Of a DNA stretch of 64,000 bases, positions 1 through 64,000 are shown piece by piece. The position numbers and the translations under genes were made by a program. The stretch is from SAR86 cluster bacterium (GTDB lineage: Bacteria > Pseudomonadota > Gammaproteobacteria > Magnimaribacterales > AG-339-G14): contig JAOIHS010000004.1 of NCBI GenBank assembly GCA_028135785.1, positions 1-64,000 on the forward strand, read 5' to 3'. The notes beneath the pieces are model-generated. The model saw only the letters and a program-made list of their open reading frames with translations, did no database searches and was not told where the DNA came from. Numbering within the stretch: position 1 is the stretch's first letter; each line of letters starts with the position of its first letter.

Positions 1-262
1 TAGTGGTCATTTTCACCATAGATGCTGCTGATGCCCCTACAACTGCTCCAGCAATTAGTGCAATTGATAAAAATTGATACGAAATTATTGATTGATCTAA
101 AAGAGTAACTACTATTGCTAAAAGCATTCCCAAGGATGATATTAAATTTCCTCTTTGAGCTCTTTCTGGATTTCCTAGCATTCTTAAGCCAAAGATAAAT
201 AAAATTGAGGCACAAATATATGCAAAATCTACGAAAAAATCTGATTGAAAAAAATTGCTCAT
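1..262 (-). CDS. pntB: NAD(P) transhydrogenase subunit beta PntB, N-terminal part (truncated by window edge)
   Basis: Minus-strand translation from ATG at 260-262: MSNFFQSDFFVDFAYICASILFIFGLRMLGNPERAQRGNL...; ATGA overlap with the pntAB stop; operon order AA-AB-B. Confidence 0.85.
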   Translation of the reverse strand, partial: MSNFFQSDFFVDFAYICASILFIFGLRMLGNPERAQRGNLISSLGMLLAIVVTLLDQSIISYQFLSIALIAGAVVGASAASMVKMTT

Positions 263-540
263 TTCTTTTTAAACATCCCAAGCATTCTATTGGTTACTAA
301 ATATCCACCAACAACATTAACAGTTGCAAAAAATACTGCTGCAGTTCCAAGAATAGTTGTCAAAAAAGTACTTTCAGAGCCTGATGAAAGAAGAGCTCCA
401 ACAATGGTAATTCCTGAGATTGCATTTGCTCCAGACATTAATGGAGTATGAAGAGTAGACGGAACTTTATTTATTAATTCAAAACCTAGAAAAATAGATA
501 AAACCAGAACAAAAAGTAATAAAATAAATAAGCTATCCAT
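259..540 (-). CDS. pntAB: NAD(P) transhydrogenase subunit alpha part 2 (PntAB, membrane)
   Basis: 93 aa; LHTPLMSGANAISGITIVGAL motif; adjacent to PntAA. Confidence 0.9.
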   Translation of the reverse strand: MDSLFILLLFVLVLSIFLGFELINKVPSTLHTPLMSGANAISGITIVGALLSSGSESTFLTTILGTAAVFFATVNVVGGYLVTNRMLGMFKKK

Positions 541-1667
541 TAGTTAAATTTCTCCTTTACTATTGAGTTTATAAATTCTCCTTCGTGAGTAACTAAACAT
601 CCAGATAAAATTTCATCCTCTTCATTTATTTCTAGAATCTTAGTTTCTTTATTCCAGAATTCTTCTATTAAGTTAAAAATATTTGCTGCATAAACCTGGC
701 TAGAATGGATTGCAACTTCTCCAGGAAGATTGGTATTTCCTACTATTGTAATACCATTTAATTCTTTATTTTCATTTGGAACAGAGCCTTCTACATTTCC
801 TCCAGTACCAACTGCCATATCGACAATCACACTTCCCGGATTCATGTCTTCAATCATTTCCGAAGTGATAATTTTTGGTGCCGGTCTTCCAAATACTTGT
901 GCGGTAGTAATGATTACATCTGAACTTGAACATACTTTCTTCATTCCAGCTCTTTGCATTTCAATTTGCTCAGGTGTAAGTTCTTTGGCATATCCTTGAT
1001 CTGTTTCTTCAGTCTCACCAATATCAATTTTTACAAATCTAGCTCCTAAAGATTTAACTTGTTCCTCAACGACAGGTCTTGTGTCAAATGCTTCTACTCT
1101 AGCTCCTAATCTTTTTGCAGTAGCAATTGCTTGAAGTCCTGCCACTCCAACACCGACTACAAATACTTTCGATGGCGAGATCGTTCCTGCAGCAGTCATC
1201 ATCATTGGAAAAGATTTAGATAGAATATTTGAAGCAATTAAAACAGCTGCATAACCACCTAAATTAGCTTGAGAACTTAAAGCATCCATTTTTTGAGCTC
1301 TGGTTATTCGAGGTACTAATTCCATACTTATTGAAGATAGTTTTTTTTCCTTTAAATTATTAACTAAATCCATTTCATTGAATGGATCTAAAAAACTTAC
1401 GATAAGGGCTTTTTCCTTAAGAAGATCCAAGTCTTCGTTTCTAAGTTTATTAACAGAACAAATTATATCTGCAGAAGATAAACCCTCTTCTCTTTCAACA
1501 ACGTTAACGCCCAAATCAGAAAAATCTGAATCAGAAAATCCAAGGTGCGTACCTAAATCTTTTTCCATGGAGATATCAACCCCAATGGATAAATATTTTG
1601 TTACAACATCATTTGTAAGAGAAACCCTATTCTCTGAATCATGTTCTTTTGGAAAAAATGCTTTCAT
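540..1667 (-). CDS. pntAA: NAD(P) transhydrogenase subunit alpha part 1 (PntAA)
   Basis: MKAFFPKEHDSENRVSLT..., VFVVGVGVAGLQAIATAKRLGA Rossmann motif; ORF extends to 1697 but MKAFFPKE is the likelier start. Confidence 0.9.
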   Translation of the reverse strand: MKAFFPKEHDSENRVSLTNDVVTKYLSIGVDISMEKDLGTHLGFSDSDFSDLGVNVVEREEGLSSADIICSVNKLRNEDLDLLKEKALIVSFLDPFNEMDLVNNLKEKKLSSISMELVPRITRAQKMDALSSQANLGGYAAVLIASNILSKSFPMMMTAAGTISPSKVFVVGVGVAGLQAIATAKRLGARVEAFDTRPVVEEQVKSLGARFVKIDIGETEETDQGYAKELTPEQIEMQRAGMKKVCSSSDVIITTAQVFGRPAPKIITSEMIEDMNPGSVIVDMAVGTGGNVEGSVPNENKELNGITIVGNTNLPGEVAIHSSQVYAANIFNLIEEFWNKETKILEINEEDEILSGCLVTHEGEFINSIVKEKFN

Positions 1668-1729
1668 GTAATAATTTTTTTTTAATAATAATGACAAAAA
1701 GTATGTAAATCTAACATAATGATCAAATT

Positions 1730-2425
1730 ATGAATATCGATCCTTCAGAAAAAGAAAAATTTAATCAAATTGCTGAAGAGTGGTGGGATGCTACAGGAAA
1801 ATTTGCTCCCCTTCACGTTATTAACCCTCTTCGATCTAATTATATTGCAGAAAAAGTTGATCTTAGTGGTAAAAATGTTATCGATGTGGCCTGTGGTGGA
1901 GGTTTATTAGCTGAAGCCATGCAAAAATTAGGAGCTAAAGTTACTGGTGTAGATATTTCTGATGTGGCCATAAATACAGCGAAGATACATGCAGAAAAAG
2001 CTAACTGCGATGTCACCTATATTAATGGAGAAGCTGAAGATCTTTTAGCTGATTCTAAGGGCAGTTTTGATGTGGTTACTTGTTTAGAAGCTATAGAGCA
2101 TGTTCCTGATCCACAGCAATTAGTTCAAACTTGCTCTGACCTTTGTAAACCAGGTGGCACAATAGTTTTTTCAACGATCAATAGAAATCCTAAGTCTTTT
2201 CTTTTTGCTATTGTTGGAGCTGAATATATTCTCAGGCTTCTACCTAAAGGGACACATGATTTTAAAAAATTTATTAAGCCTTCTGAGCTTTCAAGCATGA
2301 TGAGGAACTCAAATTTAGAAGTTAAAGAAATTATAGGAATGAGTTACAACCCTTTAACTAAAAATTATTGGCTTGGCAAAGACGTGGATGTTAATTATAT
2401 GATCCATGCAAAAAAGCTTGAATAA
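1730..2425 (+). CDS. ubiG: Ubiquinone biosynthesis O-methyltransferase UbiG
   Basis: EKFNQIAEEWWDATGKFAPLHVINPLR and VIDVACGGGLLAEAM SAM motif. Confidence 0.92.
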   Translation: MNIDPSEKEKFNQIAEEWWDATGKFAPLHVINPLRSNYIAEKVDLSGKNVIDVACGGGLLAEAMQKLGAKVTGVDISDVAINTAKIHAEKANCDVTYINGEAEDLLADSKGSFDVVTCLEAIEHVPDPQQLVQTCSDLCKPGGTIVFSTINRNPKSFLFAIVGAEYILRLLPKGTHDFKKFIKPSELSSMMRNSNLEVKEIIGMSYNPLTKNYWLGKDVDVNYMIHAKKLE

Positions 2426-3071
2426 AAAATATAAATACCTTCTTTTTGATTTAGACGGGACTCTATTGGATACCGCCCGTGAATTTCATTATTCTTTAAA
2501 TCAATTACTCAATGAAGAAAAGCTACCTTCAATTGATTTTAGTCTTGTTAGAAACATGGTCTCAGATGGTGCAGGAGCGTTAACAACTCTTGGTTTTGGA
2601 ATAGATTCAGCCAACAAAGACTTTGAATCTAAAAAACAAAAACTTCTAAAAATTTATGAAAAGGTTTTTTTAGAATCCTCCCCATTCCAAGGCATAAACG
2701 ATCTAATCGAAGAACTTTCTAGAAAAAATATTACTTGGGGAATAGTTACAAATAAGCCTAAATTCTATGCAGATCAAATTTTTACTAAGCTTAAATGGAA
2801 TCATAAAACTGATATTTTAATCTGCCCTGACGATGTCAATAATATAGGCAAACCTGATCCATCTTCTTTAAACCTTGCAATCAAAAGGAAAAATTTCTCA
2901 AAAGATGAAACTGTCTATATTGGTGATAATTGGAGGGACATAAAAGCAGCTGATAATGCTCAAGTGGACTCCATTCTTGCCCTTTATGGATACTTGGATA
3001 AAGAATCTGCTGCGAATATAAAAGCAACTTTTTATATTGAGCAACCTATAGATATAATTTCTTTTTTTTAA
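2406..3071 (+). CDS. HAD phosphatase, phosphoglycolate phosphatase (Gph/MupP type)
   Basis: LLFDLDGTLLDT, GIVTNKP, GDNWRDIKAADNA HAD motifs; directly downstream of ubiG. Confidence 0.85.
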   Translation: MQKSLNKKYKYLLFDLDGTLLDTAREFHYSLNQLLNEEKLPSIDFSLVRNMVSDGAGALTTLGFGIDSANKDFESKKQKLLKIYEKVFLESSPFQGINDLIEELSRKNITWGIVTNKPKFYADQIFTKLKWNHKTDILICPDDVNNIGKPDPSSLNLAIKRKNFSKDETVYIGDNWRDIKAADNAQVDSILALYGYLDKESAANIKATFYIEQPIDIISFF

Positions 3072-3775
3072 AAAAACTCTTTAATTTCCTTGTCATTCAA
3101 TCTTTTAAATTTTCCGGGCGATAAAGTAGATGGTAAAAAGATATGACCTAATCTAGTTCTTTTTAATCTTGAAACTTCAAAGCCCAATTCATTCCATAAT
3201 TTTCTAACTGCCCTATTTTTTCCTTCCATAATAACCATAGCAAACCATGCGTGAGAGCTTGTTTGTCGACCTTGGACGACATCTGTAAATCTTAAAAAGT
3301 CTCCTTCTACATCAAAGCCTTCAATCAGTTTATGTATATCGTCTTGCGATGGTTTACCTCGAATACGAGCTAAATACTCTCTTTCAATTTGATTTTTGGG
3401 ATGAATTATTCGATTTGCAAGAGCCCCGTTATTTGTAAAGAGTAGAAGCCCGCTGGTATTTATATCAAGTCTCCCTAGAGCAACCCATCTACCTGATCTC
3501 AAAGGAGGTAAATTATCAAAAACAGTGGGCTTTCCATATCCTGATTTTGAACAGATTTCGCCTATGGGTTTGTGATACATAATTATCTGATCTGATATTT
3601 TTTCATACTTAATTTCTTTCCCATCTATAAAAATTTTATCTATCTCAGTTACTTTATCGCCAATAGAAGCCCTGTCTTTATTAACAAAAACTCTACCTGA
3701 TTTTATTAATTCTTCAGCTTTTCTTCTGGACGTAAAGCCGCTATCGGCAATGGCCTTTTGCAGACGCATACTCAT
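3068..3775 (-). CDS. rluB: 23S rRNA pseudouridine synthase RluB family
   Basis: S4 domain (RLQKAIADSGFTSRRKAEELI), GRLDINTSGLLLFTNNG; next to scpB/scpA. Confidence 0.88.
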   Translation of the reverse strand: MSMRLQKAIADSGFTSRRKAEELIKSGRVFVNKDRASIGDKVTEIDKIFIDGKEIKYEKISDQIIMYHKPIGEICSKSGYGKPTVFDNLPPLRSGRWVALGRLDINTSGLLLFTNNGALANRIIHPKNQIEREYLARIRGKPSQDDIHKLIEGFDVEGDFLRFTDVVQGRQTSSHAWFAMVIMEGKNRAVRKLWNELGFEVSRLKRTRLGHIFLPSTLSPGKFKRLNDKEIKEFF

Positions 3776-3777
3776 TA

Positions 3778-4368
3778 TTATTCTTGTGTGGAAGTAATAT
3801 CTTCCTGAAGATCTTCAATGAGTAAGGGCATTTGAATCTCTTCAGGTAAATTTCCAATATCTGGAAGATCAGGCAATTCTGATAGTTTAGAAATATTTAG
3901 ATCGTCTAGGAATTCTTTAGTTGTGGATAGTAAAGCTGGTCTTCCAGGTACATCTCTATGTCCTACAACTTTAATCCAGCTTCTATCTAACAATGTTCTG
4001 ATAATTTGGCTACTGACCGACACTCCTCTTACTTCTTCAATCTCTCCTCTGGTTATAGGTTGTTTATATGCAATTAATGCGAGCGTTTCCATCATAGCTC
4101 TTGAATATTTTTGAGGTTTCGATTCCCAAAGTTTTGAAATCCAAGGAGAATAATCCTGACTGATTTTTAACCTAAATCCACTTGCTACTTTAACTAACTC
4201 AAAGCTTCTATCAGAGTAAAATTCTTTTAAATCAGAAAGAGCGGCCCTAATATCATCTATTTCAATATCTTCTTCTTGGCTAAAGGCTTTTAGAATATCG
4301 GATTCCGACAGCGGTCTTGAAGCCGAAAGCAATAGAGATTCAACTATCTTTTCTAAATTTTCTTTCAT
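3778..4368 (-). CDS. scpB: Segregation and condensation protein ScpB
   Basis: ALIAYKQPITRGEIEEVRGVSVSSQIIRTLLDRSWIKVVGHRDVPGRPALLSTTKEFLD; likely start MKENLEKIV at 4368. Confidence 0.93.
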   Translation of the reverse strand: MKENLEKIVESLLLSASRPLSESDILKAFSQEEDIEIDDIRAALSDLKEFYSDRSFELVKVASGFRLKISQDYSPWISKLWESKPQKYSRAMMETLALIAYKQPITRGEIEEVRGVSVSSQIIRTLLDRSWIKVVGHRDVPGRPALLSTTKEFLDDLNISKLSELPDLPDIGNLPEEIQMPLLIEDLQEDITSTQE

Positions 4369-4369
4369 A

Positions 4370-5185
4370 TTAATGAATTTCCTCTTTTGCAGATAAATGG
4401 ATTTGACCAAAATCTTCTGACTGAATAATAGTAATAAGAGAATCTTTGACTAACTCAAGCATAGCTAGAAAATTAACAATTATTCCTATTCTTCCATCTT
4501 CGCTTTTACAAATTTTAGAGAAATCTAAAAATTTATCTTTTACAAGAAGCTCAAGAATATAGGACATCTTTTCCCTAGTTGAAAGCTTTTCAAATTCAAC
4601 AATATGGCTAACATTTAGCTTCTGTCTTTCAATAAGCTCAGCAAATATTTCGCTTAACTGACTTATTTCAATTGTTGGCATATTTTCTTTTGACTCAAAC
4701 TCCGGAAGTGCGGAAGAAGCAATAAAAAAGTCTCTATTAACTCTTGGTATAGATTCTAAATTATTCGATGCTTCTTTATATCTTTCATATTCTTGAAGCC
4801 TTCTTATTAGCTCTGCTCTTGGATCTCCTTCTTCTCCTTCATCATCGAATTCTTTAGGAAGCATCATGCGGGATTTAATTTCAGTTAAATATGCAGCCAT
4901 TACCAAGTATTCTCCAACTAAATCAAATTGAAGCTTTTCCATCATTTCAATATATTGAACATATTGATCAGTTATTTTTGAGACATCTATTTGTAAAATA
5001 TCAATATTTTGTTTTTTTATAAAATAGAGCAAAAGATCTAACGGTCCCTCAAAAGACTCAAGGAATATTTTTAGTGCGTTTGGTGGAATATATAAATCAT
5101 CAGTGGGCAGGGACACTTCCTCGCCATTTAAAATGGCAAGGTTGAATTCAGCTTGTTTAGGCTGAATACCTGCTAGATTATCCAT
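4370..5185 (-). CDS. scpA: Segregation and condensation protein ScpA
   Basis: FEGPLDLLLYFIKKQNIDILQIDVSKITDQY, YLVMAAYLTEIKSRMMLP; ORF opens at 5224, probable start MDNLAGIQ. Confidence 0.92.
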   Translation of the reverse strand: MDNLAGIQPKQAEFNLAILNGEEVSLPTDDLYIPPNALKIFLESFEGPLDLLLYFIKKQNIDILQIDVSKITDQYVQYIEMMEKLQFDLVGEYLVMAAYLTEIKSRMMLPKEFDDEGEEGDPRAELIRRLQEYERYKEASNNLESIPRVNRDFFIASSALPEFESKENMPTIEISQLSEIFAELIERQKLNVSHIVEFEKLSTREKMSYILELLVKDKFLDFSKICKSEDGRIGIIVNFLAMLELVKDSLITIIQSEDFGQIHLSAKEEIH

Positions 5186-5260
5186 AAATATATGGCAATT
5201 ATAGTTTAAAAACCTTAAATGCACAGCATATAGTGCTTTTTTATATTTATTTACCTATAT

Positions 5261-6874
5261 TTAGGGTTTCCATTTATTGGTAATAGGATATCTTCTATCT
5301 TTTCCGAAATTTCTATCTGAAATTTTAATCCCAAGCGGAACCTGTCTTCTTTTATATTCATTAAAGTCTATTAAAGCTAAAATTCTTCTAACTTCACTTT
5401 CATCATACCCTTCAGAAATTATCTCTTTTGGGCTTAAATCTTTTTCAACGTACATTTCTATTATAGGATCAAGCACATCGTAATCTGGCAATGAGTCAGT
5501 ATCTTTTTGATCTGGAGCAAGTTCTGCGGACGGAGGGCGATCTATAATTCTTTGAGGAATAACAGGGCTTATTTTATTTCTATAATTAGCTAAATCATAT
5601 ACCAATGTCTTACTTACATCTTTTAGAACCGAAAAACCACCTGCAGTATCTCCATATAAAGTTGAATAACCAACTGCGGCTTCACTTTTGTTCCCAGTTG
5701 TTAGAACAAGAAAACCTAATTTATTAGATAAAGCCATCAAAGTAACTCCACGACAGCGAGATTGAAGATTTTCTTCTGTTTTATCTGGATCTTTTCCATC
5801 AAATGATTCAATTAAAGAGTTAGAGAAAGCCTCATACATTTCTTTAATAGAAATTATGGAATGTTTTATGGACATATTATCAGCTAATTCTTGAGCGTCA
5901 TTTATGCTTATATCTGCAGTAAAATCAAAAGGCATCATTACTGTGTTTACTTTTGTAGATCCCAATGCGTCATAAGCTATTGCAGCTGTTAAGGCAGAAT
6001 CAATTCCACCCGAAGAGCCTAAAATTATTCCTTTAAATCCATTCTTTTCAACATAATCTTTTGTACCCAAAACCAGTGCTTTGTATACATCTTCGAGTTC
6101 TGAATAGTTATTTTCTCTTTTGCTTAAAACACTCAAAGAAATTTTATCTTTTTTTGTGACTATCAACTCTTCAGAATCTATATCAAAACTTTTTAAAGAA
6201 ATTAGTTTAGATTGCTCAGACCCAATAATTAATGAAGAACCGTCAAAAATTAACTCATCCTGACCGCCTACTTGATTGACATAGACAATAGGTACTCCCA
6301 ATAAGTCAAAGTATTCATTAAGCATTCTTTCTCTAGTTTCTTTTTTTGTTTTTGTGTAGGGCGACGCGCTAAGATTAATGATTAATTCGGCTCCTTCAGC
6401 TACCAGCTCTTGAGTGAAATCTTTTGACCAAATATCCTCGCAAATAGATAGTCCTATATTTATGCCTTTAAAATTTATAATTGAATTATTTTCGCCAGAG
6501 AAAAAATACCTTCTTTCGTCAAATTCTTTGTAATTGGGAAGTATTTTTTTTGAATAAATCTCTATTATTTCTCCATTTTCAATAAAAAAAGCTGAATTAA
6601 ATGTCTTTTGTCCTTTTTTAGTAGGTGCGCCAAATAACAAAGATATATTTTTGGTATCGCTAGAAAGTTTTTTAATAGATTCTTGAATTTTATTAATAAA
6701 ATCAGCTCTAATAACTAAATCTTCGGGTGGATATCCACTCACAAACATTTCGCTAAAAACAAGCAAATCTATATCGCCTGAAGAAGCCTTATCAATTTCC
6801 TCTTGAATTTTTTTAATATTTCCAGAAATATCACCTACGGTAGGGTTTTCCTGAATAATTTTGATTTTTAACAT
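5261..6874 (-). CDS. nadE: Glutamine-dependent NAD+ synthetase (CN-hydrolase + NAD synthase)
   Basis: SEMFVSGYPPEDL, SICEDIW, GSSGGIDSALTAAIA, TTGNKSEAAVGYSTLYGD. Confidence 0.93.
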   Translation of the reverse strand: MLKIKIIQENPTVGDISGNIKKIQEEIDKASSGDIDLLVFSEMFVSGYPPEDLVIRADFINKIQESIKKLSSDTKNISLLFGAPTKKGQKTFNSAFFIENGEIIEIYSKKILPNYKEFDERRYFFSGENNSIINFKGINIGLSICEDIWSKDFTQELVAEGAELIINLSASPYTKTKKETRERMLNEYFDLLGVPIVYVNQVGGQDELIFDGSSLIIGSEQSKLISLKSFDIDSEELIVTKKDKISLSVLSKRENNYSELEDVYKALVLGTKDYVEKNGFKGIILGSSGGIDSALTAAIAYDALGSTKVNTVMMPFDFTADISINDAQELADNMSIKHSIISIKEMYEAFSNSLIESFDGKDPDKTEENLQSRCRGVTLMALSNKLGFLVLTTGNKSEAAVGYSTLYGDTAGGFSVLKDVSKTLVYDLANYRNKISPVIPQRIIDRPPSAELAPDQKDTDSLPDYDVLDPIIEMYVEKDLSPKEIISEGYDESEVRRILALIDFNEYKRRQVPLGIKISDRNFGKDRRYPITNKWKP

Positions 6875-6931
6875 TTAACTAATTATGACTTTCAATTAAG
6901 ATCAGAATAGATACAATCACTATCGACTGCT

Positions 6932-8002
6932 ATGCAATATTTGACTGATAATACCAGAATAACTGGGCTTTTGGAGGTTTCGCCTCCTAACGATGTAATA
7001 TCTGAGTTTCCCATAACTTCAGCTAGTTCCGAGCTGGTTTTTAAAGCAAGACAAGATATATCTGAAATCATGCGAGGGACCGACGATCGCCTTGTAGTGG
7101 TGGTAGGTCCATGCTCTATTCATGACCCTAAAGCTGCTATTGAGTATGCGCAAAAACTAAAAAATATTGAAGAGTCTCTAAATAGCGAACTAAAAATTGT
7201 TATGAGAGTTTATTTTGAAAAGCCACGTACTACAGTTGGATGGAAAGGCCTTATAAATGATCCTGACTTAGACGATAGCTATGACGTAAATAAAGGCTTA
7301 AGAGAAGCGAGAAAGGTTTTGTTAGAAGTTAATGAAATCGGACTACCTGCCGCCACTGAATACTTAGATATAATAACTCCTCAATATATTTCAGATTTAA
7401 TTTCTTGGGGTGCAATCGGAGCAAGAACAACTGAAAGTCAAGTTCATAGAGAACTTGCCTCTGGTTTATCTTGTCCAGTAGGATTCAAAAACTCAACTAC
7501 TGGATCCATTCAGGTTGCAATTGACGCAATCGGCTCTTCATCTAGACCGCATATATTTTTATCAATTACTAAAGAAGGAAAATCAGCAATTTTTAATTCG
7601 GCTGGAAACGAAGACTGTCATGTAATTTTACGAGGTGGAAAAACGCCAAATTTTGAAAATGAATTCATAAAAGAAACTGCTGATATTTTGAGAAAGTCTG
7701 GAATAACTCCTTCGATTATGGTCGATATGAGTCATGGAAATAGCCAAAAGCAATTTAAAAAACAACTTCTAGTAAATAAAGATATATCTGATCAAATAGC
7801 TGGAGGAGAAAAAGGAATTTTTGGAGTGATGATTGAAAGTCACCTAGTAGAAGGAAATCAATCAATTGGCCCTAAAGATTCTTTAACTTATGGTCAAAGC
7901 ATTACAGATGCTTGTGTTAGCTGGGAAGATACTGAAATTATGCTCAACTCATTAGCATCAGCAGTTAAATCTAGAAGAAAAAATCTAGAAAAGACTGCCT
8001 AA
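6932..8002 (+). CDS. 3-deoxy-7-phosphoheptulonate (DAHP) synthase, AroG/F/H type
   Basis: VVVVGPCSIHDPKAAIEYA, MRVYFEKPRTTVGWKGLINDP, MVDMSHGNSQK. Confidence 0.93.
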   Translation: MQYLTDNTRITGLLEVSPPNDVISEFPITSASSELVFKARQDISEIMRGTDDRLVVVVGPCSIHDPKAAIEYAQKLKNIEESLNSELKIVMRVYFEKPRTTVGWKGLINDPDLDDSYDVNKGLREARKVLLEVNEIGLPAATEYLDIITPQYISDLISWGAIGARTTESQVHRELASGLSCPVGFKNSTTGSIQVAIDAIGSSSRPHIFLSITKEGKSAIFNSAGNEDCHVILRGGKTPNFENEFIKETADILRKSGITPSIMVDMSHGNSQKQFKKQLLVNKDISDQIAGGEKGIFGVMIESHLVEGNQSIGPKDSLTYGQSITDACVSWEDTEIMLNSLASAVKSRRKNLEKTA

Positions 8003-8958
8003 TGACAGAAAAATACAAAGATATAAATTTTTCATCTGAAATAGCAGACTCTATTGGTTTAGAAGAAGCCATAATATATTCAATTTTAGAAAAAATTAGT
8101 TCAAACCAACTTACCCTTTCAGAACTTGATCAAAAGTTAAGTTTTTTGAATATTCAAAGAAAATTTGATGCTATTTCTAAACTAGAAAAACTAGGTTTGG
8201 TCATAAAAGATGATTTGAGTTTGAGTTTGAAAAATAAACTGAAAGTTAAAAACGACATACCTATTGTAAAAAATCCTACCTTTGATTTCTCCGAAGAAAC
8301 TATTAATCAGGCAAAAAGTTTTGGCATGTCTAATCAATTCATTAGAGAGAAAATAATTTATTTCAAATCATTTCCATCTAATGAAGTTGATTCAGAATAT
8401 AACTCAAATTATAAATTGCTTAAGTTTCTTATTAAAGAGTGGAGAAAATACGAAAAAGAAGAAGTGGTTGAGTCAAAAAAAACATTGATTAAAAAAGATT
8501 GGGAACCTTCTGTTGATGGGCTGTCGATTCTTGAATCAGCAAGTATTGAAATTGACTTTGTAGTTAAGTCTATTCCTGAATTTATTTTATATTGGCAAGA
8601 AAAAAAGATGAAATCAGATACTTGGAATAGTCTTTTTATAAACCATGTTCGCAGACAATGGGCTAGATATAAAAATATTATTGAAGATAATGTCTCTCCA
8701 AAGAAGATGGCTGCAGATTGGTACCCTCATGCTAATTGCTTTGACGTTCTTAAATTAGCCAGAATTGAAGAAGAATTCGCTAAGAATCAGTTACCAGAGT
8801 TTAAAATTTACTGGATCGATTCCAATCAAGTGATGATGTCCTGGAATTCCAAATTCATTCAACATGTAAAATACAAATGGTTTAAAGAAAACCCCAAAGC
8901 ATCGGGTATAATTTCTAGACTAACAGATAAAGAGTGGGCAATTGAATACTCAGATTAA
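8002..8958 (+). CDS. Winged-helix N-terminus plus tandem DnaT-like ssDNA-binding modules; putative primosomal/replication-restart protein
   Basis: Two collinear ~59-aa repeats (KDWEPSVDGLSILESASIEIDFVVKSIPEFILYWQEKKMKSDTWNSLFINHVRRQWARY / ADWYPHANCFDVLKLARIEEEFAKNQLPEFKIYWIDSNQVMMSWNSKFIQHVKYKWFKE) matching the DnaT C-terminal pattern W.P...-PEF.-YW-WN..F..HV..W; N-terminus resembles a winged helix. Confidence 0.7.
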   Translation: MTEKYKDINFSSEIADSIGLEEAIIYSILEKISSNQLTLSELDQKLSFLNIQRKFDAISKLEKLGLVIKDDLSLSLKNKLKVKNDIPIVKNPTFDFSEETINQAKSFGMSNQFIREKIIYFKSFPSNEVDSEYNSNYKLLKFLIKEWRKYEKEEVVESKKTLIKKDWEPSVDGLSILESASIEIDFVVKSIPEFILYWQEKKMKSDTWNSLFINHVRRQWARYKNIIEDNVSPKKMAADWYPHANCFDVLKLARIEEEFAKNQLPEFKIYWIDSNQVMMSWNSKFIQHVKYKWFKENPKASGIISRLTDKEWAIEYSD

Positions 8959-9520
8959 AATTCCAGAAAATCAAATAGATTTAATTAATATTTTATTTAC
9001 ACAACTAGAGATTACTTATCATAATCAGTTTCACAAGGCTTTTCCGGATGCAGATAGTCTTAAATTAGCAAAACAACTCTGGCTTCAAAAAATTTCTTCC
9101 TTTAAAAATGAAGTTATTTTTAATAGCGTTGATCACATAATGAGTACTTCTGAATATTTACCCTCTTTAAGTAGCGTATTGAAAAAGTGCAAAGAACTTA
9201 CACTGGATGCCAATGGCATTCCTAGTTTAGAAAAGTCCTTTAAAGAAGCTTCAGTATATTGCGATGACCCGTCTAGCCATGAATGGTCTCACCCGTTGGT
9301 TTACCAAACAGGCAAAAGAACAGGGTGGTTCTTTTTAAAAAGCGAGTCTGAGAAAAATGCACTTAAAGAGTTTTCAAAATATTTTGATCTTTTAATTCAA
9401 GATTGGATGGAAGGAAAGAAATTTAGCTCCCCAGAAGTTCCAAAAATAGAAAAAAATAAAGAACCTGTTGATAAGTCAGAGCAGTTAGATTTTATAAAAA
9501 AATTAAAAAATAAGTACTAA
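8942..9520 (+). CDS. Phage lambda replication protein P-like (putative helicase loader)
   Basis: TTG start overlapping the preceding ORF by 17 bp; pattern ILFTQLEITYHNQF...AKQLWLQKISSF...YLPSLSSVLKKCKE...GWFFLKSESEKNALKEFSKYFDLLIQDWMEGKKFSSPEVP parallels lambda P (F.QL..t...; W...; P.lPSp..f..wC; ...hywL.......). Confidence 0.6.
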   Translation: MNTQIKIPENQIDLINILFTQLEITYHNQFHKAFPDADSLKLAKQLWLQKISSFKNEVIFNSVDHIMSTSEYLPSLSSVLKKCKELTLDANGIPSLEKSFKEASVYCDDPSSHEWSHPLVYQTGKRTGWFFLKSESEKNALKEFSKYFDLLIQDWMEGKKFSSPEVPKIEKNKEPVDKSEQLDFIKKLKNKY

Positions 9521-9596
9521 TTTAAGACGTTTTTTAAATCGCTTCTAATTCCTCATTTATACTTGATATAATGCGTTTTAACCCAATTAAATAACT

Positions 9597-10670
9597 ATGT
9601 TTAGTAAATATATTGCTCTAATTAGAGATACCTTAATGACTCGATCTAATATTGAGTGGTCGGCTATGTTTTTAGGTTTCTCAGCAATTTGGATGGTTTC
9701 TGGTTTTTTTGTAACAGAAGAAGGGAAGCAAGAAATCGTTTTTGATAAAGAATCTACGGTAAGAGTAATTGATCAGACTTCATTACCATATACTCGTGAA
9801 ATTTTAGTTAAGGGATTTGCAGAAGCAGATAAAAAAGTTGAGTTGAAAGCGGAAACATCAGGAAGAGTTATTTCCCTTCCCGCAAAGCAGGGTTCATTTG
9901 TAAAGAAAGGTCAGCCGATATGTTCAATCTTTATGGCAGAAAAAGAATCTTTTTTTAAAAAAGCAGAACTCGAATTCAAATCGGCTGAGAAACTTTTTGA
10001 TGAAGGTTTATATTCTTCTAATCAATTCCAAAATATTAAATCTAATTATGAAAGAGCTAAATTAGAATTAGACAATGCAACCATCAAAGCGCCCTTTCCG
10101 GGCATTGTTGATCGAATTGCTCTCGACGAAGGAGATTTCCTTTCAAGAGGTTCAACCTGTGCAGTATTACTTGATCTTGATCCGATGATAATTAGTGGTG
10201 ATATCTCTGAAACAGATGTTGGATTTATAACCGTTGGTTCTTCAGCAAAGGTAGAAACCTTAGATGGAAGTCAGTATCAAGGGAAAATTAGTTTTATTTC
10301 TTCATCGGCAAATAATAGAACTCATACCTTTAGAATAGAAATCACAGTTGATAATAAATCTGGAAACATTAAAGACGGCGCTTCAGCCAGGATATTTCTT
10401 CAGGGAGAAAATCAGCTAGCTAATTTAGTTCCACTGTCTATATTGAGATTAGACGATGCAGGTGATCTAGGCATAAGAATAGTAGGTAGCTCTGGCTTTG
10501 TTGAATTCGTGAAAATTAAACTCATTCAAGATACTAAGAAAGGTGCTTGGGTCTCTGGATTGCCTAAAAAAACAAGAATAATTACAGTTGGTCAAGACTA
10601 TGTAAGTGATGGTGAAAAAGTAGAAATAGCCATTGATGAGAGATTAATGTCAGATGAACGCATTAATTAA
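9597..10670 (+). CDS. RND efflux periplasmic adaptor (HlyD/MFP family)
   Basis: VELKAETSGRVISLPAKQGSFVKKGQPIC lipoyl half-motif, coiled-coil hairpin, ATIKAPFPGIVDRI; next to an RND pump. Confidence 0.88.
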   Translation: MFSKYIALIRDTLMTRSNIEWSAMFLGFSAIWMVSGFFVTEEGKQEIVFDKESTVRVIDQTSLPYTREILVKGFAEADKKVELKAETSGRVISLPAKQGSFVKKGQPICSIFMAEKESFFKKAELEFKSAEKLFDEGLYSSNQFQNIKSNYERAKLELDNATIKAPFPGIVDRIALDEGDFLSRGSTCAVLLDLDPMIISGDISETDVGFITVGSSAKVETLDGSQYQGKISFISSSANNRTHTFRIEITVDNKSGNIKDGASARIFLQGENQLANLVPLSILRLDDAGDLGIRIVGSSGFVEFVKIKLIQDTKKGAWVSGLPKKTRIITVGQDYVSDGEKVEIAIDERLMSDERIN

Positions 10671-13600
10671 TTTCTTTATAGATAGGTATAAAGCAACCTT
10701 AACTTTCCTTGCTTTAATTCTGGTATGGGGAGTAACTTCTGTATCTCAAATACCGGCTTCAGCTTATTCAGATATAAATATTCCTTACGTTTTTGTATCA
10801 ACCTTTTATGAAGGAGCCTCTCCTGAAGATGTTGAGCGATTAATCACCAGGCCTCTGGAAGATCGACTTAGATCTGTAGACGATTTAAAAGCAATGCAAT
10901 CCTATAGTAGAGATAGCATGTCTTATGTAATTTTAGAATTTCCCGATAATATTCCTAAAGCTGAATCTATGGTCAATGTAAAAGATGCGATAGATGAGAT
11001 ACTTTTAGATCTTCCAGATGAATCTGAAAAACCATTTGTTAAAGAATTTAGCTTTGATGCCTTTCCAGTAATGAATGTGAATTTTGTTTCAGATACTGCC
11101 TCTGAGAGAGAATTAATAGGTTTTGCGAGAGAAGTTGCTAACGAAATTGAAGCCCTTCCTGGGGTATTGGAAGCTGTCCTTAGTGGTGCGCCAGAAGAAG
11201 TGCTAGAAGCGACAATTGATAAAACAAAATTAGACAGTTATAAAGCATCTGCCTTAGATATTTACAATGCAATCCAGCAAAATAATAAAGCAATTCCAGC
11301 AGGCAATATTATTTCTGGAACGGGAAAATTTTCAGTAATTGTTCCTTCTGTTTTTGAAACCGCAGAAGATGTTAAAAATATTCCAGTTTTAGAAAGTAAT
11401 AATGCAGTAGTCTCTTTAGATGAGCTGGTTGACTTAAGAAGAACTTTTAAAGATAGAACGAGTTATGCGAGAGTGAATGGAAGATCTTCATCAACGGTAA
11501 GTGTTCTAAAAAAGACAGATGCAAGAGAAGTTGTTGTAGCTCTGCAAATTGCTTCAATAATTAAAGAAGCTCAAAAAATTCTACCTCCAGATGTTGAAAT
11601 AATCATTACAGAAGATCGAACTAAATACTCAGGTGAATTAATTGAAGAGCTAGCTGGAAATATTCTGACTGCTCTTGTGCTTGTTATGACAATTGTTGTC
11701 GCAGCGATGGGGCTTAGATCTTCGACGATGGTTGCTTTAGCTATTCCAACCTGTTTTCTTTTTGCCTGCATTACATTAAATATTATCGATTACACCTTTA
11801 ACTTCATGGTCTGTTTTGGATTCTTAATTTCTTTAGGAATGCTGATAGATGGAAGTGTTGTAGTGGTTGAATATGCTGATAGAAAAATGAGCGAAGGCAT
11901 GGATAGAATCGAAGCTTATCGCGTAGCAGCTAAAAGAATGTTTTGGCCTGTAATTATTTCAATAGGAACGACGCTAGCAATTTTCTTTCCATTATTTTTT
12001 TGGGAAGGAATTTCTGGACAATTCATGAAGCCAATGATTACAACTTTATTCTTGGTTTTAATTGGCTCAATTCTTTACGCATTAGTTTTTACTCCTGCAA
12101 TTGGTTCTAGATATGCAAATCTAGGAAATAGAAATATCAGAACGTTAAATAATTCAGCGACACTTGAAAGAGGAGACCCTAAATCACTAGATGGTATAAC
12201 AGGTGTTTACGCAAGATTCTTAGATAAATTATTAGATCAACCCGGAAAGGTTATTGCATTTATTTTACTCAGTGTAATCACTATTTATACTCTTTATGGA
12301 GATCATGGTCCTGGTGGCCAATTTTTTGTAGATGAAGATCCGGATACAATCATTGTTGAAGTTCAAGGTAGAGGAAATTTAAACGCAACAGAAACTTTAA
12401 ATTTTTTAAAAGAGATAGAAAAAATAATCTTAACCATCAAAGGTCCAGAAAGTGTTTACTTGGAACAAAGCGGTGATGGCGATCCTAGAGACAGAGGAAA
12501 TGCTGATACTGTAGGTAAAATATACGTAGGTATGCCCTTCGATAGAGATGCTCTTATTCAAACAGGTGCGGCGGTAGTGATAGAGCTAAAAGAAAAATTG
12601 AAAGATATTCCTGGGATAAAAGTTGCAGTTAGAGTAAGAGATAGCGGCCCCCCGACTGATAACCCAATAGAAATAGATATTTTTGGACGTGATTACCAAA
12701 TGGTTTATGAAGCAACTGCTGCATTAACTCAATTTATGGATCAAAATATTCCAGGTGCAATTAATGTTTACAGCACTATTCCTGAACCTCAATTGAAGTG
12801 GAAAATAAATATTGATAAAGAAAAAGCATCGCAATTTGGTGTCACCACTTCAGAAATTGGCACAGCAATTCAATTTTTAACTGCCGGCGTAAAAGTAGGC
12901 GAATATCGTCCTGCTGATCTAGATGAATCGATTGATATTAGAGTCAGATTTCCAGAAGAACAGAGAAGACTGGATTTATTTGATCAGCTTACAATCAATA
13001 CTAGATATGGAAGTGTTCCTTTAAGTAGTTTTGTCTCAATTAAGCCATCTTACGAAGCTCCTGCAATTAGAAGAGTCGAAGGAGAAAGAGCATTTACCGT
13101 TGCAGCTGACTATGCACCAGGTGCTCTTACCGAAGAAGTAATGCCTAGAATTGAACAATGGATAGAAGACAATAATGAATATAAAAAATTAGTATTCGAT
13201 TTTGGGGGGCAAGCTGAGCAATCTGCTGCAGATGCTGCATTTTTTGTTTCTGCTGCTACTGTAGGCCTATTTTTAATGGCAATTTTATTGATGATTCAGT
13301 TAAATAGTTTTTATCAGGTTTGGATTGTAATTTCTGCAGTTTTTTTATCAACAGCAGGAGTTTATCTAGGTCACCTAATAACTCAATTCCCTTCTAGCTT
13401 TCTATTTACTAATTTAGGAATAATTGCTCTTGCTGGAATTGTTGTAAATAATAATATTGTTCTAGTTGATACCTTTAACGTCTTGAAAAAAGAATTTGTA
13501 AATGCGCCTATTAAAGATTTGATAATCAGAACAGCGGCACAAAGAATAAGACCGATCGTACTAACTACTGCTACAACCGTTGTTGGCTTATTGCCTTTGG

Positions 13601-13818
13601 CTTTGGGTTTGGGTGTCGACTTAATGTCTAGAGAAATTGGTATCGGCGGAAGAGTTGTTGAATGGTGGACGCCATTATCATTTGCAGTTGTTTGCGGCCT
13701 ATCCTTTGCTTCAATTATGACTTTAATCCTTACTCCTTGCTGGTTGATGCTTCCAACCAAAATTAAAGAATTGTTTGCTCAATTTAATTCTGTAAAATCA
13801 AGTTCTGAAACAGCATAA
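10654..13818 (+). CDS. RND efflux transporter, AcrB/MexB-like inner-membrane pump
   Basis: 1054 aa; FIDRYKATLTFLALILVWG, MLIDGSVVVVEYADR (TM4), GIVVNNNIVLVDTFN, PIVLTTATTVVGLLPLALG. Confidence 0.93.
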   Translation: MNALINFFIDRYKATLTFLALILVWGVTSVSQIPASAYSDINIPYVFVSTFYEGASPEDVERLITRPLEDRLRSVDDLKAMQSYSRDSMSYVILEFPDNIPKAESMVNVKDAIDEILLDLPDESEKPFVKEFSFDAFPVMNVNFVSDTASERELIGFAREVANEIEALPGVLEAVLSGAPEEVLEATIDKTKLDSYKASALDIYNAIQQNNKAIPAGNIISGTGKFSVIVPSVFETAEDVKNIPVLESNNAVVSLDELVDLRRTFKDRTSYARVNGRSSSTVSVLKKTDAREVVVALQIASIIKEAQKILPPDVEIIITEDRTKYSGELIEELAGNILTALVLVMTIVVAAMGLRSSTMVALAIPTCFLFACITLNIIDYTFNFMVCFGFLISLGMLIDGSVVVVEYADRKMSEGMDRIEAYRVAAKRMFWPVIISIGTTLAIFFPLFFWEGISGQFMKPMITTLFLVLIGSILYALVFTPAIGSRYANLGNRNIRTLNNSATLERGDPKSLDGITGVYARFLDKLLDQPGKVIAFILLSVITIYTLYGDHGPGGQFFVDEDPDTIIVEVQGRGNLNATETLNFLKEIEKIILTIKGPESVYLEQSGDGDPRDRGNADTVGKIYVGMPFDRDALIQTGAAVVIELKEKLKDIPGIKVAVRVRDSGPPTDNPIEIDIFGRDYQMVYEATAALTQFMDQNIPGAINVYSTIPEPQLKWKINIDKEKASQFGVTTSEIGTAIQFLTAGVKVGEYRPADLDESIDIRVRFPEEQRRLDLFDQLTINTRYGSVPLSSFVSIKPSYEAPAIRRVEGERAFTVAADYAPGALTEEVMPRIEQWIEDNNEYKKLVFDFGGQAEQSAADAAFFVSAATVGLFLMAILLMIQLNSFYQVWIVISAVFLSTAGVYLGHLITQFPSSFLFTNLGIIALAGIVVNNNIVLVDTFNVLKKEFVNAPIKDLIIRTAAQRIRPIVLTTATTVVGLLPLALGLGVDLMSREIGIGGRVVEWWTPLSFAVVCGLSFASIMTLILTPCWLMLPTKIKELFAQFNSVKSSSETA

Positions 13819-13826
13819 TAGTTAAA

Positions 13827-14063
13827 ATGAGCGAAAAAAATAGCACCAAAGACTTTGAATCTTCTTTAGAAAAATTAGAAGAAATAGTAGCAGAACTTGA
13901 ATCTGGAGATCTCCCTTTAGAAAAGTCTATCAAAGCATTTGAGGATGGTATTAAACTTACCAGACATTGCCAAAATTTATTATCAAAAGCTGAGTTAAAA
14001 ATACAAAAGCTAGTAGAGTCCAGTGATGGCTCTTTAGATTTAGAAGCTTTTGATGAAGATTGA
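13827..14063 (+). CDS. xseB: Exodeoxyribonuclease VII small subunit
   Basis: DFESSLEKLEEIVAELESGDLPLEKSIKAFEDGIKLTRHCQNLLSKAELKIQ. Confidence 0.93.
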   Translation: MSEKNSTKDFESSLEKLEEIVAELESGDLPLEKSIKAFEDGIKLTRHCQNLLSKAELKIQKLVESSDGSLDLEAFDED

Positions 14064-14949
14064 TGAAGTAAGTTTTCTGGAGAATAATCTTTCTAGAATT
14101 GACGATGCTATTTTTAAATCCCTGCCTCCAAAAGATTATTCATTAATATCAGAAGCCATTCATTACTCAATTATGAATGGAGGAAAAAGAATCAGACCTC
14201 AACTTATTTTAATGATGAGTAATTCAATAAAAGTTGATGTATCAAACAAAACGATAGATCTAATTGCGGCTGCCGGAGAATTAATTCACTGCTACTCTTT
14301 AATTCATGATGATTTACCTGCAATGGACGATGATGATTACAGAAGAGGTCAATTGAGTTGTCATAAAAAATTTGGTGAAGCTACAGCAATTTTAGCGGGT
14401 GATGCTATTCAACCCCTTGCTTTAGAGATATTAACTACTATAGAAGACCCAAATTTAAGTGCTGAAATAAAATTGATGATTATTAACCTTTTTTCAAAAG
14501 CTTGTGGCCCAAAAGGCATGGTTGAGGGACAAAGTAGAGATATTTTATCTGAAAATACTTCTTTATCTGAAAAAGAACTAGATGAAATGCATTATTTAAA
14601 AACTGGTAAATTAATAGAAGCTTGTGTCATGTGTGTTTGCTTATTAAAAAAAGATATTACACAAACCCATATAAACGCATTTATTAAATTTTCTCAAAAA
14701 TTTGGTTTAGCTTTTCAGATTAGAGATGATGTTCTAGATGTCATAGGCGATGAAAAAATAATAGGTAAGCCTGTTAATTCTGATATTGAAAAAAATAAGT
14801 CTACCTATCCTTCCGTACTAGGAGTCGATGAATCCCAAAAGAAAGCGGAAGATTTAGGCAATGAAGCGATGAACATTTTAAAAGATTTGCCTTATGATAC
14901 TTCAGAGCTTGAAAGTCTTTGTTTCTTAATAGTGTCTAGGAATAGTTAA
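14050..14949 (+). CDS. ispA: (2E,6E)-farnesyl diphosphate synthase
   Basis: GGKRIRPQL, LIHDDLPAMDDDDYRRG, FQIRDDVLDVIGD. Confidence 0.94.
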   Translation: MMKIDEVSFLENNLSRIDDAIFKSLPPKDYSLISEAIHYSIMNGGKRIRPQLILMMSNSIKVDVSNKTIDLIAAAGELIHCYSLIHDDLPAMDDDDYRRGQLSCHKKFGEATAILAGDAIQPLALEILTTIEDPNLSAEIKLMIINLFSKACGPKGMVEGQSRDILSENTSLSEKELDEMHYLKTGKLIEACVMCVCLLKKDITQTHINAFIKFSQKFGLAFQIRDDVLDVIGDEKIIGKPVNSDIEKNKSTYPSVLGVDESQKKAEDLGNEAMNILKDLPYDTSELESLCFLIVSRNS

Positions 14950-14953
14950 AGTA

Positions 14954-16822
14954 ATGAAAAAATTTAAAAAATTTCCAAATTCAAAACCGCAGACACCTTT
15001 ATTAGATTCTTTAAATGATCTCAAAAAATTATCAAACTTTAGTAATAAAGAACTTATTAAGTTAGCAGATGAGCTCAGAGAATATCTTTTATATTCAACT
15101 AACCAATCAGGAGGACATTTTGGAGCAGGTTTAGGCGTCATAGAGCTTACTGTTGCCCTGCATCATGTATTTAATGCTCCACAGGACAAGATAATTTGGG
15201 ATGTCGGTCATCAAGCATACCCACATAAAATCTTAACGGGCAGAAAAGATAAAATGATGACCATCAGACATAAAGATGGTTTAGATCCATTTCCTTCAAA
15301 AAAAGAAAGTGAATATGATGCCTTTGGCGTTGGACATTCAAGCACATCTATCAGCGCAGCTTTGGGCATGGCCCTCGCTGGATCACCTCTAAATAAATAT
15401 ATATCTGTCATTGGTGATGGTGCCATAACAGCTGGAATGGCTTATGAAGCCTTAGCTCATGCAGGGTCTGTAGAGAATAATTTACTAGTCATTTTGAATG
15501 ATAACAACATGTCTATATCAAATAATACAGGTGGTATTTCTAATTACTTAGCAAAAATATGGTCTAGTAAATGGTACATACAAGCTCGTGAAGGCGGTAA
15601 AACCGTTCTGAGAATGATACCTTCTGCCAAACGATTTGCTAAGCGTACGGAAAGTCATATTAAAGGCATGCTTTCTCCTGGAACTCTTTTTGAAGAGCTT
15701 GGATTTCAATACATTGGCCCAATGGATGGTCACGATTTAAAAGGCATTGTGAGAACTCTCAAAAATATTAAAGATTTATCTGGGCCAATTTTTTTGCATT
15801 TAGTTACACAAAAGGGAAAAGGCTTTATCCCGGCAGAATTTGATCCAATAAAATATCATGCTATTTCAAAAAAGGATTTAAATTTGTCTTCGAAGAATAT
15901 GGGGCTTAAATATCAAGATGTATTTGGTGAATGGTTGACTTATAAAGGAGAAGAAGGTGACAAAGATTTAGTAGCTATAACTCCAGCAATGTCAGAGGGC
16001 TCTGGCATGGTAAATTTTGCAAATCAATTTCCTGATCAGTTTCATGACGTTGCTATAGCTGAGCAGCACAGCATGACTTTAGCAGCGGGTTTTGCATGTG
16101 AAGGTAAAAAACCAGTTCTAGCAATATATTCAACATTCTTACAAAGAGCTTATGATCAACTCATTCATGATGTTGCATTGCAAAATCTTAATGTTTTACT
16201 AGGAATAGATAGAGCTGGATTCGTTGGAGAAGATGGAGCTACCCATGCAGGAATATTTGATTTAACTTACCTTAGGTGTATTCCTAATATGCTCATCATG
16301 ACACCATCAAATGAAGATGAGTGTTGGAAAATGCTAAATACTGGTTACGATTTCAATGGTCCAGCAGCAGTGAGGTACCCAAGGGGAAATGGTCCAGGTG
16401 AAAACGTCTCAAAGGGTAAAGAATTAATAGAAATAGGTAAGGGAAAAGTAATTAAAGAAGTAGATTCAAAAATTGCTATTTTGTCTTTTGGTGCAGTTCT
16501 GGATTTATGTTCTAATGTTTCTGATGAGCTCGATACTACTTTAGTTGATATGCGCTTTGTAAAACCTTTAGACGAAGATTTGATAAAAAATATTTGCAAA
16601 AATCACGATTTAATAGTTACCGTTGAAGAAAATGTAGTTGCTGGTGGAGCAGGGTCGGGTGTGAATGAGTTCATTCATGCTAATTCTTTAGAAGTTGATT
16701 TATTAAATATAGGAATTCCCGACGAATTTCCTGCTGTAGGTACACATGCTGACCAAAAAGATTCAGCTGGATTAAACTCTGAAGAAATAATTAAGAAAAT
16801 AAGAATAAAAATAAACAGGTGA
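14954..16822 (+). CDS. dxs: 1-deoxy-D-xylulose-5-phosphate synthase
   Basis: SGGHFGAGLGVIELTVALHHVFN, IWDVGHQAYPHKILTGR, GDGAITAGMAYEALAHAG, AIAEQHSMTLAAGFA. Confidence 0.96.
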   Translation: MKKFKKFPNSKPQTPLLDSLNDLKKLSNFSNKELIKLADELREYLLYSTNQSGGHFGAGLGVIELTVALHHVFNAPQDKIIWDVGHQAYPHKILTGRKDKMMTIRHKDGLDPFPSKKESEYDAFGVGHSSTSISAALGMALAGSPLNKYISVIGDGAITAGMAYEALAHAGSVENNLLVILNDNNMSISNNTGGISNYLAKIWSSKWYIQAREGGKTVLRMIPSAKRFAKRTESHIKGMLSPGTLFEELGFQYIGPMDGHDLKGIVRTLKNIKDLSGPIFLHLVTQKGKGFIPAEFDPIKYHAISKKDLNLSSKNMGLKYQDVFGEWLTYKGEEGDKDLVAITPAMSEGSGMVNFANQFPDQFHDVAIAEQHSMTLAAGFACEGKKPVLAIYSTFLQRAYDQLIHDVALQNLNVLLGIDRAGFVGEDGATHAGIFDLTYLRCIPNMLIMTPSNEDECWKMLNTGYDFNGPAAVRYPRGNGPGENVSKGKELIEIGKGKVIKEVDSKIAILSFGAVLDLCSNVSDELDTTLVDMRFVKPLDEDLIKNICKNHDLIVTVEENVVAGGAGSGVNEFIHANSLEVDLLNIGIPDEFPAVGTHADQKDSAGLNSEEIIKKIRIKINR

Positions 16823-17294
16823 AGATAGCTGCATAAATTCCTGCGACTAGATCATCTAAAACTACACCAAATCCACTTTTCATTTTTTCATCTATCAGAG
16901 ATATTGGATAAGGCTTCCAAATATCAAATAATCTAAATAGAAAAAAGGCTACTACAGAATACAAAAGTATCTCTCTAACCATGATCAAACCTGTTAGAGG
17001 TAAAAAAGCTATCCATAATCCTGCAAGCTCATCTATGACGATAGACTTTTGATCTTTGTCCTTTTTACTGAGCTGTCGAGTGGCTAAATGACAAACTATG
17101 ATTGAAACGATAACTATGGAAGCTGTTAGTAAGATTATTATTTCAGAGCTAAGCGAGAGATATATAACAACATACAAATAGGCAATTAATGCAGCTAATG
17201 AGCCCCATGTGCCCGGTGCTAAAGGAAGCAATCCAATACCAAATAAAGTAGCCAAGAGATGACTAGGTTTTTTTAAAATTGGAAAACTATTCAT
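16791..17294 (-). CDS. pgpA: Phosphatidylglycerophosphatase A
   Basis: LLATLFGIGLLPLAPGTWGSLAAL, VIDELAGLWIAF, LFRLFDIWKPYPI; ORF opens at 17321, likely start MNSFPILKK. Confidence 0.93.
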   Translation of the reverse strand: MNSFPILKKPSHLLATLFGIGLLPLAPGTWGSLAALIAYLYVVIYLSLSSEIIILLTASIVIVSIIVCHLATRQLSKKDKDQKSIVIDELAGLWIAFLPLTGLIMVREILLYSVVAFFLFRLFDIWKPYPISLIDEKMKSGFGVVLDDLVAGIYAAIFTCLFLFLFS

Positions 17295-18234
17295 TGAAGT
17301 GATTGTATCCAGCTTGATCAAAGTGAATTTCTTTTTCGTTATCGAATACCTCTACTTTGTTCCCCTCTTTCATAACGCCAATCTTAGTTGCCTTTATAGA
17401 ATATTTGGCAATTAATTGATTTAAATCTTTTTCTTTAGATGGAGGCAAAGAAAAACATAACTCATAATCATCTCCCCAAGTTAAGGCTCTGTCGTAAGTT
17501 CCAGAAAAAGGAATTTCTTCTAAAAATAAATTAGCACCTAGTTTGCTCTGTTCACATATATGATTTAGATCGCCTAGCAAACCATCGGATAAATCGATAC
17601 AACTGTTAGCTATCAAAGAAAGTTCTTTGGCAAATTCAAATTCAATTTTTGGCTTTAAATACTTATTTGTATAAGTGATTTCATGATCATTTAAGTATCT
17701 ATTTTCCTTTAAAAAATTCAAGCCTAAATAGGCATCGCCAAGAGTCCCAGTTACATAAATATCATCTTCTGATTGAGCACCGGCTCTAGACATAAAATTA
17801 TCTTTATCTATAGAGCCGCAAACACCAACTGAAACTGAACATTCTTTACCCTTAGCTAGATCGCCACCCAGAACTGGAACTTTATAGGTATTCACAAACT
17901 CGATGATGCCCCGAGCAAAATCTTCTATCCAACTCTTATCTTGTGTCGCTAAGACCAAAGAAATAGATATCCATTTTAAAGATCCGCCGCAAGCTGCGAT
18001 ATCACTTGCTGCAACAACACAAGATCTAAAAGCAATCTTGTTAGGCTCTAAATTTTCTAGAAAGTGGACGCCGGATACTGAAACGTCGGTTGAGAAAATT
18101 AACTCTTTATTTTTTTCTGAAAACAACCCAGCATCATCGCCTGGACCAATTAGCAAATCAGAGGAATCATGAAATTGATTCCCCAGATCTAAAAAAAATT
18201 CTTTAAGAATTGAGAATTCATCCGTTTCTTTCAT
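17287..18234 (-). CDS. thiL: Thiamine-monophosphate kinase
   Basis: DEFSILKEFFLDLG, IGPGDDAGLF, DLSDGLLGDLNHICEQS; operon with pgpA. Confidence 0.93.
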   Translation of the reverse strand: MKETDEFSILKEFFLDLGNQFHDSSDLLIGPGDDAGLFSEKNKELIFSTDVSVSGVHFLENLEPNKIAFRSCVVAASDIAACGGSLKWISISLVLATQDKSWIEDFARGIIEFVNTYKVPVLGGDLAKGKECSVSVGVCGSIDKDNFMSRAGAQSEDDIYVTGTLGDAYLGLNFLKENRYLNDHEITYTNKYLKPKIEFEFAKELSLIANSCIDLSDGLLGDLNHICEQSKLGANLFLEEIPFSGTYDRALTWGDDYELCFSLPPSKEKDLNQLIAKYSIKATKIGVMKEGNKVEVFDNEKEIHFDQAGYNHFNE

Positions 18235-18257
18235 AAAAGAAGCGGATGATTTCTAAT

Positions 18258-19457
18258 TTAAGATTTGTATGCTTCAAAAAGGCCGGTTGCACCCATACCA
18301 CCACCAACACACATGGTCACGATACCGTACTTTCCGCCTCTTCTATTAAGTTCTCTTGCCAAATGTCCTACTTGTCTAGAACCAGTCATACCGAATGGGT
18401 GACCAATTGAAATCGAGCCACCATTAACATTAAGCTTGTCTTCAGGAAGGTTAAGCTTGTCTTTGATGTAAACAACCTGTGAAGCAAAAGCTTCGTTAAG
18501 CTCCCATAAATCTATATCTTCTACTGATAAGCCAGCTGATTTCAAAAGCTTAGGAATCGAATAAACCGGACCAATACCCATTTCGTCTGGCTGACAACCT
18601 ACTGTTGTAAAACCTCTGAAATAAAGCATAGGCTCTAATCCAAGTTCAAGAGCTTTTTCTTCACTCATAACCAGCGTTACAGAAGCTCCGTCTGAAAGCT
18701 GCGAGGAGTTACCAGCTGTAACTGTTCCATTTTCAGGATCAAATACGGGCTTTAAAGATTGTAGACCTTCCATGGTAGTTGTTGGTCGATTACAGTCATC
18801 TTTATCAACTGTAACTTCAACATCTTTGGCTTCACCTGTCTCCTTATTATATAACTTCATAGTAGTCGTCATTGGTACGATTTCATCATCGTAATAACCT
18901 GCCTCTTGAGCAGCAGCAGTTCTTTGTTGACTAGCTAAAGCAATTTCGTCTTGTGCTTCTCTAGATACGTTATAACGCTTAGCCACAGTTTCTGCAGTAT
19001 TGCCCATGGCCATGTATATACCTGGCATTTCAGCAGCGAGTTTGTCATTAACGTACATATTCATATTTAATCCAGCTTCACCCAAAACAGTACTAATGCT
19101 TTCAACACCACCTGCGATCATACAGTCTGAATGTCCACTAGCTACCTGATTACAGGCCATTGCAATTGAATTTAAACCAGATGAACAATAACGATTGATA
19201 GTTGTTCCGCCAGTTTCAATTGGCAGATTAGATAAGACTGCAGCATTTCTGGCAATATTATGACCTTGAGCTCCTTCAGGGTTTCCGCAACCTAAGATTA
19301 GATCTTCCACTAAGCTAGGGTCAACTTTAGGGTTTCTCTCCATTATCGCATTGATTAAATGAGCCACCATGTCATCCGCTCTTGTAATATTAAATCCACC
19401 TCTGTGAGATTTTGCTAAACCAGTTCTAACGCTGTCTATAATTACTACATTTCTCAT
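18258..19457 (-). CDS. Acetyl-CoA acyltransferase (thiolase)
   Basis: INRYCSSGLNSIAMACNQV active-site Cys, GGSISIGHPFGMTGSRQVGHL, VTMCVGGGMGATGLFE. Confidence 0.93.
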   Translation of the reverse strand: MRNVVIIDSVRTGLAKSHRGGFNITRADDMVAHLINAIMERNPKVDPSLVEDLILGCGNPEGAQGHNIARNAAVLSNLPIETGGTTINRYCSSGLNSIAMACNQVASGHSDCMIAGGVESISTVLGEAGLNMNMYVNDKLAAEMPGIYMAMGNTAETVAKRYNVSREAQDEIALASQQRTAAAQEAGYYDDEIVPMTTTMKLYNKETGEAKDVEVTVDKDDCNRPTTTMEGLQSLKPVFDPENGTVTAGNSSQLSDGASVTLVMSEEKALELGLEPMLYFRGFTTVGCQPDEMGIGPVYSIPKLLKSAGLSVEDIDLWELNEAFASQVVYIKDKLNLPEDKLNVNGGSISIGHPFGMTGSRQVGHLARELNRRGGKYGIVTMCVGGGMGATGLFEAYKS

Positions 19458-19494
19458 ATTTTCTCCTTAAAGTAACTTTTCAAAAATTTTTATA

Positions 19495-19518
19495 GAGTAG
19501 ATTATAAAGAATTTACTC
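19495..19518. promoter_or_regulatory. Inverted repeat GAGTAGATT-N6-AATTTACTC over the likely thiolase -10 (TATAAT, minus strand)
   Basis: 9-bp arms with one mismatch around TATAAT at 19501-19506 (minus). Confidence 0.4.
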
Positions 19519-19555
19519 AACTAATTCTAACTTAATCTTTTCTCTATTCTCTTTT

Positions 19556-19586
19556 ATACAAAAAAGCCCTGACGAGCAGGGCTTTT
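19556..19586 (-). terminator. Intrinsic terminator of the TonB receptor gene
   Basis: Perfect 10-bp stem AAAAGCCCTG-ACGAG-CAGGGCTTTT (19562-19586), followed on the minus strand by a T-run. Confidence 0.88.
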
Positions 19587-19602
19587 ATGTTGTTTAGTTT
19601 AT

Positions 19603-22600
19603 TTAGAAGTTTATTCCAAAGTCTACTCCACCTCTGAAACCTTCAGAATAAGTCAAAAAGATAACTTGTCCTTGCAGGTTACTAGTTCTATTAACACTTG
19701 TTAATTGACGTTTGTCAGCTAAATTTCTAGCCCAAGCATTCACATACCAGTCGCCATTGTTTGGCTCATAAGTAGCATTGAAGTCAAAGTACTCCTGAGC
19801 TCCTGTAACGAAACGTTTGTTGTTGTAAATATCACCTTCAAATTTATCTTTGTAAGAATAACCTAATGTGAAGTTTCCAGAACCATCAAACGCATTATAT
19901 AGTTGCGAAATACTAACAGTTGCTTCCATATCAGAAACTCCTGGAACACTATTTCCACCAAGTTCCTTATATACTTGGCCCGTAGGACCCATCATAGCTG
20001 CAAGTCCTTGAGGATTACCCAAGACGTTACCTTCACTTGTAACTACAAAACCAGCTACGTTACACATAGCTGACGTATAAACTAGATTACAGAATGCTCT
20101 TGATCCTCCAGGATCTAGTGCTGAAAGAGTTCCAGCTGCTCTAGATACTATACCTTGAGCTTGTGCCAGAGTTTTTTGGCCTCCTAAAGCATCTGCTCTC
20201 TGCAAGTATGCAATTATGGCGGCATCTGTATTATCTTGTTGAGTGCTTACACCAGGAACAGCAGCTGCAGTAATGATATCACTCCAAGATGTTGCTTGAT
20301 CTGGGTTATGAGGATCTATTGAAGTAGAACCTATTGAAACTGTTGTTCCACCTGGACCCTTACCAATACCTTCTGTTGAAGTTACAAACTCACTATCAGT
20401 TAATAGAACATTTGCAGCAATTACTAGATCTTCAGTTATAAAAAACTGTGTATCTAATTGTAAACCTTGGTGAACGATGTCATGAGGCTCAACATAAGCA
20501 GATGAAACTCTAATTACTGAGTAATGGGAGTCGTTTTGCTCATGTTTGAAGATGTTTGCATTTAATTTCAAACGTCCATCTAATAAGATATTTTTCGTAC
20601 CAATTTCATATGAAACTGCTTTAGATCCAGCATATATAGTTGTATCTGGATTTGCACCACCAGCACGGTTACCCGTAGTCATTGATACATAAGCCATACC
20701 TTGGTCGTAACTATATTGAAGTACACCTTTGTAAGTGTCTGCATAGTTTTTTGCAGTAGCCAGCTTGTGGCCTGCTTGCCAACATGCTTCGTAGTCAGAT
20801 TTTCTACATGCATCTGAAGATACATTAGTTAAACCAGAAGCAGCATCTTCAGGAATGTTATAAGCCGAATCAGACAAACCTTGCATAGATCTTGTAGCAA
20901 ACCTGTCATCCATGTAACGAGCTCCCAACGTAAGTTTGAAGTTATCCATGAATGTGAAGTAGTACTCTCCAAATACAGCTCTTGAATCTATGTGCGTTCT
21001 TTGGTCTGTAATTAAACCACCAGCTTGATGAGGCATTTTTTTATCACAGAAAGCACCTTGATCGTGCTCTTTTTTTCCATTTAATGCAGTACAAGCACCG
21101 ATAATTGAATTAACTAAAGTATCAGCCACGGCTCTAGTTCTATCACCTATTACACTCCCATCTTGTGTATAAGCAGTCACAAGGCTGACAGCATTAGCAG
21201 CAATTACCCCAGCCATAGAAGCATAGAATGCCTGACCACCGTATGCATTAAGCTGACCACTAAACATGTCTTGAGATAAAGGATGATAACTAAATGAATT
21301 TATTAATTGATATGCCGTAGTTTGGATATTGTATTGATTTATTCCATTTGATTTATCACTATAAAGACCTACAACGAAGTTATGATTATCAAAATCAGAT
21401 GCTACGTTTAATTCAAAGGCATTTGTTTCTGTATCTGCATTTGAACATTCCTCAGATCCAGCAAATTGTTGGTATTGCTTATCTGCATAACAAGTAGTTG
21501 GCATATTTGTAATAGTCATCAAACTTGAAGGCTGAAATAAATTACCAATTTTTGCAGCGTCACCATTTTTTTCAGCATTGTTATGGTCATTATCATCTCT
21601 TTGATAATAATCAGTACTAGTATTAGTTGCTTTAAAACTTATATCTAGAGTACCTGGACCAACATCAGCGCTTGTAAGCCACTTTATTTGAGTAGCTTTC
21701 TGCTCTTGTTGTCTTACTGCATCGTAAGTTTTATTTATTTGATCAATGCTTTTTGATCTTATTACATCAGACTCAGACAGAGTATCTCTTCCAGTACTAA
21801 TAAAAGTAAGAGTATCAAAAGTGTTACTAATAGTACCTGAGATGAAAACAGGTCTATTTATATTGCTTTCGGGATCGTTAGTATTAGGAGTACAACCGAA
21901 AAACTGACTTCTGTTACAAGAAGACGTACCTAAATTTAATCTATTATCATTTACAGCATACTGGTCATAATTGAATTCAATAGTGTTGTTTTCGTTAACT
22001 GCCCAATCGACAGAAAGTCTGTAACCGTAAGCATCACGATTATCTATTTTATTCATAGTTCCTTCATTGAAGACTGTAGGATCTTTATCATATTTCGAAA
22101 ATGCGACTCTAGCTGAAACATTATTAGCTATATCAAAATCATAAGCTCCCTTGATCATTTGATAGCCCTTATCTCCAACCGAAGCTTTAAAATAGTTTCC
22201 TGCACCAGGTCTGTTAGAAATAAGATTCATTAACCCAGATGTAGTGTTCCTTCCATAAAGTGTTCCTTGAGGACCTTCTAAAATCTCTAAACGCTCAGCA
22301 TCTAAGAAACCTACTTCACTCCAAGCACTAGCAGAAATCGAGTGGCCATTGAGCTGTAAATCCGCAGCAGCTACAGTAGCAGCTCCTACCGAAGGTACTA
22401 TTAACCCTCTAATCTTAATACCTACACCACTTCCAATTCCATTAGCAAAAGAAATACCTGTAGTTGAGTTTGCTAAATCTGCAGCAGTTTCTATGTGTTG
22501 TTCCATAAGGTCTTCACCAGTAATAGCTTGAACTGAAAGCGCGATATCTTGAAGAGACTCGGCTTGTCTAGTCGCTGTTACAGTGACTTCTTCAACAGTC

Positions 22601-22671
22601 TGCGCGAAAGCTGACACATGGAAACCCATGGCCAGAGTGGCAGCTATTATTAAATTAAAAAAACGTTTCAT
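19603..22671 (-). CDS. TonB-dependent outer-membrane receptor
   Basis: Signal peptide MKRFFNLIIAATLAMGFHVSAFAQ, TonB box VEEVTVTATRQAESLQDIALSVQAITGEDL, plug domain and C-terminal aromatic beta-signal (GGVDFGINF). GGAGG precedes the ATG at 22671; ORF opens at 22695. Confidence 0.93.
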   Translation of the reverse strand: MKRFFNLIIAATLAMGFHVSAFAQTVEEVTVTATRQAESLQDIALSVQAITGEDLMEQHIETAADLANSTTGISFANGIGSGVGIKIRGLIVPSVGAATVAAADLQLNGHSISASAWSEVGFLDAERLEILEGPQGTLYGRNTTSGLMNLISNRPGAGNYFKASVGDKGYQMIKGAYDFDIANNVSARVAFSKYDKDPTVFNEGTMNKIDNRDAYGYRLSVDWAVNENNTIEFNYDQYAVNDNRLNLGTSSCNRSQFFGCTPNTNDPESNINRPVFISGTISNTFDTLTFISTGRDTLSESDVIRSKSIDQINKTYDAVRQQEQKATQIKWLTSADVGPGTLDISFKATNTSTDYYQRDDNDHNNAEKNGDAAKIGNLFQPSSLMTITNMPTTCYADKQYQQFAGSEECSNADTETNAFELNVASDFDNHNFVVGLYSDKSNGINQYNIQTTAYQLINSFSYHPLSQDMFSGQLNAYGGQAFYASMAGVIAANAVSLVTAYTQDGSVIGDRTRAVADTLVNSIIGACTALNGKKEHDQGAFCDKKMPHQAGGLITDQRTHIDSRAVFGEYYFTFMDNFKLTLGARYMDDRFATRSMQGLSDSAYNIPEDAASGLTNVSSDACRKSDYEACWQAGHKLATAKNYADTYKGVLQYSYDQGMAYVSMTTGNRAGGANPDTTIYAGSKAVSYEIGTKNILLDGRLKLNANIFKHEQNDSHYSVIRVSSAYVEPHDIVHQGLQLDTQFFITEDLVIAANVLLTDSEFVTSTEGIGKGPGGTTVSIGSTSIDPHNPDQATSWSDIITAAAVPGVSTQQDNTDAAIIAYLQRADALGGQKTLAQAQGIVSRAAGTLSALDPGGSRAFCNLVYTSAMCNVAGFVVTSEGNVLGNPQGLAAMMGPTGQVYKELGGNSVPGVSDMEATVSISQLYNAFDGSGNFTLGYSYKDKFEGDIYNNKRFVTGAQEYFDFNATYEPNNGDWYVNAWARNLADKRQLTSVNRTSNLQGQVIFLTYSEGFRGGVDFGINF

Positions 22672-22887
22672 TGACTCCTCCCAATTTGAGTACAAATAGT
22701 TATGTTAGATACAAACTTCTTCGTACCAAAACTTTGATCTGTGAGAGGTCAAAGCATAGTATCTTTAAGTTTTGTATTCCCCTGAGTTCGACTTTACCTT
22801 AGGTAATTTTATATGACAAGCATTCGATTGCTTATTTTTTATAAAACAAAACTTAGTTAGACACTGTCATTTTTGGGCTAAATATCT

Positions 22888-23015
22888 TTAGAATTCTAAA
22901 TAAAAATCTATTCCAACTCTCATGCCTTGTGAGAAATTACATTGTCCATTTTTACCAGATACTAGATCTGCGCGATCCACTATCACTGCATTCCTTACTT
23001 ATCTTTAAGGTTTTT
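22888..23015 (-). pseudogene. Decayed C-terminal remnant of a second TonB-dependent receptor
   Basis: Minus strand encodes ...KNLKDK(stop/frameshift)RNAVIVDRADLVSGKNGQCNFSQGMRVGIDFYLEF*, analogous to the intact receptor's RNLADKRQLTSVNRTSNLQGQVIFLTYSEGFRGGVDFGINF*. Confidence 0.7.
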
Positions 23016-23263
23016 GTCTGAGTTAAACAAGGCTATCAGATCTTTTTGGATGAGAATTGACGCTTAGATCAATTTTATCTTCTACAGATAAGACTAATCT
23101 AACATTTACTATAAATTACATCCTAGCAAGTTTATTTTATGAGCAAAAATTGGAGTTGCAATGTTAAATGAGATTAAGCTGGGCTTATCATGAACAACTT
23201 AAATAACTATTTAACTTAAAAATTATAATAAGTAATATATTAAAATCACCATAATTTGTTTTT

Positions 23264-23917
23264 ATGAATAAAAGAGATCGCGCAATAATAATCGGAAAGG
23301 AGCTTGCTAGGCTATATAAAAATCCAAAACCGCCTTTAGATTTCAGTAATCCCTTTACCTTGCTTATTGCTGTTTTACTTAGTGCTCAGTGTACTGATGA
23401 GAGAGTCAATATAGTTACGAAAAAGCTATTCAAGGAAGCTAGAACTCCCAAGAAGATGGCAGCTTTAGGACAAGATCAAATCTTCTTTTTTATAAAGACT
23501 TGTGGACTTGCACCCAAAAAGTCTAAAGCCATATTGGAAACTTCTAATATTCTTATAAAAAAATTCAATTCAAAGGTTCCCCAGTCTATTGAGGAATTAG
23601 TAACTCTTCCCGGTGTGGGTCATAAAACTGCTTCGGTAGTTCTTAATCAAGCTTTTGGCCAAGCTAGCTTTGCGGTAGATACACACATACATCGTTTAGC
23701 TCAAAGATGGAAATTAACTAATGGTAAAAATGTTATGCAAACGGAAAAAGATTTAAAGAAATTATTTCCAAAAGAAAAATGGGGAGATTTACATCTACAA
23801 ATAATTTTTTATGGAAGAGAATTTTGCGAAGCAAGAAAATGTTATGGCTTAGATTGTTTTTTGTGTAAAACTCTTTTTCCTAATAGAAATAGTAAGGTTA
23901 TAACCAATAAGGCATAG
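23264..23917 (+). CDS. nth: Endonuclease III
   Basis: LLSAQCTDERVN, LPGVGHKTASVVLNQAFG, VDTHIHRLAQRW, Cys-rich C-terminus. Confidence 0.92.
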   Translation: MNKRDRAIIIGKELARLYKNPKPPLDFSNPFTLLIAVLLSAQCTDERVNIVTKKLFKEARTPKKMAALGQDQIFFFIKTCGLAPKKSKAILETSNILIKKFNSKVPQSIEELVTLPGVGHKTASVVLNQAFGQASFAVDTHIHRLAQRWKLTNGKNVMQTEKDLKKLFPKEKWGDLHLQIIFYGREFCEARKCYGLDCFLCKTLFPNRNSKVITNKA

Positions 23918-23956
23918 CAAAGATTTTTCATAGAGGTATAATTATTTTTTATCCAT

Positions 23957-25222
23957 TTGAAGATTATGTACGGTAACAATTTATCCATAGAAAGTTTTGA
24001 CAAAGATCTTTGGGATGCTCTCGAAGGCGAACGTGTCCGTCAAGAACATCATATCGAACTCATTGCTTCTGAAAACTATACTTCACCAAGAGTAATGGAA
24101 GCTCAAGGTTCTGTGCTGACTAACAAATATGCAGAAGGCTACCCTGGCAAAAGATACTATGGCGGATGTGAATTCGTAGATGTCGCCGAACAACTAGCAA
24201 TTGATAGAGCGAAAGAATTATTTAGTGCAGATTTTGCAAATGTTCAACCGCATTCAGGTGCGAGTGCAAATGCTGCGGTTTTTTTAGCCCTTCTTAATGC
24301 GGGAGATAAAATTTTAGGAATGAGTCTTGATCATGGCGGTCATTTGACCCACGGATCAAAAGTTAATTTTTCAGGAAAAATTTACGAGTCTTATAGTTAT
24401 GGAATTGACCCGTTGACTGGTGATATTGATTACGAAGAGGTCGAAAAACTAGCCAATGTGCACAAACCTAAGTTAATCATTTGTGGATTCTCTGCTTTTT
24501 CAGGTGTTTTAGATTTTAAAAGATTTAGGGAAATTGCAGATTCCATTGGTGCTTTTTTATTAGCTGATATTTCTCATGTTTCTGGGTTAATTGCAGCTGG
24601 GCTATATCCTAACCCTGTTCCTTTTGCAGACGTCGTTACAACTACTACTCACAAAACTTTAATTGGGCCAAGAGGTGGTTTGATTTTAGCGAAAGCAAAC
24701 GAAGACCTACATAAAAAACTAAATTCAGCTTTATTTCCTGGTTCACAAGGCGGTCCTTTAATGCATGTGATTGCTGCTAAAGCAGTATGCTTCAAAGAAG
24801 CTATGGAACCAGAATTCTTAGAATATCAAAAACAGATTTTAGCAAACGCCCAAAAAATGAGCTCTGCTTTAATGAAAAACGATATTGATATTGTTTCTAA
24901 TGGAACAGCAAATCATATGTTTCTAGTCAATCTAGTAAAAAATGATATAACAGGAAAAGTTTTAGATGCTGCTCTAGGCCAAGCAAATATTACTGTTAAT
25001 AAAAATTCCGTGCCGAATGACCCTCAATCACCATTCGTTACTTCGGGAATAAGAATAGGAACTCCTGCTGTTACAAGAAGAGGTTTTAAAGAGTCTGAAA
25101 TGGAATTAATAGCTTCATGGATAAAAAATATTATTCATGACGTAGAAAATGAATCTTTAATTTCTAAAACTAGAAATGAAGTTACCGAACTCTGTAATCA
25201 GTTTCCTGTTTACTCAAAATAA
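23957..25222 (+). CDS. glyA: Serine hydroxymethyltransferase
   Basis: [60 protein letters not shown]. Confidence 0.97.
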
Positions 25223-25225
25223 ATT

Positions 25226-25678
25226 ATGCATTGCCCTTTTTGTGCCTTCGAAGAGAGTAAGGTTATAGATTCACGTCTTATTGCAGAGGGCAATGAGATT
25301 AGACGCAGAAGAGAATGCCTTAAATGCCAAGAGCGATGGACGACATACGAACTAGCCGAATTGGTAATGCCAAAAATTATCAAACAGGACAATTCTAGAG
25401 TTCCATTTGATGAAACTAAGCTTAAAGAAGGAATTGCCAGGTCTTTAGAAAAAAGACCAGTCAGCGAAGAAACCTTTCAAACATTAATAGAAACAATAAA
25501 AAAAGAGCTCAGATCTCTAGGAGAAAGAGAAGTTCCTTCAGATAAAGTCGGAGAAACCGTTATGACGAATCTTAGAAAAATAGACGAAGTAGCCTTTGTA
25601 AGATTTGCATCGGTTTACAGAAGCTTTCAGGATCCGATGGAGTTTAGTGAGGAAGTTAAACGATTAAGTGATGACTGA
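25226..25678 (+). CDS. nrdR: Transcriptional repressor NrdR
   Basis: MHCPFCAFEESKVIDSRLIAEGNEIRRRRECLKCQERWTTYE zinc ribbon plus ATP-cone. Confidence 0.96.
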   Translation: MHCPFCAFEESKVIDSRLIAEGNEIRRRRECLKCQERWTTYELAELVMPKIIKQDNSRVPFDETKLKEGIARSLEKRPVSEETFQTLIETIKKELRSLGEREVPSDKVGETVMTNLRKIDEVAFVRFASVYRSFQDPMEFSEEVKRLSDD

Positions 25679-26777
25679 ATCAAGTTTTATGCTGGAAGCA
25701 TTAGAACTGGCTAAAAAAGGGCAATTTACTTCTGGAACAGGCGCCTGTGTTGGCTGCATTATATCTAAAAATAATAAAATTATTGGTGAAGGCTTCTATG
25801 AATTTTTTGGTGCTCCGCATGCAGAAATTATGGCCATTGAATCTGTAAAAAAAAATTATAAAAATGATTTCAACGCAGTCATAGCTGATAGCACAATAAC
25901 AGTAACCTTAGAGCCTTGTAGTAAATTTGGTAAAACACCACCCTGCCTAGATGAAATTCTTAAATATAAATTTAAGAAAATCATTATTGGTCAGCTTGAT
26001 TCTTCTCAATCCAGTTTAGAACAGCTAAAAAATTCTGGCATCGAAGTTGTTATTGAAGAAATTCCCAATGAATTAAATAAAGGTTTTTTTAAAAGTTTGA
26101 AATATAAAAAGCCTTACATAAGAGCAAAAATTGCAATGTCTGAAGACAAAAAAATTGCATTTATAGAAAACGATAAGCAATGGATTACTTGTCCCGCATC
26201 AAGATTAGATGGTCATAAATTCAGAGCCGTCTCAGATATTATCCTTACTGGCTCGGGAACGATCAAAAGAGATAACCCAGCTCTAGATGTAAGGGATACT
26301 ATGATTACTGAGTTGAAAAATTTTCGACAGCCAATAAGAGCTATTATTTCATCTGGATCAAAATTAGATGCAAACCTAAAATTTTTCAAGACTACTGGTC
26401 AAAAAATATTATTTTGTAGTAACAAAGAAGTCTATAAGAATTTAGATTCTGTAAAGGATTTAGAGATACTTGAAATCGAAAATTCAAGATCAAAAATTGA
26501 TTTATTAAAATTGTTAAATAAATTATCTTTATTAGAAATACATGATGTTTTGCTGGAATCAGGGCCTAAGCTAATTACTTCATTTATCGAAGCCGATTTG
26601 ATAGATGAGTTCATCATTTACATTGCGCCGAAGATACTATCAAATAAGGCTCTATCTTTTTTTGAAGGCGAGGATTCTAAAAATCCTTTTAATTCAAAAG
26701 ACTTTATATTGAGCGAAGAAGTATTAATAGAAGATGATAAAAGAATAATATATAAAAGAAAAAATGGAATTGAATAA
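25668..26777 (+). CDS. ribD: Bifunctional riboflavin deaminase/reductase RibD
   Basis: PHAEIMA, LEPCSKFGKTPPC deaminase motif; C-terminal reductase domain. Confidence 0.93.
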   Translation: MMTESSFMLEALELAKKGQFTSGTGACVGCIISKNNKIIGEGFYEFFGAPHAEIMAIESVKKNYKNDFNAVIADSTITVTLEPCSKFGKTPPCLDEILKYKFKKIIIGQLDSSQSSLEQLKNSGIEVVIEEIPNELNKGFFKSLKYKKPYIRAKIAMSEDKKIAFIENDKQWITCPASRLDGHKFRAVSDIILTGSGTIKRDNPALDVRDTMITELKNFRQPIRAIISSGSKLDANLKFFKTTGQKILFCSNKEVYKNLDSVKDLEILEIENSRSKIDLLKLLNKLSLLEIHDVLLESGPKLITSFIEADLIDEFIIYIAPKILSNKALSFFEGEDSKNPFNSKDFILSEEVLIEDDKRIIYKRKNGIE

Positions 26778-27858
26778 AACAGAAGAACTGATAGCTGAAA
26801 TCAAAAAAGGAAATATGGTTCTTTTGATGGACGATGAAGATCGCGAAAATGAAGGTGATTTGATTTTAGCTGGAGAGATGGTTTCTCCAGATAAAATCAA
26901 TTTTATGGCAAAAAATGCTAGAGGTTTAATTTGTTTAGCTATGAGCCAAGAAAAATGTGACGCGCTAAATTTAAGTCAGATGGTGTCAGATAATAAAAGT
27001 GGTCATGGTACTGGTTTTACAATTTCTATTGAAGCCGCTAGTGGAATAACTACAGGTATCTCAGCAGCTGATAGATCTAGAACAGTTAAAGTCGCATCTA
27101 AGTCTAGAGCTAAGGCTAAAGATATCGTTTCACCTGGACATATTTTTCCAGTGAAGGCTGTTCCAGGTGGAGTCCTTTCTAGAGCTGGTCATACAGAGGG
27201 TAGTACTGATTTATGTCGCTTAGCTGGACTGAATGAATCAGCAGTAATCTGTGAGGTCATGAACGAAGATGGAACTATGGCTAGAAAAAAAGGATTAATA
27301 GAATTTAGCAAAAAATATAATTTAAAAATTGGAACTATTGCCGATTTAATTAATTATCGAATCATAAACGAACAAACTGTCGAAAAAGTAGAACAAAAAA
27401 TTGTTAATACAGAGTTTGGAAAGTTTACCTTAATGCTTTATGAAGATTCTATAAGTGGAGAAACTCACGTCGTTTTTAAAAAGGGAAGAATTTCAAAATC
27501 AAAACCTGTTTTAGTTAGAGTTCAACAAACGAATGTAATGCACGATCTTCTCAGAGTCGACGAGTATGGTGCCAGATGGTCTTTAGGCGATGCTATGAAA
27601 AAAGTTAATAAGGAAGGCTCTGGTCTGATAATAGTCATTGATGGTGGAAAAACCAAGGATGAAGTAATTCGAGAGGTAGAAGTTCTAAAAAATTCTTACA
27701 AAAAATCTACAGCTGGTATAGACGTTAGAAGAATTGGAGCTGGCTCGCAAATTCTTAGAGATTTAGGTGTTAAGAAAATTAAATTAATGGGCTCACAAAC
27801 AAGATACCCCTCCATTTCTGGATTTGGTTTGGAAGTAACGAAATATATTCAAAAATGA
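26764..27858 (+). CDS. ribB: 3,4-dihydroxy-2-butanone-4-phosphate synthase fused to a degenerate GTP cyclohydrolase II-like domain (RibBX type)
   Basis: RibB motifs DDEDRENEGDLI, GISAADRSRT, PGHIFPVKAVPGGVLSRAGHTEGSTDL; the C-terminal RibA-like half has no cysteines. Confidence 0.9.
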   Translation: MELNKTEELIAEIKKGNMVLLMDDEDRENEGDLILAGEMVSPDKINFMAKNARGLICLAMSQEKCDALNLSQMVSDNKSGHGTGFTISIEAASGITTGISAADRSRTVKVASKSRAKAKDIVSPGHIFPVKAVPGGVLSRAGHTEGSTDLCRLAGLNESAVICEVMNEDGTMARKKGLIEFSKKYNLKIGTIADLINYRIINEQTVEKVEQKIVNTEFGKFTLMLYEDSISGETHVVFKKGRISKSKPVLVRVQQTNVMHDLLRVDEYGARWSLGDAMKKVNKEGSGLIIVIDGGKTKDEVIREVEVLKNSYKKSTAGIDVRRIGAGSQILRDLGVKKIKLMGSQTRYPSISGFGLEVTKYIQK

Positions 27859-28307
27859 GTAAAAATAACCCTAAAGAATTCGAACTAAAAAAAACTGACT
27901 ATTCCAGCTATAGAGTATTGGTTATAAAAACAAAATGGAATTCTGAAATCATTGCGCCTATGGTAGAAGATTGTTTAAAGGAGTTAAAAAATCAAAAAAT
28001 AATTCCCAAAATCATCTCAGTACCAGGAGCATACGAAATTCCTTTTATTGCTAATAAGAGAGCAAGTAAATTTGATTTAATAATTACCCTTGGAGCTATT
28101 ATCAAGGGAGAAACTCCTCATTTTGACATTATTGCTCAAACAATAAGCGATTCAATTATGCAGACTAGTTTGAATAAGGACACGCCCATAATTTTTGGTG
28201 TGCTGACTACAAATAATATTGATCAAGCGAAAGAAAGAGCTGCTCAAAAAGGTAGTGAACTGACATTAAGCGGGTTAAATATTTTAGATAATCTAGCAGA
28301 TGATTAG
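27855..28307 (+). CDS. ribH: 6,7-dimethyl-8-ribityllumazine synthase
   Basis: SVPGAYEIPFIA, LGAIIKGETPHFDIIAQ, PIIFGVLTTNNIDQA. Confidence 0.95.
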   Translation: MSKNNPKEFELKKTDYSSYRVLVIKTKWNSEIIAPMVEDCLKELKNQKIIPKIISVPGAYEIPFIANKRASKFDLIITLGAIIKGETPHFDIIAQTISDSIMQTSLNKDTPIIFGVLTTNNIDQAKERAAQKGSELTLSGLNILDNLADD

Positions 28308-28701
28308 ATTAAAAAAATTACCGTCGCCAACAAAAAAGAGAGAATTAATTATGCAGGCGCTGTACCAGAAAGAAATATCCGGTTGCTCGAATACAGAAGT
28401 TTTTAAACAGTTTAAACAAAATCATAAATCTATAGACCTTCAAGAGTTTGAAGATATTTTGAAGGCAATTAAAAAAGATAATTCAAAGATTGATGAAGAA
28501 ATATCAAAATTTTCTAAAGTAGAATTATCTGAAATAACTGAAATTGAATTATCTATTTTACGTTTAGCCATCTTTGAACTAAAAGAAAATGTTCTAGATA
28601 AAGCTATAGTTATCAACGAAGGCGTTAGACTTGCAAAAAAGTTTGGACAAGACTCTAGTCACAAATTTGTTAATGCAGTTTTGGACAAGATAGTTGTCTA
28701 A
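28300..28701 (+). CDS. nusB: Transcription antitermination factor NusB
   Basis: KKRELIMQALYQKEISG, EIELSILRLAIFEL, AIVINEGVRLAKKFG...FVNAVLDKI. Confidence 0.93.
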   Translation: MIRLKKLPSPTKKRELIMQALYQKEISGCSNTEVFKQFKQNHKSIDLQEFEDILKAIKKDNSKIDEEISKFSKVELSEITEIELSILRLAIFELKENVLDKAIVINEGVRLAKKFGQDSSHKFVNAVLDKIVV

Positions 28702-28705
28702 GCTT

Positions 28706-29992
28706 TTATAAATCAGGGTTCATTAAAATTGTACTTGCATCATCTGGACCAGTAGAAATAATATCCACAGGGACCCCACAAACTTCTTCGATTTTTTTAA
28801 TAAAGATTTTTGCATTTTCAGGAATTTCTTCATAGGAGTTTACTCCTGCACAAGGTTCAGTCCAGCCAGCACATTCAATATAGGAAGGCTCCACATCATC
28901 TAGCTCCATGCATTCAGCAAAAGCTAATTTAGCAGCGTCTTGATTATAATCTGTACAAATTTTTATCGACTCCATTCCATCTAAAACATCTATTTTAGTT
29001 AAACATAAGGCTGAGACACTGTTGGACTGAACGATTCTTTTCACAGTTACTGCATCAAACCATCCACATCTTCTTGGTCTTCCTGTGGTTGCTCCAACTT
29101 CACCGCCTTTAGTAGCTATTTCAACACTCAAATCATCATGAATTTCAGTTGGCATTGGTCCTTCTCCAACTCGAGTTACATATGCTTTCACAACACCTAA
29201 AATATACCCGACATCTAACGGACCACATCCTGCTCCTGAAGCTATGCCTGCCGGAGAGCAATTGCTAGAAGTAACAAAGGGATAAGTACCTTGATCAACA
29301 TCCAATAATGCTCCCTGAGCACCTTCGAAAAGAATCCTTTTATTCTCATTATTTAATTTCAAAATTGTTCCTGATACATCGGCTAAAAGTGGTTTTAATT
29401 TTTCACCATATTCTAAATTTCTATCTTTAGTTTCATTAAAATCTAACTCGTCCACACCAAAGTAATTTTTAAATTGGAAATTATAGTAAGACAGAGTCTC
29501 TTCTAATTTCGGCGTAAGTTTAGACTCAGACAGAGTATCAACAATTCTAATTGCTCTTCTGGCTACCTTGTCCTCATAAGCTGGACCAATCCCTCTTAGT
29601 GTCGTTCCGATAGTGGTGAAGCTGTTAGATTTTTCTTTTAGTTGATCGACTAAAATATGATATGGCTGAATCAAAGTACAAGCTGGACTTATTTTTAATC
29701 GATCTAATATTCCGTCAGCGAAAGGCTCTATTTCTTCTATTTCTGAGAATAAGGCATCGCAAGATACAACCACACCCTTACCTATCAAAGAAGAAGCATT
29801 TTTATGACAAATAGATGAAGGTAATAGGTGTAAAACCAATTTCTTACCATTGACTATTAGAGTATGTCCGGCATTATGACCGCCTTGATATCGGCAGGCT
29901 GCATGAGCTTTATCGGATAAAAAATTAACTATTTTTCCTTTTCCTTCGTCTCCCCATTGCAACCCTAATACTGCTAAATTTTTAGCTCCCAT
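28706..29992 (-). CDS. purA: Adenylosuccinate synthetase
   Basis: VLGLQWGDEGKGKIVNFLSDKA, GHNAGHTL, FEGAQGALLDVDQGTYPFVTSSN. Confidence 0.96.
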   Translation of the reverse strand: MGAKNLAVLGLQWGDEGKGKIVNFLSDKAHAACRYQGGHNAGHTLIVNGKKLVLHLLPSSICHKNASSLIGKGVVVSCDALFSEIEEIEPFADGILDRLKISPACTLIQPYHILVDQLKEKSNSFTTIGTTLRGIGPAYEDKVARRAIRIVDTLSESKLTPKLEETLSYYNFQFKNYFGVDELDFNETKDRNLEYGEKLKPLLADVSGTILKLNNENKRILFEGAQGALLDVDQGTYPFVTSSNCSPAGIASGAGCGPLDVGYILGVVKAYVTRVGEGPMPTEIHDDLSVEIATKGGEVGATTGRPRRCGWFDAVTVKRIVQSNSVSALCLTKIDVLDGMESIKICTDYNQDAAKLAFAECMELDDVEPSYIECAGWTEPCAGVNSYEEIPENAKIFIKKIEEVCGVPVDIISTGPDDASTILMNPDL

Positions 29993-30945
29993 TAATCTTC
30001 CATTTTTATTTTAATTAAAGATATTAAATCTATATCAAAGCCTATTGCATTTCGCATATTATTATCAGAGCTTTTGCTTTGATATTGTCCGCCATTAGCT
30101 ATTGCAAATCCATATTTTGAAGAATGTACCGAAAATACCAGCCCTTTATGGTAATTGTAGCCAGGGAAATCTGTCATATCAAAATGAAAATCTACATCTG
30201 AATAGTTAGCGGCTAATTCCTTAAGTTCTTCAACATTTCTTTTTGCAGTATTACTAATTTTCGTAATTTGTTCCAAACAACTTATGTCTCCATGACAGCT
30301 CATTAACTGATTCAAATCATCTTGAATTTTTTGGTTTATGTCTTTGCCTTTTAACCAGTCGTCTAAATTAGATTTAGATTTACTAGAAATTAATTTTCTC
30401 AATTGCATAATTTCTTCTTCAGCAAGAGTGCAATCATTAATTAGTTCATCAAGAGTATCTGTCATTCCAAGTGATACCGTGATCCTCTCAGAACCCCCAA
30501 CTTTAAAACTTTCTAGCAGTAGATCTATCAACTCTTTCTCTTTGTCTTTTGAGCCAAAAACCTCAACTCCTGCTTTTATTGTTACTCTTGATCTGCTGAA
30601 TGAATCCTTTCTTTTCTTAATGACCTCTCCAGAATAACAATATTTTTGAACGTTTAATTTATTACTAGCTTGATCTATTCTTGCTATCTGTTGAGAAATA
30701 TCTGGACGAATTGCTATTTCATTAGAGCTTAAATCATCGTAAAAAGTAAAAGCAGAGTTTTTTAATTCAGAGTTTACATCGCCGCCTAATGCATCAGCAT
30801 ACTCAATGATAGAGGGATAAATAAGCTGAAATTTTTTGCTTGAATACAGATCCAAAAGTGATCTTTTGAGAGATTCTAGTTCTTGAGCTCGATCCGGTAG
30901 TATGTCCTCCACGCCCTCGGGAAGATTGAAGAGGCTTTCAGTCAT
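29992..30945 (-). CDS. hisZ: ATP phosphoribosyltransferase regulatory subunit HisZ
   Basis: HisRS-like, no anticodon domain: LPEGVEDILPDRAQELESLKRSLLDLY; between hflC and purA. Confidence 0.88.
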   Translation of the reverse strand: MTESLFNLPEGVEDILPDRAQELESLKRSLLDLYSSKKFQLIYPSIIEYADALGGDVNSELKNSAFTFYDDLSSNEIAIRPDISQQIARIDQASNKLNVQKYCYSGEVIKKRKDSFSRSRVTIKAGVEVFGSKDKEKELIDLLLESFKVGGSERITVSLGMTDTLDELINDCTLAEEEIMQLRKLISSKSKSNLDDWLKGKDINQKIQDDLNQLMSCHGDISCLEQITKISNTAKRNVEELKELAANYSDVDFHFDMTDFPGYNYHKGLVFSVHSSKYGFAIANGGQYQSKSSDNNMRNAIGFDIDLISLIKIKMED

Positions 30946-30947
30946 AA

Positions 30948-31838
30948 TTATTGTTTTGGAGTTCCAACAGAGCTATCTAAATACTTGAAAAAATCACTAT
31001 CGGGATCGATTAAAAGTATGTCAGATTTATTTTGAAAGGTCGATTGATACGCCTTTAAACTTCTCGTGAACTCATAGAATTCAGCATCTTTATTAAAAGC
31101 TTTAGCATAAGTGGATGTCGCTATAGCGTCACCTTGACCTTTGGTTATCTCTGCCATCTTATAAGCATCAGCCATAATAACTGTTCTTTCTTTATCGGCA
31201 TTTGCTCTAATTTCTTCTGCCTGTTCATTTCCCTCTGCTCTTAACTCTTGCGCAAGTCTTTCTCTCTCTGTTCTCATTCGATTGTAAACGGAATCGTTTA
31301 CTTCAGACGGTAACTCTATTTTCTTCACCCTTACATCAATAACTTCAACGCCTAATTCACTTGTAGCTACTTTATTTATGTCTTCAGTTAAGGCTCTCAT
31401 AAGCTCATCTCTCTCTCCGGAGATAACTTCTATCACTGTCCTGATACCAAATTGGTTTCTTAAACCCTCATCAACACGCTGAGTTAGTAGTGTTCTCATA
31501 GCTCCTAATTGGCCGCCCGATGAAGTTATGTAAAACTGTTCGTTATCACTTATCTTCCACTTCACGAAAGAATCAACAATCAATCTTTTCTTTTCTTGAG
31601 TGTAATAAGGCTGAGGGACAGCATCCAGGGTTAAAACTCTAGAGTCAAACTTCTTCACTGTATTAAGTACTGGGATTTTAAAGTGCAATCCAGACTCAAT
31701 TTTTGGGTCGATAATTTCACCGAACCTTAAAAGAATGCCAGTTTGTTTATCATTAATAATATAAATACTGTTTGCCAAGACAACTATTACTAGAAGAGAA
31801 ATTATTATGAAGCTTGTTCTAAAAGTTTTCATTATCAA
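30948..31838 (-). CDS. hflC: FtsH protease modulator HflC
   Basis: SPFH family, IINDKQTGILLRFGEI, upstream HflK. Confidence 0.94.
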   Translation of the reverse strand: MIMKTFRTSFIIISLLVIVVLANSIYIINDKQTGILLRFGEIIDPKIESGLHFKIPVLNTVKKFDSRVLTLDAVPQPYYTQEKKRLIVDSFVKWKISDNEQFYITSSGGQLGAMRTLLTQRVDEGLRNQFGIRTVIEVISGERDELMRALTEDINKVATSELGVEVIDVRVKKIELPSEVNDSVYNRMRTERERLAQELRAEGNEQAEEIRANADKERTVIMADAYKMAEITKGQGDAIATSTYAKAFNKDAEFYEFTRSLKAYQSTFQNKSDILLIDPDSDFFKYLDSSVGTPKQ

Positions 31839-32984
31839 TTATCTCCTTTCCTGTCTTTTTCTAATTTCTTCAATTACTTGATCTGTTAAGTTTTGGATAC
31901 CTGACCCAGATAAATTGTTGGTTGAATCAGCAGTTTGTGATTCAGAGTTATTTCTAGCAATTGAAGCTGCTGCAATCTGATCTAATGGAAGATACATAAT
32001 ATTATTACCATCCTTAACATCAATCATAACTTTGGAACTGTTACTCATTACAGATTGAAGAGCATCTATATATAAACGTTTTCTAGTTACGCTTGGTGCT
32101 TTATTATATTCTTTAAGTAACTGGTCAAATCTTGTTGCCTCACCTTGTGCCTCTGCAATAACCTTTGCCTTGTAACCTTCCGCATCCTGAATGGCTCTTT
32201 TGGCTGCTCCACGAGCAATCGGTACAACCTCATTGGCATATGTTTCTGCTTCGTTTCTCAACGTAACTTCATCTTCTCTTGCCTTCACAACATCGTCAAA
32301 GGCTGCCTTAACAGCATCCGGTGGTCTAGATTCTCTAATGCTCACTGTTACCACCTCTATACCGGTCTGATATGAATCTAATCTATCTTGAAGTCTTCCT
32401 CTAACATCAAAAGCTATTTGTTCTCTTCCGGTGGTCAAAACATCATCCATCGTATTGCTTCCTACTACGTGCCTTAAAGAAGACTCAGACGCTTGAGCAA
32501 TACTGTCTTCAGGAGATGCAGCCTCCAAAAGATAGAAAACTGGATTAGACTTCTTATATTGAACTGCTACTTCCACGTTAACTATGTTTTCGTCTTTAGT
32601 TAAAATTGAAGAATTAGTAGTGTGGGTGTAAAGCCTTTCAGTATTTACAATGAATCTGTTATCAACAAATGGTGGGTTCCAGTGAATTCCAGGACCTTTG
32701 GTTGTAGCATATTTTCCAAATCTAAGGACTACTGCTTCCTCTTGAGCATCGACGGTATATATTCCAAAGACTCCGTATAAAAGAGCCAAAACCATTAGTC
32801 CAGTGGGAAGTATTTTTTTAAAAGATGGTCCTTTGCCAGAACCTGAACCAGATCCACCACTGCCACCTAAAAAAGACCCTATTAGGGCTTTAAATTTTTT
32901 AATTGCTTCGTCGATATCTGGAGCGTCATTTCTATTGCCCCAAGGATCTCTCGAACCGTTATTTCCGTTATCATTCCAAGACAT
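31839..32984 (-). CDS. hflK: FtsH protease modulator HflK
   Basis: MSWNDNGNNGSRDPWG N-terminus, SPFH domain, TVDAQEEAVVLRFGKY; start at 32984 rather than the ORF start 33074. Confidence 0.94.
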   Translation of the reverse strand: MSWNDNGNNGSRDPWGNRNDAPDIDEAIKKFKALIGSFLGGSGGSGSGSGKGPSFKKILPTGLMVLALLYGVFGIYTVDAQEEAVVLRFGKYATTKGPGIHWNPPFVDNRFIVNTERLYTHTTNSSILTKDENIVNVEVAVQYKKSNPVFYLLEAASPEDSIAQASESSLRHVVGSNTMDDVLTTGREQIAFDVRGRLQDRLDSYQTGIEVVTVSIRESRPPDAVKAAFDDVVKAREDEVTLRNEAETYANEVVPIARGAAKRAIQDAEGYKAKVIAEAQGEATRFDQLLKEYNKAPSVTRKRLYIDALQSVMSNSSKVMIDVKDGNNIMYLPLDQIAAASIARNNSESQTADSTNNLSGSGIQNLTDQVIEEIRKRQERR

Positions 32985-33028
32985 GGGAGCTATTCTAAAT
33001 CTTTCGCGAGAAGAATGGAACTGAACTG

Positions 33029-33946
33029 TTACAAATAAGACAGAATTTTTATAATGATATTCGATTGGTTGCAAAAAAAGGTCTCAGTCGGATTTAATTT
33101 ATTGAGCCAAGTCATCTGTCTTTTAGCTAATTGATAGTTTGCATCGGTTGCCCTTTCGATCATTTCAGCTCTCGATAAATTATTTTCTAGAAACTCAACA
33201 ACCTGCTTGTATCCCACTGCTTTTAATACGGGTATATCTTTTGAAAATTTATTCATCAACATTTCCGTCTCTTCAATTAATCCTGCAGAAATCATATTTT
33301 CAAATCTAATTTTTAAATCGCCCTTAAATTTTTTTCGATCTTCGGGAATGATTGCAAATGATAAGAATTTTCTTTCGCCAAGAATATCTTTGGGCCTGCT
33401 TGCATTCAATTGATCCATCGATTTACCTGTAATTAAAAAAATCTCTAAAGCTCTTTTTATTCTCTGCTTATCATTTTCGTGAATTCTTGCTGCCGAAACA
33501 GGATCTACTTTTTTCAATTCGGTATAAAGATATTTCAGCCCTAATTTATTTTCTTGTTGATCTAATTTTTTTCTTATTTTTGAATCTTGTTCTGGAAGGT
33601 TCGTTAGGCCATTAAAAAGACTATAAAAGTACATCATAGTGCCGCCTACCAAAATACTATTTTTATTTTGATGATCATTTTTTGAAATTATCTTAAGGAC
33701 ATCTTTCTTGAAGCTGCCTACTGAATAAGTTTTATCTGGTTCAATACAATCTAACAAATGGTGAGGATATTTTTCTAAAATCTTTTTTTCTGGCTTATTG
33801 CTACCGATGCTTGCTTGTTTATAAACCTGAACTGAGTCGACACTAATTATTTCTGCTGAGAAATTTTTTACTAACTCTATAGCGATAGCTGTTTTTCCAG
33901 AATTGGTAGGTCCATAGATTGAAATAATTGGGTTTAATTTTGACAC
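33029..33946 (-). CDS. miaA: tRNA dimethylallyltransferase
   Basis: ISIYGPTNSGKTAIAIEL, SVDSVQVYKQASIGSNKP, YKQVVEFLE. Confidence 0.95.
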   Translation of the reverse strand: MSKLNPIISIYGPTNSGKTAIAIELVKNFSAEIISVDSVQVYKQASIGSNKPEKKILEKYPHHLLDCIEPDKTYSVGSFKKDVLKIISKNDHQNKNSILVGGTMMYFYSLFNGLTNLPEQDSKIRKKLDQQENKLGLKYLYTELKKVDPVSAARIHENDKQRIKRALEIFLITGKSMDQLNASRPKDILGERKFLSFAIIPEDRKKFKGDLKIRFENMISAGLIEETEMLMNKFSKDIPVLKAVGYKQVVEFLENNLSRAEMIERATDANYQLAKRQMTWLNKLNPTETFFCNQSNIIIKILSYL

Positions 33947-34034
33947 AGTGAAAATTCTTGAGTTTTAAATATTAAATGTTAATTTAACTACATATTAATA
34001 TAAAAAATTAAAAACATATGTCAGGGAGAATAAT

Positions 34035-36020
<1,986 letters not shown>

Positions 36021-36058
36021 TTATATTACTCCTTTACAAAGACCCTTTCAAAGAATTG

Positions 36059-37324
36059 TTACTTTTTAAGAATATTATTTATTTTTTCTACAGATCTTTT
36101 AACTGAACCTTTTTTTGAGGAAAGATAAGCTTTACCTTTTATCTTAAGCTCACTCGAAGAAGGATCTAATAATTGATTTTTCCAAATCAAAGAAATTTGT
36201 TCTACTGTTTCGCCTTGCTTTAATATATCTAAATCTAAAAGTTCTGCTGCGATTCCTTTAAAGTTAAATGTGCTTTTTCCTGATGATAGTGGCAATCCAT
36301 ATTTAACGGGTTCTAAAAAGTTTTGACCCCCATGGGGAATTAGCGTGCCTCCAATAAAAGCCAAGTCAGCAATTGAAAAAAGTGAATCTAAATGCCCAAT
36401 TTGATTAACCACAGAAATATTATTTTTCAAATCAAGTATGTTTTGATTGTCAGTTTCTAAAAATGAAAAATCTATGTCGCTTTCTTCTATTATCTTCCCG
36501 ACTTCGTTCGCTCTATGAGGATGTCTTGGAACCAAAATTAAATGGCAAGAATCATCGTCTAAGTTTTTAAAACATTCTAAAAGAATATTCTCTTCAAGAG
36601 GATGTGTACTAGCGCAAACAATTAATTTTTTGTCGATAAGAGCGTCTGCGTCAACCTTAAAAGATAACCCTGGCAAAGTTTCATTTGCTGCATCAAACTT
36701 CAATGAAAAATCATAAAAAGTTTTTTCTTTTTCAGCGCCCAATTTCATAAAATTATTTTTATCTTCTTGGCTTTGGGCGATTATCAAGTTAATTTTAGAA
36801 AATAATTTTTTGGCAAATTTAGATAGTTTTAAATATTTTTTTGTAGATGAATTGGACAATCTTCCATTTAATAAAATAGAAGGAATATTTCTTTTTGAAC
36901 ATTGTTCAATCATATTTGGCCAAATTTCTGTATCAATTAAAATCATGCAAATTGGATTCCAGGAATTAATAAATTTTTGAACACTAAAAAATAAATCAAA
37001 AGGTATATATTGATGATTCAAAGAATCCCCGTAAATCTTTTTCAACCTGTGAGAGCCTGTTACGGTAGTGGTTGTAACTAAGATATTTTTTTCTGGGTAT
37101 TTTTCCTTCAACTCCTCAATAAGACTAAGAGAAGTATTTACTTCTCCAACCGATACAGCATGAATCCAAATAGAATATTTTTCTGAATCGTTTATTTTTT
37201 TTGGCAAAAACCCAAATCTTTCCTTCACTCTATAAATTTCTTCTTTAGAAAACTCTTTTTTTGAGAAAACTTTTAATAGCGCAAAAGGCAAATATAGAAA
37301 AGTTATTAAATTATATAAAATCAT
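36059..37324 (-). CDS. waaA: 3-deoxy-D-manno-octulosonic acid transferase WaaA (KdtA)
   Basis: SIWIHAVSVGEVNTSLSLIEEL, DTEIWPNMIEQCSKRNIPSILLNGRLS, LAFIGGTLIPHGGQNFLEPVKYGLP. Confidence 0.93.
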   Translation of the reverse strand: MILYNLITFLYLPFALLKVFSKKEFSKEEIYRVKERFGFLPKKINDSEKYSIWIHAVSVGEVNTSLSLIEELKEKYPEKNILVTTTTVTGSHRLKKIYGDSLNHQYIPFDLFFSVQKFINSWNPICMILIDTEIWPNMIEQCSKRNIPSILLNGRLSNSSTKKYLKLSKFAKKLFSKINLIIAQSQEDKNNFMKLGAEKEKTFYDFSLKFDAANETLPGLSFKVDADALIDKKLIVCASTHPLEENILLECFKNLDDDSCHLILVPRHPHRANEVGKIIEESDIDFSFLETDNQNILDLKNNISVVNQIGHLDSLFSIADLAFIGGTLIPHGGQNFLEPVKYGLPLSSGKSTFNFKGIAAELLDLDILKQGETVEQISLIWKNQLLDPSSSELKIKGKAYLSSKKGSVKRSVEKINNILKK

Positions 37325-37401
37325 TTTTTAGTCTGGTTTAAATGATTTTAGACTAAATGACTTGAAGTGATAAACCGTGAAGTCTAATGTAGGCACTTAA
37401 C

Positions 37402-38298
37402 ATGAAATTTATTGAATTTTTTATAACTATTTTTCTAAAGATTATTAGCTTCCTTCCACAAAGGTTGCAGTATTTTATTGGGAGATTTATAGGCTCTATC
37501 CTTTATAAATTTCTTACCGAGAGAAAAGGAATTGCCAGATGGAATTTAAAAAAATGTTTTCCAGAATTCTCTTTGGAGCAAATTGAGGAAATTTTGAAGA
37601 CAAATTTTAATCGTTTAGGAGAATCTATCTTTGAATTTTTGAGTGCCTTCTGGGCTTCTGACAAGAAGATTAAAAAATTAATAATTAATTTTGATGAAAT
37701 TAAAAATACTGCTGATAATTTAGATCAAAAAAGAGGAAAATTAATTTTACTTTTGCATACTGTTAATGTTGATATGGCAGCTAGAGCCTCGTCCTTATTC
37801 TTACCTGTATCTGGAATGGCAAAGGTACAGAGTATTAAAATATTGGATAATCTGCTTAACGCAAGCAGAGAAAAATTCTGTGAAAGAATTTTTAGACCTC
37901 ATGAAGGGAGTGATTTTTTATCTTTCTTGAAAAATGGAAAAGCCAATTTATATGCACCGGATCAAGATTATGGTTATCAACATTCCTTATTCGTTAATTT
38001 TTTTGGACATAAAGCACTTACTGTTAAATTTCCCTCTATTCTTGTAGAGAGAACAAATTGCGAAGTTCTATTATTTACGCTCGATAAGAAAGGAAATTCT
38101 TATGAAGCGTCTTTAGAAAAATTAGATCTAGATGGAAAAGATATTGAAACAGACTTAATAAAAATAAATTCTGCTGCAGAAAACTATATTCGAAAGTGCC
38201 CTGATAATTATTTATGGATGCACAGAAGATTTAAAAATAGGCCGGAAGGTGAAAAGTCTTTTTATCCTAAAAATTTGTTACGAAATAGGTCTGGTTAA
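37402..38298 (+). CDS. Lipid A acyltransferase, LpxL/HtrB family
   Basis: Lysophospholipid acyltransferase-like; ARWNLKKCFPEFS, LLLHTVNVDM (H-x-N-x-D), YAPDQDYG, WMHRRFKNRPEGE. Confidence 0.85.
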   Translation: MKFIEFFITIFLKIISFLPQRLQYFIGRFIGSILYKFLTERKGIARWNLKKCFPEFSLEQIEEILKTNFNRLGESIFEFLSAFWASDKKIKKLIINFDEIKNTADNLDQKRGKLILLLHTVNVDMAARASSLFLPVSGMAKVQSIKILDNLLNASREKFCERIFRPHEGSDFLSFLKNGKANLYAPDQDYGYQHSLFVNFFGHKALTVKFPSILVERTNCEVLLFTLDKKGNSYEASLEKLDLDGKDIETDLIKINSAAENYIRKCPDNYLWMHRRFKNRPEGEKSFYPKNLLRNRSG

Positions 38299-39126
38299 GC
38301 AAATATTATCTATTAGACGAACCCCTTCATAGTTAATAGCCACTGCAATAAGAATTTCTTTATCACCTTCCTTTAGGCTTTCAAGAGAAGAAGCATTTAG
38401 CAATTCTAAGTAATCAACTTCAAAACCCTCTTCGGAATATTTTGTTTGATAAAAATCTTTAATAATCTTGATGTGCTCAAGAAATTTATGATTACCTCGA
38501 TCAAAGTCGAGAATTTGTTCTGCTATTTCTTTTAAGTGAAAATAAATTTTAGCGGCTTTTACTTTTCTTGGTTCAGAAAGAAAATTATTTCTCGATGAAA
38601 GCGCCAAGCCATTTTTATCTCTTACAATGGGATGAACTATCAATTGTGTAATCGAATTTATTTTTTTTAAATGCTCCTTAATTATTAATTGTTGTTGGAA
38701 ATCTTTTTGACCAAAGATACAGAAATCGGGTTTTATAACTTCAATAAATCTATTCACTATAGTCAAGACTCCATCAAAATGTCCCGGCCTACTTTTGCCG
38801 CATAAAACGTCATTTAAAGGGGCTTCTAGGTTTTTTATGTCTAGCAAAAGTTCTTTGTCATCGGGAATAAAAACAAAATCACATTGTTCTTTCCTGAGAA
38901 GATCTAAATCTTTTTCTAAAGTCCTTGGATACTTCGAAAAATCTTCGCTCGGGCCAAACTGAAGTGGATTAATAAAAATACTTACGATAGTTGAAAGATT
39001 TAATTTTTTAGCGTGCCTTATTAAGCTGAGATGTCCCTCATGTAAATTTCCCATTGTGGGAATTAATGCCAACGGCTCTCTGGGTTTGATTGAATTTAAT
39101 TTATTAAAGTTTTCTATAGTCTCCAC
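38278..39126 (-). CDS. panC: Pantothenate synthetase
   Basis: IPTMGNLHEGHLSLI, SIFINPLQFGPSEDFSKYPRT, FGQKDFQQ, LALSSRNNFLS. Confidence 0.95.
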   Translation of the reverse strand: METIENFNKLNSIKPREPLALIPTMGNLHEGHLSLIRHAKKLNLSTIVSIFINPLQFGPSEDFSKYPRTLEKDLDLLRKEQCDFVFIPDDKELLLDIKNLEAPLNDVLCGKSRPGHFDGVLTIVNRFIEVIKPDFCIFGQKDFQQQLIIKEHLKKINSITQLIVHPIVRDKNGLALSSRNNFLSEPRKVKAAKIYFHLKEIAEQILDFDRGNHKFLEHIKIIKDFYQTKYSEEGFEVDYLELLNASSLESLKEGDKEILIAVAINYEGVRLIDNICLTRPIS

Positions 39127-39941
39127 TATTCAAACCAATGTTCTTGAGCGGGAAATTCTGAAAATTTAACTGCGTTAACATATGCGGTTAATGCTCCCGC
39201 AATAGAATTATTATCTTCTAAAAAATTTTTTATGAATTTTGGTGGTTTTTCTAAACACGATACGCCTAATAAATCATGAACCACCATTATCTGTCCGTCT
39301 GTATATGCTCCGGCACCAATACCAATTGTTGGTATAGACAATGCATCAGTTATTTTTTTTGTTAAATCTATGGGAATACATTCCAACAATAGTAATTCGG
39401 CTCCCGCGTTTTCCAGGCTCTTTGCTTCGTCTATCATTTTAGAGTGTGAAGACGGATCTCTGCCTTGAACAAAGAAACCGCCAATTCTATTTATCGATTG
39501 AGGAGTTAAGCCCATATGCGCGCAGACTGGTATTCCTCTCTGAGACAATAGCTCTGTAGTTTTAAGAATAACTTCACCACCTTCAACTTTTACTGAATTT
39601 GCCCCAGCTTGCATTAGCCTTGTGGCATTCTCATAAGCTAGTTGTTCTGTTGCGTAGCTCATAAAAGGCATATCTGCCATTAAGTGAGCCCCTTTGTTTC
39701 CGCTTTTCACACATCTGAGATGATACAAAATATCTTCCATTGAGACAGGCACTGTAGAATCATGACCTTGAATAACCATCCCCAAGCTATCGCCAACCAG
39801 GATTATCTCTACTCCAGCATCGCACATCATTGAACTAATTGTTGCTTCGTAGGACGTTAGCGCTGCAAACTTTTCCCCTTTTGCTTTGTGGTTTCTAATA
39901 GTTTGAAGAGAAATTGGTTTTGTCGAGGGTTGAATAGACAT
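39126..39941 (-). CDS. panB: 3-methyl-2-oxobutanoate hydroxymethyltransferase
   Basis: LTSYEATISSMMCDAGVEIILVGDSLGMVIQGHDSTVPVSMEDILYH. Confidence 0.96.
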   Translation of the reverse strand: MSIQPSTKPISLQTIRNHKAKGEKFAALTSYEATISSMMCDAGVEIILVGDSLGMVIQGHDSTVPVSMEDILYHLRCVKSGNKGAHLMADMPFMSYATEQLAYENATRLMQAGANSVKVEGGEVILKTTELLSQRGIPVCAHMGLTPQSINRIGGFFVQGRDPSSHSKMIDEAKSLENAGAELLLLECIPIDLTKKITDALSIPTIGIGAGAYTDGQIMVVHDLLGVSCLEKPPKFIKNFLEDNNSIAGALTAYVNAVKFSEFPAQEHWFE

Positions 39942-39989
39942 CTTTTAGAAAGAATATTAGCTTTTTTTATTAAATTAAGTAATGAAAAG

Positions 39990-40874
39990 TTAATCTAAAA
40001 AATTATAAATTTTTGAAGACACTATGGAAGCATTTTCTATGGGTAGAAAATGCGAGCCACTTAGTTCTTCTATCTTAAATTTAATATTGTTATCTAAAGA
40101 CTCTTTAGCTTCATCTGAGAAAGTTGATGTCTCAGATGATCCTCGCAAAATATATGTTGGTATGTTCAATTTTTTTAAGTACTTATATGTATCATAAGAG
40201 ACTGTTTGAAAAGTTTTTGCTTCCCATACGGGATCGCAAGTTAAAAGCATTTTTTCATCGACATTTTTTAACCCACCTTGTAAATAGTTTTCTAAGGACT
40301 CTTTTGGCCAATTTGTAAAAATTGCTCTTCCTGTAAAATGATCTATGGCATTCTCAAAGCTTTCGAAAGAACTCCTTCGTTTGGCTGCGCTTAAGGATAT
40401 ATCTGAAGATTCACCTATTTTAAAGAATCTTTGATACTTTAAGGTGAGAGTTTCACTTGGTTTGTAAAACAATACCGGCTCGATCATTACTAAATTTTTA
40501 ATATTTTTTCTCTTATTAGAAATATTAGCAGCAACAATTGCTCCCATTGAATGACCCATTACATCGCACGCTTTGACTTTTAATTCATCAATAAAGGAAA
40601 TTGCATCTTTCGCGTAAGTATTCCAAGACCTTAGTTTTTTATAGTTTGCTTTCGCCTTAGAAAGACCGTGACCTCTTTGATCTAAAAAATATATAGATCT
40701 ATCGCCATTAAACTTTTTAAAAAGATCAGACAAGAAATCTATATAAGTAGATGCATTTAATCCTGTTGCATGAAGAAATATAATAGGATTCTCTGGAGAT
40801 TTTGAATTGAAGGACAGATAAGAGAAGTTTTCTCCTTTAATAATTATTTCTTTTCTTTCGGCTTTTAAATTCAT
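39990..40874 (-). CDS. Alpha/beta hydrolase
   Basis: IIFLHATGLNASTY, DQRGHGLS, VMGHSMGAIVAANIS; probable start MNLKAERKE at 40874 (ORF opens at 40907). Confidence 0.88.
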   Translation of the reverse strand: MNLKAERKEIIIKGENFSYLSFNSKSPENPIIFLHATGLNASTYIDFLSDLFKKFNGDRSIYFLDQRGHGLSKAKANYKKLRSWNTYAKDAISFIDELKVKACDVMGHSMGAIVAANISNKRKNIKNLVMIEPVLFYKPSETLTLKYQRFFKIGESSDISLSAAKRRSSFESFENAIDHFTGRAIFTNWPKESLENYLQGGLKNVDEKMLLTCDPVWEAKTFQTVSYDTYKYLKKLNIPTYILRGSSETSTFSDEAKESLDNNIKFKIEELSGSHFLPIENASIVSSKIYNFLD

Positions 40875-40897
40875 TGCTGTTAATCTATATTTAAATA

Positions 40898-41506
40898 ATG
40901 GCGTCATTAAACACTGTTAAGGGTTTCCTTGACAATTCTGAAGCAAAAAAACTTGCTGATCTAATCAATCAAACTGCTAGTTTAGGTCCTGGACTTGAGA
41001 TCGGAAGTTATTGCGGAAAGTCTGCATTAATATTTGGAGAGGCATGCAAAAAAAATAATTCTGTTTTTTTCACTGTTGATCATCACACTGGCTCTGAAGA
41101 ACATCAGGTTGGAGAAGAATATCATGATCCGGATTTATACGATCCAAGATTAAAAAAATTTAATACTCTTCCTGAATTATTGAAGAATATAAATAAATCT
41201 CCTTTTCAAAATAATATTATTCCTATAGTTGGCGACTCAGCTAGAATTGCAGAAAAATGGAAAACTCCTTTAGGACTGCTATTTATAGATGGAGGTCATA
41301 GTATGGAAGCTGCTTTAAATGACTATCATGGATGGAATGAATTCATTTTGCCTGGAGGCCTGTTAGCGATTCACGATGTATTTCCTGATCCAAAGGATGG
41401 AGGAAGACCGCCTTATGAAATCTATTGTCTCGCCAAAAAATCAGGCAATTATGTAGAAATAGAAATGGTTCAATCTTTAGCTATTCTAAAAAAAGTTATT
41501 CGTTGA
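40898..41506 (+). CDS. Class I SAM-dependent methyltransferase (Methyltransf_24-like)
   Basis: GLEIGSYCGKSALIFGEA, LLFIDGGHSMEAALNDYHGWNEFILPGGLLAIHDVF. Confidence 0.75.
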   Translation: MASLNTVKGFLDNSEAKKLADLINQTASLGPGLEIGSYCGKSALIFGEACKKNNSVFFTVDHHTGSEEHQVGEEYHDPDLYDPRLKKFNTLPELLKNINKSPFQNNIIPIVGDSARIAEKWKTPLGLLFIDGGHSMEAALNDYHGWNEFILPGGLLAIHDVFPDPKDGGRPPYEIYCLAKKSGNYVEIEMVQSLAILKKVIR

Positions 41507-42518
41507 ATAAATTAGAGGATTCTGAAAAATTATAAAGAGCATTCGCAGCTAAAATTACGGCTGCAGCAGTCCAACTTGGTTTTTCAATTGGCCAATATTT
41601 CTTATCTGTAAAAACATATCCAGTCCAAAATAATTGGCTTTCTGGATCAGCTAAATTCAATACATTTGTAAAAATTTTCTCTGCTTTTTCTATCTCCGAT
41701 ATTTTAACTAAAGTTAAAATAAGTTCACAAGACTCTGCTGCAGTTACCCATGGTTCTTCCGAAACGCATTTACAACCCAAGTCTTTAATTACAAACTCGT
41801 CCCATCTAGAATTTATTCTTTCTTTCGCGTCTTCTCCAGAAATAATTCCACAAAGAACGGGGTAATACCAATCCATGCTATATCTATCTTTACTTTTCCA
41901 AAATCTATCAAATCTTTGAGGCTTGCTTTTAATGGCTTCGTACAAAAGACTTGTTTCTTTTTCATAGATATCTTTAGAAAAACCAAGTTTATTTGATATT
42001 TCTTGAAAACATCGCATGCTTTTATAAATCGATGAACATCCAGTTATTAGAGAATCATTCATCCATTCATCATTTTCATCTTTAGCCCAAAGAATATCTC
42101 CTTCTTCGGATTGTCCTGAAATTACAAATTCCATAGCTTTTACTATTGTTGGCCACATAAATTTTAAAAATTCCTCATCTTTAAAGTTTAGATAATGATG
42201 CCATGCACCAGTTGCTATATAAGCTGCAAAATTAGTCTCTTTTCTTGGGTTTATTATTTCCTTTCCTAGATATTCTGAGCACCAAGATCCATCTTTTTCT
42301 TGAGAATTTAATAACCATTCATAAGCTTTCCTAGACTCTTTTTGATAACCTAAAATATCTAAGCCCATCGCTGACTCGATATGATCCCAAGGATCGATTT
42401 TACTATTAGGTTCCCATGCAATGACTCCACTTTCCTGCTGGCAAGAAACTATGTATTTGGCTAAGTAATCGTATGATTCAATGGATTTTTTTTGCATTTT
42501 ATTGATCAGCCTTATCAA
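41496..42518 (-). CDS. Alpha/alpha-toroid protein (prenyltransferase / six-hairpin glycosidase-like)
   Basis: Repeating helical hairpins with DPWDHIESAMGLDILGY, WLLNSQEKDGSW, AAYIATGAWHHYL, PSWTAAAVILAANALY. Confidence 0.6.
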   Translation of the reverse strand: MIRLINKMQKKSIESYDYLAKYIVSCQQESGVIAWEPNSKIDPWDHIESAMGLDILGYQKESRKAYEWLLNSQEKDGSWCSEYLGKEIINPRKETNFAAYIATGAWHHYLNFKDEEFLKFMWPTIVKAMEFVISGQSEEGDILWAKDENDEWMNDSLITGCSSIYKSMRCFQEISNKLGFSKDIYEKETSLLYEAIKSKPQRFDRFWKSKDRYSMDWYYPVLCGIISGEDAKERINSRWDEFVIKDLGCKCVSEEPWVTAAESCELILTLVKISEIEKAEKIFTNVLNLADPESQLFWTGYVFTDKKYWPIEKPSWTAAAVILAANALYNFSESSNLFNE

Positions 42519-43209
42519 AATAAAGTACCACGCTTTTACCTATTAGAGGCTGAAGCAAGAACTCTAAAATTTTAGTTAAGACTGGTTTTTTCATCATATC
42601 CCAGACTAAAAACCTATGATAAAGATCTATAATTTTTGAATTATCTTTTGAGTCCCACATCAAGCATTGAAGCCACCAGTATGGAGAATGAAGAGCGTGC
42701 GCCCAATGACGCTTATTAAATTTGAGCCCCAATGAAAGAATTGCATCTTTTAAATCCTTGAATTTAAAAATCCTTACATGTCCTCCAGGAGTATTTTGAT
42801 AATCTACACTCAATTTCCAACAAATCCATTCAGGAAAATACTTTGGAACACTAACTGCCATTTTGCCACCAGGTTTAAGGACTCTTTCTATTTCGTGGAG
42901 AGCGCTTTTAAAATCTATTATGTGTTCAAGCACCTCAGAACATATTACATAATCAAAAGTTCCATCTGCAAAAGGAAGCCTTGTTGCGTCAGCAACACCA
43001 AATTTACAAAGTTTTGAGTTATTATTTTCATTAAATTCAATGAAATTATTTTCAGCTATTTTTACATCTGATAGGCTCATATCAAAACCATACACGTCTA
43101 TACTTGCAGACATATAAGCACCAAAACAGTGACGCCCTTGTCCACACCCAAGATCTAAAAATTTTTTATTGGATTCGAATTTAAAATTATCAAAGTTTAT
43201 AGTTTGCAT
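42499..43209 (-). CDS. Class I SAM-dependent methyltransferase (Methyltransf_11-like)
   Basis: KFLDLGCGQGRHCFGAYM, FDYVICSEVLEHIIDFKSALHEIERVLKPGGKMAVSVP. Confidence 0.87.
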   Translation of the reverse strand: MQTINFDNFKFESNKKFLDLGCGQGRHCFGAYMSASIDVYGFDMSLSDVKIAENNFIEFNENNNSKLCKFGVADATRLPFADGTFDYVICSEVLEHIIDFKSALHEIERVLKPGGKMAVSVPKYFPEWICWKLSVDYQNTPGGHVRIFKFKDLKDAILSLGLKFNKRHWAHALHSPYWWLQCLMWDSKDNSKIIDLYHRFLVWDMMKKPVLTKILEFLLQPLIGKSVVLYFDKADQ

Positions 43210-44448
43210 CTAGTTTTCCCATTTTTCGATTTCTGCTTCATACATTTCAGTCGCTCTTAAAGCAACTTCACTCCATTGCAAATCCTTACGGATTCTTTGA
43301 AAACCTTTCTCAGCTAATATTTTTTTTAATTCTTCATTAGGCAGAAGCTCCAAGATAGCCTTTTCTAATTCTTTTGACTTACCTGGTTCAACTATAATGC
43401 CACAATCTTTTATAACTTCGGGAATAGCTCCTCCAGAAGTAGTTATGACTGGCACCTTACACGCCATTGCTTCTCCCACAGCAAATCCAAAACCTTCATA
43501 TAGTGAAGGGATTACAACTATATCCGCTGAACAGTATAAATCTCTCACCTCCTTAAAAGATAAGTTTTTATTGAAAGTAATATCACTTTCTATGCCTAAT
43601 CTTTTAATCAATCTTTTTGTGTGACCGCCTTTTTTAGATCCACCAATAATATGAAGGGATGCGTTACTGTGAATACCTTTAACTGAGGCAAATGCCTTAA
43701 GCAGAAAATCTAAACCCTTTAAAGGAACATCAGCACTTGCAGTAGTTACAATCCTTAAGGGAACTTTTTTAACAGTCTCATCTGGATAATAAGCTTCTGT
43801 ATCTATTCCGTTTAAAATTACGTTCATCACTGATTTTTTCAAACCAAAGTCATTATGAATATCTTCTTTGGATGACTCGGAAACAACTATTACCGATTTA
43901 AGTTTTTTAGCTACCTGAATCTGCATTTTTAAAAAGGAATGCCACCTAATCATTAATAACTTTAAAAACAAAGATTTTGTACTTTTTAGTTGAAATTTAA
44001 GATCTTTAGAAATTGGATGATGAATAGTAGCAACTAAAGGAATTCTCTTTTGAAAGAAAATTATTTCATAACATAAACTTTGATTGTCATGAATAACATC
44101 AAACTCATTTAACCTATTTTTTAATACTTTTTTTATTCTTTTACCAAAAGTATAAGGCTCAGAAAAACCGCCTGAGTTGATGCTCAACCATTCAAAAAAA
44201 TTTATTGGATTAAAAAGTTTTTTTAACTCCACGTCTTTAAATTTATTTTCTTTGGAATAAAGGTCTAAACTTGGAATCTTTTCAAATTTAATGCCTTCGT
44301 GTAAATCCGGATATGGCGGCCCCGAAAAAACTGTGACTTCGTGACCTAAATCCCTCAGGGCTTTAGTCATATATTTAACGTATATGCCTTGTCCGCCAGA
44401 AAAAGGATTACTGCGATAACTAAGAAAGGCTATTCTAAGTTTTCTCAT
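43210..44448 (-). CDS. Glycosyltransferase family 4
   Basis: SGGQGIYVKYMTKALRDLGHEVTVFSG, VILNGIDTEAYYPDE, VIPSLYEGFGFAVGEAMACKVPVITTSGGAIPEV. Confidence 0.92.
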   Translation of the reverse strand: MRKLRIAFLSYRSNPFSGGQGIYVKYMTKALRDLGHEVTVFSGPPYPDLHEGIKFEKIPSLDLYSKENKFKDVELKKLFNPINFFEWLSINSGGFSEPYTFGKRIKKVLKNRLNEFDVIHDNQSLCYEIIFFQKRIPLVATIHHPISKDLKFQLKSTKSLFLKLLMIRWHSFLKMQIQVAKKLKSVIVVSESSKEDIHNDFGLKKSVMNVILNGIDTEAYYPDETVKKVPLRIVTTASADVPLKGLDFLLKAFASVKGIHSNASLHIIGGSKKGGHTKRLIKRLGIESDITFNKNLSFKEVRDLYCSADIVVIPSLYEGFGFAVGEAMACKVPVITTSGGAIPEVIKDCGIIVEPGKSKELEKAILELLPNEELKKILAEKGFQRIRKDLQWSEVALRATEMYEAEIEKWEN

Positions 44449-44463
44449 GCTACGGGTTTTTAA

Positions 44464-45387
44464 TTAATCTATTGAAGAAAGCCACTCAGGAAATGAATCT
44501 CTTATGCCTCTGACTTGATCAAAGTAATTTTTTTGAAGAATTGTTGTTATTTCGCCTCTTTTTCCGCCAGAAATTAGTTTTTTATCTACGCTTCTTATTG
44601 GTACTACTTCAGCAGCGGTGCCTGTAAAAAACAATTCATCTGCTTCCAGAACGTCGTTTGCCTTAATTTTTTTTATTTGCACTTCGATGTTGAGTTCTTG
44701 AGCCAAGCTTATGATACTTTTTCTAGTAATGCCGTCTAAGGATGCATCAAGATCTGGAGTAACAAGAATGTTATTTTTTACAATAAAGAAATTCTCTCCA
44801 GTACCTTCTGAAATATTATTTTCATCATCTAGCATAAGCGCTTCATCAAAACCCTCTTTCATAGCTTCTTGCAAAGCCATAATAGATTTTACGTAATTTC
44901 CATTTACCTTTGAACGAGAAACTATATTTCCTGTTTCCCTTTTATAGGAAGAAATCTTTATATCAATTCCATTATCAAATGCTTCTGGCGACATATAACT
45001 TGGCCATTCCCATGCAGCGACAATACAATGCACTTTTAAATTATCAGCTCTTAATCCCATTCCCTCAGACCCATAAAAACACATAGGTCTTAGATAACCC
45101 TCATCCAACTTATTTACTCTAAAGACTTCTTTTTGAGCTTTATTTAGCTCCTCTTTGGTATAAGGAATTTCAATGTTAACTGCTCTAGCAGATTCAAATA
45201 ATCTTTCTGTGTGATCTTCTAATCTAAATATCTTTGTTCCGTTTTCTGTCGCATATGCTCTGACCCCTTCGAAGACTCCCAAGCCATAATGTAAAGTGTG
45301 GGTTAAAACATGTACTTTTGCCTCGGACCAGTCAACTAAATGACCGTCCATCCAAATAAATCCTTCCCTATTTGCTAAAGTGTTCAT
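44464..45387 (-). CDS. ilvE: Branched-chain amino acid aminotransferase
   Basis: FIWMDGHLVDWSEAKVHVLTHTLHYGLGVFEGVRAY, NISEGTGENFFIVKN, ELFFTGTAAEVVPIRSVD. Confidence 0.94.
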   Translation of the reverse strand: MNTLANREGFIWMDGHLVDWSEAKVHVLTHTLHYGLGVFEGVRAYATENGTKIFRLEDHTERLFESARAVNIEIPYTKEELNKAQKEVFRVNKLDEGYLRPMCFYGSEGMGLRADNLKVHCIVAAWEWPSYMSPEAFDNGIDIKISSYKRETGNIVSRSKVNGNYVKSIMALQEAMKEGFDEALMLDDENNISEGTGENFFIVKNNILVTPDLDASLDGITRKSIISLAQELNIEVQIKKIKANDVLEADELFFTGTAAEVVPIRSVDKKLISGGKRGEITTILQKNYFDQVRGIRDSFPEWLSSID

Positions 45388-45427
45388 ATTTATTAAAAAA
45401 GTAACATTATAAGCGGGACAAATTTAT

Positions 45428-46804
45428 ATGAAAGTTAATTCTGAAATTTTTAGAGCATACGACATCAGAGGAGTGGTCGAAGAAGAACTGTCAGAAGAAT
45501 TAGTTAAAAATCTAGGTAAAGCAATAGGAACATCTCTTCTTCGCCAAGGCAGAAAAGAAATTTGTGTTTGCAGAGATGGAAGGCTTTCTGGTCCAAAAAT
45601 AATTGATATCCTAATGAGTGGAATTATTTCTACAGGTTGTAATGCCATTGACATAGGAATGGCTCCTACTCCGCTTTTATACTTTGCAACCTTCACAAGT
45701 GAAGTGGTCGATGGAGTAATGATTACAGGAAGTCATAATCCCAAAAATTATAACGGGTTCAAAATTGTATTTAATCAAAAATCTTTAACCAGCGATTCGA
45801 TACAAACATTAAAAAGAATAATCATTAGTGAAGATTATGAAATTGGTTTTGGTGAAATAAAGAATCTATCGGTTACTAATGATTATATTAAAAATCTTAA
45901 AGAAAAAATAAAGATAGAGCGTCCTCTAAAAGTTGTTCTGGATTGTGGAAATGGTGTTGGAGGAGTTATTGCTCCAGAATCATTTAAAGCCTTGGGAATA
46001 GAGTTAATAGAAATTTTTTGCGAGGTAGATGGTAATTTTCCAAATCATCATCCCGACCCAGGGAACCCAAAAAATATGATTGATTTAAGTAAAGCTGTTA
46101 CAGAAAAATCTGCTGATCTCGGGATCGCATTAGATGGAGACGGAGATAGACTTGGAGTTGTAGATAATTTAGGAAAAATAATTTATCCAGATCAATATCT
46201 GTCTCTAATTTCAGAGAATATTCTAAAAGAGAATAAAAACAGAAAAATAGTATTCGATGTCAAGTGCTCTACTCAACTTAAAAAAGCTATAGAAAAAAAT
46301 GGGGGAATTCCAGTAATGTCTAGAACAGGGCATTCTTATATAAAAGCAGAAATACTTAATTCAGATGCTATTTTAGGCGGAGAAATGAGCGGACATATTT
46401 TTTTCAATGACAATTGGTTTGGCTTTGATGATGGAATTTTTTCGGCACTAAGGCTTATTGAGATATTAGCAAAAGAAAAAAATTCTTCTTCTGATATTTT
46501 TAGTAGATACCCTCAATTGTACAATACGCCTGAATTGTCTATTAAAACCACTGATAAAGAAAAATTTAAAATCATCGAAAGGTTAAAAAGTGATTTTCAA
46601 TTCGTTGGGTACGAAAGAATCCTTATTGATGGATTGAGACTTGAAAATAATTTAGCATGGGGCCTCGCTAGAGCATCTAATACGACCCCAACTATAGTCT
46701 TAAGATTTGAAGGGAGGACGGAAGAATCGCTAAATGAAATAATTCAAATTTTTCAAAAAGCTTTATTTGATATTGATAAAAAGCTTATTATTGATATGAG
46801 TTGA
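45428..46804 (+). CDS. Phosphomannomutase/phosphoglucomutase (AlgC family)
   Basis: FRAYDIRGVVEEEL, VMITGSHNPKNYNGFKIV, ALDGDGDRLGVVD, GGEMSGHIFF. Confidence 0.93.
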   Translation: MKVNSEIFRAYDIRGVVEEELSEELVKNLGKAIGTSLLRQGRKEICVCRDGRLSGPKIIDILMSGIISTGCNAIDIGMAPTPLLYFATFTSEVVDGVMITGSHNPKNYNGFKIVFNQKSLTSDSIQTLKRIIISEDYEIGFGEIKNLSVTNDYIKNLKEKIKIERPLKVVLDCGNGVGGVIAPESFKALGIELIEIFCEVDGNFPNHHPDPGNPKNMIDLSKAVTEKSADLGIALDGDGDRLGVVDNLGKIIYPDQYLSLISENILKENKNRKIVFDVKCSTQLKKAIEKNGGIPVMSRTGHSYIKAEILNSDAILGGEMSGHIFFNDNWFGFDDGIFSALRLIEILAKEKNSSSDIFSRYPQLYNTPELSIKTTDKEKFKIIERLKSDFQFVGYERILIDGLRLENNLAWGLARASNTTPTIVLRFEGRTEESLNEIIQIFQKALFDIDKKLIIDMS

Positions 46805-47670
46805 TAATTATGAGTATTGCAAAAAAAAGTGCTGAGAATATATCCAAAGTTTTAATCGAAGCTTTGCCTTATATACAGAAGTTTTCTGGAAAAACTATTG
46901 TTATAAAATATGGTGGAAGCGCAATGAGTGATGCTTACTTGAGAAAAAGCTTTGCGCGAGATATTGTTTTAATGAAGACAGTTGGCATAAATCCAATCAT
47001 TGTTCATGGTGGAGGTCCTCAAATTCAAAAAGGGTTAAAAAAAGCCAAGATAGAATCTGAATTTATAAATGGAGTAAGAGTTACATCTCCTGAAATTATT
47101 AATACCGTTCAAAAGGTCTTAGATACTCAAGTAAATAAAGAGATTGAAGAATTGATAAATTCTTGGGGAGGCAATGCTCAAGCCTTATCAGGGAAAAGAT
47201 TGGCTTTTATAAAAGCTCAAAAAAATCCCAAACAAAAAAGACTTGGCGAGGTGGGAGAAATTTTATCTGTACAAAAACAACTTATTTTTAATGCCTCTAA
47301 TAAAAAAATTCCTGTCATATCGCCTATAGGTTGGGACAAAAAAGGAAACCCCTTAAATATTAATGCCGATTATGTGGCATGCTTTGTGGCAGGAGCTCTT
47401 AAAGCTGAAAAAATTATTTTAATGACTGATGTTTCAGGAATAAAGGACTCTCAAGGAAAAAAAATATCTGAAATGAATCTATCGAACGCGAAAAAAATAT
47501 TCAAGGATAAGAAATCGATCAAAGGTGGAATGCTCCCAAAACTTAGCTCTGTAATATCTTCTTTAGAAAAAGGAGTTTCATTTGCTCACGTTGTAGATGG
47601 AAGAGTACCGCATGCTGTTTTACTCGAAATACTCACTAACAAAGGTGTCGGTACCTTAATATCTAGATAA
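46801..47670 (+). CDS. argB: Acetylglutamate kinase
   Basis: TIVIKYGGSAMSD, NPIIVHGGGPQIQKGLKK, KGGMLPKLSSVISSLEKGVSFAHVVDGRVPHAVLLEILTNKGVGTLI. Confidence 0.96.
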   Translation: MIIMSIAKKSAENISKVLIEALPYIQKFSGKTIVIKYGGSAMSDAYLRKSFARDIVLMKTVGINPIIVHGGGPQIQKGLKKAKIESEFINGVRVTSPEIINTVQKVLDTQVNKEIEELINSWGGNAQALSGKRLAFIKAQKNPKQKRLGEVGEILSVQKQLIFNASNKKIPVISPIGWDKKGNPLNINADYVACFVAGALKAEKIILMTDVSGIKDSQGKKISEMNLSNAKKIFKDKKSIKGGMLPKLSSVISSLEKGVSFAHVVDGRVPHAVLLEILTNKGVGTLISR

Positions 47671-48255
47671 ATGTCTAAAGATCCTGCTCCAAGAAAAATT
47701 CAAATTATGCAAACTTTAGCTTCCATGCTGGAAGAGAGAGAACCGGTAAAAATTACTACTGCTGAACTAGCAAAAAGAACTAATATTACTGAAGCTGCAA
47801 TATACAGACACTTTCCAAGCAAGAGAAAAATATACGAAGAGTTAGTTATTTTTTTTGAAGATAGTATTTTTCCGAGGATAAGCTCAATAAAAAAAGATTC
47901 AAATGTTGATGATGTTGCAGGCAATATAGTTACTCTTGTTTTAACTTTTTGTGAAAAAAATAAAGGCATCTCAAAAATTCTTAATAGAGAAGCGCTTTCT
48001 GTGAACGAAAGCAAAATAGAAGATAAAGTTTCACTGTTGTTTGATAAAATTAATTTAGAAATAAAACAATCTTTTCAAAACTATGAAAAGGAAACAAAAG
48101 GCAGACTTTCTTTAAGCTCTTCCTCAGCTTCAGATTTAATTGTTTCTTGTATGGAGGGACAAATACAGATGTTTGTTCGCAGCAAGTTCAAGAGAGATGT
48201 AATTCAAAGTTGGACTGAACATTGGAAAGTTTTAAAAAAGACTATTTTTATATAA
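47671..48255 (+). CDS. slmA: Nucleoid occlusion factor SlmA (TetR family)
   Basis: RKIQIMQTLASMLEE...ITTAELAKRTNITEAAIYRHFPSKRKIYEELVIFFEDSIFPRI; located after argB. Confidence 0.9.
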   Translation: MSKDPAPRKIQIMQTLASMLEEREPVKITTAELAKRTNITEAAIYRHFPSKRKIYEELVIFFEDSIFPRISSIKKDSNVDDVAGNIVTLVLTFCEKNKGISKILNREALSVNESKIEDKVSLLFDKINLEIKQSFQNYEKETKGRLSLSSSSASDLIVSCMEGQIQMFVRSKFKRDVIQSWTEHWKVLKKTIFI

Positions 48256-48260
48256 AAATA

Positions 48261-50645
48261 TTAATCTAGAAAAAATTCAAACATCGTTTCTTTATCATCG
48301 CTTTTTGCAACCTGACCATCACTGAGATTAATTTTTTTTGCTATCAATCCAGCCGGTCTTTTTTGAATGCCATAATCCACAGAGTCGATTATACGTTCCA
48401 TATAATCCAGCCATATGGGAAGAGCAGTAGTGCTTCCAAATTCATTTCTGCCTAACGAGCTAGGTTGATCATAACCAAACCAGACAGTCGTAAGAATATT
48501 TTTATTAAAGCCTGTAAACCATGTACTTTCCGCATCATTCGTTGTTCCTGTCTTTCCAGCAAAATCATCTCTATTTAATGATTTAATTTTCCTTCCTGTT
48601 CCTCTGGATGTGGCTTCTCTCAAGATATCATTAATCATGTAAGCGACTCTTGGATCTATGGCATAGTTAATTTTTCTAGCAATTTTTTCCCCAACCCAGC
48701 TTTGAATAAAATTATTATTTAAACTATTATTTTTAGAAAAATCTGCTTCCTGCCCATTAACTTTAATTTTTTTAATAAAACTAGGTTTGATACTAATGCC
48801 CCCATTTGCAAATACAGAAAAATATGAGGCATTATCTATTGGGCTGAGTCCATAAGAACCCAAAGCGAGTGATAAGTCATTTGGAAGAGAATTTCTATCA
48901 AATCCAAATCTTGTAAGATAGTTTTTTGTTTTTGCAAGCCCCAAGTCTTTTAAAAGTCTTATCGAAACGACATTTCTTGATTGCAATAAAGCTTCTCTTA
49001 ATCGAGTTGGACCATAAAACCTTCCGCTTGAATTTTTAGGTCGCCAATAATCTTCAAGGTTTTCGTCTTCAAAAACTATCGGAGCATCGTTAATAAGAGA
49101 TGCTGGAGAATAATTATTTTCAAATGCTGCAGCATATAAAAATGGTTTAAAGTTTGATCCAAGTTGAGGTTTTGCCTGAGTAGCTCTATTAAACTTGCTG
49201 GCATTGAAATTATATCCTCCAACCATAGAAAATATCTCTCCCGTCTCTGGATTTAGACTAACTAATGCCCCTTGAACATCTGGGTGCATTCCAAATTCAT
49301 AGAAATTATTAGATAAAGTTTTTAACCAAATAAGGTCGCCTGTTTCAAAAAAAGAATTAAAGTCTATTAAAGCTGCCTTCTTTTTATTTGAATTTATCTT
49401 GGGTCTAATTTTATTTTTAACTCTATTAAAGTTAATAGTAGTTATAACTCCATCTTTTTTTATCAAACTTAATTTCTGTGACTCGACAGAAAGAATTAAA
49501 ACTGGCAAGAATTCATTGTAATTTGGCCTATCAGATAAAAAATCTAAAACTTCATCTAAAGGGTTTTTGAGATCTTTTTTAATTCCATATACGTCTTTAA
49601 AATTTTCTTGATCATAATTAATTGCGTAATAAAGATCGCTTCTTTGAATATACTCTTTTGGTAATAAATCTAAATAATTAGATGGATTTTTAAAACCATG
49701 TCTTTTTTCATAACTTTCTATTCCTTTTTTTAAAGCAGCATTAGCTGCGAGCTGATTTTTTGAATTTATAGTTGAGTAGACTTCATATCCTTCTTTATAA
49801 GCTGACAAACCATATATAGAAATCATATATCTTCTAATTTCTTCAGCCAGATAGTCTGCTTCTACCTCGGGAGAAACTCCTTTAAAAGATGCAGAGATTG
49901 GCTCTGTAACAGCTTTTTGAAAGGATCTTTCATCTATATAATCCAAAATTTCCATTCTTGATAAAACCCAATTACGCCTTATGAGAGATCTTTGAGGATT
50001 TGCTAAAGGATTAATCCTTGATGGTGCTTTAGGCAAACTAGCAATCATTGCTTTCTGAGCCAGACTTAAATCACTAAGTTTTTTTCCATAATAAATTTCT
50101 GCGGCTGCAGCAATTCCATAAGCTCGATTTCCTAAGAATATTTGATTTACATATAATTCAAATATCTCTTCTTTTGAAAAAGATAAATTTAATTTCAAAG
50201 CCATGAATATTTCTTTAAATTTTCTTTCAAAGGTTTGATCTTTAGTTAAAACATAATTTCTAACAACCTGCATAGTAATTGTTCCGCCCCCACTTACTAT
50301 TTCTCCTTCTTTGATTAATTCGAAAGTCGCTCTTAGCAAACTTAAAAAGTCGACTCCAGAATTAGAAAAAAAACTACTATCTTCAGCAGCAAGAAAAGCA
50401 TTTACTAGATCCTCAGGTATTTCATCAAAGTTTAATTTAGTTCTGTGAACCTCTCCGTACTCACCAATTAACTTTTCATCAATGGTAAATATCTTTAATG
50501 GCACTTGAAGCTCAACTTTTCGTACGTCATCTGCTGAAGGCAGATCAGGTGCAAAATACAAATAAACACCCATTGCAAATTGAATAGGCACCAGAAGCAA
50601 AAAAGCTACCAAGAATAAAATTTTTTTATTTAAAAGTCTGTTCAC
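48261..50645 (-). CDS. mrcA: Penicillin-binding protein 1A
   Basis: AAEDSSFFSNSGVDFLSLLRA (glycosyltransferase), GSNFKPF / SRN / KTGTTND transpeptidase motifs. Confidence 0.95.
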   Translation of the reverse strand: MNRLLNKKILFLVAFLLLVPIQFAMGVYLYFAPDLPSADDVRKVELQVPLKIFTIDEKLIGEYGEVHRTKLNFDEIPEDLVNAFLAAEDSSFFSNSGVDFLSLLRATFELIKEGEIVSGGGTITMQVVRNYVLTKDQTFERKFKEIFMALKLNLSFSKEEIFELYVNQIFLGNRAYGIAAAAEIYYGKKLSDLSLAQKAMIASLPKAPSRINPLANPQRSLIRRNWVLSRMEILDYIDERSFQKAVTEPISASFKGVSPEVEADYLAEEIRRYMISIYGLSAYKEGYEVYSTINSKNQLAANAALKKGIESYEKRHGFKNPSNYLDLLPKEYIQRSDLYYAINYDQENFKDVYGIKKDLKNPLDEVLDFLSDRPNYNEFLPVLILSVESQKLSLIKKDGVITTINFNRVKNKIRPKINSNKKKAALIDFNSFFETGDLIWLKTLSNNFYEFGMHPDVQGALVSLNPETGEIFSMVGGYNFNASKFNRATQAKPQLGSNFKPFLYAAAFENNYSPASLINDAPIVFEDENLEDYWRPKNSSGRFYGPTRLREALLQSRNVVSIRLLKDLGLAKTKNYLTRFGFDRNSLPNDLSLALGSYGLSPIDNASYFSVFANGGISIKPSFIKKIKVNGQEADFSKNNSLNNNFIQSWVGEKIARKINYAIDPRVAYMINDILREATSRGTGRKIKSLNRDDFAGKTGTTNDAESTWFTGFNKNILTTVWFGYDQPSSLGRNEFGSTTALPIWLDYMERIIDSVDYGIQKRPAGLIAKKINLSDGQVAKSDDKETMFEFFLD

Positions 50646-50696
50646 AAGTCGTTTAAAGTAAAATAGTAGCTTAATTTTAATAAAAGAAATATTTTT

Positions 50697-51200
50697 ATGA
50701 GAATTTTCTTAATAGGCCCCATGGGCTCTGGCAAATCTAAGATAGGTAAACTCCTTGCTGAGAAGCTCAATCTTAACCTAATTGATACGGACAAAGATAT
50801 TGAAACTAAATATAAAAAAAAGATAGTAGAGATTTTTGAAACTGAAGGAGAAAAAGAATTTAGAAAAAAAGAAAGTGATTTTTTTTCAAGCTTAAACAAC
50901 CTAACAAATACAATAATATCAACCGGTGGTGGAATAGTTGAGGGCTCTTCTAATTTGAAAATCTTAAAAAAGGAAAATTTAGTGATCTTTTTAAATGCTT
51001 CCACAGAAAAACAATATCAATCTACAAAAGATAGTAGCAAAAGACCTCTATTGAATAACACAGACTCTAGAAAAGTATTAGAGCGTCTATACTCTAAAAG
51101 ACTGGATTTATATCAAATGGTTGCCAAACTAGAACTTAATGCGGATAACCTGTCTAATGAAGAGATGGTAGAAAAAATAATAAATTTTATAAATGTCTAA
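50697..51200 (+). CDS. aroK: Shikimate kinase
   Basis: IFLIGPMGSGKSKIGKLLA, LIDTDKDIE, ISTGGGIV; precedes aroB. Confidence 0.94.
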   Translation: MRIFLIGPMGSGKSKIGKLLAEKLNLNLIDTDKDIETKYKKKIVEIFETEGEKEFRKKESDFFSSLNNLTNTIISTGGGIVEGSSNLKILKKENLVIFLNASTEKQYQSTKDSSKRPLLNNTDSRKVLERLYSKRLDLYQMVAKLELNADNLSNEEMVEKIINFINV

Positions 51201-52272
51201 ATCTATAAATATCAGAACCCAGTCTAAAAGTTATGAAGTTTTAATCGACGAAGGTTTAATAGATTCTTATGATTACAAATGGCTTGTTCAAGGCAAACAA
51301 ATACTGATAGTAAGAGATAAAAATGTTCCTAATAAAATTTTAGAAAGCTTAAAAAAATCTTTAGGCAAATCTGAAGCTTATGAGGTATTTCATATTGATC
51401 TTGAAACCAATGAAAAAAATAAAAGTTTTGAAGGAATAATGCCCATATACACCCTGTTAAATGAAAAAAAATTTAATAGAGACTCATTAATAATAGGTTT
51501 GGGAGGCGGTATCACTACTGATATGGCAGGTTTTGTAGCATCAACTTATTTAAGAGGTGTTAATTTGATTCAAATTCCTACAACACTTCTTTCTCAAGTA
51601 GATGCTGCGATTGGCGGCAAAACTGGAATTAATTTTTCTGGTTCTAAAAATAATGTAGGTGCTTTTTATCAGCCAGAACTCGTATTAATGGACACATTGG
51701 TCTTGAAATCACTTCCAAAAAAAGATTTCTCTGCCGGTCTTGCTGAAATAATTAAACATTCTTTAATTGCGGATAATAATTTATTTTTAAGACTTGAAAA
51801 TATTTTTATTGAAGGAAAGAATCTTTCAGAAGAAGAATTAATTCAAATAATCTATGAGAGTTCGCTTATAAAAGCTTTTATTGTTTCAAATGATGAAAAA
51901 GAAAAAGGCGATCGAGCGCTTTTAAACTTTGGTCATACTTTTGGCCATGCGTTTGAAGGCTCTCAATCATTGGATGGTTTCTCTCATGGAGAAGCCGTTG
52001 GTCTGGGAATGATATGCGCATCCAATCTATCTTTGTTGCTAGGAAATATTTCTCTAGAAGAATACCGAAGAATAACTGCTTTAATTAAATCAGTAGGTCT
52101 TCCTTTTGAAATCCCTGAAAATTTTGATATCGATGAATTTATGCAAGCGATGAGTAGAGATAAAAAGATTCTATCTAAAAAATTAAGATTTATAACGCTT
52201 AGAGGAATTGGAAAAGCTGAGATTACTGAAAATCATGACAAGGAGCTAATTTTAAAAAGTATTAATCTCTAA
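51193..52272 (+). CDS. aroB: 3-dehydroquinate synthase
   Basis: IGLGGGITTDMAGFVASTYLRGVNLIQIPTTLLSQVDAAIGGKTGIN, LNFGHTFGHAFE. Confidence 0.96.
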   Translation: MSKSINIRTQSKSYEVLIDEGLIDSYDYKWLVQGKQILIVRDKNVPNKILESLKKSLGKSEAYEVFHIDLETNEKNKSFEGIMPIYTLLNEKKFNRDSLIIGLGGGITTDMAGFVASTYLRGVNLIQIPTTLLSQVDAAIGGKTGINFSGSKNNVGAFYQPELVLMDTLVLKSLPKKDFSAGLAEIIKHSLIADNNLFLRLENIFIEGKNLSEEELIQIIYESSLIKAFIVSNDEKEKGDRALLNFGHTFGHAFEGSQSLDGFSHGEAVGLGMICASNLSLLLGNISLEEYRRITALIKSVGLPFEIPENFDIDEFMQAMSRDKKILSKKLRFITLRGIGKAEITENHDKELILKSINL

Positions 52273-52300
52273 AATTTATCATTTAAGGTATTTTAAGTTT

Positions 52301-52325
52301 AATTTGCACTCATTTAGTGCAAATT
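52301..52325. promoter_or_regulatory. Perfect 10-bp-arm palindrome containing TGCAC-N7-GTGCA (NtrC-box-like) upstream of gltB
   Basis: AATTTGCACT-CATTT-AGTGCAAATT; inner 17 bp TGCACTCATTTAGTGCA vs NtrC consensus TGCACCANNNTGGTGCA. Confidence 0.5.
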
Positions 52326-52340
52326 TGAGCATTTTCATCA

Positions 52341-52369
52341 TCGACATAAGTTTTTTTTACCGCTAATAT
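52341..52369 (+). promoter_or_regulatory. Putative sigma70 promoter of gltBD
   Basis: TCGACA - 17 nt - TAATAT(AAT). Confidence 0.45.
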
Positions 52370-52457
52370 AATTCCATTAATGCATATCACATGCTTTAAA
52401 AGTGACGCATAGTCCATGCGTAAAAAGGGCATATTACTAAACCTGTCGAGGTAATGT

Positions 52458-55400
52458 GTGCCAAAAAAAAATATAAGAAAATATATTGAGCGCCCACTTA
52501 AAAATGGGCTTTATGATCCGCAATTTGAAAAAGATTCTTGCGGAGTTGGATTAGTGGCCAACATCAAAGGCGTTCCTTCTAGAGAGATAATGGAGGATGC
52601 CTACATTATTAATTCTAGAATGGATCATCGAGGTGGGTGTGGTTTCGAAGAAAATACCGGTGATGGAGCTGGTATTTTAATGGCCCTACCAGATCAATTT
52701 TTTCAAAAAGAAGCAAAAAAACTAAATTTAAACCTTCCTGGAAAGGGGCTCTATGCTGTTGGAAATATATTCCTGCCTCAAATGAAAAAATATAGAACTA
52801 TTTGTAAATTAATTATTAAAAATATTATCGAAGAAGAAAATTTAGTTTTGGTGGGATGGAGAGAAGTTCCAGTTGATCCTATAGGAGCAAACGTAGGTCC
52901 AGCATCCAGGGATGCTCAACCATCTATTGAGCAACTTTTTGTAAAAGCTAAAAATTCTCAAGATTCTGATGACTTCGATAGAAAAATTTATTTAGTCAGA
53001 AAAAAATTCACACATAAGATTAAAAATGATTCCAAAATAAAACAAAACTCTATGTTTTTTGCGTGCAGTTTATCCTCTAAAGTAATCACTTATAAGGGAA
53101 TGTTAACTCCTTCTCAGCTCTTTCCCTTCTATCCTGATTTAATGGATAAAGATTATCAAACTCATTTAGCAATGGTTCATTCAAGGTTTAGTACAAATAC
53201 TTTTCCCTCATGGGATAGAGCGCAGCCAAATAGATATATGTGTCATAACGGAGAAATAAATACTCTCAAAGGTAATATGAACGCTATGAAAGCTAGACAA
53301 GGTGTAGCTAAGAGCGATGTCTACGGCTCAAAACTAAAAGAGCTTTTCCCTATATGTGAGCCAGATTGTACTGATTCAGGAAGCTTTGATAATGTTTTAG
53401 AGTTTTTAATTTTGAATGGCAGAAGCTTAAAAGAATCTGTAATGATGATGATACCTGAAGCTTGGCAGTCAGATGCAAACATGCCAATTGAGAAAAAGAA
53501 TTTTTATGAATACTCATCTGCATCTATGGAACCTTGGGATGGTCCTGCCTCTATTTGTTTTACTGATGGAAAATGTGCTGGTGCGGTTTTAGATCGAAAT
53601 GGTTTAAGGCCCAGCAGATTCTATGTGACGAAACAAGACAAGGTAATTATGGCATCCGAAGTGGGTGTATTAGATGTTGACCCTAAAGATGTTTTATTAA
53701 AAGGAAGGCTTCAGCCAGGAAAAATGTTTTTAATTGATTTTGAGGAAGGTCGAATGATCCCTGATGAGGAACTCAAATCAGAAATATGTAGCTCTAATCC
53801 TTATGGAAAATGGGTGTCTGAACAAATTGTTGATTTAAAAGATCTCACTAAAGGAATCAATCAAAAGTCAGTTGTTGGAAAAGATTTAATTGAAAGAATG
53901 AAGGCTTTTGGTTACACAACAGAAACTATGAATTTTATGCTTATGCCTTTAATTACAGAATTAAGAGACCCTTTAGGGTCTATGGGTAATGATGCAGCCT
54001 TAGCCTGTTTATCAGATAAGCCTAGATTGATTTTTGATTATTTCAAGCAGCTTTTTGCTCAAGTTACTAACCCTGCAATCGATTCAATCAGGGAAGAGGT
54101 AATAATGTCTCTGGAATGTCTAATTGGGCCTGAGGGCAACCTTTTGTCTTCCAGTCCTGAAACGGCTCGTAGACTCAGACTGGAATCACCTATTCTTTCA
54201 GACATTGAGCTTGAAGGAATTAAAAAAGTTAAAAAAGGAAAATGGAAAACAAAAACGATTGATATTACTTATCTTAAAAAAGATGGCACTCAGGGTATGA
54301 AAAAAGCTTTGAATAGAATTTGTAAAGAAGCAGATAAAGCCATCAAAGATAATTATTCTTTCATTGTTCTTTCCGATAGAGGCATTAATAAAGAAAAAGT
54401 TTCTATCAGCTCTTTAGTCGCTTGTTCAACTGTTCATCATCATTTAGTGAAATCTCAAAAAAGAACCATGCTAGGTTTGGTTATAGAAACTGGTGAGGCT
54501 AGAGAGGTGCATCATCATTGCTTGCTGTTCGGTTATGGAGCTGATGCAGTAAATCCTTACCTAGCTTTTGAGTCTCTTTGGCAAGCAAAAGAAGATGGTC
54601 TTTTAAAAGCTACAAATATTAAATCATATGAAGATATTATCTTCGCTTACAAAAAAGCTGTAAGAAAGGGCATGATGAAAGTTATGGCTAAGATGGGAAT
54701 TTCTACACTTCAGTCTTACAAGGGAGCACAAATTTTTGAAGCAGTCGGTTTATCTGATGAAATCATAGAAAAAAGCTTCCCAGGAACCGCGAGTAGGGTT
54801 CAAGGGATTGGCTATGATGGATTAGCTAAAGAGTCTGAAAGACGCCATGATCTTGGATATCCTAAAGAAAAAAGTAACGTTACTTCTCTTACTAATAATG
54901 GAGATTTTCATTGGAGGAATGGTGGTGATTCTCATATGTGGGATCCAAAAACAATTTCTAGTCTGCAATTAGCTTCAAGAACTAATAATGAAGATGCTTA
55001 TTGGGATTTTGCTAAGTACGCAAATGAAAATACTACAAAGAATAGTACTTTAAGAGGTTTATTAAAATTTAAAACCAAACTGCAACCTTTAAACATAGAT
55101 GACGTTGAATCAGAAAAAGAAATTGTAAAAAGATTTGCAACGGGTGCAATGAGTCTGGGGTCTATATCTACAGAATCTCATGAATCTCTTGCTGTAGCGA
55201 TGAATGAATTAGGTGGCAAATCCAACACAGGAGAAGGAGGTGAAGATCCAATAAGATTTAAGCCTTTAGATAATGGAGTCTCTAAAAGATCAGCGATTAA
55301 ACAAGTTGCATCAGGTCGTTTTGGTGTAACTATGCATTACCTAACTAATTCTGATGAATTGCAAATAAAAATCTCTCAAGGGGCTAAGCCAGGTGAAGGG

Positions 55401-57020
55401 GGCGAACTACCCGGTAAGAAAGTTGACGAATACATTGCAAAAATTAGGCACTCTACTCCTGGAGTTGGCCTTATAAGCCCTCCTCCTCATCATGATATTT
55501 ATTCTATCGAGGATATGGCACAGCTTATTCATGATCTAAAAAATGCTAATAGGTCTTCTAGAATTAGTGTGAAGCTAGTTTCTGAAATAGGAGTTGGCAC
55601 AATTGCGTCTGGAGTTGTCAAAGCTAAAACAGATCACTTAGTAATAGCTGGTCATGATGGTGGGACTGGTGCATCGCCTTTAACTTCTATAAAGCATGCT
55701 GGACTTCCGTGGGAACTTGGAGTTGCTGAAACTCATCAAACTTTGGTAATGAATAATCTAAGATCTAGAGTGATATTACAAACTGACGGTCAATTAAAAA
55801 CTGGAAGAGATGTCGCTATAGCTGCTTTATTAGGAGCTGAAGAATTTGGCTTTGCTACGGCTCCACTAGTAACTCTTGGTTGCATAATGATGAGAAAATG
55901 TCATCTAAATACTTGTCCAGTTGGAATTGCTACACAAGATAAGGAGTTAAGAAAGAAATTTAAAGGTAAGCCCGAGCATGTTGTAAATTATTTATTCATG
56001 GTCGCCAAAGACTTGAGAAGTATTATGGCAGAGCTAGGTTTTAAAACTGTCGATGAAATGATCGGCAGAGTAGATTGTCTTGAAGCTGATAGTGCAATTG
56101 ATCACTGGAAAAGAAAGGGTCTTGATTTCTCAAATATTCTTAAGCCAGCTGAAAAAATATTTGAAAATACTGAAGTCTACAACACTGTGCAACAGGATCA
56201 TGGACTGGATAAAGCACTGGATAATAAGTTAATTACTGAAGCTAAAAGTGCGATAGAAAAAGGTAAAAAGGTTTCAATAGAATCTCCAATTGTGAATATC
56301 AATAGAGTGGTTGGAACAATGTTGTCAAATGAAGTCACCAAAGTATGGGAAGCCGCGGGTTTACCTGAAGATACAATCAATATAAAGCTCAATGGGTCTG
56401 CAGGCCAAAGTTTAGCTGCTTGGCTTGTAAAAGGGATCACGATGACTCTTGAAGGTGATGCTAATGATTTTGTAGGCAAAGGTCTTTCTGGTGGAAAACT
56501 AATAATTTATCCTCCTAAAGACAGTTCGTTTAAAGCCGAAGATAATATGCTACTTGGTAATGTCGCATTATATGGTGCTACTCAAGGTGAGGCATATTTT
56601 CGAGGTATAGCTGCAGAGAGATTTTGTGTTAGAAATAGTGGAGCGAAAGTGGTTGTGGAAGGAATCGGAGATCATGGGTGTGAATATATGACTGGAGGCA
56701 AAGCAGTGATTTTAGGTCCGACAGGAAGAAACTTCGGGGCGGGTATGAGTGGTGGAGAGGCTTTTGTTTATGATCCGAAAAATGAATTTGAAAGCAAATG
56801 CAATATGGACACATTTGAATTAGAAAAAGTTGATGTTAAGGAAGATATAGCTGAACTAAAAAATCTTATAGAAAGGCATTTAGACTATACCGGCTCAGAA
56901 ATAGCTAAAAATATTCTTAATGACTGGGCAGAACAAATTAAACTTTTTACTAAAGTCATGCCAACTGATTATAAAAGAGTTCTGGCTGAAATGGATCAAA
57001 AAAAGAAGGAGGCTGTCTAA
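52458..57020 (+). CDS. gltB: Glutamate synthase (NADPH) large subunit
   Basis: GTG start; propeptide then DSCGVGLVANIKG (Cys nucleophile at residue 28); GEINTLKGN, GAKPGEGGELPGKKVDEYIA, CHLNTCPVGIATQ. Confidence 0.97.
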   Translation: MPKKNIRKYIERPLKNGLYDPQFEKDSCGVGLVANIKGVPSREIMEDAYIINSRMDHRGGCGFEENTGDGAGILMALPDQFFQKEAKKLNLNLPGKGLYAVGNIFLPQMKKYRTICKLIIKNIIEEENLVLVGWREVPVDPIGANVGPASRDAQPSIEQLFVKAKNSQDSDDFDRKIYLVRKKFTHKIKNDSKIKQNSMFFACSLSSKVITYKGMLTPSQLFPFYPDLMDKDYQTHLAMVHSRFSTNTFPSWDRAQPNRYMCHNGEINTLKGNMNAMKARQGVAKSDVYGSKLKELFPICEPDCTDSGSFDNVLEFLILNGRSLKESVMMMIPEAWQSDANMPIEKKNFYEYSSASMEPWDGPASICFTDGKCAGAVLDRNGLRPSRFYVTKQDKVIMASEVGVLDVDPKDVLLKGRLQPGKMFLIDFEEGRMIPDEELKSEICSSNPYGKWVSEQIVDLKDLTKGINQKSVVGKDLIERMKAFGYTTETMNFMLMPLITELRDPLGSMGNDAALACLSDKPRLIFDYFKQLFAQVTNPAIDSIREEVIMSLECLIGPEGNLLSSSPETARRLRLESPILSDIELEGIKKVKKGKWKTKTIDITYLKKDGTQGMKKALNRICKEADKAIKDNYSFIVLSDRGINKEKVSISSLVACSTVHHHLVKSQKRTMLGLVIETGEAREVHHHCLLFGYGADAVNPYLAFESLWQAKEDGLLKATNIKSYEDIIFAYKKAVRKGMMKVMAKMGISTLQSYKGAQIFEAVGLSDEIIEKSFPGTASRVQGIGYDGLAKESERRHDLGYPKEKSNVTSLTNNGDFHWRNGGDSHMWDPKTISSLQLASRTNNEDAYWDFAKYANENTTKNSTLRGLLKFKTKLQPLNIDDVESEKEIVKRFATGAMSLGSISTESHESLAVAMNELGGKSNTGEGGEDPIRFKPLDNGVSKRSAIKQVASGRFGVTMHYLTNSDELQIKISQGAKPGEGGELPGKKVDEYIAKIRHSTPGVGLISPPPHHDIYSIEDMAQLIHDLKNANRSSRISVKLVSEIGVGTIASGVVKAKTDHLVIAGHDGGTGASPLTSIKHAGLPWELGVAETHQTLVMNNLRSRVILQTDGQLKTGRDVAIAALLGAEEFGFATAPLVTLGCIMMRKCHLNTCPVGIATQDKELRKKFKGKPEHVVNYLFMVAKDLRSIMAELGFKTVDEMIGRVDCLEADSAIDHWKRKGLDFSNILKPAEKIFENTEVYNTVQQDHGLDKALDNKLITEAKSAIEKGKKVSIESPIVNINRVVGTMLSNEVTKVWEAAGLPEDTINIKLNGSAGQSLAAWLVKGITMTLEGDANDFVGKGLSGGKLIIYPPKDSSFKAEDNMLLGNVALYGATQGEAYFRGIAAERFCVRNSGAKVVVEGIGDHGCEYMTGGKAVILGPTGRNFGAGMSGGEAFVYDPKNEFESKCNMDTFELEKVDVKEDIAELKNLIERHLDYTGSEIAKNILNDWAEQIKLFTKVMPTDYKRVLAEMDQKKKEAV

Positions 57021-58472
57021 ATGGGAAAACCAACTGGCTTTAAAGAATTTTCGAGGGCTGTAGAGCCTTATAGAGCTCCTAGCGAAAGAGTTTTAGATTT
57101 CAAAGAAATTTATACAAATCATGAAGATAAAGGACTTGAAACTCAAGCATCTCGTTGCATGGACTGTGGAGTGCCCTTCTGCCAATCTGATGAAGGCTGC
57201 CCTGTTTATAATTTGATTCCCGAATGGAACGATCTTGTCTATAACAATAAATGGGAAGAGGCTTTTCAAAGACTGATGAAAACCAATAATTTTCCAGAAG
57301 TGACTGGTCGAGTTTGTCCGGCAGTCTGTGAGGGAGCATGCGTTCTAGGAATTACCGAAAGTCCAGTAGCGATTAAGAATCTAGAATTTGCTATAGCTGA
57401 TAAAGGTTTTCAATCAGGATGGTTAAAACCTAACATTCCTAAAAAAAGAACAGGCAAAACGATAGCAATTGTAGGTTCAGGGCCAGCTGGATTATCAGCT
57501 GCTCAGCAACTCAATAGCGTAGGTCATAAAATAAATGTATACGAACGAGCAGATAGAATTGGTGGATTAATGATGTATGGAATTCCCAATATGAAGATGG
57601 ATAAATCATTGATGGATATTCGTTTGGATATAATGAAAACTGAAGGAATAAAGTTTTTTACCAATACGGACGTGGGCGGCTCCTCTAAAAATTCTATAGC
57701 TACCGAAAAATTACTCAAAGACAATGATATTATTTTATTCGCCACTGGCGCGACGAAACCCAGAGATCTTCCAATTCCTGGAAGAAAAGGAGACGGCGTC
57801 CATTTTGCCATGGAGTTCTTAAGTTCTAATACAAAAAGCCTACTAGACAGTGATTTGAAGGATGATAGCTTCATTAATGCTAAAGGCAAAGACGTCATTG
57901 TAATCGGTGGAGGTGATACTGGAAATGATTGCATTGGAACGTCACTCAGACACGGCTGTAAATCTTTAACTAACTTTGAGATCATGGCTAAGCCGCCTGA
58001 AGAAAGAGCCGATAATAATCCTTGGCCACTTTTTCCAAGAATTTATAAAGTGGATTATGGTCATGAAGAATCTGCTGAAGTCTTTGGTAAAGATCCGAGA
58101 GAATATTCAGTTTCAGGTAAAGAGTTTTTAAGAGATGAAAATGGAAATCTCATAGGGATCAAGACCGTAGAAGTGGATTCTAAATTTCAAGAAATAGAAG
58201 GCACTGAAAAAGAATGGAAAGCTGATTTGATATTTTTAGCTATGGGCTTTTTAGGCCCCGAGGATTACGTTAATAAAAAAACAAAAGTTGCTTTAGATGA
58301 AAGAAGTAACTTTAAGGCTGAGCACAACATACATAAAACTTCTCATCCTAAAATTTTTGCAGCAGGCGATTGCCGAAGGGGTCAGTCATTAGTAGTATGG
58401 GCTATAAATGAGGGTAGAGCTGCGGCCAGAGAAGTAGACCTGCATCTGATGGGTGTCACAACCTTAGAATAA
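57021..58472 (+). CDS. gltD: Glutamate synthase small subunit
   Basis: CMDCGVPFCQSDEGCPVYNLIPEWNDLVY, GRVCPAVCEGACVLGI, GSGPAGLSAAQQL. Confidence 0.96.
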   Translation: MGKPTGFKEFSRAVEPYRAPSERVLDFKEIYTNHEDKGLETQASRCMDCGVPFCQSDEGCPVYNLIPEWNDLVYNNKWEEAFQRLMKTNNFPEVTGRVCPAVCEGACVLGITESPVAIKNLEFAIADKGFQSGWLKPNIPKKRTGKTIAIVGSGPAGLSAAQQLNSVGHKINVYERADRIGGLMMYGIPNMKMDKSLMDIRLDIMKTEGIKFFTNTDVGGSSKNSIATEKLLKDNDIILFATGATKPRDLPIPGRKGDGVHFAMEFLSSNTKSLLDSDLKDDSFINAKGKDVIVIGGGDTGNDCIGTSLRHGCKSLTNFEIMAKPPEERADNNPWPLFPRIYKVDYGHEESAEVFGKDPREYSVSGKEFLRDENGNLIGIKTVEVDSKFQEIEGTEKEWKADLIFLAMGFLGPEDYVNKKTKVALDERSNFKAEHNIHKTSHPKIFAAGDCRRGQSLVVWAINEGRAAAREVDLHLMGVTTLE

Positions 58473-58475
58473 TTG

Positions 58476-58547
58476 TTAAATTTGATCCCAAGCCGGGAAT
58501 GGATCCTCTAAAGTTTCCCAATATTCTCTTCCTTTTAAAACCTCTGC
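58476..58547 (-). other. Orphaned in-frame C-terminal tail of the COG0523 GTPase (AEVLKGREYWETLEDPFPAWDQI*)
   Basis: Same frame directly after the TAA at 58548-58550; the ...W...DPFPAW ending is as I remember it for COG0523 proteins; terminates 4 bp from the gltD stop. Confidence 0.75.
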
Positions 58548-59687
58548 TTAAGTTAATAGGCACTCATCAAGTTTTTGTATCATTTTTTTCTGATTCAAAC
58601 TTTGACCTATAAAAACCAATTCTTGTCGCATATCCCCAAAAGGTTCTATCCATTGCTTTTCAATCGAAGCTAGATACTCCTCATCTTCAGGCCAATCTTT
58701 TTTAGGTACAGCCTTCCAAAACAAGCCAGCAAAACCATATCGGGCGATCCCTCCAGCCTGACTCCACTGACCTGCATATTCAGGACGAGTGGCTAGCCAA
58801 AAAAATCCTTTAGAGCGGATCAATTTTCCGTATTGTTTGGTGTTGTGCAAAAACTCATGAAATCTATCAGGATGGAAAGGTCTTCGCGCTTCATAACAAA
58901 AGCTACCGATGCCATATTCTTCGGTCTCTGGAATATGTTCGCCACGCATTTCTTTTAACCACCCTGGTGCTTGTCGAGCGCGCTCTAAATCAAATAGTCC
59001 GGTATTAAGTACTTTACCGATCTCAACATTACCTTGCACAATTGGCAGAATTTTGGCTCCAGTATTGAGAGTTTTGAGAATTGCTTTTAAGCGCTCGATA
59101 TCTTCAAAGCTTACTAAATCAGTTTTACTAATCAAAATTAAATCAGCGAATTCAACTTGATCAACCAATAAGTCAGCGACACTGCGTTCATCGTCTTCAC
59201 CTAAAGACTCACCCTTGTCTTTTAAATATTTGGCTTCTTGATAATCTTTTAAAAAATTAACCGCATCCACAACCGTTATCATCGTATCAAGCTCAGCTAC
59301 ATCGGATAGGGAAACTCCTTTCTCGTCGGCAAAGGTAAATGTTTCAGCAACTGGCAGAGGTTCTGATATGCCAGTCGATTCTATGACCAGATAATCAAAA
59401 CGTCCTTCCTTGGCTAGTTTATTTACTTCTTCCAAGAGATCTTCTCGGAGAGTACAACAGATACAACCATTACTCATTTCAATTAGCTTTTCTTCGATGT
59501 GATTTAACGAAACTTCATTTTTGACTGTAACAGCATCTATGTTAATTTCACTCATGTCGTTGACTATCACAGCAACTTTTTTGTTTTCACGGTTGTTAAG
59601 AATGTGGCTAAGCACAGTCGTTTTACCGGCACCCAAAAATCCGGAAAGAACCGTTACAGGCAATTTTTTTAAAGCAGAGATTTCCAT
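58548..59687 (-). CDS. COG0523 (CobW/YjiA/ZigA-like) metal-associated GTPase; appears truncated at the C-terminus
   Basis: [55 protein letters not shown]; in-frame tail downstream of the stop (58476-58547). Confidence 0.92.
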
Positions 59688-59744
59688 TTTTAACTTCTAA
59701 AGTATTAATTCAATAATAATATCAAACTTGTCAAGTGCCTTTTT

Positions 59745-59778
59745 GAAAAAAAAAGACCCCTTCTTGAAGGGGCCTTTC
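59745..59778 (-). terminator. Intrinsic terminator of the second TonB receptor gene
   Basis: Minus strand AGGCCCCTTCAAGAAGGGGTCTTTTTTTTTT: CCCCTT/AAGGGG stem with tetraloop plus T-tract. Confidence 0.88.
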
Positions 59779-59798
59779 TTAAGATTAAAAAACTATCT

Positions 59799-62700
59799 TT
59801 ACTGCATGCGATAAGTAAATCCAGCTTTAATAAACCTTCCTAATGGACTGTGAGTATTAGGATCATAGTTCATTTCCCAAACAGTAAATGGAGGCATCTC
59901 ATCTAGCATATTGTAAACTGATAAAGAAAGATCAAATTGATCATCCATAGTATATGTGTATGTAGCATCTACAGAAACCATATCGCCAATAACTGTACAA
60001 ATACCTTCAGCATCCAAGACTTTACTACACCCAGCACCTGTTGCTCTTCTATCATCGTAAGATGAAATATAGTTAACCGCACCATATACATTGTGGATGT
60101 TATCTGTGTAGCTCACAAAAGCTTTGGCTTTTCTAGAAGGCATAGACCTGCAAGTATTTTCAATATTAAAATATCCTGCACATTCATAAGCTGCAGCTAT
60201 TTGGACAGATCCTTTCATGTAAGCAGCTACCGAATATTCTAAGATTTCGTTTGCTTCTATACCAGCCGCTAAACTACCGTTTGCAATATCCATTTCATAT
60301 TGAACAAATAAATCAATACCGTTTGTGTTGGTTTCAGGTCCGTTAATGTAGTTAGATTGAATCCTAGCTACGTTTCCTGCAGCACCTGAACCATCAGCTA
60401 CAAGCCCTCCTGCTCCATCTGGAGTGAAAATCTGGCCTTGAACAGCTGCTTTAGCTGCACCGCCAGCAGCATAAGCATTCACTAGCTGTTGGTGATTTTC
60501 AAAGATGATTGGATTTTTAAAGTTAAAGTCGTAAAAATCCAATGTCGCTGACCAATTATCAGTTCCAAAATCTGTTACTAGACCAACGTTAAAAGTTGTA
60601 GCTTCTTCTGGTGAAAGATTTTTATTTCCAGTTATGTCTACTCCCTTAAAGGCACCTGCTTGATTAACATAAGACAACGCTGTAACTCTTGTGTTTGAGG
60701 TTTCATCTGGATGAGGCGCTCTAAATGTAGTTTGTCCAGTGAATCTCATAGTTAGAGAATCCATAGGCGAATAACGCACGACTAATTTAGGATCCAAAGT
60801 AGAATCAGTGCCATAATCTTCGTATCTTAAGCCTATTTGCATATCAAGTGCATCGTTAATAGGTAGTGCTAACTCACCGAAAAATGCATCAATATTTTGA
60901 TCTTGGTCAACATCAAAAGTTGGTGCCAAGAACATAAACAAACCTACAGGGTTTGCAGCACATGCTGCTCTTCCACTCTCTGTTGCATTATTTGCGGGAA
61001 TATCACAAGGATAAAGTGTACCGTTATGAATATTTGTGTTGGCATTGTTTGCAGTAGGTCCAGCTCTATTTGGTGTGAAAGTTGTGATATTGTATTCACG
61101 TCTTTCATAACCTAAAGCCCATGCAGCATCTCCACCGTCTAATTCAAAATTAGAATAGTTTCCTTGTACTATGAAATCAGCAGTTAAAAGAGTTGATTCG
61201 GAAACGGTAATTCTTTGATCTATCAGCCATCTCAACATCTCTGTCGTGTTAGCTAAAGAAGCTGTGTAATCTGGGTTTACAGCAACTCTTTGTCCTGTAG
61301 TAAAATCACGTTGCTGTCCTTGTTGAACTCCATTTGAAAGAGGATTGTAATAATTACAGCCAGTTGGCCTAGAAGTTCCTTGAACTGTTGAAGCAGCAAT
61401 AGCAGCGCCTGTAGATTTTACTTTAAAAGTTGGCGTTAAGTCACTTGTGCTTGTTGTAAGTCCAGTTAATTCAACATCACAACTTGGTCCACCATAGCCC
61501 CATAAGGATGATAGAAATTTGTGTTGTTGTGTATCTGAAGAGGTGGTTTCTCCTTCACTAGTTGAATAATTTAAACTTGTAGAATACTGAATGTCATCAG
61601 TTAAATCGCCTTCAAAAGCTCCTGCAATTCTAAAGGTATCATATTCTCTAGATTCCGTTTGAGCGCCTCTAGCACTTCCAAATGGATTACCTGCAGCTGC
61701 CATAGCTCTAATTCTAAGTCTGTGAATATCTGCTCTATCAGTTCCATCTCCTCCATAATTAGTATTTATCAAGGCAGTACAGAAAGCTGCGTAGTCAGTA
61801 CATAACTGAGTCATAGCTGGATGATTATCAGGCATCGTATTACTGGCCGGATTATTTGGCGGATAAGAAGGAGAAGTTGCCCAGTGAGGAACGTCTGTAT
61901 TTCCGTACAGGAATTCAACATGGAAATCATGACCATTTATATCTCCATTTGCTTCCATCCATAATTGAGTATTTTCTTGTTCTTCTTGAACGTTATCAAA
62001 ATAAGAATATTGATATCTACAAATTCCAGCTAAAGAGGCATGATCAGCTACTGAAGTTCCGAAGCCTCCCAAAGCAGTGTTTGTTCCACCGGCATTATTA
62101 CAACCAGGATCACTTAGCATTGAAAAGTTTCCTAGTCCTAAAGCTGCATTACTAGCTCCATCAGGATGAACAAATGTTCCTGGATTTCCCATTGTTGACC
62201 AACCGCCCTTATCACTTGCAGAAAAAGGCTTAATTGCATAGGAAGTATCTCTTGCAGCAAGCTGACCTTTGAATTGATAACCTAATGATGCTACGAAATT
62301 CGTGTCTCCTATTAAAGTTCCATAAGTTAAAGAAAACTCTTGCGACTCGTCGTCAGCATCAGGAATACTTTTTCCGGCAAAATTTGCCTTGAACCCTTCA
62401 AAGGTTGAGTCAGTAATAAAATTAACTACACCAGAAATAGCATCTGAACCATATGTCGCTGCTGCACCCTCTTTTAAAATTTCAACTGATCTTAGAGCAG
62501 CCATTGGAATATCATGGAGGTTTACTGATCTTCCAGCACCGGTGCTTAAGGGAGCTGTAACTTGTCTTTTTCCGTTAATAAGCACTAAAGTACGTTGAGT
62601 ACCCAGTCCTCTTAAATTTATGTTTGATAATCCTTCAGCTCCATTTGATCCGAATTGGTTTGATTCACCATCGACACCAGAACTTCCTGGAACCATTTTT

Positions 62701-62888
62701 ATGAGTTCTACAATATTAAGATTTCCTTGTGACTCTATGGTATCAGAATCAATTTTTTGGATAGGTGATCCTGTATCAATTGGAGTACCTTTAATCAAAG
62801 AACCAATTACAGTGACAGACTCATCTTGCGCAAAAGTCGAATAAGAAATAAAACTTACTACGACGGTTATTAAGATTTTTTTAAACAT
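59799..62888 (-). CDS. TonB-dependent outer-membrane receptor
   Basis: Signal peptide MFKKILITVVVSFISYSTFAQ, plug region LSNINLRGLGTQRTLVLINGKRQV...VEILKEGAAATYGSDAISGVVNFIT, C-terminal FIKAGFTYRMQ. Confidence 0.94.
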   Translation of the reverse strand: MFKKILITVVVSFISYSTFAQDESVTVIGSLIKGTPIDTGSPIQKIDSDTIESQGNLNIVELIKMVPGSSGVDGESNQFGSNGAEGLSNINLRGLGTQRTLVLINGKRQVTAPLSTGAGRSVNLHDIPMAALRSVEILKEGAAATYGSDAISGVVNFITDSTFEGFKANFAGKSIPDADDESQEFSLTYGTLIGDTNFVASLGYQFKGQLAARDTSYAIKPFSASDKGGWSTMGNPGTFVHPDGASNAALGLGNFSMLSDPGCNNAGGTNTALGGFGTSVADHASLAGICRYQYSYFDNVQEEQENTQLWMEANGDINGHDFHVEFLYGNTDVPHWATSPSYPPNNPASNTMPDNHPAMTQLCTDYAAFCTALINTNYGGDGTDRADIHRLRIRAMAAAGNPFGSARGAQTESREYDTFRIAGAFEGDLTDDIQYSTSLNYSTSEGETTSSDTQQHKFLSSLWGYGGPSCDVELTGLTTSTSDLTPTFKVKSTGAAIAASTVQGTSRPTGCNYYNPLSNGVQQGQQRDFTTGQRVAVNPDYTASLANTTEMLRWLIDQRITVSESTLLTADFIVQGNYSNFELDGGDAAWALGYERREYNITTFTPNRAGPTANNANTNIHNGTLYPCDIPANNATESGRAACAANPVGLFMFLAPTFDVDQDQNIDAFFGELALPINDALDMQIGLRYEDYGTDSTLDPKLVVRYSPMDSLTMRFTGQTTFRAPHPDETSNTRVTALSYVNQAGAFKGVDITGNKNLSPEEATTFNVGLVTDFGTDNWSATLDFYDFNFKNPIIFENHQQLVNAYAAGGAAKAAVQGQIFTPDGAGGLVADGSGAAGNVARIQSNYINGPETNTNGIDLFVQYEMDIANGSLAAGIEANEILEYSVAAYMKGSVQIAAAYECAGYFNIENTCRSMPSRKAKAFVSYTDNIHNVYGAVNYISSYDDRRATGAGCSKVLDAEGICTVIGDMVSVDATYTYTMDDQFDLSLSVYNMLDEMPPFTVWEMNYDPNTHSPLGRFIKAGFTYRMQ

Positions 62889-62968
62889 TCATCCCCCCAG
62901 GATTTTTTTATTTAGTCAACAAAAGTACATCAATAAGAACTAACAAACAAGAGATATTTTTAAAAATT

Positions 62969-62987
62969 TAATGACATAATGTCATTA
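62969..62987. promoter_or_regulatory. 19-bp perfect palindrome TAATGACAT-A-ATGTCATTA between tesB and the receptor gene
   Basis: 9-bp arms with a 1-nt centre. Confidence 0.5.
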
Positions 62988-63006
62988 TAGCAATCCATTA
63001 ATTTTA

Positions 63007-63879
63007 TTATTTTAATGATCTAATTAAACCTTCTTGGACAGCAGAGGCCACTAAGATTCCTTCTTGAGTATAGATGTTTCCTCTATTAAAACCATTCGCA
63101 TTACTCGCGCTTGGACTATCGAGAGCATAAAGAAGCCATTCATCTGCTCTAAATTCTCTGTGAAACCACATTGCGTGATCTAGGCTCGCTGCTTGGATTG
63201 TTCTATTGAAAGCGCCCCATCCTATTCCATGTGGTTTTTGACAAGTACTCATTAAGCCCATATCGGATGCATAAGCTAAAACAGCTTGGTGAACTAGGTA
63301 ATTATCTGGCAATTTTCCTTTAGCTTTAATCCACATGTGTTTAACAGGAGGCCCTACTTCTTTAGTAAAAGGATCCCATGGCTCGACATTTTTAATTTCT
63401 ATAGGCTTATCTCTTAAAAATACATCTAGCATTTCTTTAGGAATCTTATCCTTAGCTTCTTCTCTAATCTGCCTATCACTTTTCAATGATTCAGGACCTG
63501 GCACATCTGGCATTTCAAATTGATGTTCGAAACCCTCTTCTTTAACCTTAAAGGAAACCGACATATTAAAAATGAATTCTCCGTTTTGAATTGCATTAAC
63601 AGTCCTTGTTGTAAAACTCTTTCCGTCTCTTATTCTTTCTACATTATAGAGAATTGGCATATCGATTCGCCCTGGTCTTAAAAAATATGCGTGTAAGGAA
63701 TGCGCAATCCTTGAAGATTCGACAGTCTGGTGCGCTGCGCTCAGCGCTTGACCTATAACCTGACCTCCAAAAACTCTTCCCCAAGCCGTTTGTTCGCTTT
63801 GACCGCGAAAAAGATTTTCTTCAAATTTTTCTAATGCCAAGGTTTTTACTAACTCATCTAGTAACTTTTGATCTGTCAT
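63007..63879 (-). CDS. tesB: Acyl-CoA thioesterase II
   Basis: FRGQSEQTAWGRVFGGQVIGQALSAAHQTV, SLHAYFLRPG, DHAMWFHREFRADEWLLY. Confidence 0.95.
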   Translation of the reverse strand: MTDQKLLDELVKTLALEKFEENLFRGQSEQTAWGRVFGGQVIGQALSAAHQTVESSRIAHSLHAYFLRPGRIDMPILYNVERIRDGKSFTTRTVNAIQNGEFIFNMSVSFKVKEEGFEHQFEMPDVPGPESLKSDRQIREEAKDKIPKEMLDVFLRDKPIEIKNVEPWDPFTKEVGPPVKHMWIKAKGKLPDNYLVHQAVLAYASDMGLMSTCQKPHGIGWGAFNRTIQAASLDHAMWFHREFRADEWLLYALDSPSASNANGFNRGNIYTQEGILVASAVQEGLIRSLK

Positions 63880-63881
63880 GT

Positions 63882-64000
63882 TTAATCCTTTATTGAATGA
63901 TCGACTGTTTTTGCAGGAGAGTCTGTAGATGGGTGCCCGACAATAACTGCAGGAACTCCAGCCACAGTGGTATTCATTGGAACATCTTCTAGCACCACGC
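63882..64000 (-). CDS. cysE: Serine O-acetyltransferase, C-terminal end (truncated by window edge)
   Basis: Minus-strand frame ...VVLEDVPMNTTVAGVPAVIVGHPSTDSPAKTVDHSIKD*; left-handed beta-helix end plus CysE-like GVPA.IVG.P tail. Confidence 0.75.
   Translation of the reverse strand, partial: VVLEDVPMNTTVAGVPAVIVGHPSTDSPAKTVDHSIKD

Follow-up and report, generated by a model that had tools for sequence, protein, structure and literature searches.

How does a bacterium load its replicative helicase DnaB without DnaC or DciA, and how little of a loader does it need? Both questions are raised by two small overlapping genes in a window of 64,000 nucleotides (the whole stretch of SAR86 DNA that was analysed), taken from a 947-kb draft genome that is 65% complete (G000) and belongs to f1, one of four SAR86-order families (f1 to f4) in our genome sample. 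ORF1 (8002-8958, 318 aa) starts within the TAATG at 8000-8004 that also contains the stop codon of a DAHP synthase gene (6932-8002; Pfam DAHP_synth_1, 3.7e-95), and ORF2 (8942-9520, 192 aa) starts at a TTG and overlaps ORF1 by 17 bp. A gene for an HlyD/RND-type periplasmic subunit, its class judged from sequence, follows at 9597-10670. All four genes lie on the plus strand, and the two outer ones are neighbours that stand outside the system. Scanning the window for Rfam families and tRNA genes gave no match. An initial annotation had drawn the same boundaries, with the TAATG junction, the 17-bp overlap and the TTG start at 8942, all of which we confirmed on the sequence, and had proposed that the two genes form a phage-derived helicase loader.

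ORF2, the dopE-like gene, encodes a helicase loader of the lambda P type. The protein matches the Pfam family Phage_lambda_P (PF06992; E 2.2e-9, 37.7 bits against a curated cut-off of 26) and PHROG 109, 'P-like helicase loader' (E 1.9e-19). In Foldseek searches with its AF2 model (pLDDT 93.6) the best PDB matches are lambda P in complexes with E. coli DnaB (top, 9oa1 chains Y/Z/V, E 3.7e-5 to 3e-4), and the SPP1 loader G39P comes next. G39P shares the helical-domain fold of ORF2 (1no1, TMt 0.78; profile E 0.0068), although the relation in sequence is weak and G39P belongs to a Bacillus phage. Family matches and predicted fold thus confirm the earlier assignment of ORF2 to the lambda P family. 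PDB searches that used ORF1 or ORF2 as a single sequence yielded no useful match, nor did NCBIfam supply a usable family. Two parts of ORF2 matter for what follows: first, the segment WSHPLVYQTGKRTGW (9284-9328, plus strand; alignments A1 and A3) of the middle domain, which is the domain lost in shortened P proteins, and second, the C-terminal tail helix KSEQLDFIKKLKNK (9473-9514, plus strand; helix 178-191 of the AF2 model), which aligns with the lambda P C-terminus ALAKIAEIKAKFGL and is of the type seen on DopC proteins that lack a P partner.

ORF1, the dopC-like gene, matches the Pfam DnaT family (PF17948; E 7.4e-42, 141 bits with a cut-off of 25) over three stretches, which we read as two clear DnaT modules (8488-8673, 2.6e-19, and 8704-8892, 1.9e-21) and a degenerate first one (aa 98-159, 8293-8478). 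The degenerate module coincides with the third Pfam stretch, has a three-helix pattern and aligns to a full DnaT module of relatives in alignment A2. The AF2 model (pLDDT 83) shows the same three modules, two of them intact, behind an N-terminal winged helix (aa 12-76, 8035-8229) recognised from its secondary structure and by Foldseek, where winged-helix proteins were matched at probability 0.97-0.99 with weak E-values. Since the whole ORF1 model had no Foldseek match under 0.001, we claim the winged helix at the level of the fold only. The DnaT domains behind a winged helix that had been recognised earlier are therefore upheld, and their number is corrected from two to three, the first being degenerate. 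Near the C-terminus, the motif LTDKEW (8920-8937) resembles the end of lambda O, LTNTDW, and its tryptophan, W312, is invariant in alignment A5. ORF1 shares its DnaT domain with phage replication initiators (phrog_1032 and phrog_1408) and carries the C-terminal LTxxxW, with no full-length match to lambda O.

Neither gene is a chance reading frame, as ORF2 is stop-free in 28 of the 41 genomes searched (its own included; identity 94% to 31% in the others) and tandem DnaT-domain genes were found in 84 of the 91 genomes of the order, with 2 or 3 detected copies of the domain in all but one. The order DAHP synthase - DnaT - [P] - HlyD/RND is kept across f1-f4, and scpA/scpB lie divergently upstream in most loci that cover that side. 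Four further genomes with DnaT turned up in a class-wide sample of 276 genomes outside the order: two (G096 and G134) carry the chromosomal pair, and the remaining two have a single DnaT, phage-like neighbours and DciA. DAHP synthase is the neighbour in all four SAR86 families and also in G134, which, from outside the order, keeps DAHP synthase - triple DnaT - P. In the named genomes that were scanned, the same pair, again overlapping, occurs in Porticoccus, Spongiibacter, Thalassolituus, Bermanella, Oleispira, Gilvimarinus, Simiduia, Pseudohongiella and SAR92 as well. The gene order predicted to be conserved thus holds for the order and for a distant family too, and the housekeeping flanks remarked on earlier are conserved over the order. 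The pair is vertically kept; this part of the original proposal stands for the DopC side across the order and has to be narrowed for P, which is not universal, as two SAR86 families lack it. At five loci outside SAR86 (L144, L152, L161, L175 and L182) a DopC-type gene has no adjacent P, and we rejected these as cases of P loss because P lies unlinked elsewhere in each of the same genomes. Two database entries, L144 and L170, are titled as Klebsiella pneumoniae and Rhodobiaceae MAGs yet carry the gammaproteobacterial/SAR86 locus, and are probably mislabelled or mis-binned.

As lambda P-type genes are phage genes and phages do carry relatives of this one, we considered whether the pair might be a recent prophage remnant, or genes for hijacking the host by a phage, with no function in the host. 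A viral scan with alignment A1 gave no match, a broader P alignment recovered 61 P relatives and a DnaT alignment 7 matches, with no close source for the SAR86 pair among them; identity to the nearest phage P proteins is about 25%. The conserved housekeeping flanks across the order, the broad vertical distribution and the complementary absence of DciA and DnaC described below, together with the lack of a close phage relative, make a remnant very improbable. Separately, viral contigs L225-L229 (L226 and L228 from IMG/VR) carry a DnaT-repeat gene whose product, like DopC, ends in 'LTDRSWA' or a similar sequence, with no P on the stretch, and the genes around it in L226 and L228 resemble those of Mu; such viruses may recruit the P of their host.

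If the pair loads DnaB, the other known loaders could be missing from these genomes, and this is what we found, in a set in which our own genome is 65% and its relatives are up to 97% complete. DciA (DUF721/PF05258) was detected by Pfam in none of the order's 91 genomes. Some gammaproteobacterial DciA proteins escape the Pfam model, so a gamma-specific profile was built, which found DciA in 0 of 24 searched pair-bearing genomes (two of them named outgroups) compared to 8 of 10 other gammaproteobacterial genomes. Matches to DnaC/DnaI (PF01695) in the order, assigned by size and position, were either AAA proteins of DnaA size and above or short, partial matches, with none of them DnaC-like. DnaB itself is present in 17 of 17 genomes searched, so that the genome check for dciA and dnaC came out as the loader proposal predicted, with neither found and DnaB present in relatives. 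The DnaB of f1 (L218, L219, L220) is more divergent than that of other SAR86 families (TIGR00665 about 455-471 bits vs 489-534).

E. coli DnaT acts in PriA-dependent replication restart. The DnaT repeats of ORF1 could accordingly place the pair in a primosome of the PriA-DnaT-DnaC kind rather than at origin initiation, and PriA is indeed present in most of the order, being found in the searched genomes of f2, f3 and f4 and in the f1 genus g3; outside the order it was found in G096 and G134. However, searches of G000 and of G008, a complete single-contig genome of the sister genus that retains the pair, returned only short partial helicase matches and no PriA; these are two genomes only, the first of them incomplete, but the result makes PriA-dependent restart doubtful in this lineage. 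No DnaC partner was found in the order either, and since no other known loader was found, the pair would need to serve oriC anyway. We therefore consider a role confined to restart unlikely. The initial annotation had left the choice between replacement of DnaC/DciA and restart open: replacement is favoured by the absence of both, and restart is the part that has become doubtful.

Adjacent O-type and P-type genes in the chromosome, outside a prophage, in a genome without DciA and DnaC/DnaI, are what characterises DopC/DopE, which Brezellec et al. 2017 (Genome Biol Evol 9:1561) reportedly described as a domesticated lambda O/P-type pair in bacteria that lack these loaders. The pair itself is thus already a described kind, and the core idea of the initial annotation is not new. 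DopE has since been named as a loader family (PMC13326638). Phage lambda O/P shares with the SAR86 pair the O-P gene order with overlapping ends, the P family, fold and C-terminal tail, and the O-like C-terminal LTxxxW; unlike in the phage, the SAR86 genes are chromosomal and vertically kept, ORF1 has DnaT repeats, and ORF2 is only 19% identical to lambda P. With E. coli DnaT, ORF1 has in common the PF17948 DNA-binding domain and weak profile matches to DnaT structures, but it differs in its 2-3 tandem domains, its winged helix, the lack of a DnaC partner and the lineage in which PriA was not found. DciA resembles the pair in its presumed role as a DnaB loader and in a Leu-rich C-terminal helix, whereas in sequence the two are unrelated. 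Taken with the lambda P and DnaT matches, the conserved order and the absence of DciA and DnaC, which support the earlier reading as a phage-derived loader pair that would load the helicase, we hold with considerable confidence that these genes form a DopC/DopE pair in the chromosome, a DnaB loader, probably derived from lambda O/P, that replaces DciA/DnaC and whose P is being eroded within SAR86, apparently down to a tail in two families.

It is in this erosion of P, and in a P-like tail on DopC, that the SAR86 variant departs from DopC/DopE. Using a profile built from A3, we found P missing from 18 of 18 genomes of f2 and 12 of 12 of f4, a sample in which some genomes are incomplete and several are near-complete single contigs. 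All outgroups have P, as do the searched genomes of f1 and f3 with the exception of two f1 genomes that are incomplete. Intermediate states also occur: in the f3 genus g11 (G038, G062, G064) and in G096 a shortened P keeps the N-terminal domain and the tail, and the middle domain is gone. These shortened genes belong to two unrelated lineages (L110 5985-6494 in G096 and L086 3091-3534 in G038). In 27 of 27 f2/f4 genomes examined the HlyD gene starts no more than 54 bases after the DnaT gene, which leaves no room for P at the locus, and in the same 27 the DopC-type protein itself carries a P-like tail at its C-terminus ('LREKYKI', 'LKEKHQI'). DnaT proteins of the outgroups end around 'DRSWA' or 'DTSW' and are tail-less. 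On a position-specific tail score, which was trained on P tails picked by a loose pattern and so gauges resemblance and not descent, DopC of f2/f4 reaches +18.3 to +0.7, the lowest value coming from a protein with an unread residue, compared to 1.0 or below, nearly all under -5, for DopC of P-bearing lineages and a median of -14 with a maximum of 6.4 for about 700 other C-termini (ORF2 excluded).

There are two ways in which such a tail could have come about: it may have been retained from P, or it may be a charged helix that arose by convergence, with DnaB loaded through other contacts of DopC or by an unrecognised loader. The DnaC N-terminus shows Leu-rich amphipathic helices, as do DciA C-termini (LxxALxKLAxR-like), so that motifs of this kind can arise repeatedly, and the tail is short, about 12 residues of charged helix. 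Set against convergence are the occurrence of the tail in 27 of 27 genomes and only where P was lost, the tail-less DopC of the outgroups, and the resemblance of the endings to the P tails of the sister family: endings are mostly LRxKxx in f3 and f4 and mostly LKxK in f1 and f2. Convergence thus seems rather unlikely to us, and judging from these resemblances we suggest that the DopC tail of f2 and f4 descends from P.

Whether P was lost once or twice depends on how the families are related. A tree of DnaB, DAHP synthase, ScpA and HlyD joins f1 with f2 (support 100) and f3 with f4 (support 81, rising to 97 once DopC is added), which gives the f3-f4 sister relation moderate support. When the long-branch outgroups G096 and G134 were included in an initial tree, the position of G134 was unreliable; the AU test was therefore run without both, and a tree in which f2 and f4 are forced to be monophyletic was rejected (p=0.00017). 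DopC architecture agrees with the tree, with three modules in f1 and f2 (the first degenerate in some f1) and two in f3 and f4. As f2 and f4 are not sisters, P was probably lost twice, in two independent in-frame events that each kept the tail. In a comparison made without the text of Brezellec et al. 2017, this series of P loss and tail fusion looks new.

Known contacts with DnaB suggest how the parts may divide the work. The C-terminal 103-233 fragment of lambda P binds DnaB, residues K177, K200 and K229 crosslink near the DnaB CTD, and each P protomer places a lasso and a helix on the linker helix of the adjacent DnaB subunit (PMC6391071); K229 sits just past the tail. The DnaB contact of DciA is likewise made by a C-terminal extension that contains Leu (PMC9825169), and a two-helix binding module on DnaB is common to DciA, DnaC and lambda P (PMC9912922). 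By analogy with these contacts, ORF1 would most likely bind DNA at the opened origin and receive ORF2, and ORF2 would bind DnaB, open its ring and deliver it; the tail would contact DnaB, DopC would provide DNA binding, and a full P would contribute ring opening. The tail, which is amphipathic, may then be the minimal DnaB-binding element, an irreducible contact, because f2 and f4 lost the rest of P and kept such a tail on DopC. A point against our preferred explanation is that other SAR86 keep the full P although the tail would suffice in f2 and f4. On balance we lean slightly towards a loader that was cut down twice to a helicase-binding peptide of about 12 residues on its DNA-binding partner, giving a one-protein loader without an ATPase or a P domain.

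SAR86 thus offers a natural deletion series, from a full P through a P without its middle domain to the tail only, and the series points to the indispensable part of P. If this reading is true, recruitment by a short peptide would be enough to load DnaB. SAR86 are among the commonest bacteria of the ocean surface, and given this abundance such a system would be environmentally widespread.
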